Shown here: positions 1 to 64,000 of the stretch, one piece after another
Layout of the letters: each line of letters starts with the position of its first letter
How positions within the stretch are numbered: the stretch's first letter is position 1
Program-made: the position numbers and the translations under genes
The notes under the pieces: generated by a model
Databases searched by the model: none
Seen by the model: only the letters and a program-made list of their open reading frames with translations
What the model was told of the DNA's origin: nothing
NCBI GenBank assembly: GCA_017792345.1
Contig: CP051228.1
Span: 3,502,148 to 3,566,147 of the forward strand
Origin: Mesoflavibacter sp.
GTDB taxonomy: Bacteria; Pseudomonadota; Alphaproteobacteria; UBA8366; Aestuariispiraceae
Direction of reading: 5' to 3'
Length of the DNA stretch: 64,000 bases

Positions 1-113
1 GTCCCCGACCCGGCGTATCAAATGCTGTGACGCATCGGGGCTCGCACCCGGCCCCGGTAGCAGATATCACGGGGCTCGTCTCCGATGAGCGATATAACGA
101 ACTGGCGGCAGAC

Positions 114-1046
114 ATGACACAAAGCGTAACCCCCCTTTCCCCGCATGCTGCCGCGACGGCCGGTATTCCCTGGGCCGGTATCCTGGCCGGGTTGGCGGCC
201 ACTGCAATCTGGGGCGCCTGGCCCGTCGCGTCTCGCTTCGGGGTTCAGCAGACGCTGACCCCGATGGATCTGACCATGCTGCGGTTCCTGGTGGCGGGTG
301 TGTTGTTGCTGCCCATCGTGTTGCGTCGCGGACATGGCGGGCTTGGCTGGGGCCGTGCCATTGTGCTGGCCGTCGGTGCAGGGGCCCCCTACATGCTGGT
401 CACGTCCAGCGGATTCACTTTTGCGCCCGCCGGTCATGGCGGTCTGATCATCCCCGGCTTCATGTTGACCACGTCGACGATCGTCGGCTGGTTCGTCCTG
501 AAAGATGCACCGGACCGCATGCGCTGGCTCGGCCTTGCCATCGTCCTGACCGGCATTCTGACCATGGCCAGCGCCGCCGTCCTGGATACGACCGGTTTCG
601 ATGCCTTATGGAAGGGGCATCTGCTGTTCGCCTGTGGCGGTCTACTGTGGGCCAGCTATACCGTTGCCAGCCGGAAATGGTCGGTGGAGCCGCTGCACGC
701 GACGGCGCTGGTCTCCGTTCTGTCGCTGGTCATGTTCGCCCCGATCTACCTGATCCGGCGGGGTACCGCATTCCTGGATGCGCCGGTCGGCGAACTGGTT
801 TTTCAAGGCCTGGCTCAGGGCGTGTTCTCCGCCGTCCTGGCGCTGATCTTCTATACCAAGGCCGTGTCCATCCTGGGCGCGGGCCGCGCCGCAGTGTTCG
901 GTGCCCTGGTCCCGGGTCTGGCGGCGCTGTTCGCCTATCCGGCGCTGGGAGAGGTCCCGTCCGTGCGGCATCTGATCGGCCTTGGTCTCGTCGCGGCCGG
1001 CACGATCCTCGCCCTTGGGATTCTGACACGGCGGCGTCGCGCCTAG
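114..1046 (+). CDS. EamA/DMT-superfamily transporter
   Basis: Inner-membrane drug/metabolite transporter of the EamA (RhaT/RarD-like) family, probably an exporter of an unknown small metabolite. The protein has about ten hydrophobic segments arranged as two EamA repeats: the first opens with AATAIWGAWPVASRFGV and the second with FACGGLLWASYTVASRKW. It ends in a basic RRRRA tail, as is usual for the family. The open frame extends upstream to a GTG at 27, but the ATG at 114 starts shortly before the first membrane segment and gives a normal length of about 310 residues, so I prefer it. Malate synthase follows on the same strand after 119 bases. The substrate cannot be read from sequence. Confidence 0.85.
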   Translation: MTQSVTPLSPHAAATAGIPWAGILAGLAATAIWGAWPVASRFGVQQTLTPMDLTMLRFLVAGVLLLPIVLRRGHGGLGWGRAIVLAVGAGAPYMLVTSSGFTFAPAGHGGLIIPGFMLTTSTIVGWFVLKDAPDRMRWLGLAIVLTGILTMASAAVLDTTGFDALWKGHLLFACGGLLWASYTVASRKWSVEPLHATALVSVLSLVMFAPIYLIRRGTAFLDAPVGELVFQGLAQGVFSAVLALIFYTKAVSILGAGRAAVFGALVPGLAALFAYPALGEVPSVRHLIGLGLVAAGTILALGILTRRRRA

Positions 1047-1165
1047 GGCTGCGACAAGACTTCCCTTTTTCGGGTCTTGGAAACCGTTCCGTCTGTCGGT
1101 AACGTCGCTGGAATGCTGCACCGCAGAACAGAAACAACATTGCCAGCCCCGGGGGAATTGAAATC

Positions 1166-2782
1166 ATGTCCGCAAACGACCTAGCCGCTGCCGCGACCGG
1201 CGTCCGCCTGACCGGTGAAATGAAGCCGGGTTTCGCCGAAATTCTGACAGATGAGGCGGTCGGCTTCGTGGCGACGCTGGAACGCAAGTTCGGGGCCCGC
1301 CGCAAGGAGTTGCTGGCCTTGCGAGAGGCGCGTCAGGCCCGGATCGACGCCGGCGAATTGCCGGACTTCCTGCCGGAGACTGCGGACATTCGGAACGGCG
1401 ATTGGAAGATCGCCCCGCTGCCCGAGGATCTGAAGGATCGGCGCGTCGAGATCACCGGCCCGACGGATCGCAAGATGGTGATCAACGCCCTGAACTCCGG
1501 CGCCTATGTCTTCATGGCGGATTTGGAAGATTCCAACTGTCCGACCTGGGACAACATGATCGGCGGGCAGATCAATCTGCGCGACGCGGTGGCGCGCAAG
1601 ATCGCCTTCGACGATCCGAAGTCCGGCAAATCCTATGCGCTGAACGACAAGACCGCGGTCCTGCTGGTCCGGCCGCGCGGCTGGCATCTGGAAGAAAAAC
1701 ATATCCTGGTCGACGGACAGGCGGCCTCCGGCGGTATCGTCGATTTCGCGCTCTACTTCTTCCACAACCACGCCGAGGCGAAGGCCCGGGGGACCGGTCC
1801 CTATTTCTATCTGCCCAAGATGGAAAGCCATCTGGAGGCCCGCCTGTGGAACGAGATTTTCGTCGAGGCGCAACGGCTGCTGGGCGTGCCGAATGGGACG
1901 ATCCGGGCCACGGTCCTGATCGAAACCATCCTGGCCGCCTTCGAAATGGACGAGATCCTGTATGAATTGCGCGACCATTCGGCGGGCCTGAACTGCGGGC
2001 GTTGGGACTATATTTTCTCGATCATCAAGAAATTCCGGCGTAATCCGGACTTTGTCATGCCCGACCGGTCGATGGTCACGATGACGGTGCCGAATATGCG
2101 CGCTTACTCCCTGCTGGCGGTCAAGACCTGCCACAAGCGCGGCGCGCCCTGCATCGGCGGTATGGCGGCGCAGATCCCTGTGAAGGGCGATGAGGCCGCG
2201 AATGCCGAAGCCTTCGCAAAGGTGAAGGCCGACAAGGAACGCGAGGCGAATGACGGCCATGACGGCAGCTGGGTCGCCCATCCGGGTCTGGTCCCAGTGG
2301 CGCTGGCGGCGTTCAACGCGGCGATGAAGGGGCAGAACCAGATCGATCGTCAGCGCGACGACGTGTCGATCTCCGCCGCCGATCTGCTGTCGGTGCCGGA
2401 AGGCGCGATCACGGAAACGGGCGTGCGCACCAATATCCAGGTCGGCGTGCGCTATACCGAAGCGTGGTTGGGGGGCAATGGCTGCGTGCCGCTGTTCAAT
2501 CTGATGGAGGACGCCGCGACCGCCGAGATTTCGCGCGCCCAGCTTTGGCAATGGGCGAAACACGGCGCCAAGACCGCCGACGGCAAGGTCCTGAGCCGGG
2601 AATCCGTTTCTCAGATGATTGCCGAGGAAATGGACAAGATTCGGGCCGAGGCCGGGGGCGACCTGTCCGGCACCAAATTCGAGCAGGCCGGCAGCCTGTT
2701 CGAACAGATGGCACTGGCCGAGGATTTCCCGACCTTTCTGACCCTGCCGGCCTATGAAATGGTGCTGGGCGACGGCGGTTGA
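1166..2782 (+). CDS. aceB: Malate synthase A
   Basis: Condenses glyoxylate with acetyl-CoA to malate in the glyoxylate shunt (cytoplasm). Its 538 residues match the A isoform (about 530) rather than the G isoform (about 720). Family motifs include GPTDRKMVINALNSGA, FMADLEDSNCPTWDN, LLVRPRGWHLEEKH, LPKMESHLEARLWNE, the catalytic-barrel segment TVLIETILAAFEMDEIL and HSAGLNCGRWDY. The C-terminal domain contains GGNGCVPLFNLMEDAATAEISR, which carries the catalytic aspartate region. The start ATG has a G-rich stretch (GGGGGAA) about 8 bases upstream. No isocitrate lyase gene is adjacent. The gene appears monocistronic; trkH follows after 54 bases. Confidence 0.95.
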   Translation: MSANDLAAAATGVRLTGEMKPGFAEILTDEAVGFVATLERKFGARRKELLALREARQARIDAGELPDFLPETADIRNGDWKIAPLPEDLKDRRVEITGPTDRKMVINALNSGAYVFMADLEDSNCPTWDNMIGGQINLRDAVARKIAFDDPKSGKSYALNDKTAVLLVRPRGWHLEEKHILVDGQAASGGIVDFALYFFHNHAEAKARGTGPYFYLPKMESHLEARLWNEIFVEAQRLLGVPNGTIRATVLIETILAAFEMDEILYELRDHSAGLNCGRWDYIFSIIKKFRRNPDFVMPDRSMVTMTVPNMRAYSLLAVKTCHKRGAPCIGGMAAQIPVKGDEAANAEAFAKVKADKEREANDGHDGSWVAHPGLVPVALAAFNAAMKGQNQIDRQRDDVSISAADLLSVPEGAITETGVRTNIQVGVRYTEAWLGGNGCVPLFNLMEDAATAEISRAQLWQWAKHGAKTADGKVLSRESVSQMIAEEMDKIRAEAGGDLSGTKFEQAGSLFEQMALAEDFPTFLTLPAYEMVLGDGG

Positions 2783-2836
2783 TCGGACGCTAATCGGCCG
2801 CTGGTCAAAATGCCGGGACGGGCGTAAATCGATCCC

Positions 2837-4285
2837 ATGATCGAGATCAGACCTGTCGTCCATGTCTTGGGTTGGCTTTCCATCCTGGTCGGCCTTTTCA
2901 TGGCGATTCCGGCCGCTGTGGATCTGGCGGCCGGCAGTCCGGATTGGATACCCTTCGCGGAATCGGCATGTTTCGCGGCTGGCCTTGGCCTCATTCTGTC
3001 CCTTGCGACCTGGACACGGGGCAGTGCGCTGAAACTGGATCTGCGGCAGGCGTTTCTGGCGACCATCCTGGGATGGATTCTGGTCGCCGGGCTGGGTGCC
3101 CTGCCGATGCTCAGCCTGGGCGTCGGCTTCACCGACGCGTTGTTCGAGGCCATGTCGGGGATCACGACGACCGGGTCGACGGTGCTGACCGGTCTCGACG
3201 GGCTGCCGCCTGGATTGCTGTTATGGCGCGCCTTGCTGCAATGGATCGGCGGGATCGGGATCATCGCCGTGGCCGTCCTGATCCTGCCGCTGCTGCGGGT
3301 CGGCGGTATGCAGATCTTCAAGATTGAAAGCTCGGATACCTCCTCGGAGAAAGTGGCAGGGGTGCTGGCGACCTTGTCGTTGCTGCTGGCGGTCTATGCC
3401 TCGCTGACCGCGATCTGCACCGGGCTCTATGCGATTTTCGGCATGTCGTTGTTTGACGCTCTGACACATGCCTTCTCAACCGTCTCGACGGGCGGGTTCT
3501 CGACGCACGATGCGTCCTTCGGCCATTTTCAGTCGCCGATCCTACATTGGACCGGCATCGTCTTCATGATCGCGGGCGCCTTGCCGTTCGTTCTGTATCT
3601 CAGAACGATCCGGCGGGATCGCAGGGCGCTGCTCCGGGACAGCCAAGTCCGCGCGTTCCTTGCGTTTATGGCGGCGGTAATCGGTGTTGCCGCGGTCGCC
3701 CATAGTGTGATCAACGACCTGCCCTTCGGTACGGCGTTGACCGACGCCGCGTTCAACATCGTCTCCGTCGTGACGACGACCGGGTTTGCGTCGCAGGACT
3801 ACACCACATGGGGCGCGGGGGCGGCAGGGCTTTTCCTGATCCTGACTTTTGTCGGCGGATGTACCGGGTCGACTTCCGGGGCGATCAAGATTTTCCGATA
3901 TCAGATCCTTTGGCGCGTGGTGCGCAATCATGTGAAACGCCTGTTCAGCCCGAACCGGGTGGTCCGTCCGACCTATCAGGGCAGGGTCGTCGATGATGCC
4001 CTTGTTCTGTCCGTCATGGCGTTCCTGGCGGTCTTTATCGCGACCATCGCGGCGACGTTTCTCGTCCTTGCCCTTCTGGGCTTGGATACGCTGACAGCCT
4101 TTACCGCCGCCGCGACCGCCGTAACCAATGTCGGCCCGGGCCTCGGTCCGACCATCGGTCCGGCGGGCAACTTCGCCCCCCTGCCGGACGCGGCCAAACT
4201 TGCACTGACGGGCGCCATGTTGGCCGGCCGGCTGGAAATCCTGGCGCTTTTGGTGATTTTCGACCGGGATTTCTGGGTGCGGTGA
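2837..4285 (+). CDS. trkH: TrkH-family potassium uptake protein
   Basis: Membrane subunit of a Trk/Ktr-type K+ uptake system. The 482-residue protein has four membrane-pore-membrane repeats with readable selectivity-filter loops: MSGITTTGSTVLTG, AFSTVSTGGFSTHD, IVSVVTTTGFASQD and AATAVTNVGPGLGP. The last loop is the most divergent, as is common in TrkH. The partner TrkA (NAD-binding gating subunit) is not in this window, so it must be encoded elsewhere. The gene converges on the aldo/keto reductase with only three bases between the two stop codons. Confidence 0.93.
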   Translation: MIEIRPVVHVLGWLSILVGLFMAIPAAVDLAAGSPDWIPFAESACFAAGLGLILSLATWTRGSALKLDLRQAFLATILGWILVAGLGALPMLSLGVGFTDALFEAMSGITTTGSTVLTGLDGLPPGLLLWRALLQWIGGIGIIAVAVLILPLLRVGGMQIFKIESSDTSSEKVAGVLATLSLLLAVYASLTAICTGLYAIFGMSLFDALTHAFSTVSTGGFSTHDASFGHFQSPILHWTGIVFMIAGALPFVLYLRTIRRDRRALLRDSQVRAFLAFMAAVIGVAAVAHSVINDLPFGTALTDAAFNIVSVVTTTGFASQDYTTWGAGAAGLFLILTFVGGCTGSTSGAIKIFRYQILWRVVRNHVKRLFSPNRVVRPTYQGRVVDDALVLSVMAFLAVFIATIAATFLVLALLGLDTLTAFTAAATAVTNVGPGLGPTIGPAGNFAPLPDAAKLALTGAMLAGRLEILALLVIFDRDFWVR

Positions 4286-4288
4286 GCC

Positions 4289-5323
4289 TTATACCATCGG
4301 CGGGTTCAAGCGCGCGAACGCCTCCTGGCGGCAATAGGGAAAGTGAGGATAGGGGGCCTCGGTCCCACTAGCCTGATTCAGCAGGTCCATATGGCCGTCC
4401 GACAGCGTCCAACCGACCGCACCCAGATTGTCACGCAATTGCGCTTCGTTCCGGGCGCCCAGAATAACGGAAGACACAGTCGGCCGGCGCGTCAGCCAGT
4501 TGATCGCGATCTGGGGGACACTGCGCCCGGTCTCGTGAGATATCGTCTCCAAAGCGTCGAGAACTGTGAACAGTTTCGTCTCGTCGACCGGCGGGCCAAA
4601 TCCGGCAGTTTCATGGAGGCGGCTCCCGGGCGGCAAGGCCTGTCCCCGCTTCAGTTTTCCGGTCAGACGGCCCCAGCCGAGGGGGCTCCAGACCAGCGCG
4701 CCAAGCCCTTGATCGGCGGAGAGCGGCATCAGGTCCCATTCATAGTCCCGTCCGATCAACGAGTAATACACCTGGTTCGCGACATAGCGGGGATAGCCGT
4801 ACCGATCGGCCGCGGCCTGGCTTTTCATGATCTCCCAGCCCGCGAAATTCGAAACGCCGGTGTAGCGAACCTTGCCGCTACGGACGACCTCGTCCAACGC
4901 GGACAGGACCTCTTCCACCGGTGTCGCCGCATCGAAGGCGTGAAGTTGCAGGATGTCGATCCAATCCGTGCGCAGTCGGCGCAGGGCCGCCTCGACTGAA
5001 ATCAGAATCCGCGCCCGGCTGGTGCCGGCCTCATTCGGACCGTCCCCCATTGGCAGCCCGATCTTTGTCGAAATCAACACTTTCTGCCGGCGCCCCTCCA
5101 GGGCGGCGCCGAGAACGCCTTCTGACGCCCCGTTCGAATAAACATCCGCAGTGTCGAATAGAGAGACGCCGGCATCCAGGCATAGATCAATCAGTCGTGT
5201 TGCCTCGGTGACGTCTGACGTCCCCCAAGCCCCGAACAGTGGGCCACTGCCCGCGAAAGTGCCGGTGCCAAAACTCAGCACTGGGACATCCAATCCAGAG
5301 CGACCCAGTTTCCGATATTCCAT
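4289..5323 (-). CDS. Aldo/keto reductase
   Basis: NADPH-dependent oxidoreductase of the aldo/keto reductase superfamily, with a TIM barrel and a cytoplasmic location. The catalytic tetrad is visible: Asp and Tyr in SLFDTADVYSNGASE, Lys in VLISTKIGLP and His in DILQLHAFD. The C-terminal cofactor segment SVILGARNEAQLRDNLGA is also present. I place the start at the ATG at 5323, which follows a strong AAGGAGG site by about seven bases; a longer frame adds nine residues without a ribosome site. The gene is transcribed divergently from a LysR regulator 91 bases away, which suggests that regulator controls it. The substrate is unknown. Confidence 0.92.
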   Translation of the reverse strand: MEYRKLGRSGLDVPVLSFGTGTFAGSGPLFGAWGTSDVTEATRLIDLCLDAGVSLFDTADVYSNGASEGVLGAALEGRRQKVLISTKIGLPMGDGPNEAGTSRARILISVEAALRRLRTDWIDILQLHAFDAATPVEEVLSALDEVVRSGKVRYTGVSNFAGWEIMKSQAAADRYGYPRYVANQVYYSLIGRDYEWDLMPLSADQGLGALVWSPLGWGRLTGKLKRGQALPPGSRLHETAGFGPPVDETKLFTVLDALETISHETGRSVPQIAINWLTRRPTVSSVILGARNEAQLRDNLGAVGWTLSDGHMDLLNQASGTEAPYPHFPYCRQEAFARLNPPMV

Positions 5324-5367
5324 ATCTGCCTCCTTGGTTGAGACAGACATTTGGTATGGAATAATTT

Positions 5368-5413
5368 ATGAACTATAAGGAAGAACATGAACTATGAAGT
5401 GAAGTAAATTCAC
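5368..5413. promoter_or_regulatory. Candidate LysR operator region between AKR and lysR genes
   Basis: The 91-base divergent spacer contains two exact copies of ATGAACTAT (5368-5376 and 5387-5395), 19 bases apart. These are followed by the inverted repeat GTGAA-GTAAA-TTCAC (5399-5413), which fits the T-N11-A pattern of LysR-type sites. The last element lies directly in front of the lysR start codon, where an autoregulatory site is expected. Binding has not been shown; the call rests on position and symmetry. Confidence 0.45.
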
Positions 5414-5414
5414 A

Positions 5415-6320
5415 ATGCGGCATCAAGCGGTCGACCGGACCGGTCAGATGGAAATCTTTGCCCGCGTGGTGGAAACCGGCAGCTTTTCCGCCGCGGCCCA
5501 TCAACTGAAGATCGCGCCGTCGACGGTCAGTAAGCTGATCGGGCGGCTGGAATCTCGCCTGCGTACCCGATTGTTTCAACGATCTACCCGGGGGCTACAT
5601 CTGACCGATGAAGGAAAAGCCTTCTATCGGCGATGCACGGCAATCCTGAATGATATCGCCGCGGCGGAGGAAGAGGCGGCGGCCGGGGATGTTCCCACCG
5701 GGCGCTTGCGGGTCAGCGTTAATGTGCCGGTCGGTCACGCATTCCTACTACCGGCCATTCCGGCCTTTACCGCACGATATCCGCAAGTCTGCCTGGATCT
5801 TGTTCTGACGGATGGGATTGACGATCTTGTGACCGGCGGCGCGGATATTGCGATCCGTACGGGCCCGTTGCCTGCCTCGAGCCTGATTGCCCGAAAGCTT
5901 GGGGACAGTCGTCTCTGCGTCGTCGGATCTCCGGTCTATTTTGAATGGTCAGGCACTCCAAATCGGCCGGCAGATTTGGAAGCGCACTCCTGTTTGGATT
6001 TCACCTTTCCGCGGGAAGAGACAGGATGGCCCTTCCGCATCGACGGGGGGCGGCGCATGGTTAGGCCCAAGGGAAAGCTGCGGGGGGCTGATGGGGAGAC
6101 CGTAAGGCGACTGGCCCTTTCCGGTGCGGGGATCGCGCGGTTGGCGGAATTTCAGGTCGCGCAGGATATTGCTAGCGGCGATCTTGTTGAGGTCTTGCGC
6201 GACTTCGATTCCGGTGATCGGTTGGATGTTCACGTAGTCTATGCCGGAAGCGCCCGTCAATTGCCGGCCCGGGCGCGGGTCTTTATCGACTTTCTTGTTC
6301 AATCGGTTCGGATTTCCTGA
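5415..6320 (+). CDS. LysR-family transcriptional regulator
   Basis: DNA-binding regulator of 301 residues. The N-terminal winged helix-turn-helix reads MEIFARVVETGSFSAAAHQL followed by STVSKLIGRLESRLRTRLFQR. The C-terminal part is a periplasmic-binding-protein-like effector domain with the CrgA/AaeR-like segment GRLRVSVNVPVGHAFLLPAIP and DLVLTDGIDDLVTGGADIAIR. The gene is divergent from the aldo/keto reductase, so that gene is its likely target. Its 3-prime end overlaps the convergent glycosyltransferase gene by 38 bases. The inducer is unknown. Confidence 0.93.
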   Translation: MRHQAVDRTGQMEIFARVVETGSFSAAAHQLKIAPSTVSKLIGRLESRLRTRLFQRSTRGLHLTDEGKAFYRRCTAILNDIAAAEEEAAAGDVPTGRLRVSVNVPVGHAFLLPAIPAFTARYPQVCLDLVLTDGIDDLVTGGADIAIRTGPLPASSLIARKLGDSRLCVVGSPVYFEWSGTPNRPADLEAHSCLDFTFPREETGWPFRIDGGRRMVRPKGKLRGADGETVRRLALSGAGIARLAEFQVAQDIASGDLVEVLRDFDSGDRLDVHVVYAGSARQLPARARVFIDFLVQSVRIS

Positions 6321-7107
6321 CCGCCGCTGTTTTCTGGGCCTCTTCGGCGATCCACTTCATCCGGTGGGGATGCGCGTCGTTTTTGGGGTTGAGCCGGTAA
6401 TAGCTGGTTGCCTTGCGCGACTCTCCGGCCCGGAAATGGCGTTTCAGCGTGTCGAAGATCAGTCGGTCCGGCGGCAGGTGGATATTGTCCTTGGACCCGG
6501 AGATCGACCAAAGCCGCAGGACCGGTTCGCAGGCCACCTTGTCTATCATCAGGCAATTCGGATCGACGAAGCCGTCCAGTACCTTGGCGTAGACGCCGCG
6601 GCCGGGGCCGACGGATTCCCAACGGTCTAGGCAGGCCGGCAGGTCCGTTCCCGGATCGACATACCAGCGATAGCAATAGGCCCAGTCTTTTCCGGCGATG
6701 GCCTCGCGCAGATGGAACAGATGGGATTCGTGCAGCCAATTGTCGTCGTCCAGATAGGCGACATAGCGGCTGTGGGCCAGATAGCTCATCACCGTGCGCA
6801 GCGCCCCGCAATCCAACGCCGCATGCATACCGCCGCTCCGGTTCGACGTCGAATATCCGGGATCGACGACGGTTATCTGGACATTGTCGGGACATTCCTG
6901 TTTCAGCGTGTCCAGCATGCCGCGGGGCGCATCGGCCGGACAGTCCACGCCGATCAGAACCTGGATACGCCCGACACCGCGTTGCCCGAATACGGATCGG
7001 ACGGCCTGCGGCAGCGTTTCGCGCAGCACGGTCGGAATGACGATCGCGGCGTCGAAACGCGGGGTGTTGCCGGGCGGCGGATGGTCGGGATCCGGAATGC
7101 CTGCCAT
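6283..7107 (-). CDS. Family-2-like glycosyltransferase, last gene of the TerY-P operon
   Basis: Predicted GT-A-fold nucleotide-sugar transferase of 274 residues. The N-terminus has AAIVIPTVLRETLPQAVRSVF (about 20-40), typical of family-2 enzymes. A metal-binding DxD equivalent lies in YVAYLDDDNWLHESHL (Asp120-122), preceded by YSTSNRSGGMHAALD. No membrane segment is evident, so it is probably cytoplasmic. A site resembling AAGGT precedes the ATG. The gene starts 18 bases after the kinase-like gene, on the same strand, and so belongs to the vWA-PP2C-kinase operon. A transferase is not part of the core triad as I know it. Donor and acceptor are unknown. A general GT-A-fold protein of other function is possible. 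Confidence 0.75.
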   Translation of the reverse strand: MAGIPDPDHPPPGNTPRFDAAIVIPTVLRETLPQAVRSVFGQRGVGRIQVLIGVDCPADAPRGMLDTLKQECPDNVQITVVDPGYSTSNRSGGMHAALDCGALRTVMSYLAHSRYVAYLDDDNWLHESHLFHLREAIAGKDWAYCYRWYVDPGTDLPACLDRWESVGPGRGVYAKVLDGFVDPNCLMIDKVACEPVLRLWSISGSKDNIHLPPDRLIFDTLKRHFRAGESRKATSYYRLNPKNDAHPHRMKWIAEEAQKTAAVRKSEPIEQESR

Positions 7108-7125
7108 CGTACCTTGCCTCTGGAC

Positions 7126-8964
7126 CTATCCGGCCGCCGGGGCGGGGGTCAGGAAGCCACCCGCCGCCGCGCCGATCGTCCGCGCCCGTTTCGGGGCCGG
7201 CTTGATGCGGACAGACCCCGTGTCGGAAGCATGCAACTCGACGATGACACGGCTTTCAGGTTGATCGAAAGGAAAGGCGGCGGTGCCCCGAAGCCGCTGT
7301 GCCGGAACAGTCACAAGTAGGGTACCGGTCAGACTGTCGATCAGGGACAGCGCCGGGATTCGGCCGGGCTTTTCCGCGGTCAGAATCAATCGCGCCGGTC
7401 GCAATCCGTGCCATCCGCCCTCGACACGATAGGAGATCGACGTCGGCGTCGGTCCGGCTGCTGCATCGACCGGCGGGGGCGCTATGGAGCGGGCCGAGGG
7501 CATCAGCAGAGGCACATGCCGCTCCGCCTCGATCAGGACCGGCACCGGCCGGGCTGTCGGCGTCGGTGCGGGCGGAATATCCAGCGCGGCGGCGGCAATG
7601 CGGCGGACGGAGGCCGGGATCGTCTCCCCCTCGATATGCTCATGCCGGAAAAGCCGACCGTCCAGCAGTTGCGGCAGATCGTCGGCCAGGGCCGCGAGGC
7701 CCTGCACATCCTCAGGGTGCCGCTCCAACGCGGCCTGCCAGCGGTCCGCGGCGTCGATGGCGTCGCGCAACTCCGTCATGCGGTCGTGCAGGTGTTTCAG
7801 ATCGGCGGCGCGGGCCAGAACCGGGTTCTCGAACCACAGTTCGACGGCCATGCGCGTATCACCCCGCGCCATGGCCCGCTCGAAGGCCAGGATCAGCGGC
7901 GCGAACGGATCGCGGGCGGTGGGCGGTGCCGGGAAGGGATCGGGCAAGCCAGCCTCCGCCCGGGCGCACCAGGGGCAAGCCTTTAGCGCGGCATCGTGAT
8001 GGTGGTGCGGTTTGCGGGCGCAGCTTTCCAGATCGGCCAGCGCGATGCACAGCGCCTCTTGCCATTCGGCGGCGCTGGGCCGGGCATCCGGGTCCTTGTG
8101 TCCGGCGATGAAGGCGCGCCGGAACAGGGCGGCCAGGCCGGGGGCCAATTCGTCCGGCGCGACCATGCCCGGTACCGGCCGAAGTTTCGCGCCAGGCCGG
8201 AACGGCCAGTCGCCGCTGCGGATCAGTTGATCGCGCGGCGGTGGGTCGCCCGCGCCCATCCATTCCCCGGTCCAGGGATGGGCGCCGGTCAGCAGGTGAT
8301 AGATCAGGACCGCCAGGCCGAACCGGTCCGACCGGACGTCGCGTGGGTGCTCGTCGAACCGCCGGCCGATCCATTCCGGCGCGGTATGGCCTTCGCTGCC
8401 GACCGTGCACAGATGGGCCACACCGTCCGGCCCGTCAATCTGCACGGAATCGCAGTCGATCATTGTCGCAAGTGCGCGTCCGCCGACCAGAATATTCTCC
8501 GGCCTGACGTCGCCGACCACGATGTCCAGATCGTGCAGATAGTCGAACAGGAAAGCGACATTGGCGGCGACGGCATGCAGGAAATGCCAATCCATCTCCG
8601 CCGCCCGGCGCGCCCGCAGTTTCGGATTGGCCAACGCGGTCAGGCTGCGGGCGTCGGCGACGGCGGGCAGGATCGTTCCTGCCGCGTCTCCAGCCGCGTT
8701 CCAGACCGTTGAGACCGGCCAGGCGAAGTTCACATGCCTTGCATCCAGGGACGGGTCCTGCGGCGCCAGGGCCGGCAGAACCCTCAATTTCGCGCGCAGC
8801 CGAGCGGAGGGCGCATGGTGCAGCTTGATCAGCCGTCCGGGATCGTTGGCGTCGCGGAAAACCGTGGCTTCGCCGCTGTCGCCGATCCGCTCTCCCAGAG
8901 AGAGCCGCACCCCGTTATCGTCAAACAGGTCGGGTCGGGGAATGTTCGACGGTCGGATCGCCAT
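7126..8964 (-). CDS. Ser/Thr protein-kinase-like protein with zinc-ribbon-like motif (TerY-P triad kinase)
   Basis: A 612-residue protein with an N-terminal kinase fold. Features are a degenerate glycine loop GERIGDSGEATVF (24-36), the likely ATP lysine in RLIKLHH (K47), and a catalytic loop VVGDVRPENIL (D152, N157). IDCDS (169-173) stands in the DFG position, with TAPEW (194-198) and SDRFG (212-216) after it. HRD is replaced by VGD, and DFG by DCD. A Cys/His cluster follows the kinase (C315, a HHHH run at 320-323, C330 and C333 in CPWC), as expected for the zinc ribbon of TerY-P kinases. The rest is an Ala/Pro-rich linker and a beta-rich C-terminal domain. It lies 9 bases after the PP2C gene. 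Catalytic activity is probable but not certain. Confidence 0.82.
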   Translation of the reverse strand: MAIRPSNIPRPDLFDDNGVRLSLGERIGDSGEATVFRDANDPGRLIKLHHAPSARLRAKLRVLPALAPQDPSLDARHVNFAWPVSTVWNAAGDAAGTILPAVADARSLTALANPKLRARRAAEMDWHFLHAVAANVAFLFDYLHDLDIVVGDVRPENILVGGRALATMIDCDSVQIDGPDGVAHLCTVGSEGHTAPEWIGRRFDEHPRDVRSDRFGLAVLIYHLLTGAHPWTGEWMGAGDPPPRDQLIRSGDWPFRPGAKLRPVPGMVAPDELAPGLAALFRRAFIAGHKDPDARPSAAEWQEALCIALADLESCARKPHHHHDAALKACPWCARAEAGLPDPFPAPPTARDPFAPLILAFERAMARGDTRMAVELWFENPVLARAADLKHLHDRMTELRDAIDAADRWQAALERHPEDVQGLAALADDLPQLLDGRLFRHEHIEGETIPASVRRIAAAALDIPPAPTPTARPVPVLIEAERHVPLLMPSARSIAPPPVDAAAGPTPTSISYRVEGGWHGLRPARLILTAEKPGRIPALSLIDSLTGTLLVTVPAQRLRGTAAFPFDQPESRVIVELHASDTGSVRIKPAPKRARTIGAAAGGFLTPAPAAG

Positions 8965-8973
8965 TGCCGCGCC

Positions 8974-9750
8974 TCAGCCGTCCAGGCCGCGCCAGCCGCA
9001 GACCATCAGCGTCAGGTCGTCTTCGACCTTGGCGGACAGGCGATCCGACGCCAGGAAGGCGCGGATACCGTCATGCACCTCCAGCGCGCTGCCGGATTGG
9101 CGGGTGAAAAGGTCGATGGGCGAAAAGAAGGGGGCGTGCGGCGTCTGTGCGCGATTGTCGACCGACACGGCGGCCAGACCGTCGGTGGCCGCACTGACGA
9201 ACCGTACCGGACCTTCCAGGGAGCGAACGCGCAGACGATCGGCCGCATCGGGATCGGTCACGAAGCTAGTCTCATTTGCGTACTCGCCGCGATCCGGCTG
9301 GATCAGCAGGGTGTAATCCTGATGCGACAGGCGCGCGACAACGATGCCATCCCCGATTTGGGCTACCGATACGCCATTCGGGGCCAAGGCTACGACCGTC
9401 AGGGTGCAGGCCAGGTCGTCGAGCGACAACCGGTTGTCGTTGGCTGTTTCGCGAATGGCGGACTGAACCGTGTTGGTGAGACCGTCGAACAGGCGTTCCG
9501 GCGACAGGCGGCTGACCGCGCCGCGCAGGCCGGGGGCATCCGCGATGCGCTCGCGGATCCAGGGCAGGGCGGCGTCGACGGCGGCGCGCGCGCCCAGATG
9601 GCTGAAGCGGGCCGATCCCGCGCCGTCGGCGAAGGCGGCGATCACGGTGTTCTCGTCAGGCAGAGCCAGGCGCCCGAAATCCTGGCAGGGAATGCCCGCG
9701 CGGCGGTGCGATGCGCCTTGCCGGTAGTCGAGGGCCGCCATCCAGGACAT
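8974..9750 (-). CDS. PP2C-family Ser/Thr phosphatase (TerY-P triad)
   Basis: Metal-dependent protein phosphatase of 258 residues. The PP2C motifs appear in order: CQDFG (Asp24), AAFADGAGSARFS (Asp42-Gly43), VSVAQIGDGIVVARL, VSAATDGLAAV and the last metal ligand in VEDDLTLMV. It has no signal peptide or membrane segment, so it is cytoplasmic. An AGGAGG stretch precedes the ATG at 9750 at a long spacing; the ATG at 9741 is an alternative start. It sits between the vWA gene (19 bases upstream) and the kinase gene (9 bases downstream), so the obvious inference is that it dephosphorylates targets of that kinase, possibly the vWA protein. Confidence 0.88.
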   Translation of the reverse strand: MSWMAALDYRQGASHRRAGIPCQDFGRLALPDENTVIAAFADGAGSARFSHLGARAAVDAALPWIRERIADAPGLRGAVSRLSPERLFDGLTNTVQSAIRETANDNRLSLDDLACTLTVVALAPNGVSVAQIGDGIVVARLSHQDYTLLIQPDRGEYANETSFVTDPDAADRLRVRSLEGPVRFVSAATDGLAAVSVDNRAQTPHAPFFSPIDLFTRQSGSALEVHDGIRAFLASDRLSAKVEDDLTLMVCGWRGLDG

Positions 9751-9769
9751 GATCGCCGTGCCTCCTCGC

Positions 9770-10441
9770 CTAGGGGTGAATTTCCGCCCAGCCGTGAACC
9801 GGCGGCAGGGCCAGGGTTTCGCCGCCGATGCGGCTCATGGATACGCGCCGCACACTGGCGGACAGCCATCGGAACAGATCGCGGAACATCAGGCCGCGCA
9901 GCATCAGCGGCGGCCGGTTCGGGGAGGAGATTTCGCGCAGGATATCCATATCCGCGCCCTGAACCCCGACGGTGAAGAAGGTTGCGCGGCCGGTCAGGTC
10001 CGCTTCCTGCATGCGCATGGCCGCGTGCTGCCAGGCTTCGCCGTCCGTAGGCGCGCCATCCGTGATCAGGAAAATCCAGGGTCGGTAGTAATGTATCCCG
10101 TTGGAGCGATAGACCGCCTTGCGCGCTTCCACCATGCGCAGTCCCAGGTCCATGGCCTCGCCCATGGGCGTGTTCCCGGATGCCTCCAATTGCGGGGGGC
10201 CCAATTCGTCGACCGTCACGAAGTCCTGGACCATACGCACATCGCCGCCGAAAGCGACAATCGATAACTCGACCCTGAGGCTCGCCAATTCGTCGGACAG
10301 GATGTGGTGCTGGAAAGAGCGCAGCCCGGCATTCAGCTCGGCAATCGGTTCGCCGCGCATCGATGCCGACGTGTCCAGCAGCAATGCCACCGGACACCGG
10401 TTCTCCGGATTGTGAACGAACTCGGGAAGGCCAAGTCCCAT
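9770..10441 (-). CDS. TerY-like von Willebrand factor A domain protein
   Basis: A single vWA domain of 223 residues, first gene of the four-gene operon. The MIDAS metal site is intact: DTSAS (23-27), Thr91 in GNTPMGEAM and Asp128 in FLITDGAPTDGE. This matches TerY-type proteins, which are stand-alone intracellular vWA domains in tellurite-resistance-like and stress modules. A longer frame begins at a GTG at 10519 but has a weak ribosome site and adds 26 residues not expected for the family, so I chose the ATG at 10441. No other ter genes (terB, C, D, E, Z) lie in this window. Confidence 0.85.
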   Translation of the reverse strand: MGLGLPEFVHNPENRCPVALLLDTSASMRGEPIAELNAGLRSFQHHILSDELASLRVELSIVAFGGDVRMVQDFVTVDELGPPQLEASGNTPMGEAMDLGLRMVEARKAVYRSNGIHYYRPWIFLITDGAPTDGEAWQHAAMRMQEADLTGRATFFTVGVQGADMDILREISSPNRPPLMLRGLMFRDLFRWLSASVRRVSMSRIGGETLALPPVHGWAEIHP

Positions 10442-10685
10442 GCCGTCTCGTTCCCGTCTTTCGATAACCACCAGATCGACGCCCGAATCGCCTGCCAGGG
10501 TGTAGGGCGCCCCAATCACTTGCCGATTCGTTCAGCAAGTTTTGTGCCAGCATATCAAGTTATTTTAGATATTGAACAGTTAATCTCTATAAATCTAGAA
10601 GGCCGAATCCCTATCGATACATCAGGAAATTGAAGATTCCCTGAATCCGCTAAGGATTCGTCTCAAATAGAGATCTGTTTTCTGG
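10442..10685 (-). promoter_or_regulatory. AT-rich leader of the TerY-P operon
   Basis: The spacer between the vWA gene and the desaturase gene is much richer in A+T than the surrounding coding DNA, especially 10550-10620. It must hold the promoter of the downstream operon. I could not pick one convincing -35/-10 pair. A short hairpin GAATCC-gctaa-GGATTC lies at 10643-10659, just after the desaturase stop codon. It lacks a clear U-tract, so it is only a weak terminator candidate. Confidence 0.35.
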
Positions 10686-11588
10686 CTAGCTCTGGCCGGC
10701 GGGACTGATGTCGGCAGGCGTGACGGCGGCCTTCCGTTCGTTCCGGAACGGCTGTGCCAACTGTCCCAGGAAATCATCGGGCATCGGCCCGTCGATACCG
10801 ATATCGACCGGCGGGCGATAGGACGCGTTGTAATAAGTGCCGAACAGAAGGTCGAACAGGACGAGGTTTTCGCCGTAATTCTTGTTGCCCTCGCGCAGAT
10901 CCTTGGAATGGTGGAACCGGTGCAGCGTGGGCGTATTGAAGACATAGGACAGCCAGCCGAACCGCATATCGACATTACAATGGGTCAGCATGCCGATGAA
11001 GGCGGTGGTTGCGCTGGTCAACTTGAAGACTTCGATCGGCGCGCCCGCGAGGAACAGCAGCGGCTGGCTCAGCAGGATCGAAACCGCCGTGTCGACGAAG
11101 TGAAAGCGGCCGGTGTTAATAAAGCTCAACCGTTTGGCGCTGTGATGGACGGCGTGAAAACGCCAGAACAGGGGCACTTCGTGGGACAGCCGGTGGGCGG
11201 CGTAGAGGCCGGCCTCGATCACGACCAGGCCCAGTGCGACCTGTGCCAGCAACGGCCATTCGGTCGGCCAGATGTTCAGGCCGGATTCCGCGAAGTTTTC
11301 GGCCAAGCCGAAAACCGCGCCGACGACGATCAATACCTGCGCGACGCCCTTGCTCAACGCGGTATGCGCCAGATCGACCCAGATCTGTCCGTCGTTCTTC
11401 AGCCAGGCCCGCTCGAAGGGCAGGGCCCGCTCGGCAAAAAACAGCACGACTGCCAGCGCCAGATAGGCAATGTTGAACAGCAGAAAGCCACTGTCGTGCA
11501 GAACGCCGTAAATCGTCGTGCCGAGGCAGAGCGCGAGGAGCCCGGGCCAAAGCCCGTACCGAACCAACGTCGTCGTAATATGTCGCAT
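10686..11588 (-). CDS. Sterol desaturase / fatty acid hydroxylase superfamily membrane protein
   Basis: Integral-membrane di-iron oxygenase of 300 residues. Hydrophobic segments fill the N-terminal half. The histidine clusters are HRLSHEVPLFWRFHAVHHS (two boxes) and, near the C-terminus, LHRFHHSKDLREGNKNYGENL. These are the metal ligands of the family, which hydroxylates or desaturates lipids such as sterols, fatty acids and carotenoids. A substrate cannot be assigned. It lies just downstream of hpnN on the same strand (138 bases apart), so a hopanoid or other membrane-lipid role is possible. The ATG start has only a weak ribosome site. Confidence 0.87.
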   Translation of the reverse strand: MRHITTTLVRYGLWPGLLALCLGTTIYGVLHDSGFLLFNIAYLALAVVLFFAERALPFERAWLKNDGQIWVDLAHTALSKGVAQVLIVVGAVFGLAENFAESGLNIWPTEWPLLAQVALGLVVIEAGLYAAHRLSHEVPLFWRFHAVHHSAKRLSFINTGRFHFVDTAVSILLSQPLLFLAGAPIEVFKLTSATTAFIGMLTHCNVDMRFGWLSYVFNTPTLHRFHHSKDLREGNKNYGENLVLFDLLFGTYYNASYRPPVDIGIDGPMPDDFLGQLAQPFRNERKAAVTPADISPAGQS

Positions 11589-11726
11589 TCGGAATCCGTC
11601 GCCGATTGAGCGTGAGTGACACCGACAACGGAAACTGCCGGCTGAACAAAATGGGCCGCACAGAGTGGTGTGTGCGGTGCAGCAGGCTATTTGTTACGAA
11701 TCGACGTAGTTTTCAAGTCGTTCTGT

Positions 11727-14330
11727 TTAAATTTGCCGAATATGCGCCCTATCCGTGCCGAGCCAGGCGAGCAGCGCCGGCAGAACGATCATTGTCGATA
11801 AAATGATCGCAATCATAGCGACGCTGAGCAGCATTCCCATGCTGGAAATCCCTGAATTACTTACGATTCCCAGGGTTGCGAAGGAGGCGAGGGTGGTCCC
11901 TCCGCTGAGCAGAACAGCCCGGGGTGTGGAGGACTTCAGAACGGCGCTCAAGTCGCCCTCTTCACGCCACCTTGCCACAAAATGAACACCATTATCGACC
12001 CCGAGCCCCAGGATAAGTGGCAAAACGATCACATTCGCGACGTTGAACGGGATGCCGGCCAGGACGCCGAAAGCCGTCGTTGCCGCCCCGGCCAGGATCA
12101 GGGGAATGAGAACCAGGATGGCGTCGCGCAGGCTGCGCAACCGCCAGATCAGGAAGGCCAGGATCACGCCCAGAGCGATTACGACCGCCTGCTGAAAGGC
12201 GGCGACGACGATCTTGCCGGTTCCCGCTTCCAGCACAGGTCGGCCGGTGGCATCGGGATACAGGGCGGTCACCGCTTCGACGAATTCACCCAGCGCCGAG
12301 AAATCCCGCAGGTCCTCCTTCGGCAGGACGGCGATCCGCACACCGCCATCCGGCGCGACATACCGGTCGACCATGTCTTGTGGCAGGTCCGACAGCGTGA
12401 AGGCACGGGCCCCCAACGCTTCCTTCAATCCTTCCAGCGTGACACGCAGGGGCGTGGTCAGCCGGTCCTCAAACGCCGCAGCGTCCGCGTCGTCCAATGC
12501 GTTCAGCCCATCGACAAGCCGTTCGCGGCTCTCCGGCGGCAGGTCGTCCCAGGATTGTGCGCGCAGATCGCGTAAGGCAGCCAGTGCCCCGTCTTCGCCG
12601 GCGGCGCCATTGGCCGAGGGAGGCGTTAGCGCCGGCCAGAGGAAGACCGCCGCTTCTTCAATCATCGCCTGCTTCAGGTCCGCTTCGGCCGGAACGAGGT
12701 CATCCAGCGTCCGCACACTGGCGACTTCCGGCAGGGCGCGCAGTCTGTTCGCCGCCGCTTCGGCCGCCGGCCGGTCGGCGAATGGGATAGACAGGGTATA
12801 GGGGGTGATCGCGCCATCCTGCTGCAGGTCGATCAAGGTCTGGACGGATTCCGCTTTCGGGTCCTTGAGCGCCAACGTGTTGAAGTCGAATTCCGCCCGG
12901 GCCGACAGGGCGAGCGCCGCAATCGATAGGATGGCAGCCGCCACCACGACCGGCCGCTTCCGTCGATCGATCCAGCCACCGACCGCACCGCCGCCCGGCA
13001 TTGTGGCATGTGCGCCGCCAGGAAGCCGCATCAGGCTGAACAGGGCCGGAAGGACGGTCAAGCTGACGATCAGCGCCAGGACCATCCCGGCGGCCGCGAT
13101 CTGTCCCAATTCCGCCAAGCCCCGGTAATCGGTGGGCCAGAAGGACAGGAACCCGACCGCCGATGTCACCGCACAGAGCCCCAGAGTCCCACCGCAACTG
13201 GCCGCGGATCGCCTGGCCGCGCCCGGCGCGTCGGGTGTGTTCGTAGCTTCTTCCCGATAGCGAAGGGCATAGTGGATTGCGAAATCGATGCCCAGCCCGA
13301 TGAAGAGCACAGAGAAGACGATCGACAGAAGTGTCAGGGAGCCGACCGCCAGTGTCGCGAAGCCGAAGGTCCAGGCCAAGCCGCAGAACAATGCGCCAAA
13401 ACAGCCAACGATAGCGCGCCAGGACCGGAATCCGACGATGAGCACGAAGGCCAGCAAGGTAAGCGACAGGGCCCCCGCCATTTGGATATCCGCAACGGCG
13501 TGGGTCATTTCCTCCTTCGACAAGGGCCCCCGCCCGGTCAGGCGCATCGAAATGCCGCGCGCCTCGAAACCCAGATCGCGCGCTGCGGCCCGAATCAGGC
13601 CGGTACCGTCACCGCCGACAGCGCTTTCCTCCCCGTCGAGCCTGCCCTGAAGCAGGAGAATTCGGCGGTTCGACGCCAGATCCAACCCCGCATCCGGTCC
13701 AAGGGCAAAGCGGGTCCAGGACACGGAATTGGGGGCCCCTGACGCGGTTTCGCGCGCCGCCGTTTCGATCATTGCGGCCAGGGCCGTTCGCGCGCCTTGG
13801 ATTTCCGGGTCGTTCCCGCTGAGGGTCCGCATTCTGTCGGCCAGATCGGCAATGCCGCGCAGGCTGGGGTCCTGGGCCAGGATGGCGATGGCCGGCTCGG
13901 CAGCGGCCAGCCGATCGATTGCTTGTTCCAACGCGTCGGGCGTGAGATAGAGCAGCCCGTTCCGGCGTAGGAAGGGATCGGTGCCGGGCGCCCGGATGGC
14001 GTGAAAGACGCCGTTGTTCCGCGCTTCAAGTTCCGCCGCCAGTTCCATTTGTGCGGCCATGGCGGTTTCCGGACTGGGCGCGTCGATTACGGCAATGTTT
14101 GTGCGCCGGTCATAGGTAAAGCGGTCCTTATAGGCGTTGTAATTTTGCAGGAAGGGCACATCTTCCGGCAGGAGCGCATAGGCGTCCGGATTAAGCGACA
14201 GGTACCGGATGGCGCCGAGAACGGACAACACCGCGACCATCACGGCGGCCGCCAACACGACGAGAGGGCGCCGCGCGGAGAATTCGGACACCAGCGTCAT
14301 TCCGTGGCGGATTGGGTTCGTTTCTGTCAT
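11727..14330 (-). CDS. hpnN: MMPL/RND-type hopanoid transporter, HpnN-like
   Basis: An 867-residue RND-superfamily lipid transporter with two repeats. Each has one N-terminal membrane helix, a large periplasmic domain and a five-helix bundle. Readable parts are RRPLVVLAAAVMVAVLSVLGAIRYL at the start, the SSD-like bundle containing FIGLGIDFAIHYALRYREE, and the mirrored bundle with LILGLGVDNGVHFVARWREE near the end. Length and layout fit HpnN, which moves hopanoids to the outer membrane. The divergent MlaC/HpnM-like gene 93 bases away supports this, since hpnM and hpnN are commonly associated. Hopanoid biosynthesis genes are not in the window. A generic MMPL transporter is the alternative. Confidence 0.82.
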   Translation of the reverse strand: MTETNPIRHGMTLVSEFSARRPLVVLAAAVMVAVLSVLGAIRYLSLNPDAYALLPEDVPFLQNYNAYKDRFTYDRRTNIAVIDAPSPETAMAAQMELAAELEARNNGVFHAIRAPGTDPFLRRNGLLYLTPDALEQAIDRLAAAEPAIAILAQDPSLRGIADLADRMRTLSGNDPEIQGARTALAAMIETAARETASGAPNSVSWTRFALGPDAGLDLASNRRILLLQGRLDGEESAVGGDGTGLIRAAARDLGFEARGISMRLTGRGPLSKEEMTHAVADIQMAGALSLTLLAFVLIVGFRSWRAIVGCFGALFCGLAWTFGFATLAVGSLTLLSIVFSVLFIGLGIDFAIHYALRYREEATNTPDAPGAARRSAASCGGTLGLCAVTSAVGFLSFWPTDYRGLAELGQIAAAGMVLALIVSLTVLPALFSLMRLPGGAHATMPGGGAVGGWIDRRKRPVVVAAAILSIAALALSARAEFDFNTLALKDPKAESVQTLIDLQQDGAITPYTLSIPFADRPAAEAAANRLRALPEVASVRTLDDLVPAEADLKQAMIEEAAVFLWPALTPPSANGAAGEDGALAALRDLRAQSWDDLPPESRERLVDGLNALDDADAAAFEDRLTTPLRVTLEGLKEALGARAFTLSDLPQDMVDRYVAPDGGVRIAVLPKEDLRDFSALGEFVEAVTALYPDATGRPVLEAGTGKIVVAAFQQAVVIALGVILAFLIWRLRSLRDAILVLIPLILAGAATTAFGVLAGIPFNVANVIVLPLILGLGVDNGVHFVARWREEGDLSAVLKSSTPRAVLLSGGTTLASFATLGIVSNSGISSMGMLLSVAMIAIILSTMIVLPALLAWLGTDRAHIRQI

Positions 14331-14423
14331 ATGGCGGAGATATCGCGGGTCAAGACATTGGAAGCTTCGTGGGCCACGTTACGGGGAAACGGCACGCGAA
14401 CCAACATTTAGGAGTTTTTGTTG

Positions 14424-15065
14424 ATGGCACTTGTTTCTGGGACCTTGTCCCGACGTTCGTTCGTCGCGGCTGTTGCTGCAACCGGATTCGCGGTTTCGGC
14501 GCCGGTCGCCATCGCCGCGGGCACGCCTGCCAAACCCGCGGAGATCGTGGCCGCACTAGGCCAGGATTTGGGTAAGCTGGCCGGAGATTCCAAGGCCATG
14601 AATGGGGCACAGCGCCTGGACGCGGTCTCGGATCTGCTCCACCGATACTTCGATCTGCCGAAGATTGCGGCCAACACGATCGGCGCGCGTCGCTTCCGCG
14701 GTCTCAGCGAGAGTCAGCAGGCCGACTTTGTCGAGGCCTATACCCGCTTCACCGTCGCCAGCTACATCCGCCGTCTGCCGCAGTTTGACGCGACCGGGTT
14801 TGCCGTCGGCGCGGTGAACGACGGCCCGTCTGGATTGGCGGCCGTGCGTGCGACCTATTCCGGCCCTCAGTCCGGTCAATCCGTGCTGGATTTCGTGCTG
14901 ACCGATACGCCGAATGGATATCGGATCGTGGATCTGCGGATCGACGGCGATATCAGCGAGTTGGCGGTCCGCCGGGCTGAGGTCTCCAAGGTTCTGGACG
15001 ATAAGGGCTTCGACGGGCTGATCGCGCTGTTGCGCGACCGCACGGCGGCCCTGTCGGAAGGCTAG
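14424..15065 (+). CDS. MlaC/Ttg2D-family lipid-binding protein, HpnM-like, with Tat-type signal
   Basis: Periplasmic phospholipid- or hopanoid-binding protein of the MlaC (toluene tolerance Ttg2D) family, 213 residues. The N-terminus LSRRSFVAAVAATGFAVSAPVAIAAG looks like a twin-arginine signal peptide. The mature part has the family pattern FDLPKIAANTIGARRFRGLSESQQADFVEAYTRF and the tail VLDFVLTDTPNGYRIVDLRIDG. I chose the ATG at 14424 because GGAG lies 9 bases upstream; an in-frame TTG at 14418 is unlikely. It is divergent from hpnN, and a membrane protein gene follows 7 bases after its stop, probably co-transcribed. Confidence 0.85.
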   Translation: MALVSGTLSRRSFVAAVAATGFAVSAPVAIAAGTPAKPAEIVAALGQDLGKLAGDSKAMNGAQRLDAVSDLLHRYFDLPKIAANTIGARRFRGLSESQQADFVEAYTRFTVASYIRRLPQFDATGFAVGAVNDGPSGLAAVRATYSGPQSGQSVLDFVLTDTPNGYRIVDLRIDGDISELAVRRAEVSKVLDDKGFDGLIALLRDRTAALSEG

Positions 15066-15072
15066 GGCCACC

Positions 15073-15915
15073 ATGACGGGCTGGAACGGGCTCCGGGGCG
15101 CCGGCATTCTGTTGGTGATTGTCACCGTCGCCGGATTGATCGGCGGGTGGGACGATGCTGCATTAGAGAGCCTTATCCCGGCCTTGCGCCAGACGAATGC
15201 CTATTACGATCCCTTCCGTCTTTGGATTTCGGTCGGGATTCTGGGACTTTTTCTGATTTGGGCAGGCTGGTACCTCCATCGTCACCACGGCCCGGAGCGG
15301 CCGCTTCCGGTGGTCTGGTCGCCCATCCTCTTCTGGTCCTGTATTGCCGTCAGCCCGGTCTTCCTGTTGTCGCATCACGGCCTGTTGCCGGATCTTCTGT
15401 TCGCGGAAGATGGGCCGATGGAATATCTGACTGTCCTACTTCTGGTGGTATCGGCCGCCTTTGCGGGGCTGGCCGCCCACCGCTCAACGCTACCGAAGCC
15501 GGACCGGATCCTGCTGTGGGTCTTCGTCGGGGGCATGTTGTTCCTGGCGCTGGAAGAAATCAGTTGGGGCCAGCGGATTTTCGGCATCGAGACGCCGGAA
15601 GCGCTGAAGGAAAGCAACGTTCAGGGCGAGATCAACCTGCACAACCTGACCGTCGGCTGGAACGAGGTCGTCCGAATGACTCTGGCCTGCATCCTGTCCG
15701 CCGTGCTGCTGTTGCTGCCGCGTGACGCGGTGCCGGGCCTGAGGGGGCGGTTCATGGCGTTGAAGCCCGATGGCCGCTACTTGCCGCTGATCCCCATCCT
15801 GCTTGCCTCACACCTCTATGACGAATGGTTCGAGCAGGTCGTGTCCTTTGCGATCGTCAGCTATGCATGGCTGATCTACCGGCGTTCGAATTCCACCCAA
15901 TCGACATTGGTGTAG
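15073..15915 (+). CDS. Multi-pass membrane protein of unknown function
   Basis: A 280-residue inner-membrane protein with about seven hydrophobic segments. I do not recognise a named family. The most distinctive part is a polar patch inside the membrane region, LALEEISWGQRIFGIETPEA followed by INLHNLTVGWNEV. It has charged and aromatic residues (EE, WGQR, NLHN) that look conserved and could form an active site. The gene follows hpnM by 7 bases, which suggests an envelope-lipid context. Its end overlaps the convergent transglutaminase-like gene by 40 bases. Confidence 0.7.
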   Translation: MTGWNGLRGAGILLVIVTVAGLIGGWDDAALESLIPALRQTNAYYDPFRLWISVGILGLFLIWAGWYLHRHHGPERPLPVVWSPILFWSCIAVSPVFLLSHHGLLPDLLFAEDGPMEYLTVLLLVVSAAFAGLAAHRSTLPKPDRILLWVFVGGMLFLALEEISWGQRIFGIETPEALKESNVQGEINLHNLTVGWNEVVRMTLACILSAVLLLLPRDAVPGLRGRFMALKPDGRYLPLIPILLASHLYDEWFEQVVSFAIVSYAWLIYRRSNSTQSTLV

Positions 15916-16910
15916 CTGCGCAGGGTCCGCCAGTTCCGTGCCGCGCGACCGTCGTGCAATTGCAGCTCGTCGCCGGCATTCAGGACATAGCGTACATACC
16001 GATCGGTTCTTTCGACCGGTGCTCGGTCAGCGGTCAGGGTGCCGTCGTCCGGTTCGCCGACTGTATGGAAGGTGACAGTGACGTCCTGTGCGGCCCGAAT
16101 GCCCCGAATCCAACCGCGATCGAACCTGTGGCCGAGATAGTGCAGATAGGGGGAAAGTCCGGCCGCTGCACCGTCTTCGGACACATCCTGGGGATCGCCG
16201 TCGGCCTCGCCCAGGCGTAATCCATCGGACTGGCCCAAATCCAGGTGGACGGTCCAATGCAGCGGCTCTCCCTGAGATGCCAGGGCGGCCGACGCGAAGT
16301 CGTCATAGACTGGGTGATAGGTCGCCCCTTCCGCGATGGTTGCCCAGATTGAGCTGGCCGGGACCTGCATCCGCTGAAGCTCCAGAGTTTCAGCGGTTGT
16401 TAATAGGGAACCATGCCGGATCGGCGCCAATCCATAGGTTGGGTCCAGCAGGATCTGGGATCCACCGTCCAGAATGACCCCAACAATCGAATGACCGTTA
16501 TGGGGGGTGACTAGATTGACCTGGGTCGCGTCGATTCCGAGCTGGCGCAGGATAAAGACAGACGCACGCGAAGCGCTGTCGCAGGCTCCCTCGATCAGGA
16601 TCGTCTCGATTGCGCCGCTCTGGACCCGGAGGATTTCGGGCAGGACCTGATTTGTCAGGTAAGGCTGCAGGCGAAACAGCAGAGAGGGAGACGACAAATC
16701 CCGTTGGCTGTAGAATTTGTAGACTGCGGCTGCGACGCGTCTGGCCCGTTCAGGAATAGGCAGAGACGCGTCGTCGCCGGCCGAGACGGCAAAAGCGCGG
16801 GCTTCTGATTTCGCGTAGCTCTCCAACACCGTCTTGCCGACGGTTGAGACTAACAGAACAAGGATAATCCCGGCGGCACACGTCAGTCCTGCCCATCGAA
16901 GCAGGCGCAT
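15876..16910 (-). CDS. Transglutaminase-like (papain-fold) envelope protein
   Basis: A 344-residue protein with one N-terminal membrane anchor (about residues 7-28) and the rest presumably periplasmic. A plausible Cys-His-Asp triad of the bacterial transglutaminase-like fold is seen: C110 in IEGACDSASRASVFILRQLG, H140 in PHNGHSIVGVIL and D156 in LLDPTYGL. The spacing is normal for this superfamily, whose members act as peptidases, amidases or inactive scaffolds. No substrate can be inferred. The C-terminal half, rich in Asp and aromatic residues, is unrecognised. It is convergent with the hpnM-linked membrane protein. Confidence 0.6.
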   Translation of the reverse strand: MRLLRWAGLTCAAGIILVLLVSTVGKTVLESYAKSEARAFAVSAGDDASLPIPERARRVAAAVYKFYSQRDLSSPSLLFRLQPYLTNQVLPEILRVQSGAIETILIEGACDSASRASVFILRQLGIDATQVNLVTPHNGHSIVGVILDGGSQILLDPTYGLAPIRHGSLLTTAETLELQRMQVPASSIWATIAEGATYHPVYDDFASAALASQGEPLHWTVHLDLGQSDGLRLGEADGDPQDVSEDGAAAGLSPYLHYLGHRFDRGWIRGIRAAQDVTVTFHTVGEPDDGTLTADRAPVERTDRYVRYVLNAGDELQLHDGRAARNWRTLRSYTNVDWVEFERR

Positions 16911-16935
16911 GACGTGCCGGCCGTCTTGGGTCAGG

Positions 16936-17274
16936 TCAGGCGTCGACTTCGGTTTCGATCCCGCGCTCGCTCAGCAGATCGCTCAACTCGCCGGTTTCGA
17001 ACATTTCCCGGACGATGTCGCAACCGCCGACGAATTCACCCTTCACGTAAAGCTGCGGGATGGTCGGCCAGTTGGAGAATTCCTTGATCCCTTCACGGAC
17101 CGCCATGTCGTCCAGAACGTTCACGCCCTTGAACGGCACGCCCATATGGTTCAGCACCTGGACCACCGCGGCGGAGAAACCGCATTGCGGGAAAACCGGC
17201 GTGCCCTTCATGAACAGCACCACGTCCGTCGCGTTGATTTCGCCCTGGATGCGGCTTTGCGTTTGATCGTCCAT
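16936..17274 (-). CDS. grxD: Monothiol glutaredoxin, Grx4 family
   Basis: A 112-residue Grx4/Grx5-type monothiol glutaredoxin, involved in iron-sulfur cluster transfer in the cytoplasm. The sequence [20 protein letters not shown] carries the CGFS active site. The glutathione-binding parts [20 protein letters not shown] are complete. The start is the ATG at 17274, behind AGGAAGG; a longer upstream frame is Arg-rich and unlikely. It is directly downstream of a bolA gene (46 bases). BolA and Grx4 form a [2Fe-2S]-bridged complex, so this pairing is functionally meaningful. Confidence 0.95.
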
Positions 17275-17320
17275 CTCTACTTCCTTCCTAGCGGGGCCTG
17301 ATCTCAGATCGCCCCGGATG

Positions 17321-17560
17321 TCATGCGTCTTCCGGCACCGCCGTCTGCAGCGCCAGCGCGTGCAACTCACCGCCCATGCGGCCCTTCAGGGCGGCATAGA
17401 CCATCTGATGTTGTTGGACGCGGGACTTGCCGGCGAAGGCGGCGGACTTCACGAAGGCGGCGTAATGGTCGCCGTCGCCGCGCAGGTCGTTGATGATGAC
17501 CTCGGCATCCGGCAGTGCCTCCTTGATGAAGCGTTCGATGTCGCCTGCACTCATCGGCAT
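17321..17560 (-). CDS. bolA: BolA-family protein
   Basis: Small 79-residue BolA-like protein of the IbaG/BolA2-like class. Readable family parts are [30 protein letters not shown] and the C-terminal helix [27 protein letters not shown], with its characteristic His residues. It partners with the monothiol glutaredoxin encoded immediately downstream in iron-sulfur trafficking. The start may be 17560 or the ATG two codons later; an AAGGGGG stretch lies upstream. It follows purL by 33 bases on the same strand and may be co-transcribed with it, as in many alphaproteobacteria. Confidence 0.93.
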
Positions 17561-17593
17561 GGTCTTAGCCCCCTTACAGATCGTGCCTTAGGA

Positions 17594-19801
17594 TCACGTC
17601 CAATCGGCGCCGGCCATGTAGTTCGGCAGGCGCGTCTCGTTAACCTTAGCCAGTTGTTCCAGCGATATGGTGTCGCCCCCGGGCAGCGTCAACGAGCGCC
17701 CCATGGTGATACCGACACGCTGGGCCGGGACCCCTGCCGCCGCGCAGGCGGACAGGACGGCTTTCTCATCGTCCACCGCTACAAGGTAGCGGGCTTGGTC
17801 TTCGCCGTACAGCCATGCATGAATGCCGAAACCCGGAGGGGCTGCATCCAGGGTCGCGCCGACTCCGCCGGCCATCGCCATTTCGGCGACCGCGACCGCA
17901 AGCCCGCCATCCGACAGGTCATGACAGGCCCGAACCAGGCCCTTGTGGATCAACCCGCGCACGCAGTCGCCATTGCGGCGCTCGACCGTCAGATCGACCT
18001 TCGGCGCGGGTCCGGCATCGCGGCCGACCACGTCGCGCAGATAGATCGACCGGTCGAGATGCCCTTTGGACTCCCCGATCAGGATCAGGATCTGACCGAC
18101 CTTCTTCAGGGCCAGACCCACCGCCTTGCCGGCATCGTCGATCAAACCGACGCCGCCGATCACCGGCGTGGGCAGAATCGCTTCGCCATTGGTCTCATTG
18201 TACAGCGACACGTTGCCGGACACGACCGGGAAGTCGAGCGTCCGTGCGGCGGCGCTCATGCCCTTCACCGCGCCGACGAACTGACCCATGATGCGCGGGC
18301 GTTCCGGGTTGCCGAAATTCATGTTGTTGGTGATCGCCAGCGGCGTCGCCCCGGTCGCGGTGATGTTGCGCCAGGCCTCGGCCACCGCCTGTGCGCCGCC
18401 GGTGATCGGGTCGGCAAGGCAGTAGCGCGGCGTGCAATCGGTCGTCACCGCCACGGCCTTCTTGCGTCCGGGAAGGCGCACAATGGCGGCGTCCGCCGCG
18501 CCGGGCGTCCGCACCGTCTCGCCGCCGATCAGGTGGTCGTATTGTTCCCAGATCCAACGGCGGGAGCACAGATCGGGGGAGCCGATCAGTTTCTTCAGCG
18601 CGTCGCCGGGGCTCAACGGATGATCGATCTCGCCGACCGATGCGGAGGCCGGGGTCGGCTCCCATGGGCGCTCATACATCGGGGAGGCGTCGACCAGCGG
18701 CGCGACCGGAATGTCGCCGGCGGTTTCGCCATGCCATTTCAGGGTCAGGTTGCCGGTATCCGTGACCGTCCCGATGACCGCGAAATCCAGCTCCCACTTG
18801 TCGAAGATCGCCTTCGCCTCGTCCTCGCGGCCGGGCTTCAGGACCATCAGCATGCGTTCCTGGCTTTCTGACAGCATCAACTCATAGGGCGTCATGCCCT
18901 CTTCGCGCATCGGAACGCGGTCGAGCTGCAATTCGATCCCGACACCGCCCTTGTCCGCCATTTCGACGGAAGAGGAGGTCAGGCCGGCCGCGCCCATATC
19001 CTGGATGGAGACGATCGCGTCCGTCGCCATCAGTTCCAGGCAGGCTTCCAGCAGCAGCTTTTCGGTGAAGGGGTCGCCGACCTGGACGGTGGGGCGCTTC
19101 TCTTCGGAATCCTCGGTGAATTCGGCCGAGGCCATCGTCGCGCCATGAATGCCGTCGCGGCCGGTCTTGGACCCGACATAGACGACCGGGTTCCCGATGC
19201 CCGATGCCTTCGAATAGAAGATCTTGTCGGTACGGGCCAGGCCGACGGTCATGGCGTTGACCAGGATATTGCCGTTATAGGCCTTGTCGAAATTGACCTC
19301 GCCGCCGACGGTCGGAATGCCCATGCAATTGCCGTAGCCGCCGATGCCGGCCACGACGCCGGAGACCAGGTGCCGGGTCTTCGGGTGGCTGGGATCGCCG
19401 AAGCGCAGGGCATTCAGGTTGGCGATTGGCCGCGCGCCCATGGTGAAGACGTCGCGCATGATGCCGCCGACCCCGGTCGCCGCGCCCTGATAGGGTTCGA
19501 TGAAGCTGGGGTGATTGTGGCTTTCGATCTTGAAAACCGCCGCGTCGCCGTCACCGATATCCACCACGCCGGCATTCTCGCCCGGCCCCTGAATGACTTG
19601 CGGCCCTTCGGTCGGCAGGGTCTTCAGCCAGACGCGCGACGATTTGTAGGAGCAATGCTCCGACCACATCACCGAGAAAATCCCCAGTTCCGTGATATTG
19701 GGCGCGCGCCCCATGATGTTGAGAACGGTCTTGTACTCGTCCTTGGTCAGCCCGTGTTCGGCGACGACCTCGGGCGTGATGTCCACTTGGGGCAGCGACA
19801 T
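17594..19801 (-). CDS. purL: Phosphoribosylformylglycinamidine synthase subunit PurL
   Basis: Converts FGAR to FGAM in purine synthesis, working with PurQ (glutaminase) and PurS. At 735 residues it is the short, small-type PurL that needs the separate PurS and PurQ encoded at 24.4-25.4 kb. Family parts include [74 protein letters not shown] and [16 protein letters not shown]. The start at 19801 has GGAAGGGA upstream; the longer frame adds seven residues with less support. It is unusual that purL lies about 4.6 kb away from purQ, with unrelated genes between, although all are on the minus strand. Confidence 0.97.
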
Positions 19802-19891
19802 GGAGTCCCTTCCGGCTGGCATGTTCGGAAATCGCCGGTTCTCTAGCCCGACTCAGACGCAAATGCAAAGGTTCCGAATCGCGAAACCGCC

Positions 19892-20554
19892 TTAGTCCGC
19901 CGGAACGACCTCCGGCACACCGTACAAGTCGGATAGCGTCTTTCCCTCGGCGATGGCAGCAAGGGCCTTCTCTTCTTTTGCCAGGATCGCACGGGCGGCT
20001 TCCAGGACGGTTTCCACGCGGGCGAGGGGGATGACGGTGACGCCGTCCGCGTCGCCCAGGATCAGGTCGCCGGGGGAGACGGGCAGGCCGCCGCAGGCGA
20101 TGGGACCGTCGATGGCGCCGCCGAAATTCTTGTGCGGGCCGCGCGGGACTACACCGCGCGCGAAACAGGGGAAGCCCAGTTCGACGATTTCCTGGCTGTC
20201 CCGTACCGCGCCGTCGATTACCAGACCGGCGACGCCGCGCGCCAGGCAGGCGCGGGTCATCAGGCCGCCGAATACCGCGGAATCCGTGAAGCCCTTCGCG
20301 TCACAGACCAGAACCTCGCCGGCTTCGCATAGATTCAGGGCGGCGTGCAGGGCACTGTTGTCCGCGGCCATGCAGTCCACCGTGCGCGCCTGGGCGACAA
20401 TCCGCATGGACGGCGCCAGCGGCGAGATCGCGGCCGCCATTGTCCAGCCGCGCTCCTGACAATCCGATGCGACGGCCGTCGGAATTTCAGCGAAGGCGTC
20501 GAGGATCGTTTGCGGCAGGCGGCGGAAATCGGTCTTGTGCTGACGGACGGGCAT
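19892..20554 (-). CDS. RraA-like / HMG-aldolase-family protein
   Basis: A 220-residue member of the RraA family, formerly annotated as dimethylmenaquinone methyltransferase. The family covers RNase E inhibitors and class II pyruvate aldolases. The signature GGLMTRACLARGVAGLVIDGAVRDSQEI contains the Arg and Asp residues used for metal-pyruvate binding in HMG/CHA aldolases. The C-terminal part GDLILGDADGVTVIP is also typical. The presence of the RD pair favours an aldolase-type activity over pure RNase E regulation, but neither can be proven. It lies 90 bases upstream of purL and 21 bases downstream of a DUF4019 gene, on the same strand. Confidence 0.85.
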   Translation of the reverse strand: MPVRQHKTDFRRLPQTILDAFAEIPTAVASDCQERGWTMAAAISPLAPSMRIVAQARTVDCMAADNSALHAALNLCEAGEVLVCDAKGFTDSAVFGGLMTRACLARGVAGLVIDGAVRDSQEIVELGFPCFARGVVPRGPHKNFGGAIDGPIACGGLPVSPGDLILGDADGVTVIPLARVETVLEAARAILAKEEKALAAIAEGKTLSDLYGVPEVVPAD

Positions 20555-20575
20555 TGTGTGTTCCTTCCGGACGGG

Positions 20576-21103
20576 TCAGCGCATGCAGCGCCAGGCGGAG
20601 GTCATCTTCCGAACTTCTTCGTCGGTCATCTTGGCCCGCACCTGGTCAGGGATGAAGTTCTGCTCCACCCGTAATACGCCGATGCCGCCTTCGTCCGGGA
20701 CATGCCACAGCAGATAGCCGCAATACAGCTCCGCCCGCTCCATCGTGCCCAGGAAATCGACGGCGGCGAAGCTGGTCGGAACGCCATTCGGGTCGGGCTT
20801 GCGATACCAGGTCACGCGACCATGCCGCCGGGCCGAGACCGCGCCACCCTGTTCGGTGATCGTGGTCATCAGGTCCGTGAACTGTTCCAGTGTGAGCTGG
20901 TTTTGCAGGCCCGGGGCCAATTGACCATAGGCTTCAGTGAACCGGCGCGCGTCCAGCAATGCCCAGAATTGGGCCGTTGCGGCGGCAAGCTGCTCGTTCA
21001 GTTGCTGGGTCGGCTGCCAGGAATCCTGGGCGAGGGCCCGGGGAGAGGGTGCCCAGAGCGTCAGAACCAGTAGAAGAAGCAGGGCGGCGGCGCGGGGTAG
21101 CAT
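20576..21103 (-). CDS. Secreted DUF4019-like protein
   Basis: A 175-residue exported protein of unknown function. The first 25 residues are a clear signal peptide ending in RALAQ. The mature part resembles DUF4019: AQFWALLDARRFTEAYGQLAPGLQ, a helical segment, VTWYRKPDPNGVPTSFAAVDFLGTME and LRVEQNFIPDQVRAKMTDEE. The overall plan recalls small NTF2-like periplasmic proteins. Two cysteines (in LYCGYL and the C-terminal WRCMR) could form a disulfide. It is 21 bases upstream of the RraA-like gene. Confidence 0.78.
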   Translation of the reverse strand: MLPRAAALLLLLVLTLWAPSPRALAQDSWQPTQQLNEQLAAATAQFWALLDARRFTEAYGQLAPGLQNQLTLEQFTDLMTTITEQGGAVSARRHGRVTWYRKPDPNGVPTSFAAVDFLGTMERAELYCGYLLWHVPDEGGIGVLRVEQNFIPDQVRAKMTDEEVRKMTSAWRCMR

Positions 21104-21133
21104 GGCGGGCTCCCTTACGTGAGGTCGGGCGGG

Positions 21134-21526
21134 TCAGCTCAGATCGACGGCATGATCCTTCAATGCCGCCAGGTCGCAGACTTCCAACGCCCGTTCATGG
21201 GTCGACAGCAGGGCGACGCGGGGCGCGCAGCCGGCCTCATAGGCCTCACGCCAGCGCGCGGCGCACAGGCACCATTGATCACCGGGATTGAGGCCGGGAA
21301 AGCCGTATTCCGGCATCGGGGTCGATAAGTCGTTGCCGCGCCGCCGGCTGAATTCCAGAAACTCCGCGGTCATGACCGCGCAGACCGTGTGAGAGCCGAT
21401 ATCTTCCGGTCCGGTGTTGCAGCACCCGTCGCGAAAGAACCCGGTCACCGGATCGACGGAGCAGGGCATCAGCGCCTCGCCGATGACATTGCGCTGTGCG
21501 GGATGGGTATCGTTGGCGATGGACAA
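21134..21526 (-). CDS. DUF2237-family protein
   Basis: Small cytoplasmic protein of about 130 residues belonging to the DUF2237 family, whose function is unknown. Conserved parts are NVIGEALMPCSVDPVTGFFRDGCCNTGPEDIG, HTVCAVMTAEFLEFSRRRGNDLSTP and FPGLNPGDQWCLCAARW. The Cys-rich CC and CLC patches suggest metal or redox chemistry. No ATG fits upstream of the conserved N-terminus. I propose a TTG start at 21526 because AGAGGTG lies just upstream; a GTG at 21568 is possible but has no ribosome site. Confidence 0.82.
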   Translation of the reverse strand: MSIANDTHPAQRNVIGEALMPCSVDPVTGFFRDGCCNTGPEDIGSHTVCAVMTAEFLEFSRRRGNDLSTPMPEYGFPGLNPGDQWCLCAARWREAYEAGCAPRVALLSTHERALEVCDLAALKDHAVDLS

Positions 21527-21621
21527 GGGGCACCTCTGTCGAAGGGGAACGGTCGCGACCGTCCCCACTTAAACAGGTTCGGTCCTGTCACGAAAGCCGG
21601 TCTCGGTTCCCCGCCGCCGCG

Positions 21622-23316
21622 TTATCCGACGACCCGGATGAACCGGCCGACCCGGTCGCCGATCTCGGCGGTATGGCCGGACAAGCCGTCCGCCTGGTTG
21701 ACGATTCCGCCGATTTCATCCCCGATCTGACGCACGGTGTCGGCGATCCGCTGGATTGCGGTCGAAGCGTCGCGGGTGCCGACGGAGGCCTGGGCGATAT
21801 GTTCCGTGATCTCGCGGGTGGCGCCGGTTTGCTGGCGAATCCCGTCGCTGATGGCTACGGCAATGCTGGCGAGGTCTTCGATGATCTGAACCATCTCGTC
21901 GACGGCGGACACCGAAAGATCGGTCATCGTCAGGACCTTGCCGATTTCGTCTTCGATATCGCCGGTCGCCTTGCCGGTCTGGGTTGCCAGGGACTTCACC
22001 TCGTTGGCGACGACGGCGAAGCCCTTGCCGGATTCCCCGGCACGTGCGGCCTCGATCGTTGCGTTAAGCGCCAAAAGATTGGTCTGTCCGGCGATGTCGT
22101 TGATCAGTCCGACGATGTCGCGGATACCGCCGACCTGCTGCGAGAGCTGGCGAATCCGGTCCGTGGTCTGTCGACCGGTCGCGCGGGCCGCTTCGGAGAC
22201 GTGCTCGGCACGCGATACGAGGCCGGAGATTTCCTGGATTGAGGCAGAGACCTGTTCCGTCGCCGTGGCGACATTGGCAACGGCCTGGGCCGCCTGATCC
22301 GCCGCCGTCGCCACCGTTGTGGCCTCCCCTGCGGTCGAGTTGGACGAGCGGTTCATGGTCTGGGCGGAGCTGTGAAGCTCTTTCGCGCTGGTTTCCAGCC
22401 GCTGCATGACGTGAGAGATGCCCGACCGGAAATCAGCGACCGCGCTGTGCAGGTTCTGTGCTTCCTCCGCGTCGCGTTGGCGGCGCCTGTCGGCCTCGGC
22501 CTCTAAACGGTGCCGTTCCGTCAGGCTGTCGCTGAAGGACAGCAAGGCCTGCCCGATCCGCCCGAATTCATCCCCGCGGCGGCTCGCGGCAGTATCCTGG
22601 AGCGACTCGCCCCTGCTCAGGCGTTCGACATCGCGGGTCAGGGCTGCAAAGGGTGCCGTCAGTTTGGTGACCGTCATAAAGGCCGCGCCGCCGATCAGGA
22701 AAATTGCTGCCAGAAGGATCGGGACATTGCGCTGCAGAAGCGTCAGAAGCTGTGCGTCAAAGACCGCCTTGTCCAAGCCGGCATAGAGCACGCCGACGAC
22801 CTGACGGCCGCCCGGGGCGAAGATCGGTGTGTACTGGGTGAAGTAGTCGCGCCCCAGGATCGTCGCCTCGCCGGTAAAGGTTCCGCCTGTGCTGACGACA
22901 GGATGGACGCGCCCGTCGGTGCCCAGCGCCGTGCCGACCGCCCGGCCGCCGTTGGGCAGTCGGATATTGGTCGTCCGGCGCCAGAAATCCCCATTCGACG
23001 GTTCGTAGAGGAACAGGGTCACGGTCTCGCCGGTAATACGGCCGATTTCGTCGACCAGACGGTGATCCCCGAAATCCGGTACCCCGTCCAGGGTCAGACG
23101 CGGCGGCGTGTCCTCTGAAAACCGTGCCGAGAAACCCGGAACACGCTCCTGCAGAAGAGCGGCGGCGATCCGGATATTGGTCGATTGCTGTGCCTGAACC
23201 GTCGCTTTGAGGGTGCCGTGCATCGTAATCGCGACATCGGTAACGGCCACCGCGCCGAGAACGAATGTGGCAGCAACGATCGTGGCGACGATCTTTGAGC
23301 GAAAGCTGTTCAGCAT
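21622..23316 (-). CDS. Methyl-accepting chemotaxis protein with periplasmic cache domain
   Basis: A 564-residue chemoreceptor. Membrane helix 1 is at about residues 5-28, followed by a periplasmic single-cache-type ligand domain (about 30-190) containing [39 protein letters not shown] and [14 protein letters not shown]. Membrane helix 2, a HAMP linker and the cytoplasmic signalling coiled coil follow. The conserved tip reads [24 protein letters not shown]. There is no C-terminal pentapeptide tether for CheR. The start at ATG 23316 has GGAA 8 bases upstream; an in-frame TTG four codons earlier is less likely. No other che genes lie nearby. It is divergent from a periplasmic binding protein gene 308 bases away. 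Confidence 0.95.
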
Positions 23317-23624
23317 GTGGGTTTCCAATATGTGGGCGGGCTTGAAGCGAACTCATTCCAGATAAAAATTGCGAATGCATGTTACAATTAATAAAAATAT
23401 TAATTCAACTTATTGTCATATGTAATTTTATGTCTGGAGATTTTCCCAAAAATGAAGCCAGATTGGCGGCGGTTGAAGGATTTACGGAGTGTTCCGCCAC
23501 CAGGAATATCGGTTTCCTGTCGCAATTTCCGACGCCTTTTTTGGCCTCTTCACATAAAGTTCACCCGTCATGAGTTGGCATGGGCTAGGGTCGGGTGAGG
23601 GCAGGTCGGTGCGGGGGAGTGCCG
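23317..23624. promoter_or_regulatory. Divergent intergenic region with a 20-bp near-perfect palindrome
   Basis: This 308-base spacer between the chemoreceptor and the binding-protein gene is strikingly AT-rich at 23370-23460. It holds an exact 8-bp inverted repeat, AATTAATA-AAAA-TATTAATT (23386-23405). The position between divergent genes fits an operator or a promoter-associated nucleoid-protein site. Several AT-rich candidate -10 boxes are present but I cannot choose one. A short open frame here (23379-23573) shows no coding character. Confidence 0.4.
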
Positions 23625-24386
23625 ATGCGTCGACATGATCGAATTCGATCTTTTGCGGGGATGATCGCGGTCGTGCTGATATCCGCGATGGGCCCGCGCG
23701 CCGCCGCCGCTCAGGAAACGCTCCGCACAATCCCGATAACCGCTGAGGACTACCCGCCCTATGAGATGGCGGAACCGGTCAACGGGCTGCGCGGATTCGA
23801 CTATGAGGTCGTGACCGAAGCCTTCGCCCGGATGGGATATGCGGCAGAGATCGAGTTCCTGCCCTGGAGCCGCGCGTTGCTGAAGGTGCAACTGGGGCAG
23901 ACGTCCGCAGCGTTGACCTGTGCCTATGTGCCGGAGCGGGAAATCTACATCCTCTATTCCGACCCGATCAGCGAATTCACCAGCGGCTTCTTCGTGCGCT
24001 GGGAATATGACGGCCCGGCCCCCGCTGTTCTGGAGGATCTGCGCGGCCAGCGGACGGCGTCTGTCGATTCCTATGAAAGTCTCGGCGCACTGCGGAAGGC
24101 GGGGCTGGATCCAATTTCCGCGCCCAACCCGGCATCCGCCGTCCGTATGCTGATGGCGAAACGGTTCGACTATCTCTATCTCAGCCGGGAATCGACGGAA
24201 TTCGTCCTAAGGGACCTGGGGCTGTCCGGCCGCGTCCGGTTCCATCCGATCGACCGACAGAACTTCCATTTGTGTTTCAGCCGCGCCTATGCCGGATCCG
24301 AAACCCTGGCCCAGGATTTCAACGCCACCCTGGCCGCGATGCGCGTCGACGGAACCTACGACGCAATTCACGCGAGATATCGTTAG
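23625..24386 (+). CDS. Periplasmic substrate-binding protein, family-3 (SBP_bac_3) type
   Basis: A 253-residue secreted protein whose N-terminal signal peptide ends near AAAAQE. The mature part has the SBP_bac_3 plan: [48 protein letters not shown], then [20 protein letters not shown] and a C-terminal [30 protein letters not shown]. Such proteins bind amino acids or similar polar solutes. No permease or ATPase gene accompanies it, so it may act as a sensor partner, for example for the divergent chemoreceptor. The start at 23625 follows GGGGGAG. Its stop codon overlaps that of convergent purQ by four bases. Confidence 0.85.
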
Positions 24387-25087
24387 GCCCGTTCCATCAC
24401 CGCCTTGGCGAGGCTTTCGAAGAGCGGCAGGCCGTCGACGCCGCCGGCGATGGGGTCGATGGCGTTTTCGGGGTGGGGCATCATGCCCAGGACATTGCCT
24501 TTTTCATTCAGGATGCCGGCAATGTTGCGCTGGGAGCCGTTCAGATTGGTCTTGTCGGAGACGTTGCCCCGGTCGTCGCAATAGCGGAACAGGACGCGGT
24601 CGTCGCCTTCCAGGCGGTTCAGCGTGTCCTCGTCGGCGAAGTAATTACCCTCGTTATGGGCGACGGCGACGCGGCTGACCTGGCCTTCCGCCATGGCGCC
24701 GGTAAAGGGCGCGACGCGGCGTTCGCAGCGGATATGGGTCATCTTGCAGATGAATTTCAGCCCGGCATTGCGCATCAGGACGCCGGGCAGCAGACCGGTT
24801 TCCGTCAGGATCTGGAAGCCGTTGCAGACGCCCAGAACCGTGACGCCGCGTTCCGCCTGTTCCTTGATGGAGCGCAGGATCGGGGAATTCCCCGCCATCG
24901 CGCCGCAGCGCAGGTAATCGCCGTAGGAGAAGCCGCCCGGCACGACGATCAGGTCGTATCCCTTGAGCTCGGTCTCGCCGTGCCAGATCAGGTCCGGCTT
25001 GCTGTTATGTCCGGCGGCCTTTTCCAGCGCGGCGGCCATGTCGCGCTCGCGGTTCGTGCCGGGGAAAACGACGATGGCGGCTTTCAT
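24383..25087 (-). CDS. purQ: Phosphoribosylformylglycinamidine synthase subunit PurQ
   Basis: Glutaminase subunit (234 residues) that supplies ammonia to PurL. It is a class I glutamine amidotransferase: the nucleophile elbow [11 protein letters not shown] contains the catalytic Cys, and the His-Glu pair is in GMMPHPENA. The N-terminus [17 protein letters not shown] and the oxyanion segment [18 protein letters not shown] are typical. It follows purS by 44 bases. The start at 25087 follows a GAGAG stretch. Confidence 0.97.
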
Positions 25088-25131
25088 GTTCTCTCGCTCC
25101 CGATGGTCGCTTTGGCGGGCCGGTGCAGCGC

Positions 25132-25374
25132 TTAGGCTACGATCTCGATCCGGTAATCCTCGATGACGGTGTTGGCCAGCAGCTTGCGGCACATCTCGTC
25201 CAGCTTCTTCTCGGCGGCGGCCCGGTCCGTCTCGTCCAGTTCGACCTCGATCAGCTTGCCCTGACGGACTTCGCCGATCCCGTCGAAGCCCAGGCCTTCC
25301 AGCGCATGCCCGATGGCCTTGCCCTGGGGGTCCAGCACGCCGCGTTTCAGAGTGACGGTGACATTGGCTTTCAT
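25132..25374 (-). CDS. purS: Phosphoribosylformylglycinamidine synthase subunit PurS
   Basis: An 80-residue subunit that bridges PurL and PurQ in the FGAM synthetase complex. The whole length matches the family: [29 protein letters not shown], then [13 protein letters not shown] and a C-terminal [18 protein letters not shown]. It lies between purC and purQ on the minus strand. A large hairpin-forming repeat occupies the spacer upstream of it. Confidence 0.97.
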
Positions 25375-25400
25375 GGTCTGGCTTCCTTATGGTCCTTGGC

Positions 25401-25480
25401 GGCACCGGCCCGCTCCCCCTCCCGGCCACCCATAGCATACCCTGTCGTTGGGCAGCCGGGAGGGGGAGCGGGCCGGTGCC
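25401..25480. repeat. Perfect 26-bp inverted repeat (hairpin) between purC and purS
   Basis: Positions 25401-25426 and 25455-25480 are exact reverse complements over 26 bases, separated by a 28-base loop. The stem begins GGCACCGGCCCGCTCCCC and is very GC-rich. The element fills nearly all of the 120-base gap between two co-directional purine genes. There is no U-tract on either side, so it is not a simple rho-independent terminator. It resembles a mobile palindromic repeat unit (REP/BIME-like) or a very stable mRNA-processing or attenuation hairpin. I found no second copy in this window by eye. Confidence 0.85.
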
Positions 25481-25494
25481 GGAGCCAGAACTTC

Positions 25495-26259
25495 CTAGTT
25501 CGATTCGCTGTCGATGGATTCGATGTTCGCGCCTTCCGGCAGCACGCCCAGGCGGCGGGCGACCTCGCGATAGGCATCCTCGACATTGCCCAGATCACGG
25601 CGGAAGCGGTCCTTGTCCATCTTCTCGCCGGTCTGGGTATCCCACAGGCGCATATTGTCCGGGCTCAGCTCGTCGGCCAGGACGATGCGGACATCGCCGT
25701 TTTCGTCATAGATGCGGCCGAATTCCAATTTGAAATCGACCAGCTTGATGCCGATGCCCAGGAAGACGCCGGACAGGAAGTCGTTGATGCGCAGCGACAT
25801 CGCCAGGAAATCGTCGATATCCTGCGGGCTGGCCCAGCCGAAGGCGGTGATATGCTCTTCGGAAATCAGCGGATCGCCCAGTTCGTCGGACTTGTAGCAG
25901 TATTCGACGATGGAGCGGGGCAGCGGCGTGCCTTCCGGAATGCCCAGGCGCTTGGCCATGGACCCGGCGGCGACATTGCGGATCACCACCTCAACCGGGA
26001 TGATCTCCACTTCGCGGACCAGCTGTTCGCGCATGTTCAGACGGCGCAGGAAATGGGTCGGAATGCCCAGGTCCTGCAGGCGCAGCATCAGAAATTCGGA
26101 GATCCGATTGTTCAGCACGCCCTTGCCGGTGATCGTGCCCTTTTTCTGATTGTTGAACGCCGTGGCGTCGTCCTTGAAGTAGCAGACCAGGGTGCCCGGT
26201 TCCGGACCTTCGAAAATGACCTTGGCCTTGCCTTCGTAAATCTGTCTGCGTCGCGCCAT
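25495..26259 (-). CDS. purC: Phosphoribosylaminoimidazole-succinocarboxamide synthase
   Basis: SAICAR synthetase, step 7 of purine synthesis, 254 residues. Readable parts are [57 protein letters not shown], and the metal/substrate segments [16 protein letters not shown] and [15 protein letters not shown]. The start is taken at the ATG at 26259, immediately before [11 protein letters not shown], the family's usual N-terminus. The longer frame adds twenty residues of no known homology. It is the first gene of the purC-purS-purQ group. Confidence 0.97.
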
Positions 26260-26526
26260 CGGTTTGGACCCGCCCTTGCCGCCGGATTGGTGAGAATTCG
26301 CAGCGTATAGCAATGCCACCGGTCGGTTACAATCTTCCTGACGGGCGGCGGGGCCGATTCAGGGTGGGAAATCCTGTCGCGGGGATGGTTCCGTCGTTGA
26401 TCGTCGGTGCAGGACCGATTACATACAGGGCACCGCCGGAAGGAGCCCAAGCCCCGACCGGACCCTGCCGGCTCTGGTGCCGCGCGGGGCTTCACCAGGA
26501 AAGACTATGCCGGGGGGACCGCAGGT

Positions 26527-26853
26527 ATGAACAAGTTCGACGATCGCGAGAAGAGCTTCGAGGCCAAGGAAAGCCACGACCGTGAGCAGGAGTTCAAGGC
26601 CGTCGCGCGCCGGAACAAGCTGCTGGGCCTCTGGGCCGCCGAACAGATGGGAATCACCGGCGCGGATGCCGACGCCTATGCCAAGGACGTCGTGATCTCC
26701 GATTTCGACGAGCCGGGCGACGACGATGTGCTGCGCAAGGTCCTGGGCGACCTGCAGGCGAAGGGCGTCGATACGTCCGAACATCTGGTCCGTAAGGAAA
26801 TGGACGAATTGCTGGTCACGGCCCGCGCGCAGATCCGCAGCGAAGCCAAGTAA
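26527..26853 (+). CDS. DUF1476 protein, zeta-type F1F0-ATPase inhibitor
   Basis: A 108-residue member of DUF1476, known in alphaproteobacteria (Paracoccus, Rhodobacter) as the zeta subunit, a natural inhibitor of the F1-ATPase. The sequence matches the family end to end: FDDREKSFEAKESHDREQEFKAVARRNKLLGLWAAEQMG, then YAKDVVISDFDEPGDDDVLRKVLGDL. The N-terminal helix is the inhibitory part. GGGGGGA and CAGGT precede the ATG at 26527. It is divergent from purC and ends in a clear terminator. Inhibitory strength differs among species, so activity is inferred. Confidence 0.9.
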   Translation: MNKFDDREKSFEAKESHDREQEFKAVARRNKLLGLWAAEQMGITGADADAYAKDVVISDFDEPGDDDVLRKVLGDLQAKGVDTSEHLVRKEMDELLVTARAQIRSEAK

Positions 26854-26881
26854 GCCCGATTTCCGGGATCAATCGGATCAG

Positions 26882-26908
26882 GGGCGTGCCGTCGGGCGCG
26901 CCCTTTTT
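26882..26908 (+). terminator. Rho-independent terminator after the zeta inhibitor gene
   Basis: Nine-bp stem GGGCGTGCC / GGCGCGCCC (one G-T pair) with loop GTCG, followed directly by TTTTT. It begins 29 bases after the stop codon of the DUF1476 gene, so it ends that transcript. Confidence 0.85.
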
Positions 26909-26935
26909 CTTTGGCGGCGCCCGGCGCGCGCCCGG

Positions 26936-29032
26936 CTACCCGCCCTGGGGCATCGGCGCCAGTTGCGGGGCGTCGCCGAGGCGGCCGCCGCCTGAACCGG
27001 TCTCGCCCTCGACCTCCTGGGCCACCTTGTTCAGATAGTCGAAATCCGGGGACAGCAACGCGCCGTCGCGAATGTCGTTGATGACGTCGATCAGATCCGT
27101 CGTGCGGTTCGCCATGGCGATGGCGACGGCGGCCAGTCCGGTTGCCTTGGCGGGGGCATGGGCGATCTTGCGGGTCACAATTTCACCGCCGAAGCGCGGA
27201 TCGCCCAACCGCCCGGCCGCCGCCGCTACCCGGATCAGCGCCTGATAGCGCGGCACGTCGAAGCCGCCGTCCTGAGTGCGCGGGAAGGGGCCGCCTGGCG
27301 GGGGTTCAGGAATCCGCGCGGCGGTGTCATAGGCCCCGATCAGATCGCCCGCCGCAAGCTGCGCCAGGGAGATCGCCATCAGCGCGCGGTCGAACCCGGC
27401 CGTGCGATTGTTTTCGAAGGCGATGCGGTAGGCAGCGCTGATCGTCTTCTGGGCGTCGTCTATGCGGCCGCGCCTTGCCTCGGCGATGGCGACCTGAACC
27501 AGGGCCTCGACCTGCGGCAGGTCGCCCGGCAGCACCTCTGCCAGATCCCGGGCGCGGGAGAAGATCGCCTGATCGGCGCTTTTCAGCCCACCGCGGATCT
27601 GGGCGGTCAGAACGGCATCCAGGGCCGCCGGGACATATTCCGGGATATAGGGGAAGCCGGTCGGGTCCAGGGCCTCCGCCAGCAAGGCGCTGGCGCCTTC
27701 CGGATCCTGTTCCAGGCCCCGGCCGAGGGCGACCGGCGCCATGAGCTGCGCGCGCATGCCGACGAAGGGGATATAGTCCTTCAGGACCAGCGCCTCGGTC
27801 AGTTTCCCCTGCGCGATCAGTACCCGTCCCATGCCCAGAAGCGCCTCGGACCGGGGGACTTCCTCGGTAATCAAGAACGCGCCTTCGAAGGCGTCGGCCA
27901 GGCGCCCGACCTCTGACTGGCGGGCGATCAGATAGGCCAGCGTGTCGAACCGCTGTTGCTGGTCCTCGATCCGTTCGGTTTCTTCCATCGCCAGGCGGAA
28001 CAGCGGCACGGCGGCGTCGATATTGCGGCGGCCCATCGCGGAAGACACGGCGGCCAGAGCCCGGGCGCGGTCGGCGCCTTCCGGGATCATCCGCACGACG
28101 GTCATGCCGCCGCGCTGGTTTCCGGCCTCGACCATTTTCGATGCCAGCCGGGTCAGCGCGTCGTATTTGCGGGCGCCGGGCACGTCGAGAATGAGTTGCT
28201 GGGCGGCCTGGAAGCTGGCTTGAGCGCCGGCGCCGTCCTCCGCCTTAAGCTGCACCGCGCCGATTTCGATCAGGATATCCGACTTGTCGATCGGATCCAT
28301 GGTAAGGGCATTGGCCTCGGCGAAGGCGGCGCGCAAAATGGTGGCCGTTTCCCCTCGCGTCGCGGCGGACTCGCTTAGGCTCAGCGAGATGTCCGCGACC
28401 CGCTGCAAAGTGCCGACGCGGGTACGCGTATCCGGGATTGCCTGGGCCGATTTGGTGGCGGCTTCCGGGAAGCCGCGCGCGGCGAGCCTCAGCGCGGCGA
28501 TCTGAAGCGATTCCCCATTGTCGCGCATGCTGGGTAAAGCCAGCACTTCCTGAACCGCGCGGTCGATCCATTGCCGGGCTTCGTCGTGGTTCTTTTCCAC
28601 GACCTGAACGTAGTCCGATATCCAGATATAGGAGCGCGCGCGCCAGATCGGGTCTTCGATCCGTTCGGCATTGTCGATGGCGTCCTGCTTCTGCCGCCGG
28701 GCCAGATAGCCGCGGACGACGCCGCTTTGCGCCAGGCCGATATCCTCGTCGGCCTCCAACTGGGCGATGGCAAAGAACTGCAGGCTTTTCAGCGCGTCGT
28801 TCAGGATCGCCTGCGTCACCGGGTCGATGTTGCTGGCGCTGAATTCGTCGGTGACGTCGAAACGCGGCCGCTCCATGCCGTCGACGGTGTCGGCCTGCGA
28901 CTGCGCGAAACCCGCGCGGTCGGGCAGTACCACCGCTGGCGACAGCAGCGTCGTGGCGAGCAGGAGCGCGGCGAGGGGCCGTTTAGGCCGTGCCGGTCTC
29001 TCCCAGAACCCGATGCAGGATCGTATCCACAT
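26936..29032 (-). CDS. Large secreted helical-repeat protein of unknown function
   Basis: A 698-residue protein with an N-terminal signal peptide or anchor (hydrophobic LAALLLATTLLSPAVVL, residues 21-37). The remainder is almost wholly alpha-helical with degenerate TPR/Sel1-like pairs, for example ALAAVSSAMGRRNIDAAVPLFRLAME, ALLGMGRVLIAQGKLTEALVL and VQVAIAEARRGRIDDAQKTI. Spacing between repeats is about 33-37 residues. Such proteins are scaffolds for protein contacts in the envelope. The C-terminus is low-complexity (Gly/Pro/Gln). The reading frame begins inside the end of purB (50-base overlap), so translation may be coupled; a somewhat later start is possible. No family name is recognised. 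Confidence 0.72.
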   Translation of the reverse strand: MWIRSCIGFWERPARPKRPLAALLLATTLLSPAVVLPDRAGFAQSQADTVDGMERPRFDVTDEFSASNIDPVTQAILNDALKSLQFFAIAQLEADEDIGLAQSGVVRGYLARRQKQDAIDNAERIEDPIWRARSYIWISDYVQVVEKNHDEARQWIDRAVQEVLALPSMRDNGESLQIAALRLAARGFPEAATKSAQAIPDTRTRVGTLQRVADISLSLSESAATRGETATILRAAFAEANALTMDPIDKSDILIEIGAVQLKAEDGAGAQASFQAAQQLILDVPGARKYDALTRLASKMVEAGNQRGGMTVVRMIPEGADRARALAAVSSAMGRRNIDAAVPLFRLAMEETERIEDQQQRFDTLAYLIARQSEVGRLADAFEGAFLITEEVPRSEALLGMGRVLIAQGKLTEALVLKDYIPFVGMRAQLMAPVALGRGLEQDPEGASALLAEALDPTGFPYIPEYVPAALDAVLTAQIRGGLKSADQAIFSRARDLAEVLPGDLPQVEALVQVAIAEARRGRIDDAQKTISAAYRIAFENNRTAGFDRALMAISLAQLAAGDLIGAYDTAARIPEPPPGGPFPRTQDGGFDVPRYQALIRVAAAAGRLGDPRFGGEIVTRKIAHAPAKATGLAAVAIAMANRTTDLIDVINDIRDGALLSPDFDYLNKVAQEVEGETGSGGGRLGDAPQLAPMPQGG

Positions 29033-30305
29033 GCTTCACGTGGTAGCCCATGTCGAACAGCGCGTCGATAGTCTCCGCCTGCAAGTGACGGGCCACCTCC
29101 TCGTCCGCCTTCAGCAGCTCCTGGAAGGAATTGCCGGTTTTCCAGCTTTCCATCGCATTGCGCTGAACGGCGCGATAGGCATCTTCCCGGCTCATTCCGG
29201 CCTGGGTCAGGTTCAGCAGAACGCGCTGCGAGTTATGCAGGCCGCCCAAACGGTTGAGATTGGCCATCATCTCCTCGGGATAGACCACCAGGTTTTCGAC
29301 GACGCCGGCCATCCGGTTCAGTGCGAAATCCAAGGTGACCGTGGAATCGGGGCCGATCATCCGCTCGACCGACGAATGGGAGATATCCCGCTCATGCCAC
29401 AGCGCGACATTCTCCAGCGCGGGCAGGGCATAGGCGCGCACCATGCGGGCAAGACCGGTCAGGTTTTCGGTCAGGACCGGGTTGCGCTTATGCGGCATGG
29501 CGGAGGAGCCCTTCTGGCCCGGCGAGAAGTATTCTTCCGCCTCGCGCAATTCGGTGCGCTGCAGATGGCGGATTTCGACCGACAGGTTTTCGATCGATCC
29601 GGCGATGACGGCCAGTGTCGCGAAGAATTGGGCGTGGCGGTCGCGCGGGATGACCTGGGTGGACATCGGCTCCGGCGTCAGACCCAGCTTCGCGGCGACA
29701 TGCTCCTCGATGGACGGGTCGATATTCGCGAAGGTACCCACCGCGCCGGAAATCGCGCAGGTGGCGATGTCGGCACGGGCGGCCAGCAGGCGTTCCTTGT
29801 TGCGGGCGAAGGCGGCGTAATGGCCGGCCAGTTTCACGCCGAAGGTCGTCGGCTCGGCATGGATGCCATGCGACCGGCCGATGCAGACGGTGTTCTTATG
29901 CTCCAGCGCGCGCTTCTTCAGTCCGGCCAGCACCCGGTCCAGGTCGCCCAGCAGCAGATCCGCCGCCTGGGTCAGCTGCACTGCCAGACAGGTATCCAGC
30001 ACGTCGGATGAGGTCATGCCCTGGTGGACGAAGCGGGCCTCGTCGCCGACCTGTTCCGCCAGTTCCGTCAGGAAGGCGATGACGTCGTGCTTGGTCTCCC
30101 GCTCGATCTCGTCGATCCGGGCAATGCGGTCTTCGGTATAGACCTTGTCGCCGCGCGCCCAGACGGCCGCCGCCGCATCCTTCGGGATCACGCCGCGTTC
30201 CGCCAGTGCGTCGCAGGCATGGGCCTCGATCAGGAACCAGATGCGGAACCGGTTCGCGGGTTCCCAGATGTCGGCCATTTCCTTGCGGCTGTAGCGGGGG
30301 ATCAT
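28983..30305 (-). CDS. purB: Adenylosuccinate lyase
   Basis: Catalyses two steps of purine synthesis (SAICAR to AICAR and adenylosuccinate to AMP). It has 440 residues, normal for the bacterial short form. Signature SSAMPHKRNP of the fumarase/aspartase superfamily is present. The substrate-binding parts FVHQGMTSSDVLDT and GRSHGIHAEPTTFGVKLAG (catalytic His) are also seen. The start codon at 30305 overlaps the stop of the upstream oxygenase gene as ATGA, which indicates translational coupling. It heads the minus-strand run of purine genes, though about 2.7 kb from purC. Confidence 0.97.
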   Translation of the reverse strand: MIPRYSRKEMADIWEPANRFRIWFLIEAHACDALAERGVIPKDAAAAVWARGDKVYTEDRIARIDEIERETKHDVIAFLTELAEQVGDEARFVHQGMTSSDVLDTCLAVQLTQAADLLLGDLDRVLAGLKKRALEHKNTVCIGRSHGIHAEPTTFGVKLAGHYAAFARNKERLLAARADIATCAISGAVGTFANIDPSIEEHVAAKLGLTPEPMSTQVIPRDRHAQFFATLAVIAGSIENLSVEIRHLQRTELREAEEYFSPGQKGSSAMPHKRNPVLTENLTGLARMVRAYALPALENVALWHERDISHSSVERMIGPDSTVTLDFALNRMAGVVENLVVYPEEMMANLNRLGGLHNSQRVLLNLTQAGMSREDAYRAVQRNAMESWKTGNSFQELLKADEEVARHLQAETIDALFDMGYHVKHVDTILHRVLGETGTA

Positions 30306-30979
30306 GGGCTCTTCTTCTCCGTGGATGGGCCGGCCCCCGCATCGGCGACGCGGGCGTCGGGCATGGCAATGTTGAAGGCGACGGACATGCGGGTTCCTTC
30401 GCCCCGGAACGGGTCGACGAAATGTTTCAGCCAACTGGGAAACAGCAGCAGCATGCCCGGTTTGGGATCGAACTTGATCTTCTCGCCGAACGGCTGACCG
30501 GGAAGCTGGATCATCTCCACAGCCTGGCGCGGATCGACGAAGGTCAGCGACCCGTTGAACCGCGTGTCTTCCGGATCGGCCTGACCGATATCGACATAGA
30601 AGACGCCGGACACCATCGACGAATGATGGGTATGCAGGCGGTGAAAACCGCCGCGGCGGCTGATATTGGCCCAGGCGGTTATATGTGCGGTTCCCGACAC
30701 ATGCCGGCCGTTGGTCATCATCGACATGAAGTCGGACAGGGCATCGCCGATATGCTGTTTCAGGTCGCCGATCGCCTCGCCGGGCCATTCCATCAGATCC
30801 AGCCGGGAATGCCAGCCATTGACCAGCGCGCGGGGCAAACCTTCGGGATCGTCCTTCTCCCGCGCCAGGATCTGATCGCGCAGAGCGGACAGCAGGGCGG
30901 CGTCATCGACCTGCCGCTGCAGGATCGGCGTCGGCCAGGCCAGCAGCAATCCGTTGGAATATTCCTGATGCAGCGCCAT
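30302..30979 (-). CDS. Putative 2-oxoglutarate/Fe(II)-dependent oxygenase
   Basis: A 225-residue protein of the putative 2OG-Fe(II) oxygenase family (TIGR02466-like). The metal site appears as the HxH/HxD-type cluster in GGFHRLHTHHSSMVSGVFYVD, followed by a distal His in LFPSWLKHFVDPFRGEGTRMSVAFN, whose Arg would bind the 2-oxoglutarate carboxylate. The start at ATG 30979 has GGAG upstream; the frame also continues to a TTG at 31003. Its last codon overlaps purB (ATGA). Substrate unknown; protein or small-molecule hydroxylation are both possible. Confidence 0.75.
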   Translation of the reverse strand: MALHQEYSNGLLLAWPTPILQRQVDDAALLSALRDQILAREKDDPEGLPRALVNGWHSRLDLMEWPGEAIGDLKQHIGDALSDFMSMMTNGRHVSGTAHITAWANISRRGGFHRLHTHHSSMVSGVFYVDIGQADPEDTRFNGSLTFVDPRQAVEMIQLPGQPFGEKIKFDPKPGMLLLFPSWLKHFVDPFRGEGTRMSVAFNIAMPDARVADAGAGPSTEKKSP

Positions 30980-31074
30980 CGCGGCTCCGGACACGGCGAT
31001 CAATACGGGGTGAACGCGCCGTTTCTAGTCCCGGAGTCCCCAAACGGCAAGGCCCGCGCGGCAATCCGCGCCGT

Positions 31075-31617
31075 TCAGAACGATGGCGGCGTACAGGCGC
31101 TGACGACGGTGCAGGTTTCGTCGAACGGGTTCCGGAAGCGATGGGGGATGCTGCTCTGGAAGGAATATCCGTCGCCGGCCTTCAAGACGCGCTTGGCGCC
31201 GCCGACCCAGACCTCCAACCGGCCCTCGATGACGACGCCGGCTTCCTCGCCTTCGTGTTTCAGCATGACCTTGCCGGTATCCGCGCCGGGATCGTAGGTC
31301 TCATAGAGCATTTGCAGCGCGCGGGCGGAAAGGTCCCGACCGACCTGGCGGTACAGGATTTTGCCGTTGCGCAACTCCCGGAACTCGTCGCCGGAATAGA
31401 AGACCTGTTCCGATTTCGGTTCCTCGAAACCAAAGAACTCCGACAGGTCTAGAGAGAGGCCGTCCGTGATCTTCTTCAGCACGCCGAAGGTCGGGCTCAG
31501 CTTGCCGGATTCAATCAGCGAGATCGTTGCGTTGGTGACGCCGCAGCGCCGCGACAGCGCCCGTTGGGAAAGGCCGAAGGATTGCCGCACGGCCCGCAAT
31601 CTGTCGCCGATTTCCAA
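31075..31617 (-). CDS. XRE-family regulator with C-terminal cupin domain
   Basis: A 180-residue regulator. The N-terminal helix-turn-helix is IGDRLRAVRQSFGLSQRALSRRCGVTNATISLIESGKLSPTFGVL (residues 3-47). The C-terminal cupin includes KVMLKHEGEEAGVVIEGRLEVWVGG and GDGYSFQSSIPHRFRNP, a possible small-ligand pocket. The type is PuuR-like, often controlling polyamine or amino-acid catabolism. The start is a TTG at 31617, supported by GGGAGG about 8 bases upstream. It is divergent from an omega-aminotransferase gene, its likely target. Confidence 0.9.
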   Translation of the reverse strand: MEIGDRLRAVRQSFGLSQRALSRRCGVTNATISLIESGKLSPTFGVLKKITDGLSLDLSEFFGFEEPKSEQVFYSGDEFRELRNGKILYRQVGRDLSARALQMLYETYDPGADTGKVMLKHEGEEAGVVIEGRLEVWVGGAKRVLKAGDGYSFQSSIPHRFRNPFDETCTVVSACTPPSF

Positions 31618-31649
31618 GCGCTGCCCCTCCCGAGTGTTTCATCTGTTAA

Positions 31650-31672
31650 GTATGAATAACATACAGGCCTGT
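31650..31672. promoter_or_regulatory. Candidate operator of the XRE-cupin regulator
   Basis: The 167-base divergent spacer contains GTATG-AATAA-CATAC (31650-31664), a perfect inverted repeat. It overlaps by two bases with the fully symmetric ACAGGCCTGT (31663-31672). Adjacent symmetric elements between a regulator and its probable target are good operator candidates. The surrounding bases are AT-rich, consistent with promoters on both strands. Confidence 0.45.
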
Positions 31673-31784
31673 TCTGTTAGGTAAATCATGGATTTATCCG
31701 GGGGAAGAAAAGGGGTTGTGTTAACGATCGGCGGATCGCTACCGTACCGGCCTTCGAAACATACTGGTGGCGGAGCCTGGACCC

Positions 31785-33107
31785 ATGCCCGACGGAATGA
31801 CTCAAAACGACCTCAGCGCCTTCTGGATGCCGTTCACGGCAAACCGGCGATTCAAGAAGGATCCGCGCATCCTCGTCTCCGCCGAGGGCATGTACTACAA
31901 GAGCCACGACAACCGAGACATTCTGGACGGGACGGCGGGCCTGTGGTGCGTGAATGCCGGTCATGCCCGACCGAAAATCGTCGAGGCGGTGCAGAAGCAG
32001 GTCGCGGAACTGGATTTCGCGCCGACCTTCCAGTTCGGTCACCCGAAGGCCTTCGAACTGGCCAGCCGCCTGCGCGACATGTTTCCCGGCGACCTGGACC
32101 ATGTCTTCTTCACAAACAGCGGGTCGGAATCGGCCGACACGGCGCTGAAGATCGCGCTGGCCTATCAACGGGCGCGGGGCCAGGGCACGCGGACCCGCCT
32201 GATCGGACGCGAGCGCGGTTATCACGGCACCGGCTTCGGCGGCATCACCGTCGGTGGTATCGTGAAGAACCGGATGTATTTCGGCTCGCTCCTGGCCGGG
32301 GCGGACCATATCCGCCACACCCACGATCTGGAACATAACGCCTTCACCAAGGGCGAGCCGGAATATGGCGCGCATTTCGCCGACGACTTGGAAAAGCTGG
32401 TGACGCTGCATGACGCGTCGACCATCGCCGCGGTGATTGTCGAGCCGATGGCCGGATCGACCGGGGTGCTGCTGCCGCCGAAAGGCTATCTGAAGCGCCT
32501 GCGCGAGATCTGCGACAAGCACGGCATTCTGTTGATCTTCGACGAGGTGATCACCGCCTTCGGCCGTCTGGGCTTCGCGACGGCGGCGGAACGCCTGGGC
32601 GTCGTGCCGGACATCCTGACCTGCGCCAAGGGGCTGACCAATGCCGTGATCCCGATGGGCGCGGTCGCGGTCCGCAAGGAAATCTACGACACCATGCTCG
32701 ACAAGGCCGACGCGCCGATCGAGTTGTTCCACGGCTATACCTATTCCGGACATCCGGTCGCCGCCGCCGCCGGTCTGGCGTCGCTGGAGACCTATAAGGA
32801 AGAAGGCCTGTTCGAGAATGCGCTGGCGCTGGAGCCCTATCTGGCCGATGCCATCCATTCGCTGAAAGGGCATCCGAATGTCGTCGACATCCGGAATATG
32901 GGCCTTGTCGCCGCCGTCGAACTGTCGGCCCGTCCGGGTGCGCCGGGCGAGCGCGGTTACGACATCATGGTGAAAGCCTATGAGAAGGGCGCGATGGTCC
33001 GCGTCACCGGCGACATCATCGCCATGTCCCCGCCGCTGATCTGCGAGAAAAAGCATATCGACGATCTGGTCGGCATTCTGGGCGACGTGCTGAAAGAGGT
33101 CGCCTGA
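31785..33107 (+). CDS. Class III aminotransferase, beta-alanine:pyruvate (omega-amino acid) type
   Basis: PLP-dependent transaminase of 440 residues. Parts that match omega-amino acid:pyruvate aminotransferases are FWMPFTANRRFKKDPR, DGTAGLWCVNAGHARPKI, FFTNSGSESADTALKIALAY, LLIFDEVITAFGRLG and the PLP lysine segment DILTCAKGLTNAVIPMGAV. The likely amino donors are beta-alanine or other omega-amines, with pyruvate as acceptor; the sequence does not settle this. I chose the ATG at 31785 (GGAG 9 bases upstream); the ATG at 31797 is also possible. The divergent XRE-cupin regulator probably controls it. Confidence 0.93.
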   Translation: MPDGMTQNDLSAFWMPFTANRRFKKDPRILVSAEGMYYKSHDNRDILDGTAGLWCVNAGHARPKIVEAVQKQVAELDFAPTFQFGHPKAFELASRLRDMFPGDLDHVFFTNSGSESADTALKIALAYQRARGQGTRTRLIGRERGYHGTGFGGITVGGIVKNRMYFGSLLAGADHIRHTHDLEHNAFTKGEPEYGAHFADDLEKLVTLHDASTIAAVIVEPMAGSTGVLLPPKGYLKRLREICDKHGILLIFDEVITAFGRLGFATAAERLGVVPDILTCAKGLTNAVIPMGAVAVRKEIYDTMLDKADAPIELFHGYTYSGHPVAAAAGLASLETYKEEGLFENALALEPYLADAIHSLKGHPNVVDIRNMGLVAAVELSARPGAPGERGYDIMVKAYEKGAMVRVTGDIIAMSPPLICEKKHIDDLVGILGDVLKEVA

Positions 33108-33130
33108 TCCGAGGCATTCGGGGGAGGGCG

Positions 33131-33484
33131 CTAGTCGGCGTCCTCCAACTCGAACATGTCGAGTTTCAGCGCGACGCTCTCGCCCAGCCACATGGCACCG
33201 TGGGTATGGTCCCACAGATCGTCGCCGGTCAATGTGTGAACGAAGACGATCAATCCGTTCCGATGGACATGCAGCCAGGGCACGACGGTCGCGAATTTCT
33301 CCGCCGGAAACAGCAATTGGCAGGACCACATCGGATGTGGCCCGACGGTCCGTTCATGAACGCGCCCCATCTGCACGCCGAACCTGTCCCGCGCCGCCTC
33401 GCACAGCGCCCGTGCCTGCGGCAGGGACTGGGCATCGAAATACACATGGGCGTGATAGCCGCCGATATCGCTAACCTCGGTCAT
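33131..33484 (-). CDS. DOPA 4,5-dioxygenase-family protein
   Basis: A 117-residue protein of the DOPA-4,5-dioxygenase-like family. In fungi such proteins cleave catechols, but bacterial members have unknown roles. Histidine positions fit a metal site: GGYHAHVYFD, MGRVHERTVGPHPMWSCQLLF, WLHVHRNGLIVFVHTLTG and LWDHTHGAMWLGE. The start ATG at 33484 precedes the conserved domain; an upstream in-frame codon at 33547 would add 21 residues. It is convergent with the aminotransferase gene. Confidence 0.82.
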   Translation of the reverse strand: MTEVSDIGGYHAHVYFDAQSLPQARALCEAARDRFGVQMGRVHERTVGPHPMWSCQLLFPAEKFATVVPWLHVHRNGLIVFVHTLTGDDLWDHTHGAMWLGESVALKLDMFELEDAD

Positions 33485-33617
33485 GGGGCGATTTTGCGGC
33501 GCGGTGCCCGGCGTGACAAGACGGAACGGCCCGTCAACCTTGACCATATGCGGCGGCGCGCGTAGCTATGCGGCTCATTTTCCGGACATTTGAAATAGCG
33601 GTGCGGACGGGCGCGAT

Positions 33618-34658
33618 ATGAAGAAGGCTTTGATCACGGGCATTACCGGTCAGGACGGTTCCTATCTGGCGGAATTGCTGCTGTCGAAAGGGTATGAGGT
33701 CCACGGGTTGGTGCGTCGCGCGTCGACTTTCACGACGGAGCGGATCGACCATATCTACCAGGACCCCCATGAAAGCCATCTGCGCCTGAACCTGCATTAT
33801 GGCGATCTGGCCGACGGCACGGGCCTGCGCCGCATCCTGGAGCATGTCCGGCCGGACGAGGTCTATAACCTGGGCGCGCAGAGCCATGTGCGGGTCAGCT
33901 TCGATCAGCCGGAATATACCGCCGATGTCGTTGGGACCGGGGCCCTGCGCCTCCTGGAAGCGCTGCGCGACTACATTCACACCACCAAGAACCAAGTGAA
34001 GCTGTACCAGGCGGGCAGTTCCGAAATGTTCGGCGCGGCCAAGCCGCCGCAGAACGAGGATACCGCCTTCTATCCGCGCAGCCCCTATGCGGTCGGCAAG
34101 GTCGCGGCCTATTGGTTCGGGACCAATTATCGCGAGGCGTACAACATCTTCGTGGCGAACGGAATCCTGTTCAATCACGAGAGCCCGCGCCGGGGCGAGA
34201 CCTTCGTGACGCGCAAGATCACCCGCGCCGTGGGTCGCATCAAACTGGGTCTGCAGGACAAGCTGTTCCTGGGCAATCTGGACGCCAAGCGCGACTGGGG
34301 TTTCGCCGGCGATTTCGTCGAGGCGATGTGGCTGATGCTGCAACAGGACGAGCCCGGTGATTACGTCGTCGCAACGGGCGAGGCACATTCGGTGCGCGAG
34401 TTCCTGGATATGGCCTTCGGCTATGCCGGTCTCGACCCCGCCAAGCATGTCGAATTCGACCCGCGTTATCTGCGGCCGACGGAGGTCGATCACCTGCTGG
34501 GCGATCCCAGCCGGACCAAGGCGCGGCTGGGCTGGGAGCCGAAGGTCGGGTTCGAGGAACTGGTCCGGATGATGGTCGATCACGATATGGAACTGGCCCA
34601 GCGCGAGCGTACGCTGCTGGATGCCGGTCACGCCGTCCACAGCCGCGCCGGGGACTGA
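33618..34658 (+). CDS. gmd: GDP-mannose 4,6-dehydratase
   Basis: Converts GDP-D-mannose to GDP-4-keto-6-deoxy-D-mannose, the first step toward GDP-L-fucose and related sugars. A 346-residue extended SDR: the NADP motif [21 protein letters not shown] begins at residue 8. The active-site segment SSEMFG and the Tyr-Lys pair in [15 protein letters not shown] are present. [20 protein letters not shown] is characteristic of Gmd. The stop codon overlaps the fcl start (TGATG), so the two are translated together. Confidence 0.97.
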
Positions 34659-35614
34659 TGCAGATGGCCTTGGACCGGTCGGAACCGATCTTTGTCGCCG
34701 GGCATCGCGGGCTCGTCGGGTCCGCGATCTGCCGGGCACTGGAATCCGCCGGTTACACCAATCTGATCACGCGGACGTCCAAGGAACTGGATCTGCGCGA
34801 CCAGGCGGCGGTTCGTGACTTCTTCCGTGCCGAGAAACCGCGCCATGTCGTCTGCGCAGCGGCCAAGGTCGGCGGGATTGTCGCCAATAGCGATTATCCG
34901 GGCACGTTCATTCACGACAATCTGGCGATCCAGACCAATGTGATCGAAAGCTGCCGCGCGACCGGGGTGGAAAAGCTGATCTATCTCGGCTCCACCTGCA
35001 TCTATCCAAAACACGCGCCGCAGCCGATCCAGGAAGAGCATCTGCTGACCGGACCGCTGGAACCGACCAACGAGGCCTATGCGGTGGCCAAGATCGCCGG
35101 GCTGATGATGTGCCGGGCCTATGCCAAGCAATACGGCCTGAAGTCCGTCACCTTGATGGCGACCAACCTTTACGGGCCGGGCGATAATTTCGATCTGGAG
35201 AAAAGCCACGTCATCCCGGCGCTGATGCGCAAGGCGCATGAGGCGAAGCTGGCGGCGGCGGAGACCATGACGATCTGGGGCAGCGGCACGCCGCTGCGCG
35301 AATTCCTGCATGTCGACGACATGGCAGGTGCCGCGCGGTTCTGTCTGGAAAACGATGTGCCTTATGACATGGTGAATGTCGGATCCGGCGCGGAACTGTC
35401 GATAGCCGACCTGGCCGCCTTGATCCGGGAGGTCGTCGGTTTCCAGGGCGAGCTGGTTTTCGACAAGACCAAGCCCGATGGGACGCCGCGCAAACTGGCC
35501 GATTCCAGCCGGCTGCGTGGCCTAGGCTGGAAGCCGGAAATCGCGCTGCGCGACGGTCTAGCGGAAACCTATGAATGGTTCCTGGCGGCGCGTGACGCCA
35601 GGCTGTCGGTTTAG
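34658..35614 (+). CDS. fcl: GDP-L-fucose synthase
   Basis: Bifunctional epimerase-reductase that completes GDP-L-fucose synthesis (318 residues, extended SDR). Seen are the NADP motif FVAGHRGLVGSAICR, YLGSTCIYPKHAPQPI, and the Tyr-Lys pair in NEAYAVAKIAGLMMC. MATNLYGPGDNFDLEKSHVIPALMRK is diagnostic for Fcl/WcaG. It overlaps gmd by one base. GDP-fucose would feed surface polysaccharide synthesis, yet no capsule or LPS genes are adjacent; the nearest glycosyltransferase is in the TerY-P operon at 6.3 kb. Confidence 0.96.
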   Translation: MQMALDRSEPIFVAGHRGLVGSAICRALESAGYTNLITRTSKELDLRDQAAVRDFFRAEKPRHVVCAAAKVGGIVANSDYPGTFIHDNLAIQTNVIESCRATGVEKLIYLGSTCIYPKHAPQPIQEEHLLTGPLEPTNEAYAVAKIAGLMMCRAYAKQYGLKSVTLMATNLYGPGDNFDLEKSHVIPALMRKAHEAKLAAAETMTIWGSGTPLREFLHVDDMAGAARFCLENDVPYDMVNVGSGAELSIADLAALIREVVGFQGELVFDKTKPDGTPRKLADSSRLRGLGWKPEIALRDGLAETYEWFLAARDARLSV

Positions 35615-35626
35615 GCCGGACCCGTC

Positions 35627-37003
35627 ATGGCGGACTTGGCCAAACCCTCGGCCTTGCTCGCCCTGTCGGGACTTATTGCCGGCGGGGTAATCGCCTTCCT
35701 GGACCCGACAGGGCTGGGACCGACCGTCGCCCCCATCGCGGGCCTGGTGATCGGGACAATCGCCCTCTACGCCACGGGCGTCACATCCGAACATGTCACG
35801 GCGCTGCTGTTCTTCACCGTCGCAATGGTCTTCGCCATCGCGCCGCCGCAACTGATCTTTTCCGGCTTCGCCAGCAAGGCCTTCTGGCTGGTCCTGTCGG
35901 GCCTGATCGTCGGTGCGGCGATCAATCAGACGGGGCTCGGCGCGCGGGTCGCGAGGGGCCTCGCGCGGATGTTCCCGGCGACCTATGGCGGGCTGCTGGC
36001 CGGGATCGTCGCCGTCGCCCTGACGATTTCCTTCTTCATGCCGTCCAGCATGGGCCGGATCGTTCTGCTGATGCCAATCGCGCTGGCGCTGGCGGACCGC
36101 TACGGCCTGAAGGAAGGCCGTGTCGGCCGGATCGGCGTCGCCCTGACCACCGGCTTCGCCTGTTTCAACCCGCCGAACGGCATCCTGCCCGCGACGGTTC
36201 CGAACATGGTGTATGTCGGCGCGGTGGAGAAGCAATACGGGATCGCGCCGCTGTATGGCGAATGGATGCTGTTGCACTTTCCCTTTCTGGGCCTGTGCAA
36301 GGCAGTGTTGATTTGGGCCGTCGCCTGCTTCCTGTTCCGGGATCGCATCGACAAGGACCAGAGCGACGGCGAGGCCGTCCCGATGAGCGCCGCGGAGAAA
36401 CGCTTGGCGGCCATTCTGGTCTTTGCCCTGCTGGGCTGGGCGACCGATGTCCTGCACGGCGTCTCGCCCGCCTGGATCGGCCTCATGGCGGCAACGGCGT
36501 GCCTGTTGCCCGGGATCGGTGTTCTGGGAAGCGACGCGTTCAAACAGGTCAATGTCGGGCTGGTCATCTATGTGGCCGGCATCCTGGCCCTGGGCGCCCT
36601 GATCGCCGATAGCGGCCTTGGCGCGCGATTGGGCTCAGTTATGGCCGATATCCTGCCGCTGCGGGAGGGTGAGGGGCTGCTGAACTACTTCGCGCTGGCC
36701 TTCGGCGGCGGCGCGACGTCACTCGTAACCACCATGCCCGGTCTGCCTGCGGTCATGGTGCCGCTGGTCGAGCCGTTGCGCGAGGCGTCCGGCCTGCCGC
36801 TTGAAACCATCCTGGCGTCAATTGTGCTATCCTATTCCACGACCCTGCTGCCCTATCAGGCGCCGCCGATCATTCTGGCGGTCGCACTGGGCGGGGCCAA
36901 ACTGGCGGATGCGACGAAGTTTGTCCTGCTGGTCGCGGTGATCAGCTTCATCGTCATCCTGCCGCTGAACTTCCTGTGGTGGCGCGCGCTGGGTATGATT
37001 TAG
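35627..37003 (+). CDS. DASS/SLC13-type sodium-dicarboxylate or sulfate permease
   Basis: A 458-residue transporter with about eleven to twelve membrane segments, of the divalent anion:Na+ symporter family. Family cues are ATGVTSEHVTALLFFTVAMVF, the re-entrant loop region FFMPSSMGRIVLLMPIALALA, CFNPPNGILPATVPNMVYVG and FGGGATSLVTTMPGLPAVMVP in the second half. The usual SNT motifs are modified (PSSM, TSLVTT), so the substrate may differ from dicarboxylate or sulfate. It lies 12 bases after fcl on the same strand and may be read with gmd-fcl. Confidence 0.87.
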   Translation: MADLAKPSALLALSGLIAGGVIAFLDPTGLGPTVAPIAGLVIGTIALYATGVTSEHVTALLFFTVAMVFAIAPPQLIFSGFASKAFWLVLSGLIVGAAINQTGLGARVARGLARMFPATYGGLLAGIVAVALTISFFMPSSMGRIVLLMPIALALADRYGLKEGRVGRIGVALTTGFACFNPPNGILPATVPNMVYVGAVEKQYGIAPLYGEWMLLHFPFLGLCKAVLIWAVACFLFRDRIDKDQSDGEAVPMSAAEKRLAAILVFALLGWATDVLHGVSPAWIGLMAATACLLPGIGVLGSDAFKQVNVGLVIYVAGILALGALIADSGLGARLGSVMADILPLREGEGLLNYFALAFGGGATSLVTTMPGLPAVMVPLVEPLREASGLPLETILASIVLSYSTTLLPYQAPPIILAVALGGAKLADATKFVLLVAVISFIVILPLNFLWWRALGMI

Positions 37004-37104
37004 GGCGATTTTCGGGAATTGAGGGATATCAAGGCGGCGTCCGTTCCATGGGGGCATCATGTCCCCGGCCTTAAGACAGGCCGGAAATGGAAGGAGCGAG
37101 ACCG

Positions 37105-37935
37105 ATGACCCTGAAACGCATTTTGGTTCACTATGATGGGACCGCGCGCGCCGACCGCGCGCTGGATGCCGCGCTTCAATTGGCGGAGGCGCAGGACGCG
37201 CATCTGATCGGTTGCGCCATAGAGATGGAACCGCGCATCCCGACCTATGCGGCGGCGCAGATCCCTGCGGATGTCGTGGATGCGTTGATCCAGGACCAGC
37301 ACCGCCTGGTCGCCGAGGCGCGCACCAGATTTGAGGGCCGTATGCGGAGCGCCGGCCGGATCGACCGTTCCGAGTTCGCACAAGGCCGTGGCGATATGGT
37401 CCGGACCCTATGCAGGGTTGGGCGCGGTTGCGACCTAATCGTGCTTGGGCAGGCCAAGCCGGACGAGGAGCCGGCGGAGATCGAGGAACTGCCGGATAAT
37501 CTGGTGCTGGCGGCCGGGCGTCCCGTCTTGATCGTGCCCTATATCGGTCAGAAGGCACCGGTCGGCGGCCATGTTCTGCTGTGTTGGACCGACACGCGGG
37601 AAGCGGCCCGTGCCCTGGCAGACGCGCTGCCCCTGTTCAATGCGGCTTCGGAAGTAACGATCCTGACCGCTGGAACGGACACACCTGCCGATGAGTATAT
37701 CGGGGACGATCCGGCCCGTTACCTGGCGGCTCACGGCGTCCGTGCGGAAGTGCGCCGTGCGTCCTCCGCCGGCATCGATGCCGGGACGGCCATTCTGAAC
37801 GAAGCATCGGATACCGGTGCCGATCTGATCGTGATGGGAGCCTATGGGCATTCCCGATTGCGCGAGACCATCATGGGCGGCGCGACCCGGACGGTGCTCA
37901 AGGGCATGACCGCGCCGGTTCTGATGTCGCATTAG
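37105..37935 (+). CDS. Tandem universal stress protein
   Basis: A 276-residue cytoplasmic protein with two UspA domains. The first starts LKRILVHYDGTARADRALDAAL and is degenerate. The second (about 150-276) starts VLLCWTDTREAARALADAL and ends with LIVMGAYGHSRLRETIMGGATRTVL, the complete G-x2-G-x9-G ATP-binding pattern. The ATG at 37105 follows AAGGAG by about 8 bases; an earlier ATG at 37087 lies upstream of that site. No other stress genes adjoin it. Confidence 0.93.
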   Translation: MTLKRILVHYDGTARADRALDAALQLAEAQDAHLIGCAIEMEPRIPTYAAAQIPADVVDALIQDQHRLVAEARTRFEGRMRSAGRIDRSEFAQGRGDMVRTLCRVGRGCDLIVLGQAKPDEEPAEIEELPDNLVLAAGRPVLIVPYIGQKAPVGGHVLLCWTDTREAARALADALPLFNAASEVTILTAGTDTPADEYIGDDPARYLAAHGVRAEVRRASSAGIDAGTAILNEASDTGADLIVMGAYGHSRLRETIMGGATRTVLKGMTAPVLMSH

Positions 37936-37962
37936 GTTCTGCGGGGTGCTATCGGCGGCGTG

Positions 37963-39030
37963 TCAGCCGGTCCGCGAAACTTCGCTGTAATAGGCTTCCG
38001 CGCCGGAATGCGTCGGGATCAGGCCTTGGGGCCTGCCTTCCCCGATTGTCGGAAATCGATGGCCGGGATTGTTCAGGTTGAACACATCCGCCGTACTGCT
38101 CTGCCACAGGGCGCGGGTAATCGCCTCGATCAGCGCGGCATCGGTGCTTTCGCGGACGACCCAATGAACGCCCAGTTTCGCGGTATCCGCCTCTTCGGTG
38201 CCGCGATAGGCCCCGATCGGAATTCGGCCGTTGCGCAGGAAGGGGAAGAACGGCTTCAGCGTTTCCATGGTCAGCGGGTCGATGGTCAGCAGGCGGATGT
38301 CGATTTCATCCGTCAGTTCGACCACCGCGTCGATCGGATAGGCGCCCATATCGAAGAAGGCGTCGATATCGCCGCTGATCATGCGATCCGCGGCCGGGCC
38401 GGGTCCCAACCGTACCGGATGGATTTCCGTCATGCTCAACCCGTTCGCGCGCAGCAGTACGTCGACGATTCGGTCGGTCCCGGACCCGTTCGGTCCGACC
38501 GACACGACCTTGTCGCGCAGATCCCGGATGGAGCGGATATCGGAATCGGCCCGGACGACGGCATGTAGAGAGACCGGGATCAGATCGGCGATCACGCGCA
38601 GATCCGGCACGCCGCGCCCATCGGTGAAGGGACCGCCACCTTTATAGGCCCAATAGGCGATATCGGCGTAGACCAATGCCGATTCCAGCTCATAGTTCCG
38701 CATATCGCGAATATTCGGGATCGAGCCCTCGCGCGATTGCGCGACCGCGATCAGACCGGGTACGCCGCAAACGCCGCCCTCGTCGCAGGGTCTGCTGCCC
38801 GGCGGGCGGCTGATGCCGGCGGAAATCGCCGTGCCGAGACTATAGAGCGTTTCGGAAGGTGGCCCGGTGCCGATCCGGAAGAAGGTCAGGGCTTCCCGCG
38901 TTTCGGCATTCGCGAGATCCGGAAAGGTCATGCAGGCCAACCCCGCGAGACCGCCCGCCATGACCTGCCTCCGGTCCGGCAGGCCACGCGGCATGCCGGG
39001 CAGGAGGGGCGGGGCGGGCTTGGGGGCCAT
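37963..39030 (-). CDS. TAXI-family TRAP solute-binding protein
   Basis: A 355-residue exported binding protein of the TAXI (TRAP-associated extracytoplasmic immunogenic) family. The N-terminus has a twin-arginine-like leader, PDRRQVMAGGLAGLACMTFPDLANA. The mature part opens LTFFRIGTGPPSETLYSLGTAISAG, continues with QSREGSIPNIRDM and LRDKVVSVGPNGSGTDRIVDVLLRANG, and includes ISGDIDAFFDMGAYPIDAV. TAXI proteins feed solutes such as glutamate to fused DctQM permeases, but none is encoded next to it, so this is an orphan binding protein. The start at 39030 has GAGG 9 bases upstream. It converges on the Usp gene. Confidence 0.9.
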   Translation of the reverse strand: MAPKPAPPLLPGMPRGLPDRRQVMAGGLAGLACMTFPDLANAETREALTFFRIGTGPPSETLYSLGTAISAGISRPPGSRPCDEGGVCGVPGLIAVAQSREGSIPNIRDMRNYELESALVYADIAYWAYKGGGPFTDGRGVPDLRVIADLIPVSLHAVVRADSDIRSIRDLRDKVVSVGPNGSGTDRIVDVLLRANGLSMTEIHPVRLGPGPAADRMISGDIDAFFDMGAYPIDAVVELTDEIDIRLLTIDPLTMETLKPFFPFLRNGRIPIGAYRGTEEADTAKLGVHWVVRESTDAALIEAITRALWQSSTADVFNLNNPGHRFPTIGEGRPQGLIPTHSGAEAYYSEVSRTG

Positions 39031-39109
39031 GGCCGGAATCCTCGATTGAAAGGGTCTACATTTGTAAGCCCGAGGGACGATTGCCGTCAAACGCCGACGG
39101 CGTGTCTAT

Positions 39110-40123
39110 TCAGGCAGTAGCGGCAAGCGGGGACAGGCCGGGGGGCGCCGCATAGCAATCCGCCAATGTCGCCTTCAGCCGGGTCAGGGCGTAGACCATG
39201 CGCATGGTTTCAACCGGAATCGCCAGAATATCCGCGATTTCTATGACGCTGCCCAGGATCGCCTCCAACTCGATATGGCGGCTCCGATCGGCGTCTTGCA
39301 GCATCGAGGTTCGGAATGCGCCCAGGCGCGCCGCACCCGCCAAGCGCTTTTCGATGGTAATCGGAAGGGCGACGTTCAGAGCGCCGCACACGGTTTCGAA
39401 TTCCGCCATCATCTTGCGTCCGATTTCGCAGACACCGGGATCTTCCGTCATCTGGGACATCGTGCCGTCGACGATGACGGAAAGCGGATTGGCCCACAGA
39501 TTGCCCATCAGCTTGTTCATGACTTCAGCGCGGATATCGGGCACTACGGGCATTGGCAGCCCGGCACTCTCAAATTTCGCGGAAAGGCGGGCCAGAAAGT
39601 CTTCATCCTTGCCCGAAGCAGCACCGACGACGAGTTTCCGGACGCCGGCGCTTTCGATCCGATAGGGGGCGTGGACCTCGGCTGCCAGATAGACGGCACA
39701 GCCGATGATCCGGCCCGGATCGAATTCGGCTGCCAGGGCGCCGGTCGGATCGACCCGGTGCAGGACCCGTCCTTCCCGTTCACCGCCGATGCCCTGGAAA
39801 TACCACCAGGGTACGCCGTTGATTGCGGTCAGTATCCGGGTTTCAGGACCAATCAGCGGCCGCATCGCGGGGAGGGCGCTTTCGATCTGATGCGCCTTCA
39901 CAGCAATTACGACCAGGTCCTGGAAGCCTTCGTCGCCCGCATCGTCCGTGACGCGGGGCCTGACGTTGAAATGCACATCGCCCTCTTGGAAGTCGATGCC
40001 GCCGGCGCGAATCTTTTCCAATGTCGCGCCTCGGGCGATCAGCAGAGGGTCTTGTCCGGCCTTGGTGAGTATGGCCGCCAGCATGCCGCCGATTGCTCCG
40101 GCGCCGACAATGGCAATCCGCAT
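39110..40123 (-). CDS. Ketopantoate reductase family (PanE/ApbA) protein
   Basis: A 337-residue NADPH-dependent 2-dehydropantoate 2-reductase-like enzyme. The Rossmann motif MRIAIVGAGAIGGMLAAILTKAG starts the protein. Catalytic-region parts are the Lys in LVVIAVKAHQIESALP and DIRAEVMNKLMGNLWANPLSVI (Lys and Asn). A C-terminal helical domain follows. True PanE makes pantoate for CoA, but many paralogues act on other 2-keto acids, and this one has no pan gene neighbours, so I leave the symbol blank. It is transcribed toward the TAXI gene (79 bases). Confidence 0.88.
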   Translation of the reverse strand: MRIAIVGAGAIGGMLAAILTKAGQDPLLIARGATLEKIRAGGIDFQEGDVHFNVRPRVTDDAGDEGFQDLVVIAVKAHQIESALPAMRPLIGPETRILTAINGVPWWYFQGIGGEREGRVLHRVDPTGALAAEFDPGRIIGCAVYLAAEVHAPYRIESAGVRKLVVGAASGKDEDFLARLSAKFESAGLPMPVVPDIRAEVMNKLMGNLWANPLSVIVDGTMSQMTEDPGVCEIGRKMMAEFETVCGALNVALPITIEKRLAGAARLGAFRTSMLQDADRSRHIELEAILGSVIEIADILAIPVETMRMVYALTRLKATLADCYAAPPGLSPLAATA

Positions 40124-40167
40124 TTCGATACCCTCTTACGGTGACTTTCGGGCGTTGTAACGCCGCC

Positions 40168-40216
40168 TAAAGAAAAAGAAAACGGGCACTGCCCGCGATA
40201 GCGGCAGCGCCCGTTT
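40168..40216 (-). terminator. Rho-independent terminator of the aap operon
   Basis: On the minus strand, a 13-bp stem (40203-40215 with 40181-40193, one G-T pair) has a nine-base loop and is followed by TTTTCTTTTTCTTT. It lies 58 bases after the aapP stop codon, so it ends the aapJQMP transcript. The stem and tail are strong. Confidence 0.9.
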
Positions 40217-40273
40217 CCGCTGAGATCCGTCGCGGCCTTGGCGGCGACGTCCTCCCCCCTAAACCTGGACCGA

Positions 40274-41053
40274 TTAGTGGTTCAGAATCTGGCTCAGGAA
40301 CAGTTTGGTGCGGTCGTTCTGCGGATTGGTGAAGAACTCTTCCGGTTCGTTCTCCTCGATGATCTCGCCGCCATCCATGAAGATGACGCGGTCGGCGACC
40401 TTGCGGGCGAAACCCATTTCGTGCGTGACGCACAGCATGGTCATGCCGGTCTTGGCGAGGTCGATCATGGTCTCCAGAACCTCGGAGATCATCTCCGGGT
40501 CCAGGGCCGATGTCGGCTCATCGAACAGCATGATGCGCGGGTTCATGCACAGCGAGCGGGCGATCGCCACGCGCTGCTGCTGACCGCCGGAAAGCTGACC
40601 CGGATACTTGTGGGCCTGTTCCGGGATCTTCACCTTGTTCAGGAAGTGCATCGCCGTTTCTTCGGCTTCCTGCTTCGGCGTCTTGCGGACCCAGATTGGT
40701 GCCAGCGTGCAGTTTTCCAGCACCGTCAGATGCGGGAACAGGTTGAAGTGCTGAAACACCATCCCGACTTCGCGGCGGATCGCGTCGATGTTCTTCAGAT
40801 CGTTGGTCAGCTCGATCCCGTCGACGATGATCTCGCCCTGCTGGTGTTCTTCCAGCCGGTTGATGCAGCGGATCATCGTGGACTTGCCGGACCCCGACGG
40901 GCCGCAGATGACGATGCGTTCGCCGCGCGGAACGGTCAGGTTGATGTTCTTCAGAACATGGAACTCGCCGTACCACTTGTGCATCTGGTTGATCTGGATC
41001 GCCACCTCGTCGGTGTTGACCATGCTTTTTGCTTTTTCAGCGACGTCGCTCAT
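40274..41053 (-). CDS. aapP: General L-amino acid ABC transporter ATP-binding protein
   Basis: ATPase of the Aap (general L-amino acid) uptake system, 259 residues. Walker A is [10 protein letters not shown], the signature is [15 protein letters not shown], and Walker B is [14 protein letters not shown]. The switch His is in [22 protein letters not shown]. The N-terminal extension before [16 protein letters not shown] is typical of AapP. Last gene of the operon, 24 bases after aapM, with a terminator behind it. Confidence 0.96.
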
Positions 41054-41077
41054 GACGGATTTCCTTTATTCGCAATC

Positions 41078-42427
41078 TTATCGTTTGTGGCCGGTATGGA
41101 GTTTCCGCTCGAGATAGAGCGAATACCGCGACATGCCGAAACACGAGACGAAGAAGAAGACAGCAACGAAGACATAGACCTCGGTCGACAGGCCGTTCCA
41201 GGCCGGGTCGGAGATCGCAGTCTTGCCAACACCCAGGATGTCCAGCAGGCCGATGATCAGAACCAGCGTCGTATCCTTGTAGAGGCCGATGAAGGTGTTC
41301 ACGATCCCGGGGATCGAGACCTTCAGTGCCTGCGGCAGGATGATGTGACGCATGGTCTGCCAGTACTTGAGGCCCATGGCATCGGCGGCTTCGAACTGTC
41401 CCTTGGGAAGGGACTGCAGGCCGCCGCGAATGACCTCGGCCATATAGGCCGATGCGAACAGCGTCACCATGATCAGCACACGCAGCAGCAGATCGAAATC
41501 CGTGCCCGGCGGCAGGAAGTAGCTGAGCATCGTCGAGGCCACGAACAACAGCGTGATCAGCGGCACGCCGCGGATGAACTCGATGAACATGATGCACAGC
41601 GTTCTGATCGCCGGCAGGTTCGAATACCGGCCCAGCGCCAGGACGATGCCGATCGGCAACGACAGGGTGATCCCTGTGACCCCGATGATGATCGTCAGCA
41701 GAACGCCGCCGAACAGATGCGTATCGACCGGTTCGAAAATGTAGATGTCATCTGCGGCGTTCGTCAGGCCGATCGAGTCCGGGATCGAAATCCACAATGC
41801 GTCGGACAGGAAGAAGGCGACCAGAACGAAGCCGGCAGGGACGATGCCGACAACCATGGCCAGGGCGTTATGTGTCTTGCTGCCGTAAACGAACAGCGCC
41901 GAGGCAAACGCGAAGATGACCAGCCAGGTCAGCGGACCGGACACGCCCTGCGAGAAGTGCATGCTTTCCACGCTGACGGGGCCGACGATCAGAAGCACGG
42001 CCAGCAGCGGATAGAGCAGCGAGAAGACGAGCAGCTTGCCGCGATAAGGCACTTTGTCGAACAGAACGGGCGCCAGCGCCACGAACAGAAGGACGAAGGC
42101 CAAATTGGGCCGCCAGCGCTCTTCCACGGGATAGAACCCGTAGGTGAAGACCGAAATGCGCTCGTCAATGAACGCCCAGCAGGCGCCCTTGGCGATTTCG
42201 CGGCATTCCGCACGCGACGACCCCTCGAAGGCCGCGTTGAAGAAGAAATAGTCCAGAATGGCCGGGACGATGAGGTACAGCAGATACACCGCGACAATCG
42301 TCAGGATCGTGTTGGTGATGCTGCCGAACAGATTGTCCTTCGCCCATTTGACCGGGCCGACCAGGTTTCTGGGCGGCGGCAGGCTGGGATGTTCACCCGG
42401 CTTGTAGGATTGCGTCGTAATGTTCAT
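41078..42427 (-). CDS. aapM: General L-amino acid ABC transporter permease AapM
   Basis: Integral-membrane permease subunit of 449 residues, larger than generic amino-acid permeases as expected for AapM. The N-terminal extension carries several extra membrane segments and a cysteine-bearing loop (ECREIAKGACWAFIDERISVF). The C-terminal half is the HisM/GlnP-type domain with FIEFIRGVPLITLLFVASTM and the EAA loop AYMAEVIRGGLQSLPKGQFEAADAMGL. It starts ten bases after aapQ. Confidence 0.95.
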   Translation of the reverse strand: MNITTQSYKPGEHPSLPPPRNLVGPVKWAKDNLFGSITNTILTIVAVYLLYLIVPAILDYFFFNAAFEGSSRAECREIAKGACWAFIDERISVFTYGFYPVEERWRPNLAFVLLFVALAPVLFDKVPYRGKLLVFSLLYPLLAVLLIVGPVSVESMHFSQGVSGPLTWLVIFAFASALFVYGSKTHNALAMVVGIVPAGFVLVAFFLSDALWISIPDSIGLTNAADDIYIFEPVDTHLFGGVLLTIIIGVTGITLSLPIGIVLALGRYSNLPAIRTLCIMFIEFIRGVPLITLLFVASTMLSYFLPPGTDFDLLLRVLIMVTLFASAYMAEVIRGGLQSLPKGQFEAADAMGLKYWQTMRHIILPQALKVSIPGIVNTFIGLYKDTTLVLIIGLLDILGVGKTAISDPAWNGLSTEVYVFVAVFFFVSCFGMSRYSLYLERKLHTGHKR

Positions 42428-42437
42428 CTCTGACCTC

Positions 42438-43631
42438 CTACCGCTCGATCAGCTTGATACGTTTGTTGTACCAGTTCATGAACGATGAAATGGCCAGCGA
42501 GATGGACAGATAGATCGCCATCAGCAGCAGCATGCATTCCATTTCCCGACCGGTCTGGTTCAGCGTGATGCCGCCCAGGGTGGCCGTGACGTCCATGTAC
42601 CCGATGGCGATGGCCAGCGACGAGTTCTTCGTCAGGTTCAGATACTGGCTGGTCAGCGGCGGAACGATGACGCGCATCGCCTGCGGGATGATGACCAGTT
42701 GAAGGGTGCGGTTGTTGCGAAGTCCCAGCGCGTGGGCTGCTTCGGTCTGACCGTAATTGACCGCCAGGATCCCGGCCCGGACGTTCTCGGCGATGAAGGC
42801 CGAAGTGTAGAGCGCCAGGGCCAGGGTCAGGGCCATCAACTCCGGCTTGACCGTTACGCCGCCCTGGAAGTTGAAGCCCTTCAGCGCCGGAATGCTCCAT
42901 TCGATCGGCATGCCGGTGAACAGGAAGACCACGACCGGTGCGCCAATGACCAGACCCAGGGAAACCCACAGGACCGGCAGGATCTTGCCGGTCTCGTCCT
43001 GAACCTTCTTGGCGTGCCGCTTGTAGAAGACGGCGCCGACGATACCGGCGACGAACACCAGGGCGCAGGCCCAGAACAGCGGTTCGAATGTCGGGCTGGG
43101 CATATTGATGCCGCGGTTCGAGAAGAAGAAGGTCTCCGCGATGTCCCCCGCCTGTTTCGGATGCGGCAGCGTGTGCACCACGAAACCGTGCATCAGCAGA
43201 ATCCACAGCAGAACCGGGACGTTGCGGACGACTTCGACGTAGCAGTAGACCATCTTGTTCATCAGCAGGTTCTTGCTGAGACGCAAGACACCCAGGACGA
43301 ACCCGACCACCGTCGCCAGGAACACGCCGCAGATCGCGACGGCGAAAGTGTTCAGAACACCGACGACCGCCGCGCGCAGATGCGAACTGCGCGACGAGTA
43401 TTCGATGAACGTCTGGTTGATGTCGTAGCTGGACGGCTCGAGAAGGAAGGCGAAGCCCAGATCCTTACCAATCCGCTCCAGGTTGATGGCGGCATTGCGA
43501 GCCAAATAGAATAAGGCTGCGAAAACCACCGCGATGGTGAAGATCTGGATGATTACCTGCCGCGCCTCTCGATTGTACCAGAGGCTGAGCAGGCCGGCAC
43601 TTGGCCGATCCGATTCAGCTACAGCGGACAT
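42438..43631 (-). CDS. aapQ: General L-amino acid ABC transporter permease AapQ
   Basis: Permease subunit of 397 residues partnering AapM. The family-typical N-terminal block reads LWYNREARQVIIQIFTIAVVFAALFYLARNA. The core includes YVEVVRNVPVLLWILLMHGFV and the EAA loop AFIAENVRAGILAVNYGQTEAAHALGLRNN. A hairpin upstream, between aapJ and aapQ, would reduce its expression relative to the binding protein. Confidence 0.95.
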   Translation of the reverse strand: MSAVAESDRPSAGLLSLWYNREARQVIIQIFTIAVVFAALFYLARNAAINLERIGKDLGFAFLLEPSSYDINQTFIEYSSRSSHLRAAVVGVLNTFAVAICGVFLATVVGFVLGVLRLSKNLLMNKMVYCYVEVVRNVPVLLWILLMHGFVVHTLPHPKQAGDIAETFFFSNRGINMPSPTFEPLFWACALVFVAGIVGAVFYKRHAKKVQDETGKILPVLWVSLGLVIGAPVVVFLFTGMPIEWSIPALKGFNFQGGVTVKPELMALTLALALYTSAFIAENVRAGILAVNYGQTEAAHALGLRNNRTLQLVIIPQAMRVIVPPLTSQYLNLTKNSSLAIAIGYMDVTATLGGITLNQTGREMECMLLLMAIYLSISLAISSFMNWYNKRIKLIER

Positions 43632-43772
43632 GATGAAGATACTCCCCGAGCGTTAACACTTACGGTCCCCCAAATTTCTGTAAGGGCTGGGCCCAGTCGA
43701 GGGCAGGGTCGAACCCGGAGAATATTCGGGCCGAGGTCTGCCATGAAAATCGACAAACGCATGGAATATTGG

Positions 43773-43812
43773 AAATAAAGAAGATCGGGGCGGCACTTGC
43801 GTGCCGCCCCGA
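43773..43812 (-). terminator. Read-through hairpin between aapJ and aapQ
   Basis: A perfect 12-bp stem (43785-43796 with 43801-43812, loop of four bases) starts 14 bases after the aapJ stop codon on the minus strand. It is followed by the pyrimidine-rich TCTTCTTTATTTCC. A partial terminator or 3-prime stabiliser here would allow more AapJ than permease, a common layout for ABC uptake operons. Confidence 0.78.
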
Positions 43813-43825
43813 CATTCATTCGGTC

Positions 43826-44842
43826 TTAGCGGATCGGGGCGGAGTAGAGAATGCCGCCGTCTTTCCATTGAGCGTTCAGACCACGCTCCAGGCCGATTTC
43901 GGTGTTCGGGCCGATGTTACGGTCGAAGATTTCACCGTAGTTGCCGACAGCCTTGATCACGCGCTTGGCCCACTCGTTGTCCAGGCCGATCATTTCGCCG
44001 TAGTTGCCTTCGACACCCAGGATACGGGCGATCGACGGGTTCGGCGGATTGGCAGCCATTTCGTCAACGTTGGCCGAGGTGATGCCGAACTCTTCGGCTT
44101 CGATGATGGCGTTCAGAACCCAACGGTTCACGTCCGCCCAATCGTCATCGCCCTGACGGACCGCCGGACCCAGCGGCTCTTTGGAGATGATTTCCGGCAG
44201 GATGATGTGGTTCTTCGGATCGTCGAAGGTGGCGCGGCTGGCGGCCAGGCCCGAGGCGTCCGTCGTGTAGACGTCGCAGCGACCGGCCAGGTAGTTGGTG
44301 CGCGCTTCTTCGTTGGTTTCGATCGGAACCGGCTCATAGGACATGCCCGTGGCACGGAAGTAGTCGGCCAGGTTCAGCTCGGTCGTCGTACCGGTCTGAA
44401 TGCAGACCGACGCGCCGTCCAGTTCTTTCGCCGAGGTCACGCCCAGGTCTTTGCTGACCATGAAGCCCTGACCGTCGTAGTAGTTGACGCCCAGGAACGT
44501 CAGCTTCAGGTCGGCGTCGCGGCTCATCGTGACGGTCGTGTTGCGGTACAGCACGTCGCCTTCGCCGGCGTTCAGCGCCGTGAAGCGCGTCTTGCCGGTG
44601 GTCGGAACGAATTTGACTTTCATGCCGTCGCCCAGAACCGCGGCGGCAACGCCACGGCAGAAGTCGACGTCGAAGCCGTTCCACTTACCGCTTTCGTCCG
44701 TGTACGCGAAGCCGACGAGACCCGTGGTGACGATGCAGTTCAGCTCGCCACGCGCCTTAACGTCGTCCAGCGTGGCTGCGTTGGCGATCGTCGCCGACAT
44801 AGCCATAGCCGCACCTGCGACCAGGATCGATTTGAGTTTCAT
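43826..44842 (-). CDS. aapJ: General L-amino acid ABC transporter substrate-binding protein
   Basis: Periplasmic binding protein of 338 residues, first gene of the aap operon. A signal peptide ends near TIANAAT. The mature protein has the SBP_bac_3 pattern VKARGELNCIVTTGLVGFAYTDESGKWNGFDVDFCRGVAAAVLG. AapJ-specific features include VLYRNTTVTMSRDADLKLTFLGVNYYDGQGF and SVCIQTGTTTELNLADYF. Codon choice is very uniform, consistent with high expression. Confidence 0.96.
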   Translation of the reverse strand: MKLKSILVAGAAMAMSATIANAATLDDVKARGELNCIVTTGLVGFAYTDESGKWNGFDVDFCRGVAAAVLGDGMKVKFVPTTGKTRFTALNAGEGDVLYRNTTVTMSRDADLKLTFLGVNYYDGQGFMVSKDLGVTSAKELDGASVCIQTGTTTELNLADYFRATGMSYEPVPIETNEEARTNYLAGRCDVYTTDASGLAASRATFDDPKNHIILPEIISKEPLGPAVRQGDDDWADVNRWVLNAIIEAEEFGITSANVDEMAANPPNPSIARILGVEGNYGEMIGLDNEWAKRVIKAVGNYGEIFDRNIGPNTEIGLERGLNAQWKDGGILYSAPIR

Positions 44843-45273
44843 TGTGTTACTGTCCCCTATGCTTTGGTTGATGCCAGTAAATACCGGTCAAGCAGCCTGC
44901 TCAGGCCCTCTAGCGCTCCCAAACGGCTGCTGTCGCAGCTCTTTATCTGGTTTGGTGACTGGGAATATTTCAAATCCCTGCGGATTTTGCAAACCCTGTC
45001 GCCGACCTCCCGTTTGACGCGGCGCTTTTTTGCGGTCCCCAGTCGTGCCGACTTGGAACAAGAGGCAAAACGCCGCGTCCTTGGTGGAAACACTGGCAGC
45101 AAAATTCAGGTACCGCCAGCACTTTTTTGACAGAAGTTTTGCACGAATTCTCGCGCGGCAAGTAAGCCGGGTTCGGTTAGCTTTCTCATGGACTTGCCGT
45201 GTTCGGCTGTGCAAAAATGCCCGCCACGGAAGCGCCGTCGACGGTCGCTTTTATAATATTGGGGACGATTGGA
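44843..45273. promoter_or_regulatory. 431-base gap: aap promoter region and leader of the 45.3-kb gene
   Basis: No gene is supported here. The region must hold the aapJ promoter (minus strand) and that of the small gene at 45274 (plus strand). A TTGACC on the minus strand near 44886 has no good -10 partner at 16-18 bases. AGGGGA lies in front of the aapJ ATG. A and T runs near 45241-45262 (TTTTATAATATTGG) look like a promoter -10 area for the plus-strand gene. Frames crossing the gap have no homology that I recognise. Confidence 0.4.
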
Positions 45274-45678
45274 ATGGCCGAAATTACCGATGGGAATGTG
45301 ATCCGCCTGGGCGAGATCGACCTGACCGACGGACGTCGTGCGGACCTGATCGACGACATGGCGTTGCCCTTCCTGGACCTCGCCGAAAAGATTGAAGCCG
45401 CCAAGATTAACGGTGCCAGTGAAGAGGCCTGGCGGGCAATTTTTGAGACCAACCTGTTCCTCTGGCGGTTCATCTCGAATTTCCTGCCACGGCATTTCAG
45501 TGACGAGGTGTCCAGCGACACCGCGGACCTGTTGTCCAAGATCAGCGGCTTCATGACCAAGGTCACCGTCGCGATGGGGGAGGAAGGGGCTAAGGACGCG
45601 GCCCTTCTGGACAAGGTCATCAAACTCAACCTGAACATGTGCGACCAGATTCTGGCGATGCGGGGCGAAGCGGACTAG
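45274..45678 (+). CDS. Small helical protein, FlaF-like
   Basis: A 134-residue cytoplasmic, mostly helical protein. Its middle and end recall alphaproteobacterial FlaF, a flagellin-expression regulator. AWRAIFETNLFLWRFISNFLP has an N-x-x-L-W-like core, ELR-type helix positions are occupied by DEVSSDTADLLSKISGFMTKVTVAM, and LLDKVIKLNLNMCDQILAM matches the final INR-x-I-x-x-GL-type helix. The resemblance is a pattern judgement and may be coincidental. The N-terminal 40 residues differ. The ATG at 45274 has GGGGACG upstream. No flagellar genes are nearby. Confidence 0.55.
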   Translation: MAEITDGNVIRLGEIDLTDGRRADLIDDMALPFLDLAEKIEAAKINGASEEAWRAIFETNLFLWRFISNFLPRHFSDEVSSDTADLLSKISGFMTKVTVAMGEEGAKDAALLDKVIKLNLNMCDQILAMRGEAD

Positions 45679-45784
45679 CTGGAACGAAGCGCCCCGCGCG
45701 ACCCGTCCAAGGAAGACTCGATCCGGGCGGTCGGGTCCTCTATGTGTTTCCGGATCGCACTCAATGGACGCAGAGGGACAGTAT

Positions 45785-46414
45785 ATGTTTTACAAGGCAT
45801 CCGACCCGCACGGGATGAAGCACAACCCCTTCAACGCGTTGGTCGTGCCCCGTCCGATCGGCTGGATATCCAGCATGGACAAGGACGGTAATATCAACCT
45901 GGCGCCTTATTCCTTCTTCAACGCCGTGTCGTACCATCCTCCGCAGGTAATGTTCTGCGCGACCAGCCCCCATACCAACGACGTCGGACCGAAGGATTCC
46001 ATCCGCAACATTCTGGAAACCGGCGAATTCGTCCACAACATGGCGACCTGGCCGTTGCGGGAGGCGGTCAATTTGAGCTCCGTCGCCGCGCCGCATGGTG
46101 TCGATGAATTCGACGTCGCGGGGCTGACCAAGGAACCGGCGGAAATGGTTGCGCCGCCCCGGGTGAAGGAAAGCCCCATTCATCTGGAATGCAAACTGGT
46201 CAAGGTCGTCGACCTGCCGGCCAGTCAGGAGGGCGGCTCCAACACGGTCATTTTCGGAGAAGTGGTCGGCATCCATATTTCCGATGCCGTCATCGACAAC
46301 GGGATGGTCGACATGCACAAGGTCGACGCCATCGCGCGGTTGGGATACCGGGATTATGCCCGGGTAAACGACATTTTCGCCATGGACCGCCCCTCCTGGC
46401 CGGTTTCGTCCTGA
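45785..46414 (+). CDS. Flavin reductase-like (FMN-binding split-barrel) protein
   Basis: A 209-residue flavoprotein of the DIM6/NTAB (flavin reductase) family. Family parts are HNPFNALVVPRPIGWISSMDKDGNINLAPYSFFNAVSYHPPQVMF, SIRNILETGEFVHNMATW and a C-terminal VDAIARLGYRDYARVNDIF. It probably binds FMN and reduces flavin or acts as a small oxidoreductase. The ATG at 45785 has GAGGG 8 bases upstream, and the ATG at 45764 does not. The FecR-domain gene follows after 13 bases. Confidence 0.9.
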   Translation: MFYKASDPHGMKHNPFNALVVPRPIGWISSMDKDGNINLAPYSFFNAVSYHPPQVMFCATSPHTNDVGPKDSIRNILETGEFVHNMATWPLREAVNLSSVAAPHGVDEFDVAGLTKEPAEMVAPPRVKESPIHLECKLVKVVDLPASQEGGSNTVIFGEVVGIHISDAVIDNGMVDMHKVDAIARLGYRDYARVNDIFAMDRPSWPVSS

Positions 46415-46427
46415 CCTGACCCTATCG

Positions 46428-47738
46428 ATGCGCCGTTTCGCAAAAATTCTGTCGATGTCCCTGCTGGCCGGACTTTCGGTCAGCAGCGCTCAAGCACAGG
46501 AGGGCGTTCAGGCCGGCGTGTCCGCAGCTGTGCGGGGCGTCGTGCAATTGGCGCGCGGCGAAACGGTCGTCGGCCGGCAGATCGACAGCGGCGACCCGAT
46601 CTATCTGCAAGACGAAATCAGATCCGGTGCGGATTCCGGCATGCAGATCCTGCTGCTGGACGAAACCGTCTTCACGATCGGGCCGAACAGCGAAATGACC
46701 ATCGATGAATTCGTTTATGACCCTGCGACCGGCGCGGGCCAGGTCGCGGCCACGGTCGCCAAGGGCGTTTTCCGCTTCGTTACCGGACAGGTCGCGCAGA
46801 ACGATCCGGACAATATGGCCGTCAAAACCCCGCTGGGGACAATCGGCATTCGCGGCACGATCGGGGGCGGCACGGTCAGCTTGGCGCGCACTGAAATCGT
46901 ATTGCTGGGGCCAGGCTTGAACAACAACACGCCAGAGCGGTCCGGCGCTATTGTCGTGACGAATGCGCAGGGCGCCGTGACCATCGAGCGGACCGGTTAC
47001 GGTACGGTCCTTTTGCCGGAATCGCCACCAACGCCGCCGTCGCCCAGCGGGGCTGCCTTCCTGCAAGGATTGAGGTCCGGAACGCCGGTCGACGCCGGCG
47101 GTCAGAATGGCGGCGCCGACGATACCTCCAATGAAACGAATGACCGGCAAGGCGGGCAGAACGGCCGCGCAGGGACCCTGTCCAATGCATCCTCCGCAAC
47201 CGGACAGAGCGGGCGCGTCGCGTTTCAGAATGCCCTGTCGAACAACCGGATCGCAAACCGCACGGGCTCGGGTGAGATCAAAGCCGACGAAATCGGCAGC
47301 GGTATCGGCGAGATCAATTCCATTGCCGAACTGAACGGCGCCACCGGCCTGTTCCATTTCAGCGACACGGCCAGTTTGAGCGACGGCGGCAGTTATTCCA
47401 TCGCCGTCGATATCAACTTCTCCTCCCGGGCGATCGGCGGCGGCAACAGCGCGGTTTCGGTCAATCCGGCGGGCTTCGGCTCCGGCACGTTTTCGATCCT
47501 GTCCAATGACTTTTCGACCGGCAATGGCGGGATGGCCGTCTTCGATGGTCAGAACAACATCACGTTCGCCTGCGGGGCAGATACCTGCAACGGGGCTGTG
47601 GTGATGAAGTTTCGCAACCTGAATGGCGAAGTGGCCGGCGCGATGGAACACGAAGTCAGGGTGACCAACACCGACCTTAACCAGACCGTCACCGGCAGCG
47701 GCACGGATACCACGCGTGGAACAGGCGCGACGCCCTGA
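46428..47738 (+). CDS. Secreted FecR-domain protein
   Basis: A 436-residue exported protein. The signal peptide ends near SSAQAQE. Residues about 35-150 form a FecR domain: GVVQLARGETVVGRQIDSGDPIYLQDEIRSG, LLLDETVFTIGPNSEMTIDEFVYDP and MAVKTPLGTIGIRGT. A Gly/Asn/Gln-rich linker and a beta-rich C-terminal domain (FHFSDTASLSDGGSYSIAVDI onwards) follow. There is no adjacent FecI-type sigma factor, so this is not an iron-siderophore anti-sigma factor. Stand-alone secreted FecR proteins of this type often neighbour CHASE2 cyclases, and one is encoded about 1.3 kb downstream. Confidence 0.87.
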   Translation: MRRFAKILSMSLLAGLSVSSAQAQEGVQAGVSAAVRGVVQLARGETVVGRQIDSGDPIYLQDEIRSGADSGMQILLLDETVFTIGPNSEMTIDEFVYDPATGAGQVAATVAKGVFRFVTGQVAQNDPDNMAVKTPLGTIGIRGTIGGGTVSLARTEIVLLGPGLNNNTPERSGAIVVTNAQGAVTIERTGYGTVLLPESPPTPPSPSGAAFLQGLRSGTPVDAGGQNGGADDTSNETNDRQGGQNGRAGTLSNASSATGQSGRVAFQNALSNNRIANRTGSGEIKADEIGSGIGEINSIAELNGATGLFHFSDTASLSDGGSYSIAVDINFSSRAIGGGNSAVSVNPAGFGSGTFSILSNDFSTGNGGMAVFDGQNNITFACGADTCNGAVVMKFRNLNGEVAGAMEHEVRVTNTDLNQTVTGSGTDTTRGTGATP

Positions 47739-47776
47739 TCGGATCGCGTCAACAGGGCGATATACTTCGCGTATCT

Positions 47777-48982
47777 CTATCGGTGCCCGAAATGCCGCGA
47801 CCAGATATCGGATCGCTCCGCGTCGCGCGTTTCGTAGTCCCGTAGCGCCTGATTCAGATCGCCGATTTCCGATGTTTCCCTGTCCTGTCCGATTTCGGTC
47901 AGGCGCATGGTGTACCATGCCGTAATCCCGCCCTCCGGTGCGGACGCGAATCTCGGAAATTCCGGCACAAGGGATCGCCCGGCACGCCAGTCGTCAGGCA
48001 GCGCGGGATTGAGAACCATCGCCCGGGCGAGGCCGGCCATGTCGGCGCTCCCGTCCGCCAAGGTCTCCTTAACCTGCTGATAGGATTTGAAGCCGCCGGT
48101 CAGCATCAGGGGCTTGTTGGTTTCCGATCGGGCACGACGGGCAAAATCCAGGAAGTACGGGCCCTTTCCGCCGCCATCCGATACCGATTTCGCGCCGGGA
48201 AAATAGGTGCCGCCGCTGATGTCGAGAAGATCGATGCTCGTCCCGTCCAGCGCAGCGACGACAGCGAGGGAGTCGGCCTCTTCCAGACCGCCCTCAAGCA
48301 TGTCCGACGCATTCAGCTTCACGGCAATCGCAAAGTCCGGCCCGGCGGCTTGGCGGCATGCGTTGACGGTCTCCATCAACAGGCGCATCCGGTTCTCGAT
48401 CGGCCCGCCATACTCATCCGTTCTGCGATTGAACAGCGGCGAGAGAAACTGACTGAGCAGGAAACCGTGTGCCGCATGAATTTGGACGCCGCTGAACCCA
48501 TAGTCCCGGGCTAGACGGGTTGTCCGGGCGAAATCTTCCGGGACGCGGCGAATCTCCGCCAGCGACATCTCCGCGCAACGCAGCCCGGGCAGGTCGAGTG
48601 CGCTCGGCCCTCGCGCAGTACTTGTCGGAGCATGGGCGAGAGCGCCTGCATGACCGAGTTGCGGCCAGATCCGGGTGTCATTGGCGCTTCCTTCGCGGGC
48701 GAGTTCCCGGAAGAGGGTCGGATCGGCATTCTGATTCAGCAGCAGATTGCCCGGCTTCTCTGCATAACCGGGATGGCCCTGCACCTCTCCGATGATGGAC
48801 AGGGCCGTCCCGCCCTTGGCCCAACGCTCATACAACCTGATCTGATCCGAGGTCGGATGCCCGGTACCGTCCCCCAGTGAATCCGACATGGCCGACTTGG
48901 CAATTCGGCATTTCAGGACCAACCCGCAAGGCAGCGTCAGGGGATCGAACAGGTTGGCTGATTGCACCGGCCAGGCCTCCAT
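47777..48982 (-). CDS. Old yellow enzyme family NADH:flavin oxidoreductase
   Basis: An FMN-dependent oxidoreductase of 401 residues with a TIM barrel. Seen are the N-terminal NLFDPLTLPCGLVLKCRIAKSAM and QLGHAGALAHAP. GFSGVQIHAAHGFLLSQFLSPLFNRRTDEYGG contains the conserved His pair and the RTDEYGG signature. LMLTGGFKSYQQVKETLADG near the C-terminus is the phosphate-binding part. It reduces activated alkenes or related substrates; the actual one is unknown. It is downstream of the CHASE2 cyclase (19-base gap, same strand) and converges on the FecR gene. Confidence 0.92.
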   Translation of the reverse strand: MEAWPVQSANLFDPLTLPCGLVLKCRIAKSAMSDSLGDGTGHPTSDQIRLYERWAKGGTALSIIGEVQGHPGYAEKPGNLLLNQNADPTLFRELAREGSANDTRIWPQLGHAGALAHAPTSTARGPSALDLPGLRCAEMSLAEIRRVPEDFARTTRLARDYGFSGVQIHAAHGFLLSQFLSPLFNRRTDEYGGPIENRMRLLMETVNACRQAAGPDFAIAVKLNASDMLEGGLEEADSLAVVAALDGTSIDLLDISGGTYFPGAKSVSDGGGKGPYFLDFARRARSETNKPLMLTGGFKSYQQVKETLADGSADMAGLARAMVLNPALPDDWRAGRSLVPEFPRFASAPEGGITAWYTMRLTEIGQDRETSEIGDLNQALRDYETRDAERSDIWSRHFGHR

Positions 48983-49001
48983 TTGTGATGTGACTGCGGC
49001 G

Positions 49002-51182
49002 CTACTTACTGGTCATCACGATACGGATCCCGTTCTGGCCGTCGCGCAGACGTTGAAGGTGCATTTTCGCCAATCCGTCATCGGGGTCCAGCAGCAGCAC
49101 CTCCTCCATGGCTTCCTCGGCTTTCGGGTCTTCCGCTTTCATGAGTTCGTAGGCGTCCAGGTATTTCTGAACCGCTGGGCCGTTCAGCCTTTCCTGCGTC
49201 ATCGGTTCGAAAACCGGCGTGCCGGTCGTCTGGCCCTTCAGAACGAGGGTGCCGCACGGCCGCCCGACGAAATTCGACACGCCTTCCAAGGTCGCCCCGG
49301 CCAGCGACACATGCACCCCCAGGAACTTGCCCGCACTTTCCAGCCGGGCAGCCGTGTTGATGGCGTCGCCATGGGCGGTATAGTCCATCACCGCCCCGCC
49401 GAAATTCCCCATTGTGACCATCCCGGAGTTGATGCCGATCCGGGTTTCGTTCAGGGGGATTCCCTCCGCCTGTTTCTGTTTCGAATAGGCATCGGACCAG
49501 GCATTCATTTCCATCGCGCAATCATAGGCGCGCTGGCGGTGATCGGGCTGGTCCAGGGGCGGCAGGAAGGCGTTGAAGTGGAAGACCGTCGCGTCGCCGA
49601 CGATCTTGTCCAGATAACCGCCATGCTTCAGTCCGATGCGGACCATGTTGTCGATATAGTCGTTCAACAGCGGCACGGCGACTTCGGGATCGGACTTCTC
49701 GACAAAGCTGGTGAAACCGGCAAGGTCGGTGAAGATGAAGGTACATTCCTTGCGCGTCCCGCCCAGTTTAAGGGCCTCGGGGTGCAGTGCGAGGCTGTCG
49801 ACAAGGTTCGGGCTGACGAAAGTCTTGAACGCGCCGCGAATGAATTTCTGCTCCCGTTCCGTCTGCCAGTAGCGTGCGCTGGAGCAGACCATGAAGACGG
49901 CCAGGGCGGCGACCGACGGCAACAGCGGATCGAACAGCAGGCGCATTTCCAGGAAGGCCCAAATCGCGCCGCCGGCCCCCGCCAGAACCAACACCCCGCC
50001 CAAAATGGCGGACCAAACCGCACCGAACCGCATGACGACGACGATCAACAGGAAGGACACGACGATGGTCAGGATGAACTCCGCGCCCTCGGCCCAATCC
50101 GGGCGCACCAGATAACTTTCGGTCAATATCTGGTCGATCATCTGGGCATGCATGAACACGCCGGGGACTTCTTCGCCGAGCGTGTTGTAGCGAAGATCCT
50201 TCAATCCTGTGGCTGACGTTCCGATTATGACAATTCGGCCAAGAAAGTTGGCAGGGTCAATCTCGCCCGTCACAAGCTTCCACATCGGCACCACTTCGGT
50301 TGAGCCGGCGTGGCTGTAGTAGATCCTAAGGCTCCCGTTTTTTTCCGTTGGAATTACAAAATCACCGACTTTCATTTTAACGATACCGGCAGTGCCCCCG
50401 GCTGAAATCTCCCCACTGCCGCCGATTGTCTTGAACTGATAGGTGGATTGATCCTGCGCGACGCGCAAAGTTTCCAACGCCAACGCGGCTTGGGGGCTGC
50501 CTCGATACTTGCTCATCAATGGAACAATTCGCACGACACCATCCAAATCGGGCGAAAAATTGACCGTGCCGATGCCGTCGGCAGCTTCTTCCAACGGCGC
50601 GATCGAACGCGTCATGCCAAAGGATTCTGGAAAGTAGTTTTGTGCGGCAGGCTCGCTCGTTGTTACTCCAAATCGCAACGGAGGGAATCCCGGGTCCGCA
50701 TCAGCAACTTCATCAGGAAGAAGGGATTGGCCGATGACAACCCGCCCGCGTGCGATTGCTCTGGCAAAGATGCTGTCGTTGTTCGGAAGATCGATTCCTT
50801 GCAGACGCGATTTCGCGTCATCGGGCATTCTTTCGACTACTTTATCTGGTGAGGTCCCATCCGGTTCCGAGAAGAAAACATCGTATGCGATGACCGCCGC
50901 ACCGAGGTCTTGAAGATACTGAGTAATGACGGACAGATAATCGCGAGGCCATGGCCATTGGCCAATCTTGTTCAGACTGTTTTCATCGATATCCAAGACA
51001 AGTACGGGACTAGCGTCGAAGTGTGGTCGTGGGTCAATTTGCTGATAGGCATCAAAAACAAGGTTCTGAAGCCGGGACTTTAGCGGAAACTCCGCCCGGA
51101 ATGCGATAATGCAGGCCGCCAGCACCGCGAAGGAAATCAAGACCGGAACAAGCTTCCTCAGAATGTTGGCGGTGCTGCCCAT
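49002..51182 (-). CDS. CHASE2-domain adenylate cyclase (class III)
   Basis: A 726-residue membrane cyclase. The N-terminal helix (about 10-30) leads to a periplasmic CHASE2 sensor (about 35-360) with VLVLDIDENSLNKIGQWPWPRDYL and GRIVIIGTSATGLKDLRYNTLGEEVPGVFMHAQMIDQIL. Three membrane helices follow (about 370-440), then a class III cyclase domain. Catalytic parts are intact: metal Asp in FTDLAGFTSF (about 487) and in LDKIVGDATVF. The Lys, and the Asp of MDYTAHGDAINTAARLES, favour ATP as substrate. The sensor half is much less GC-rich than the cyclase half. It probably makes cAMP in response to an extracytoplasmic cue. Confidence 0.93.
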   Translation of the reverse strand: MGSTANILRKLVPVLISFAVLAACIIAFRAEFPLKSRLQNLVFDAYQQIDPRPHFDASPVLVLDIDENSLNKIGQWPWPRDYLSVITQYLQDLGAAVIAYDVFFSEPDGTSPDKVVERMPDDAKSRLQGIDLPNNDSIFARAIARGRVVIGQSLLPDEVADADPGFPPLRFGVTTSEPAAQNYFPESFGMTRSIAPLEEAADGIGTVNFSPDLDGVVRIVPLMSKYRGSPQAALALETLRVAQDQSTYQFKTIGGSGEISAGGTAGIVKMKVGDFVIPTEKNGSLRIYYSHAGSTEVVPMWKLVTGEIDPANFLGRIVIIGTSATGLKDLRYNTLGEEVPGVFMHAQMIDQILTESYLVRPDWAEGAEFILTIVVSFLLIVVVMRFGAVWSAILGGVLVLAGAGGAIWAFLEMRLLFDPLLPSVAALAVFMVCSSARYWQTEREQKFIRGAFKTFVSPNLVDSLALHPEALKLGGTRKECTFIFTDLAGFTSFVEKSDPEVAVPLLNDYIDNMVRIGLKHGGYLDKIVGDATVFHFNAFLPPLDQPDHRQRAYDCAMEMNAWSDAYSKQKQAEGIPLNETRIGINSGMVTMGNFGGAVMDYTAHGDAINTAARLESAGKFLGVHVSLAGATLEGVSNFVGRPCGTLVLKGQTTGTPVFEPMTQERLNGPAVQKYLDAYELMKAEDPKAEEAMEEVLLLDPDDGLAKMHLQRLRDGQNGIRIVMTSK

Positions 51183-51203
51183 GCGAAAGAAGGACCGGTG
51201 CGC

Positions 51204-51992
51204 TTACTGCTGCGCGAAGACGCGCTGCAGCAGGTCCGTGGTCCGTTTGGCCGGGTTCTCGCGGATCGCCGCCTCTTCGACCGCGATATAGTGGAACAGG
51301 CCGTCATAGGCCTTCTGGGTCGCGTGTTCGGTCAGGTCGCCTTTGACATTGGGCACGAAAGGCAGGGTCTCATAGCCCTCCATCATACGGTCCAAGGCGT
51401 CGATGGCACCGACTTCCGCCAGGGACTGCTCGACGATGGGGCGGATGCGGCTTCTGATATCGTCGCCGCCGACCCGTTGCAGGTACTGCGTCGCCGCATC
51501 GTCCGGCCCCTGCAGAATGCCTTTCGCGTCGTCCAGGGTCATGGCCTGGATTGCGTTCAGCACCACTTCGCCGCTTTCGTCCATCGCGGATTCGGCGGCG
51601 CGGTTCATTTTCAGTTCAACTTCGTCGCCCAGTCCGCCCAGACCGACCTTGGCCAGCAGTTTCTGGGCCTTTTGCAATTCGGGCGGCAGGGGAATATGCG
51701 CGACGGGATCGGTGTTGAACCCGTCGACCGCGCCCAGATTGTCGACGACAAGCTTGCTGCCGACTTCCAGGGCCTGTTTCAGCCCCTCCGCAATCTCGCC
51801 GCCGCCCAGGGCCGATCCCGCATCCGACCCGGACTGGCCCAGATTCTTGTTCAGCAAAGATTTGGCACTGTCCAGCAGGGACGTCGCACCGGCCGTGCAG
51901 GGGGCCAATGGCAAGATCAGCGCCAGGAGGATTGCGGAAACTCTCACACCGGAATGGCGATGTCGCGCCGCGTGTCGGTTCATGCCGCTCAT
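51204..51992 (-). CDS. Secreted DUF4197 protein
   Basis: A 262-residue exported protein of DUF4197, whose function is unknown. The signal peptide is residues 1-36, ending near GATS. The mature part matches the domain: SGEVVLNAIQAMTLDDAKGILQGPDDAATQYL, RIRPIVEQSLAEVGAIDALDRMMEGY and ATQKAYDGLFHYIAVEEAAIRENPAKRTTDLLQRVF. It is mainly helical. It precedes the CHASE2 cyclase by 21 bases on the same strand, so they may be co-transcribed. An ATG three codons later is an alternative start. Confidence 0.87.
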   Translation of the reverse strand: MSGMNRHAARHRHSGVRVSAILLALILPLAPCTAGATSLLDSAKSLLNKNLGQSGSDAGSALGGGEIAEGLKQALEVGSKLVVDNLGAVDGFNTDPVAHIPLPPELQKAQKLLAKVGLGGLGDEVELKMNRAAESAMDESGEVVLNAIQAMTLDDAKGILQGPDDAATQYLQRVGGDDIRSRIRPIVEQSLAEVGAIDALDRMMEGYETLPFVPNVKGDLTEHATQKAYDGLFHYIAVEEAAIRENPAKRTTDLLQRVFAQQ

Positions 51993-52238
51993 GGTCCAGA
52001 TTCTTCCTTTCCCGATGGCGTCGCCTCGGCGCGCCCATGTTTTCCACCCGGTTCCATGTTAATCCATCCAAGGGCGAAAATGAAATGCCGGGGATCGGGA
52101 ATATCGATGGAATTGCTTTAAGTTTTCCCGGTGGATGACCCGCCTGCCGCTTATCGTTAGACTGTCCGCATCATGGCGCGTTCTCGTGATGCGACGCTGC
52201 CGGCAGTCGATGTTCAACAGTCTGGGGAGACCGAAAAG

Positions 52239-52955
52239 GTGTCCATTTCGATCCGAAACATGATCGCCGCCTTGGCGCTGGGAATGGCCTTGGGCGGGGT
52301 GCCTGGTGCCGCGACCGCCCAGACCGGCACGGAGGGCGAACCGACCCTGTCGGGGGATGCGGTGGAGGCGTTGGAAACGCTAAGGACGCAATTGGACAGT
52401 CTCGGTGCCTCGCTCGATGCGCTGCAGGCCGATTTGAAGGCCAAGTCGGACGAGGCAGCGGCCCTGTCCACGCGCCTGACGGATCAGGCCGCGGCCCTGT
52501 CCGGTCTGGAAAGTGCCCTGTCCGCCGCCCAGACGGAAGCGGATGCGGCGACGGATGCCGGCGAAGCTGCCCTGCGCCAAAAAGACGGCCTGATTTTGGA
52601 ACTCAAGGAGCGGGTAAGCGACTCCGGCAGTTCCATCGAAGCGCTGCAGGGCGACCTGGCGGCAGCGCGGGCGGAGATCGACCGATTGAACCTTGCGCTG
52701 CGTGAGCGGGATGACCAGACAGCGGCGCTAGACAGTCTTCGAGCCGAGACCGATGGTCTGAAGGAGTCTCTCGACGGCGCCCGGACGGCCCTGGAAGCGC
52801 GCGAAGCGACGACGGCGCAAACCGAAAACGCGCTGGCGCGGGTTGAGGCGGAACGCGACGCGCTGCAGCTTCAGCGATTCTGGCTGTCCATTCTGGTTGC
52901 GGTTGCTCTCGTTGCCGCGGGTTTTCTTGGCTTTCGCCGACGAAGCGCGGCATAG
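52239..52955 (+). CDS. Exported coiled-coil protein with C-terminal membrane anchor
   Basis: A 238-residue protein with a signal peptide (IAALALGMALGGVPGAATAQ), a long coiled coil of about 160 residues rich in Ala, Glu, Asp and Leu, and one C-terminal membrane helix (FWLSILVAVALVAAGFLGF) with an Arg-rich tail. It would thus be a periplasmic coiled coil tethered to the inner membrane. The start is taken as GTG at 52239, with GGGGAGA upstream; a frame extends to an ATG at 52173. No family is recognised. The sensor kinase gene starts 53 bases downstream on the same strand, so a functional link is possible. Confidence 0.6.
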   Translation: MSISIRNMIAALALGMALGGVPGAATAQTGTEGEPTLSGDAVEALETLRTQLDSLGASLDALQADLKAKSDEAAALSTRLTDQAAALSGLESALSAAQTEADAATDAGEAALRQKDGLILELKERVSDSGSSIEALQGDLAAARAEIDRLNLALRERDDQTAALDSLRAETDGLKESLDGARTALEAREATTAQTENALARVEAERDALQLQRFWLSILVAVALVAAGFLGFRRRSAA

Positions 52956-53008
52956 ATAGTGTCTCCCTTCTCGGGGGAGGAGGATCGTCAATTGAGTCGG
53001 AATCCGTC

Positions 53009-54826
53009 GTGAAACTCGGCATTCGCGGAATTCTAGCCGGCGCCTTTATCGTCGCGGCGATCGTTCCCTTGGCCGCCTGGGCGTCCTGGGTCAGCGCCTC
53101 CGCGCTGGACCGGGAAATCGCGGAGGTCGAGGACCGGCATTTGCTGCTGGCGCGAAACCTCAGTCGTGCCCTGGACCGTTATGCCCATGATGTGGCGGCG
53201 GTGTTTTCCCATGTCGTCGAATCCGATCCCAATTCCGGCGGGTCGGAGCATCTGTCGGCATTGCTGGAATCGCTTCAGTTCCGCCATATCTGCCTGATCG
53301 AGGTCGACAGCCAGCGGGTCATCTCGGTCTCGACCGCAACCTCCACCAGCCTCAGTTCGATTTCCCTGCCCCCGCTGGACGAATACATCGCCCGGGCGGA
53401 GCGCGCGTTGGGCCGGATGATGTTCTCGGATGCGACGCTGAATCCCAACGGCGTTCCGGCGATCTATCTGACCAAGAAGGTGGGGCCGAACCTCCTGGCG
53501 CTCGGCGAGTTGAGCACGAAATACCTACGCGAGACCCAGCAGGCCATCGCTTTCGGAGAAGGCGGGCATGCGGCCATCGTCGATTCCGCCGGCAATGTCC
53601 TGGGGCATCCGAACAAGGCCTGGGAAGACGAAATCCGAAACATCGCCAAGGTCGACGCCGTCGCCCGCATGATGGAGGGGGAGACGGGAGTTTCCCAGTT
53701 CTACTCTCCGGCCGCGCAGTTGGATATGATCGCCGGCTTTACGACGGTCCCCATGACGGGATGGGGCGTCATGATCCCGCAGCCGTTGCGGGAGCTGGAG
53801 GCGCGGGCGGATGAAGTACGCAATTCCGCCTTTGGCATCGTCGCTCTTGGTGCTGGAATCGCCGGGATCGTCGGCTGGCTGATCGGCGGGGTGATCGCGC
53901 GGCCGATGCGCGCCGTCGCCGCGGCGGCAGATCGGCTGGCCGAAGGCCGCTCCGATGTCTCCGTGCCGATCTCTACCGGCATGGTGGTCACGGAGCTGCA
54001 AGGGCTGGCCGTGCGATTCAACGAAATGACAGCGGCGCTGGATGCCGCGCACCGGGCCCAGACACTGGCGCTGAAGGCGGCAGAGGAAGCGGCGGAGGCG
54101 AAATCCGATTTCGTCGCGCGGGTGACACATGAATTGCGCACGCCGCTGAACTCCGTCATCGGGTTCTCCGGCATGATCCGGGATCAGGCACACGGTCCGA
54201 TCGACGCGCCGGACTATGTCGACTATGCCAAGATGATCCATGACAGCGGCCAGCGCTTGTTGGAGATGGTCAACGACATCATCGCCTATGCCCGTATCGA
54301 GGGGCGTAGCGAGGAGTTGAACGAAACATCGATCGACATCAGGCGGATCGCAGCGGCGGTGGTCGATCAGGTATCGGCATTGGCCGAAGAATCCGGTGTC
54401 GCCGTATCCTTCGCCATTGACGAAGGCCTGCCCCAGGTCTGGGGCGACGAGATCAAGCTGCGCCAGGCTTTGGGACATTTGGCGAAGAACGCCGTGCTGT
54501 TCACGCCGACAGGCGGGCGGGTGCGTATCGACGGTGCCCTGACGGAGAATGGGGGCCTTTCTATCGCCGTTTCCGATACCGGGATTGGGATCGCGGAACC
54601 GGATATCGCGACGGCTCTGGCGCCCTTCGGTCAGATATCGTCACGGCTGGACCGCTCGCATGAAGGGGCGGGGCTCGGTCTGCCATTGGCGAAGATGCTG
54701 GTGGAACTGCACGGCGGTACGTTGCGGCTGCGTTCCCACCCGGAGGACGGGACGACCGTCACGGTCATCCTGCCGCCCGAGCGGGTCGGCATTGCCGGGA
54801 CGCTGCGGGAAAGATTGTCGACCTGA
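53009..54826 (+). CDS. Sensor histidine kinase with periplasmic cache domain
   Basis: A 605-residue membrane kinase. There are two membrane helices (about 7-28 and 275-297) around a periplasmic sensor with cache-like features (SVSTATSTSLSSISLPPLDEY, AIVDSAGNVLGHPNKAWEDEI). A HAMP linker, then HisKA (H-box VTHELRTPLNSVIGFS) and a HATPase follow. The N-box is GHLAKNAVLFTP, G1 is DTGIGI and G2 is GAGLGLPLAKMLVELHGG. The start is GTG at 53009. No response regulator is adjacent, so its partner is unknown. Class: PAS-less Cache-HAMP-HisKA kinase. Confidence 0.9.
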   Translation: MKLGIRGILAGAFIVAAIVPLAAWASWVSASALDREIAEVEDRHLLLARNLSRALDRYAHDVAAVFSHVVESDPNSGGSEHLSALLESLQFRHICLIEVDSQRVISVSTATSTSLSSISLPPLDEYIARAERALGRMMFSDATLNPNGVPAIYLTKKVGPNLLALGELSTKYLRETQQAIAFGEGGHAAIVDSAGNVLGHPNKAWEDEIRNIAKVDAVARMMEGETGVSQFYSPAAQLDMIAGFTTVPMTGWGVMIPQPLRELEARADEVRNSAFGIVALGAGIAGIVGWLIGGVIARPMRAVAAAADRLAEGRSDVSVPISTGMVVTELQGLAVRFNEMTAALDAAHRAQTLALKAAEEAAEAKSDFVARVTHELRTPLNSVIGFSGMIRDQAHGPIDAPDYVDYAKMIHDSGQRLLEMVNDIIAYARIEGRSEELNETSIDIRRIAAAVVDQVSALAEESGVAVSFAIDEGLPQVWGDEIKLRQALGHLAKNAVLFTPTGGRVRIDGALTENGGLSIAVSDTGIGIAEPDIATALAPFGQISSRLDRSHEGAGLGLPLAKMLVELHGGTLRLRSHPEDGTTVTVILPPERVGIAGTLRERLST

Positions 54827-54841
54827 TCGACGCCGCGGGCG

Positions 54842-55276
54842 TCAGTCGATTTCGGCGTCGGTGATCGTGCGTTCCTGTGCCTTGGCCGTCTGATCGTCCG
54901 GCAGGGCGACGGTGGTTCCGGTTTCCAGGCTGGCCTGAACCGCGGTGACGTCCGACGTGGCGATCAACGCGCCGCTCTCGACATCGAACATCCGGTGCAG
55001 GAAGCGCAGATGTTTGCGGCCGACCGCGATGAAGCCGCTTTCGATCCGCACCAGTTCGCCGCCTCGCAACTCGCGGACATACTGAAAATTCTGCCGCACC
55101 ACGGCGACCCGGCGGCCCTGCTGGCGGATGCTGCGCGGCGTGACGCCGATCGTGTGCATCAGGAACCACGTCGCCTGGTCGAACCGCTCGATATAGAGGC
55201 GGGAATTCATCGAGGATTCGGGATCGTATTCCGACGCCATAACGGCGCCCCGGAAGGTTTCGGTCCATACGCTCAT
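54842..55276 (-). CDS. Hotdog-fold acyl-CoA thioesterase-like protein
   Basis: A 144-residue hotdog-fold protein of the 4HBT/FadM-like group. The helix and strands MNSRLYIERFDQATWFLMHTIGV and QNFQYVRELRGGELVRIESGFIAVGRKHLRFLHRM are typical. It probably hydrolyses an acyl-CoA, but the substrate is unknown. The catalytic Asp or Glu is not clearly identifiable, since the usual DxxGH motif is replaced by ERFDQATW. Last gene of the pdxH-CDF-SDR group (25 bases after the SDR). Confidence 0.78.
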   Translation of the reverse strand: MSVWTETFRGAVMASEYDPESSMNSRLYIERFDQATWFLMHTIGVTPRSIRQQGRRVAVVRQNFQYVRELRGGELVRIESGFIAVGRKHLRFLHRMFDVESGALIATSDVTAVQASLETGTTVALPDDQTAKAQERTITDAEID

Positions 55277-55301
55277 AAAGGTCCTCCTCGGTTGGTTCGG
55301 A

Positions 55302-56078
55302 TCAGTAGAGATGCTGGCCCCCCGTCACGAAGATTTCCGTTCCCGTGACGTAACTGAAATCGTCGCCGCACAAGCGGTAGACGCACGATGCGACTTCCTG
55401 GGCGCTGCCCATACGCTGCATCGGAATGCGTGCGATCAATGGCTCGTATTCCTCGCCGATCATCTCTGTTTCGATCTCGCCCGGCGCGACCGCATTCACC
55501 CGTACGCCCAATTGCGCGAATTCAACGGACAGTTCGCGGGTCAGGGCGGACAGGCCGGCCTTTGAGGTCGAGTAAGCGGAGCCGGCGAATGGATGGATGG
55601 CGTGCCCGGCGATCGATGTAATGTTGACGATGGCTGCGCCACCGGTATTGCCGGCGGGCCCTTTCCGGGCACCACGGCCTAGGGCGCGGGCAAATCCGCG
55701 GCACAGGGTCAGCGGCGTGAAGAAGTTCAGTTCGAAGACCTCGCGCCACTTGTCCAAGTCGCCGTTCAGGCAGCCCAGCCGTTCCTTGAACGACGCTTTG
55801 GGCGAGACGGCGGCGTTGTTGACCAGGGCATGGATCGGTTCGTCCCCGACGATGTCATTCGCGGCCCGGATGAAGGCGGCAACATCGTCCCGATCGCTGA
55901 GGTCGGTCGGAATATGGTGGGTCCAGTTCGGATCGGCGCGGCAATGGTCGGGAATCCCCTCCCGCGAACAGGTAATGATCCGCCATCCTTCGTCGGAAAA
56001 GCGCTGCACGGTGGCATGGCCGATGCCCCGGCTGGCGCCGGTCAGGATGACGGTTCTTCTGGCTTCTGGACTACTCAT
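55302..56078 (-). CDS. Short-chain dehydrogenase/reductase
   Basis: NAD(P)-dependent oxidoreductase of 258 residues, classical SDR. The cofactor motif is TGASRGIGHATVQRF. The active site contains the Ser region (IVNITSIAGHAIHPFAG) and YSTSKAGLSALTREL (Tyr and Lys). FSYVTGTEIFVTGGQHLY ends the protein. The substrate cannot be assigned. The start overlaps the end of the CDF gene by 8 bases. Confidence 0.92.
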   Translation of the reverse strand: MSSPEARRTVILTGASRGIGHATVQRFSDEGWRIITCSREGIPDHCRADPNWTHHIPTDLSDRDDVAAFIRAANDIVGDEPIHALVNNAAVSPKASFKERLGCLNGDLDKWREVFELNFFTPLTLCRGFARALGRGARKGPAGNTGGAAIVNITSIAGHAIHPFAGSAYSTSKAGLSALTRELSVEFAQLGVRVNAVAPGEIETEMIGEEYEPLIARIPMQRMGSAQEVASCVYRLCGDDFSYVTGTEIFVTGGQHLY

Positions 56079-57054
56079 CTGTCTTGTCGGGTTCCATTTG
56101 TTGCGGCGCGCCGCTTGATGCCTTGGGCGTTACCGGGCCCTCGTGCACCAGGACCTCCGCGTCCGGGAAGGCTTCCATGATTTCCTTTTCGACCGCGTCG
56201 GCGGTCGCGTGCACGCGATTCAGCGATAACTGCCCGTTGAAGTCCAGATGCATTTGAATGAACGTGTCCGGGCCGGCCCTGCGGGTCCGCAGATCGTGAA
56301 CACCTTCGACATCCGGATAGGACAGGGCGATCTTCTTGATTCTCTCCCGATCCTCGTCCGGCAATTCCCGATCCATCAGCATTTGCAGCGATTCCGATCC
56401 GACCGCCCAGGCGCTGTAGGCGATGTAGATCGCGATCAGGACCCCGAAAATCGCATCGACGAAGGGCAGGGCGAAGTAGCCGCTGACCGCCAGCGCCGCG
56501 ATGACGCCCAGATTGGCGGCCAGGTCCGCTCGGTAATGGGCGGAATCCGCCTTGATTGCGACGGATCCGGCACGGGCGATGACATAGCGCTGGAACGCAA
56601 CCAGCGCGAAGGTCGCGATGATCGACAGGCCCATGACCGCCAGACCGACCTCCGTCGCCGCAATGGGGCGCGGGTCGATCAACCTCCCGACCGCTTCGAT
56701 CATCAGCAGGACGGCGGACCCAGCGATGAACCCGGCCTGCGCGATGGCGGCGAGAGGTTCCGCCTTGCCGTGACCGAACCGATGTTCGGAATCCGCCGGG
56801 ACCATCGCCTGACGGACGGCCAGCAACGTGATCAGGGACGCGCCGAGATCCAGCAGGGAATCGATCAGGCTCGACAGGATCGCCACGGAATCCGTCATGA
56901 ACCAGGCCACCAGTTTGGCAGCGATCAGAAGTGTCGCGGTTGCGGCCGAGGCATAGGTCGCAAGGCGCAGCAAACGCTGTGTTTCGGCGTGCCCCCTGGA
57001 TAGCGTTCGGACGGGATCCGTATGCGCCCGGTCGTTTTGTTCTGGGCGGCTCAT
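56071..57054 (-). CDS. Cation diffusion facilitator (CDF) metal efflux transporter
   Basis: A 327-residue FieF-like metal/proton antiporter of the inner membrane. Membrane segments are interspersed with metal-site residues: SSLIDSLLDLGASLITLLAV, EHRFGHGKAEPLAAIAQ and a later D-x3-D-like site in ADSAHYRADLAANLGVIAAL. The C-terminal cytoplasmic domain has VEGVHDLRTRRAGPDTFIQMHLDF. Zn, Fe or Mn are likely; selectivity is not readable. The start at ATG 57054 lies four bases after the pdxH stop, with AAGGGA almost adjoining; the upstream frame would overlap pdxH and is Arg/Ser-rich, so I reject it. Confidence 0.9.
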   Translation of the reverse strand: MSRPEQNDRAHTDPVRTLSRGHAETQRLLRLATYASAATATLLIAAKLVAWFMTDSVAILSSLIDSLLDLGASLITLLAVRQAMVPADSEHRFGHGKAEPLAAIAQAGFIAGSAVLLMIEAVGRLIDPRPIAATEVGLAVMGLSIIATFALVAFQRYVIARAGSVAIKADSAHYRADLAANLGVIAALAVSGYFALPFVDAIFGVLIAIYIAYSAWAVGSESLQMLMDRELPDEDRERIKKIALSYPDVEGVHDLRTRRAGPDTFIQMHLDFNGQLSLNRVHATADAVEKEIMEAFPDAEVLVHEGPVTPKASSGAPQQMEPDKTDE

Positions 57055-57058
57055 TCCC

Positions 57059-57655
57059 TTACGGGAACAGGCGTTCGATCGTCCACGGCTCGGCCTCGTC
57101 CTCCCGGCGGAAGATCTGGCGGTCGTGGAGACGGAACGTCCCGTCCTTCCAGAATTCGATATAGCGCGGGGCGATTCGAAAGCCCGACCAATGGGGCGGG
57201 CGCGGCACGGTGCCGATATTGAACTTGGCGGCATAGGTCGCGACGCGCTTTTCCAACTCGAACCGGCCTTCGCAGGGGCGCGACTGGTCGCTGGCCCAGG
57301 CGCCGATCTGGCTCTGACGCGGCCGGCTTTGGAAATAGGCGTCAGCCTCGGCCTCGCTGACGGGGGTCACGGACCCTTCGACCCGGATCTGCCGGCGCAG
57401 GCTTTTCCAATGGAACAGCAGGGCAGCGTTGGGGTTTTCCGCCAGCTGGGTGCCCTTCTTGCTTTCCAGGTTCGTATAGAAGACGAATCCGGTCTCATCG
57501 TATCCTTTCAGCAGCACCATGCGAACCGAAGGGCGTCCTTGCGCGTCTGATGTTGCGAGGGCCATCCCGTTGGGATCGTTGGGTTCCGATGCTTCCGCTT
57601 CGGCCATCCACGATGCGAACAGGGCGTAGGGGTCGGTCTCTTTAAAATCGGTCAT
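57059..57655 (-). CDS. pdxH: Pyridoxamine 5-phosphate oxidase
   Basis: FMN-dependent enzyme making PLP from PNP or PMP. The 198-residue protein has the complete family pattern: [75 protein letters not shown] and [24 protein letters not shown]. The start at ATG 57655 ([13 protein letters not shown]) matches the usual N-terminus; an upstream frame adds twenty residues without support. First gene of a four-gene minus-strand group. Confidence 0.95.
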
Positions 57656-57843
57656 ATCTGCGCCATATAGAGGTGGGATCGGTTGATATATAGCGGTCGA
57701 ACCGCGCGGCCTCAATGAAGCGCGCCGAAATCGGTTCCGAAGACTTCGCGACGGAATTTCGAATTTGGTGCGTCCTGATGGGGCATCGGCGCGTTGACCG
57801 ACCGATCCGGATGGCGAGGGCCAGCCTAACAGGAGAAGGGAAG

Positions 57844-58347
57844 ATGACGAGTTACAGTGTTCACCAGCCCCCCCGTCGTGCGGCGAAAGCCGTTGCGCTG
57901 GCGCTGGTCGCCGGTTTGGGCCTGAGCGCCTGTGAAGGCGCCGGCAACAAGGAAACGATCGGTACCGTCGGCGGTGCCGTCATCGGCGGCGTCTTGGGGT
58001 CGAAGCTGGGCAAGGGCACCGGGCAACTGATCGCCGTCGGCGCCGGCGCGGTTCTGGGCGGCCTTGTCGGCTCCTCGATTGGCCGGTCGCTCGACGATGT
58101 CGACAAGATGAAGATGCACGACACCACACAGACGGCGCTGGAAAAACAGCCGGACAATTCGACGTCCAGCTGGGTCAACCCGAATACCGGGCATTCCGGT
58201 ACGGTCACCCCGCAACAGACTTACAATACCGAAAGCGGCCAGCCGTGCCGGGAATTCACACAGACCGTGACGATTGGCGGAAAGTCCGAAGAAGCCTATG
58301 GAACGGCCTGCCGTCAGGCGGATGGTTCCTGGAAAATCGTCAGCTAA
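57844..58347 (+). CDS. Glycine-zipper (RT0821/Lpp0805-type) surface lipoprotein
   Basis: A 167-residue outer-membrane lipoprotein. The signal peptide ends in a lipobox GLSAC (residues 30-34). A glycine-zipper double helix follows: [46 protein letters not shown]. The C-terminal domain [18 protein letters not shown] and [31 protein letters not shown] is the RT0821-type 17-kDa antigen region. The start at 57844 follows AGGAGAAGGGA, much better than an upstream start at 57715. It is divergent from pdxH. Confidence 0.92.
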
Positions 58348-58393
58348 TACCTGGACAATTCCGGCCGCCGGAACGAATCTTGCTTAAGTTATG

Positions 58394-58418
58394 CGCCGGG
58401 CGCCAGTCGCGCCCGGCG
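58394..58418. terminator. Strong hairpin between the lipoprotein and J-protein genes
   Basis: A perfect 10-bp stem CGCCGGGCGC / GCGCCCGGCG with a five-base loop (58404-58408), followed by TGTTTGGG. It lies about 46 bases after the lipoprotein stop. The U-tract is poor, so it may be a weak terminator or an mRNA-stabilising hairpin. Confidence 0.55.
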
Positions 58419-58440
58419 TGTTTGGGAGCAGCAAGGTAGC

Positions 58441-59352
58441 ATGAGCGTCAGGACCGGTATGAAGGACCCCTATGACGTGCTCGGCGTCAAGAAGACGGCG
58501 AGCGCGGACGAAATCAAACAAGCGTATCGCCGTTTGGCGAAAGAGTTCCATCCGGACCTCAATCCCGACGATCCGATCGTCGAACAGCGCTTCAAGGAAA
58601 TCTCCCAGGCCTATGGCATTCTGGGGGACAAGGAAAAGCGCGGTCAGTTCGATCGGGGCGAGATCAACGCCGACGGGTCCCAACGCAGCGCCGCCCATGG
58701 CGGGCGTGGCGGCTTCGGGGGATTCGGCGGGTTTGGCGGCGACGGCGCGGAAGACATTTTCGCCGATCTGTTCGGCCGGAACCGGGCGCGCACCCGAACC
58801 GTTCGGATGAAGGGCAAGGACGTCAATTATTCCCTCAGGGTCTCCTTCCTGGATTCCGCGCGCGGCACGACGCGCCGGGTCAATCTGTATGACGGCAAGA
58901 GCCTGGATGTGCGGATTCCGCCGGGGACCGAGGATGGTCAGACCCTGCGTCTGCGCGGCCAGGGCATGCCCGGCATGGGCGGCGGCGAGGCCGGGGACGC
59001 CTTTATCGAGGTCCAGGTCGACGCACACCGCTTCTTCGAACGCGACGGCAATGACATCTTCGTCGATGTTCCGGTCAGCCTGGCCGAGGCCGTGCTGGGC
59101 GGGAAGATCACGGTACCGACGATCCACGGAAATGTGGCGGTTACAGTGCCCACCGGGTCGAATTCCGGCACCACCCTTCGCCTGCGCGGCAAGGGGATCA
59201 GTCCGCGTCCCGGCCTATCGGGCGATCAGTTCGTCAAATTGTCGGTCGTCCTGCCGGACAAGCCGGACAAGGCGCTGGTCGATTTCGTGAAGGAATGGTC
59301 GAAGGATTTCGACTACGACGTCCGGAAACGCGCGGGATTGGACAAGCCTTAA
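58441..59352 (+). CDS. CbpA-like J-domain co-chaperone
   Basis: A 303-residue DnaJ-family protein lacking the zinc-finger domain, hence CbpA/DjlA-like. The J domain is residues 8-75 with HPD in KEFHPDLNPDD. A Gly/Phe-rich linker follows (GGFGGFGGFGG), then the C-terminal substrate-binding beta domains with VRIPPGTEDGQTLRLRGQGMP and TVPTIHGNVAVTVPTGSNSGTTLRLRGKG. It stimulates DnaK. The start at 58441 could be ATG 58441 or ATG 58459. Its stop overlaps that of the yihY gene by four bases. Confidence 0.93.
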   Translation: MSVRTGMKDPYDVLGVKKTASADEIKQAYRRLAKEFHPDLNPDDPIVEQRFKEISQAYGILGDKEKRGQFDRGEINADGSQRSAAHGGRGGFGGFGGFGGDGAEDIFADLFGRNRARTRTVRMKGKDVNYSLRVSFLDSARGTTRRVNLYDGKSLDVRIPPGTEDGQTLRLRGQGMPGMGGGEAGDAFIEVQVDAHRFFERDGNDIFVDVPVSLAEAVLGGKITVPTIHGNVAVTVPTGSNSGTTLRLRGKGISPRPGLSGDQFVKLSVVLPDKPDKALVDFVKEWSKDFDYDVRKRAGLDKP

Positions 59353-60776
59353 CCGGCCTGTCCCAGCGTCCCAAGCCCGATCAGCGCCAGGACCTTGGCG
59401 TTGAACGATTTCTTCGTCGAACCGGTCCCGACTGTCTCATCCTCGTCTTCATCCTCTGCTGGCAAGGGTTCGTCCCCAACGTCAGGCGGGGACAGCAGGG
59501 TCTTCAGGTCGGTCGACATGATGTCGTTTTGCGATCGCTCCAACTCGTTCAGGATTTCCGCGAAACGCTGACCCCAGGCCGTGTTCAACTGACCGCCGGG
59601 CATGCGGCCGCCCAGATCGATCCCGAGATCGGAATAGAGCGTCGACAGGCTGACCCCGCCCAGATCACGGCTTAGAACCCATCCGTTCTTTTCGGTGCGC
59701 GCGATATACAGTTTCTTCTTCAAGGTGCGCGTCACCCATCCCAAGGCCAAGGGGCCGATCTTGGAACTGCGCTGCAGGCGCCGCTCCGACAGGGTGACGC
59801 CTTCCGTAGACGCGCGCAGCAACGCGTTCAGGACCGACAAGGTCGCGGTGAGGCGGATCAGGGGACTTAAGTTTTCGCGCCGGGGACTGCGCGCGCCATG
59901 CCGCCATTCGGGCAGGCCGGCGGCAATTTCGGCGCCGAACAGAACCACCATCCAGCTCAGATACACCCAGACCAGGAAGATCGGCACCGTCGCCATCGCG
60001 CCATAGATCGTCTCATAGGTCGGAAAATAGGTGATGTAGAGCCCGAAGCCGCGCTTCAGCACATCCAGCATGATGCCCGCCACCAGTCCGCCGACCAAGG
60101 CGTCCCGGCGCCGGACCGGATAGTTCGGCATGACCAGATACAGGATCGCCAGGCCCGCCGTTTGCAGCAGGAACGGCACGACGAAGGCGAAATTCGTCAG
60201 GTTACCGGTCACCGATTCGACGCCGCTGGCCCGTGCGGCGGCGAAGAGATAGCTGGACAGCGAAATCGACGCGCCGAACAGCATCGGCGTCAGGGTCAGC
60301 ACCGCCCAGAAGACCAGAAGGCGGGAAATCAATCCTCTTGTCTGCTTCACCTGCCAGATCTGATTGAAGGTCGAGGAAATGCTCATCAGCAGCATCACGG
60401 CGCTGACCGCCAGAAAGACGATGCCGACCGCCGTCAGCTGGCCGGTCTTTTCGGTGAAGCTCTCCAGATAGGACTGCACTTCCAATCCGACCGACGGAAC
60501 GAATTGTTCGAACAGATAACTTTGAACTTCGAATTTCAGCGAATCATAGGCCGGGAAAGCGGCGAAAATCGCGAAGCTGACCGCCAGCAACGGCACCATC
60601 GCCAGCAGCGATGTAAAGGTCAGGGACGCCGCCCGTTGCTGGCATCCATCCATGACGAAGCGGGCCGCCGCGTACAAGCCGAAGCCGAATATCCGGCTGA
60701 ATCCCTCTATGATATCGACGCCCCGCTTGGGGGAACTTGACCCGGGCGGACCCGCCCGTCCTGTGCTGTCATTCAT
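59349..60776 (-). CDS. YihY/BrkB-family inner membrane protein
   Basis: A 475-residue membrane protein of the YihY/virulence factor BrkB family (formerly called RNase BN), with about six membrane segments in the first 300 residues. Characteristic parts are CQQRAASLTFTSLLAMVPLLAVSFAIFAAFPAY, WQVKQTRGLISRLLVFWAVLTLTPML and PNYPVRRRDALVGGLVAGIMLDVLKRGFGLYI. A winged-helix-like cytoplasmic tail follows. Transport or envelope function is suggested for the family, but the role is unproven. It converges on the J-protein gene and is divergent from fabI. Confidence 0.9.
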   Translation of the reverse strand: MNDSTGRAGPPGSSSPKRGVDIIEGFSRIFGFGLYAAARFVMDGCQQRAASLTFTSLLAMVPLLAVSFAIFAAFPAYDSLKFEVQSYLFEQFVPSVGLEVQSYLESFTEKTGQLTAVGIVFLAVSAVMLLMSISSTFNQIWQVKQTRGLISRLLVFWAVLTLTPMLFGASISLSSYLFAAARASGVESVTGNLTNFAFVVPFLLQTAGLAILYLVMPNYPVRRRDALVGGLVAGIMLDVLKRGFGLYITYFPTYETIYGAMATVPIFLVWVYLSWMVVLFGAEIAAGLPEWRHGARSPRRENLSPLIRLTATLSVLNALLRASTEGVTLSERRLQRSSKIGPLALGWVTRTLKKKLYIARTEKNGWVLSRDLGGVSLSTLYSDLGIDLGGRMPGGQLNTAWGQRFAEILNELERSQNDIMSTDLKTLLSPPDVGDEPLPAEDEDEDETVGTGSTKKSFNAKVLALIGLGTLGQAG

Positions 60777-60845
60777 ACGGCTTTCCCATCGCTGCCTGAG
60801 TTAGTATAGCGGGTTGAAGCCGCCTTTCGATAGGGGGGCTTCGCT

Positions 60846-60874
60846 TTGACGGATCGGAAGGGCCCCTATAGGAT
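60846..60874 (+). promoter_or_regulatory. Predicted sigma-70-type promoter of fabI
   Basis: TTGACG at 60846-60851 and TAGGAT at 60869-60874, with a 17-base spacer. This is a good match to housekeeping-type promoters (5/6 and 4/6). It lies about 50 bases upstream of the fabI ATG. The only other gene reading outwards from this spacer is yihY on the minus strand. Confidence 0.6.
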
Positions 60875-60925
60875 GGCGCACCTTCCGGACGGGCGGTAAC
60901 GGTTACATTTTTGGAGTGTGGGGGC

Positions 60926-61768
60926 ATGAGCCAGTCGGAATCCCTGATGGCAGGCAAGCGCGGTGTCATTCTTGGCGTCGCGAACGATAAATCCATTGCC
61001 TGGGGCATCGCCAAGGCTGCCGCGGATGCCGGCGCCGAACTGGCGTTTACCTATCAGGGCGAGGCGCTGGAGCGGCGGGTCAAACCGCTGGCGGACAGCG
61101 TCGGGTCCAAGATCGTGCTGCCTTGCGACGTCACCGACGAGGCCAGCATGGATTCGGTCTTCGCCGCGTTGAAGGACGCCTGGGGCGAAATCGACTTCAT
61201 GGTTCACGCCATCGCGTTCTCGGACAAGGATGAGCTGAAGGGCCATTACCTTCAGACCTCCCGCGCCAACTTTCTGCGGACCATGGACATTTCCTGCTAT
61301 TCGCTGACCGCGTTGTGCCAGCGCGCCGCGCCGATGATGGCCGAGGGCGGGTCGATTCTGACCCTGACCTATTACGGCGCCGAGCGGGTGATGCCGCACT
61401 ATAACGTCATGGGCGTCGCCAAGGCCGCGCTGGAAGCGTCCGTACGCTACCTGGCCGCCGATATGGGCGCGTCCGGCATTCGGGTGAACGCGATTTCCGC
61501 CGGGCCGATCAAGACCCTGGCGGCCAGCGGGATCGGCGATTTCCGCTATATCCTGAAATGGAACGAGTTGAACTCGCCCCTGCGCCGTAACGTGACGATC
61601 GACGAGGTTGGCGGCGCCGGCCTGTATTTCCTGTCCGATCTGTCTTCCGGCGTGACCGGCGAGGTGCACCATGTCGACAGCGGCTATCACACGGTCGGTA
61701 TGGTCGCCGTGGATCAGGCCGAGGCGGTGTCGGATCTTCTCGCCGGGCTGAACAAGAAGGCCGGGTAA
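60926..61768 (+). CDS. fabI: Enoyl-[acyl-carrier-protein] reductase (NADH)
   Basis: Final reduction of each fatty-acid elongation cycle, 280 residues. The FabI-type atypical SDR motifs are present: [23 protein letters not shown] (NADH site), [17 protein letters not shown], and the active site [31 protein letters not shown] (Tyr-x6-Lys). [16 protein letters not shown] is the substrate loop. The start at ATG 60926 follows GGAG and a G-run; a TTG at 60911 is less likely. The stop overlaps the aroC start (TAATG). Confidence 0.96.
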
Positions 61769-62850
61769 TGTCCCATAATGGTTTCGGCCATCTGTTCCGG
61801 GTGACGACCTATGGCGAAAGCCATGGGCCGGCCATCGGCTGTGTCGTCGACGGCTGCCCGCCGAAAATCCCCCTCAGCGAGGCCGATCTTCAACCCTTCC
61901 TGGACAAGCGCCGCCCCGGCCAGTCGCGCTATACGACCCAGCGCCGCGAGGCGGATGAGGTGCGAATCCTGTCGGGCGTGTTTGACGGCCTGACGACGGG
62001 CGCGCCGATCGGGCTGCAGATCGAAAACACCGATCAGCGGTCCAAGGATTATTCCGAAATCGCGGCGAAGTTCCGTCCAGGGCATGCCGACTTCACCTAT
62101 TGGGAAAAATACGGCATCCGCGATTATCGTGGCGGCGGGCGTTCTTCCGCGCGGGAGACGGCGATGCGCGTTGCGGCCGGCGGCGTGGCGCGCAAGGCGC
62201 TGGAATGTCTGGTGCCCGGCCTGTCCATTCGCGGCGCGCTGGTCCAGATGGGCCCGCATGTCATCGACCGCGCGCGCTGGAAATGGTCCGAGGTCGACGA
62301 GAACCCGTTCTTCTGTCCCGACCCCGTCGCGGCCGGGGAATGGGCGGACTATCTGGACGGTGTGCGCAAGTCCGGATCGTCTTGCGGCGCCGTCATCGAA
62401 GTCGTGGCCGAAGGCGTCCCGGCGGGCTGGGGTGCGCCGATCTATGGCAAGCTCGATTCCGACCTGGCCTGTGCGATGATGACGATCAATGCGGTGAAGG
62501 GCGTTGAGATCGGTGCCGGTTTCGGCGCTGCGGCCCTGTCGGGCGAAGAAAACGCCGACGAGATTCGCATCGGCAATGACGGCAAGCCGCTGTTCCGGTC
62601 CAATCAGGCCGGCGGCATTCTGGGCGGAATTTCGACCGGGCAGCCGGTTGTGGTCCGGTTTGCGGTCAAGCCGACCAGTTCCATCCTGACGCCGCGCGAC
62701 ACGATCACGACCGACCGTCGGGAAACCGATATCGTGACCAAGGGGCGCCACGATCCCTGTGTTGGCATCCGCGCCGTGCCGGTGGGCGAGGCGATGATGG
62801 CCTGCACCCTGCTGGACCATTTGCTGCGCCACCGCGGCCAGTGCGGCTGA
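61768..62850 (+). CDS. aroC: Chorismate synthase
   Basis: Last step of the shikimate pathway, EPSP to chorismate, needing reduced FMN. The 360-residue protein has [48 protein letters not shown] and [23 protein letters not shown]. The C-terminal [27 protein letters not shown] and [17 protein letters not shown] are also typical. Translational coupling to fabI (TAATG) suggests joint expression. It converges on a LysR gene six bases away. Confidence 0.97.
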
Positions 62851-62856
62851 CCACCC

Positions 62857-63783
62857 TCAATCCGAAAAAGCATCCAACGGACTGGCCGTTTCCCTCAACA
62901 GGGCGACGAATTCCCGGGCGATCGGGTTCGGGCGCGCGCGTTTGGAATAGTGCGCCGCGATATGGTCGGGAAGGGGCAGCAGCATATTCGGGATGCGCAC
63001 CAGGCGTCCGGCGTCGATCCGCGCCTTGACCGATCGTGCCCATCCCAATGCCAAGCCTTCGCCATTCTCCGCGAAATCCAGCAGCACGTCATAGGAATTG
63101 ATCGACGGACCCTTCAGGGCCGGGGGCGGGGGCACGCCGATATGGTGCAGGAATTGTTTCCAGTCGGGCCAGGGACCGCCGGCCTGGGCCAGATGCAGCA
63201 GGGGGCAGGATAGGATTGTCTCCGCCGTGACCTCGCCGCCCAGGCCCTGCAACAGCTTTGGCGCGCAGACCGGGAAGATGGCGTCGTCGGCGACGGGCTC
63301 GATCAGATAGGAATGTTCCGCCCATCGGCCGCTGCGCAGTCCGACATCGAAATCCTTGTCGAATGCCTCCAACGGTTCCGAAGAGGTGAAGACGCGAATG
63401 GTCAGGTCCGGGTAGCGGTGCTGGAACGCGCCGATACAGGGCGCGATCAGCAGGCTGGCCACCACCAGTTCCGAAAAGACGGTCAGGGTCTCGCTGTTCC
63501 GGCTTTCCCCGCGCAGCAGGTCCGCCGTCATGGCCAGGTCGCCCAGCGTCCGGCGTACGGTCTCCGCCAGGACCTCCCCGGCCGGCGTCGGGGTCACGTC
63601 GCGGCGGCCGCGGTCGAACAACTTGGTGTTAAGGCCTTGTTCCAGTTGTCGGATCAACCGGCTGATACTGGCCTGGGTCAGGTGCAGTTCTTCCGCCGCG
63701 CGGGTGAAATTGCGGTGCCGGAATGCGGCTTCGAAGGCAACCAGCGTGTTCATGGGCGGTAGGCGCTTTTCCAGATATGCCAT
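62857..63783 (-). CDS. LysR-family regulator, GcvA-like
   Basis: A 308-residue LysR regulator. The N-terminal helix-turn-helix is LVAFEAAFRHRNFTRAAEELHLTQASISRLIRQLEQGL and LFDRGRRDVTPTPAG, of the GcvA group. The effector domain includes LTIRVFTSSEPLEAFDKDFDVGLRSGRW. The start at ATG 63783 has GGAA upstream; an ATG ten codons later is possible. It is divergent from a TauD-type dioxygenase gene, its probable target. Confidence 0.92.
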   Translation of the reverse strand: MAYLEKRLPPMNTLVAFEAAFRHRNFTRAAEELHLTQASISRLIRQLEQGLNTKLFDRGRRDVTPTPAGEVLAETVRRTLGDLAMTADLLRGESRNSETLTVFSELVVASLLIAPCIGAFQHRYPDLTIRVFTSSEPLEAFDKDFDVGLRSGRWAEHSYLIEPVADDAIFPVCAPKLLQGLGGEVTAETILSCPLLHLAQAGGPWPDWKQFLHHIGVPPPPALKGPSINSYDVLLDFAENGEGLALGWARSVKARIDAGRLVRIPNMLLPLPDHIAAHYSKRARPNPIAREFVALLRETASPLDAFSD

Positions 63784-63889
63784 ACGAATTCCAAATGTCT
63801 GATTATAGAAAACGTTAATTTACAGCGTATTGGAAAGTCATAGGATCGCCAAATCCAACATGCTTTGCTTTGCAGCGGAGGGATTGAAA
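63784..63889. promoter_or_regulatory. Divergent promoter region between LysR and TauD-type genes
   Basis: 106-base AT-rich spacer (for example GATTATAGAAAACGTTAATTTACAG at 63801-63825 region) between the LysR regulator and the dioxygenase gene. It is the expected place for a LysR operator and two opposed promoters. TTCCAA (63789-63794) and TTGGAA (63830-63835) are mirror images at a wide spacing; the match is weak. Confidence 0.4.
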
Positions 63890-64000
63890 ATGCGCGTCAC
63901 CCCGATCACGGCCAGCTTCGGCGTCGAAATCGACGGGATCGATCTGGGCAAGGGTTTGTCGGCCGACCAGGCGGCGGATTTGTATGAGATCATGATGGAT
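63890..64000 (+). CDS. TauD/TfdA-type 2-oxoglutarate dioxygenase, N-terminal fragment
   Basis: Only the first 37 codons lie in the window; the frame is open to the edge. The start VTPITASFGVEIDGIDLGKGLSADQAADLYEIM is the usual N-terminal strand-helix of TauD/TfdA family dioxygenases, which oxidise taurine, 2,4-D or related compounds. The catalytic HxD lies outside. GGAGGG precedes the ATG. Family call is likely, substrate unknown. A divergent LysR regulator suggests inducible catabolism. Confidence 0.75.
   Translation, partial: MRVTPITASFGVEIDGIDLGKGLSADQAADLYEIMMD

Follow-up and report, generated by a model that had tools for sequence, protein, structure and literature searches.

A TerY-P-type vWA, phosphatase and kinase triad with a neighbouring glycosyltransferase gene in Mesoflavibacter sp.

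In the window, the whole 64,000-nucleotide stretch of Mesoflavibacter sp. DNA analysed here, four minus-strand open reading frames (ORFs; 10441-6283) follow one another; their products are a protein with a vWA domain, a phosphatase of the PP2C family, a Hanks-type kinase bearing a Cys/His cluster, and a glycosyltransferase of the GT-A type (GT). Judged by domain content and gene order, the first three are a member of the already known TerY-P / YegL-PphC-YegI kind, and we consider it probable (about 85%) that they act as a switch of that kind, with the GT as a separate enzyme encoded downstream. In such a switch, the kinase would autophosphorylate and then phosphorylate one or more partners, the phosphatase would reverse the kinase's phosphorylation, and the predicted metal-binding vWA protein could be the partner for docking or sensing. 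The constant part of the system would be the kinase head with its CHCC cluster, joined to a lineage-variable tail that may set location or input, and the GT2-like enzyme, perhaps made from the triad's transcript, would be separate in function.

Gene layout and the predicted proteins

The four-gene layout described in the earlier note was reproduced in its borders, its intergenic gaps (19, 9, and 18 bases for vWA/PP2C, PP2C/kinase, and kinase/GT, respectively), and its four protein classes (Table 1). Each protein matched its Pfam family above that family's curated cut-off (VWA, E 6.8e-10; PP2C_2, E 3.2e-46; Pkinase, E 5.2e-09; Glycos_transf_2, E 9.5e-06), and none reached an NCBIfam model at its cut-off. 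No terminator-like site was found by scanning the same strand between the four genes; the promoter scan of the region returned one site against 0.7 expected by chance, and the promoter and terminator scans together gave results near chance. Co-transcription of the GT with the triad in the Mesoflavibacter sp. window genome is possible.

Table 1. Features of the locus, in window coordinates
Feature	Position	Strand	Description
YegL/TerY-like vWA protein	9770..10441	-	223 aa; Pfam VWA, 54% identity to E. coli YegL
PP2C phosphatase, PphC-like	8974..9750	-	258 aa; Pfam PP2C_2, 32% identity to E. coli PphC
Kinase, whole ORF	7126..8964	-	612 aa; Pfam Pkinase
Kinase head and CHCC zinc-ribbon-like cluster	7966..8964	-	residues 1-333 of 612
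Kinase tail	7126..7965	-	residues 334-612; AlphaFold2 model, hydropathy, Pfam without tail domain
GT-A glycosyltransferase	6283..7107	-	274 aa; Pfam Glycos_transf_2, model, linkage scans
Promoter-like site upstream of the vWA gene	10562..10589	-	AT-rich gap after FA_hydroxylase gene; weak, position only

The vWA ORF has an alternative, longer start (GTG at 10519), but the start at 10441 is favoured, given that five orthologues from the genus align from its residue 1 and likewise have ORFs of 223 aa. Across 21 aligned sequences, D23, S25, S27, and D128 were invariant and T91 nearly so; by motif order, D23-x-S25-x-S27, T91, and D128 would be the MIDAS-type residues. The vWA protein is the most conserved member of the triad within the genus (83-95% identity, vs. 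59-87% for the PP2C and 55-78% for the kinase), as would be expected of a part that has to fit both partners. In the PP2C phosphatase, D24, D42-G43, D134, D190, and D245 were invariant among 16 aligned sequences. Sequence searches of the PDB returned no match for either of these two proteins, and for the GT gave weak matches alone (best E 0.36).

The GT carries a D120-D121-D122 motif, of which D120 and D121 were invariant in 21 aligned sequences. Its model (pLDDT 88.8) matched SpsA best in Foldseek (PDB 1h7q, 1qg8; E 3.7e-11), with the GT-A fold common to both (TM-score 0.58 by query length) at 12-13% identity. The protein is accordingly described here as a predicted GT2-like GT-A enzyme with an acidic putative metal motif. 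A LysR gene lies convergent to the GT gene, their 3′ ends overlapping at 6283-6320, so that no shared transcript is possible; this orientation rules out the GT as a member of a LysR unit, an alternative that the earlier note had raised.

The kinase cluster and its variable tail

Among 13 aligned kinases, K47, D152, N157, and D170 were invariant, as were the cluster residues C315/H321/C330/C333. The cluster (C315-x5-H321-x8-C330-P-W-C333) follows the kinase domain directly and is spaced identically in YegI of E. coli. All 28 kinases compared have a C/H/C-x-x-C cluster, 24 by pattern and four with another residue replacing P, these four being read from their sequences. The kinase is fused at its C-terminal side to this putative zinc ribbon. 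In the available part of PMC11090510, TerY-P is defined by a vWA protein, a PP2C phosphatase, and a kinase-zinc ribbon protein, and the first three genes fit that definition in their order, their domains, and their zinc-ribbon-like cluster, bearing out the TerY-P reading that had been proposed for them.

The AlphaFold2 model of the kinase (mean pLDDT 83.4) had PknB as its best PDB match by E-value, and the fold search with the whole protein gave matches to the kinase head. In the tail, the model shows helices to about residue 461, a low-confidence stretch (467-503), and a beta-rich domain at about 505-595; Pfam returned no tail domain, and the PADLOC STK_OB model gave no convincing match (10.3 bits). 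E. coli YegI, by comparison, contains a hydrophobic segment around residue 393 (hydropathy 2.27) together with a HHH match at 517-552 that scores 20.1 bits, short of Pfam's cut-off of 27, whereas the window kinase shows no clear membrane helix by hydropathy (maximum 1.44), no HHH match in a Pfam search extended to E 1, and a beta-rich tail unlike that of YegI. Given a tail without YegI's hydrophobic segment and HHH match, the window kinase is probably soluble. Across the systems compared, kinase tails vary around a fixed vWA-PP2C-kinase-CHCC core; they include a YegI-like type that has a hydrophobic segment, as well as WD40, double zinc ribbon, and beta-rich types. This variation suggests that the tail may be what sets input or location.

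Conservation of the triad and linkage of the glycosyltransferase

The kinase-PP2C-vWA block was present in all six genomes of the genus. Its chromosomal setting is kept there, comprising EamA, malate synthase, and mostly TrkH; in 5/5 genus genomes with enough sequence on the kinase side, EamA and malate synthase are found there. In the eight genus and family genomes measured, neighbouring triad genes either share 4-25 bases or are separated by no more than 19. The set can also be incomplete or rearranged: three genomes have vWA and kinase without a PP2C in the fetched stretch (G176, G276, and G357; the first and last of these have only about 400 bases of contig ahead of vWA), G189 has the kinase alone with no PP2C in the fetched stretch, G134 has a kinase divergent from the vWA-PP2C pair, and G391 has an extra ORF between PP2C and kinase. 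The vWA search of genome contigs gave five loci, of which L093 and L094 were left out of the kinase count as duplicates of G009:C74 and G010:C1; the kinases of G089, G163, and G384 (no flanks fetched) were left out of the linkage and cluster counts.

Of 72,556 plasmid records, 2330 contain a relative of the vWA protein, as do 3 of 50,697 phage records; the latter count led us to reject the triad as common phage cargo. PHROG families do match vWA, PP2C, and kinase. For the GT family, tblastn at E up to 1e-5 gave no match in the same plasmid and phage records, and we rejected it as plasmid- or phage-borne; one PHROG glycosyltransferase family matches the GT weakly (20.2 bits).

The earlier note had cast the GT as a fourth, phospho-controlled member of the system, in which the kinase and phosphatase control the GT and with it a glycan step, or a triad protein is a glycosylation substrate of the GT. 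The shared strand, the 18-base gap, and the lack of a terminator-like site found between the genes favour such a module. GT placement in the genus is not random: the gene is found at the triad locus and on the same strand in two of three lineages (G000/G012 and, behind two genes, G013). The genus copies also fall on one side of a branch in the GT tree, with weak support (71/76). Against this, the GT adjoins the triad in only two of the six genus genomes and has two genes between in one; in the other three (G009-G011) it lies away from the triad, and in G010 the two sit on separate contigs, with 97 kb and 78 kb of sequence between them and the closest end of the respective contig. The kinase-GT gap widens from its length in the window genome to 64 (G012) and 1008 bases (G013), where the triad genes themselves overlap or nearly touch. 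Outside the genus, the GT was found at the thresholds used in none of 16 kinase-bearing genomes (two from the order sample, E up to 1e-10, and 14 from the class sample, E up to 1e-20), and no triad gene lay near any of the 16 GT copies fetched with flanks, a count that leaves out six further copies with short flanks (G015, G016, G019, G023, G557, and G744). A phylum sample of 398 genomes had vWA in eight and the GT in four, with both in the window genome only, and complete triads with no GT in the fetched stretch were seen in G007 and G008 (same family), E. coli, two Xanthomonas, and an Anaerolineales MAG. In the genomes searched, side-by-side pairing is thus confined to this genus and not shared by all its members; on these counts we rejected the GT as a conserved fourth member, and the earlier proposal largely fails. 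We regard a four-gene phospho-regulated glycan module as very improbable, and it is highly doubtful that the beta-tailed YegI-type kinase of the genus took the GT as an effector to switch a glycan step, with control in trans or lost in G009-G011. The GT reads best as a lineage-local neighbour of the triad, without a conserved functional tie. In the literature searched, no paper came up that pairs a TerY-P triad with a glycosyltransferase; the one paper containing both terms has them in different gene clusters.

Two further proposals concern what the three-gene switch is for or depends on. That it is an anti-phage TerY-P defence module would be compatible with the switch reading, concerning its purpose, and is encouraged by the plasmid relatives of the vWA protein and by the available parts of PMC7699616, which reports a vWA/phosphatase/kinase TerY-P system active against T7-like phages, and PMC10889362, in which TerY-P protects P. 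aeruginosa PAO1 from phage. We nonetheless think it unlikely: the stand-alone anti-phage modules of Gao et al. are described as kinase-OB fusions (PMC11090510, in the part available), one chromosomal setting is kept in the genus, and Pfam identified no known defence gene among nine flanking window genes, one of which had no match at all. The PADLOC TerY model is weak on the window vWA (13.2 bits), as STK_OB is on the kinase, but E. coli YegL itself scores only 11.7 bits, so PADLOC does not decide the matter. A tellurite or metal stress module dependent on Ter proteins would suit the TerY-like vWA family and the involvement of TerY-P in tellurite resistance described in the accessible text of PMC11090510. 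A link to TerD-family genes is described for some TerY-P triads without being part of what defines them. A search for the TerD family (PF02342) with E values up to 0.001 found nothing in any of the order's 43 genomes, of which some are incomplete, and among control genomes matches appeared only in Bacillus subtilis and Deinobacterium. We take PF02342 to cover TerE and TerZ as well. Of the terBCDEZ genes, stated in the earlier note to be absent, this search covered the TerD family. E. coli K-12 carries the triad although the E. coli control shows no TerD match. Dependence on TerD-family proteins was rejected on the result for the order, and a Ter-dependent stress module is extremely unlikely.

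Comparison with known systems

The window triad can be set beside several described systems. On the Trichormus variabilis plasmid NZ_CP047243.1, a triad in the same order comprises a vWA protein 60% identical to that of the window, a PP2C, and a kinase with a C/H/C-x-W-C cluster, although this kinase ends in a WD40 tail, unlike the window kinase. The TerY-P triad of CoCoNuT systems, as given in the available part of PMC11090510, has the same three components; Pfam searches of nine window genes flanking the locus showed no McrBC-type gene. Anti-phage TerY-P-like modules, so far as the sources available describe them, share the three enzyme classes but carry a kinase-OB fusion, for which the window kinase gave no convincing OB-type match.

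A further parallel is E. coli K-12 yegL-pphC-yegI (b2073, b2072, and b2070), which agrees with the window triad in families, order, and strand, the kinase being 31% identical to YegI over residues 13-340; yegJ lies between pphC and yegI in K-12, whereas the window has no insert. The available part of PMC13232886 provides the biochemical precedent, with YegI autophosphorylating and PphC dephosphorylating YegI, and names neither a condition that induces the system nor a target other than the kinase. Were the GT truly controlled by the switch, it would be a lead to a target, though the evidence is against this as a general feature. The locus sets an alphaproteobacterial case beside the E. coli yegL-pphC-yegI switch.

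The triad locus and its glycosyltransferase neighbour

The locus is a correctly named triad of known kind, comprising vWA, PP2C and kinase genes and followed by a GT-A glycosyltransferase (GT) gene. The ORF coordinates bear out the earlier note's four minus-strand genes, their borders and the gaps of 19, 9 and 18 bases separating vWA, PP2C, kinase and GT in turn. The GT gene and a LysR gene converge and share 38 bases at their 3′ ends, so the GT transcript cannot come from the LysR side. FA_hydroxylase, MMPL-family and MlaC-family genes also adjoin the triad, a block kept in the genus member G012; we take the MMPL/MlaC pair to be reminiscent of the hopanoid-transport proteins HpnN/HpnM.

Coordinates of the triad locus and of features in other fetched loci
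Feature	Sequence	Coordinates	Strand	Assignment
vWA gene	window	10441-9770	minus	Pfam VWA, above curated cut-off
PP2C gene	window	9750-8974	minus	Pfam PP2C_2, above curated cut-off
Kinase gene	window	8964-7126	minus	Pfam Pkinase, above curated cut-off
GT gene	window	7107-6283	minus	Pfam Glycos_transf_2, above curated cut-off
FA_hydroxylase, MMPL-family and MlaC-family genes	window	10686-15065		Pfam
GT gene of G011	L063	8923-9681		
Kinase gene, Trichormus variabilis plasmid	L098	7470-9518		WD40 tail
Region in which vWA and PP2C genes follow a maturation cluster	L102	2813-8292		

The GT is predicted to adopt a GT-A fold (model pLDDT 88.8), with SpsA as the best PDB match (Foldseek E 3.7e-11, TM-score 0.58 by query length, 12–13% identity). 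One relative (L067) carries a fused SAM methyltransferase domain by Pfam, and a Pfam search of a small number of neighbouring genes found a group-1 glycosyltransferase gene near the GT of L070. The G011 GT lacks, in an alignment, eight residues just after the first two D of DDD and may be a decayed copy, while another relative lies within a 2497-residue open frame (L104, G557:C117), possibly encoding a large fused enzyme.

Glycosyltransferase placement within the genus

The kinase-PP2C-vWA block is present in all six genomes of the genus (the window genome G000 and G009–G013). Its kinase side carries EamA and malate synthase genes in all five with enough sequence (window, G012, G013, G010 and G011), and TrkH in each of these except G012. 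The earlier note had placed triad and GT in one operon, an arrangement whose conservation in relatives is partial: the GT lies directly behind the kinase in the window and G012 (64 bases in the latter) and follows Sulf_transp (PF04143) and DUF6691 protein genes in G013, but is not beside the triad in G009–G011 or at the loci fetched outside the genus. Behind the kinase, G010 and G011 encode relatives of the two G013 proteins without a GT, and G009 has a Sulf_transp/DUF6691-type gene pair, then the contig end. The G010 GT is flanked by a sodium:alanine symporter gene and a Vut_1-queuosine-synthesis stretch, about 175 kb or more from the triad as calculated from distances to contig ends. Read from gene lists and translations, the G009 GT has surroundings of the same gene lengths and order, and that of G011 has relatives of the G010 flanking genes on both sides, with more genes in between.

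In the GT tree the copies of the genus form one weakly supported group (71/76) and so may share one origin. In the triad tree, G000 groups with G012, and G009–G011 with one another, both with full support; the place of G013 is left open. In the simplest history, the GT would have arrived at the triad locus early in the genus and later moved, or been re-acquired elsewhere, in one branch.

Triad and glycosyltransferase outside the genus

Across the 43 genomes of the order sample, 8 gave a kinase match (E up to 1e-20) and 13 a GT match (E up to 1e-10); the 6 that gave both are exactly those of the window's genus. With E up to 1e-20 for either search, the class sample (385 genomes) gave 17 genomes with the kinase, 13 with the GT and three with both, every one of the three from the same genus; the phylum sample (398 genomes) yielded the vWA (E up to 1e-40) in 8 and the GT in 4, together in the window genome only. 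These samples partly overlap, the large ones score just a genome's best candidates, and paired searches were taken as covering the same genomes given that sizes and listed handles agree. At the thresholds used, a GT match was absent from all 16 kinase genomes outside the genus (2 from the order sample, 14 from the class sample). Given the rarity of both genes, this zero co-occurrence would also be expected under independence; it shows that the triad can do without the GT and is no proof of mutual avoidance.

None of the 13 loci fetched from these 16 genomes had a GT near the kinase; the vWA was present at 12 and a detectable PP2C at 9, with the contig ending ~400 bases before the vWA at two of the four loci without PP2C (L079, L080). 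No triad gene was found near any of the 16 GT copies fetched with flanks (of 22 outside the genus; some flanks are shortened by contig ends), nor a GT in the stretches fetched around four further complete triads (E. coli, two Xanthomonas and an Anaerolineales MAG, the last on a 4.4-kb contig). Among six plasmid records opened, of 25 listed among 2330 matches, PP2C adjoins vWA in all six, a single long third gene (641–682 aa) occurs in five, and none has an annotated glycosyltransferase nearby in its incomplete gene table.

Locus architecture varied. The vWA is followed directly by the kinase, with no PP2C in the fetched stretch, in L077 (G276), L079 (G357) and L080 (G176); in L079 a gene for a pentapeptide-repeat protein comes next (Pfam), and the next encoded proteins of L077 and L080 begin similarly. 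In L082 (G134), the kinase gene and the vWA-PP2C pair are divergently oriented, and an extra ORF of ~350 residues separates PP2C and kinase in L081 (G391). On Rhizobium sp. T136 plasmid pT136b (L102), a His-Xaa-Ser radical-SAM maturation cluster (hxsB, hxsC, hxsA) precedes the vWA and PP2C genes by 27 bases, and the annotation breaks up the kinase region.

The putative switch and known triads

The E. coli K-12 genes yegL, pphC and yegI stand in the order of the window triad, K-12 having yegJ between pphC and yegI. Identity to the window proteins is 54% for YegL, 32% for PphC and 31% for YegI (residues 13–340, kinase domain and Cys cluster). The cluster pattern, C-x5-H-x8-C-P-W-C, is identical in the window kinase and YegI and is matched by 24 of 28 kinases (the window, YegI and 26 others, leaving aside the duplicates L093 and L094, L102 for its fragmented kinase annotation, and three class-sample kinases not fetched with flanks); the remaining four show C/H/C-x-x-C with another residue for P. 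Alignments showed vWA D23-x-S25-x-S27 and D128 kept in 21/21 sequences, PP2C D24, D42, D134, D190 and D245 in 16/16, and kinase K47, D152, N157 and D170 in 13/13. Judged by sequence, the first three genes are a TerY-P triad as defined in PMC11090510, and the earlier note was right to name them so, homology, gene order, and active-site and cluster residues agreeing. It had also reported Ter genes absent, which holds for the TerD family, with no match in any of the 43 genomes of the order.

We read the triad, with a probability of about 0.85, as a switch based on reversible Ser/Thr phosphorylation, in which the vWA protein is the metal-binding partner. This reading draws on homology, order and active-site residues, with activities inferred from the E. 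coli pair, in which, according to PMC13232886, YegI autophosphorylates and PphC reverses this phosphorylation. Phage defence would be compatible with the switch mechanism, though we consider it an improbable purpose. Phospho-control of the GT by the kinase and phosphatase appears more improbable still. The linkage of GT and triad in two of three genus branches is the best, if modest, evidence for a tie between the two. The GT as fourth member of the triad system, as initially proposed, is unsupported beyond the genus (0/16 kinase genomes; 0/16 flanked GT copies near a triad).

Triads of this kind differ in the kinase tail. The AlphaFold2 model of the window kinase is usable (mean pLDDT 83.4, pTM 0.71) and predicts a head, the cluster, helices to ~461 and, beyond a stretch of low confidence, a beta-rich domain at ~505–595; in a fold search, the whole model best matched PknB, via the head. 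A hydrophobic stretch near residue 390–410 is seen in the L083–L085, L095 and L096 kinases, which align to the whole length of YegI, and in four of five plasmid kinases, but not in the window kinase (hydropathy maximum 1.44 vs 2.27 in YegI); in the G009 and G010 kinases, values of 1.91 and 1.62 are reached, but near residue 90 and hence within the head. Pfam matches to HHH in the YegI, L083 and L099 kinases all fall below cut-off, the Xanthomonas kinase L095 gave no HHH match, and two plasmid records name this domain in their annotation. In the Trichormus variabilis plasmid triad the kinase carries a WD40 tail, and in that of the Anaerolineales MAG a double zinc ribbon. Since the tails differ in this way (YegI-like with a hydrophobic stretch, WD40, double zinc ribbon, beta-rich), these kinases combine a constant head with a variable tail; the Trichormus triad, for its part, has a vWA protein with 60% identity to that of the window, above the E. 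coli value.
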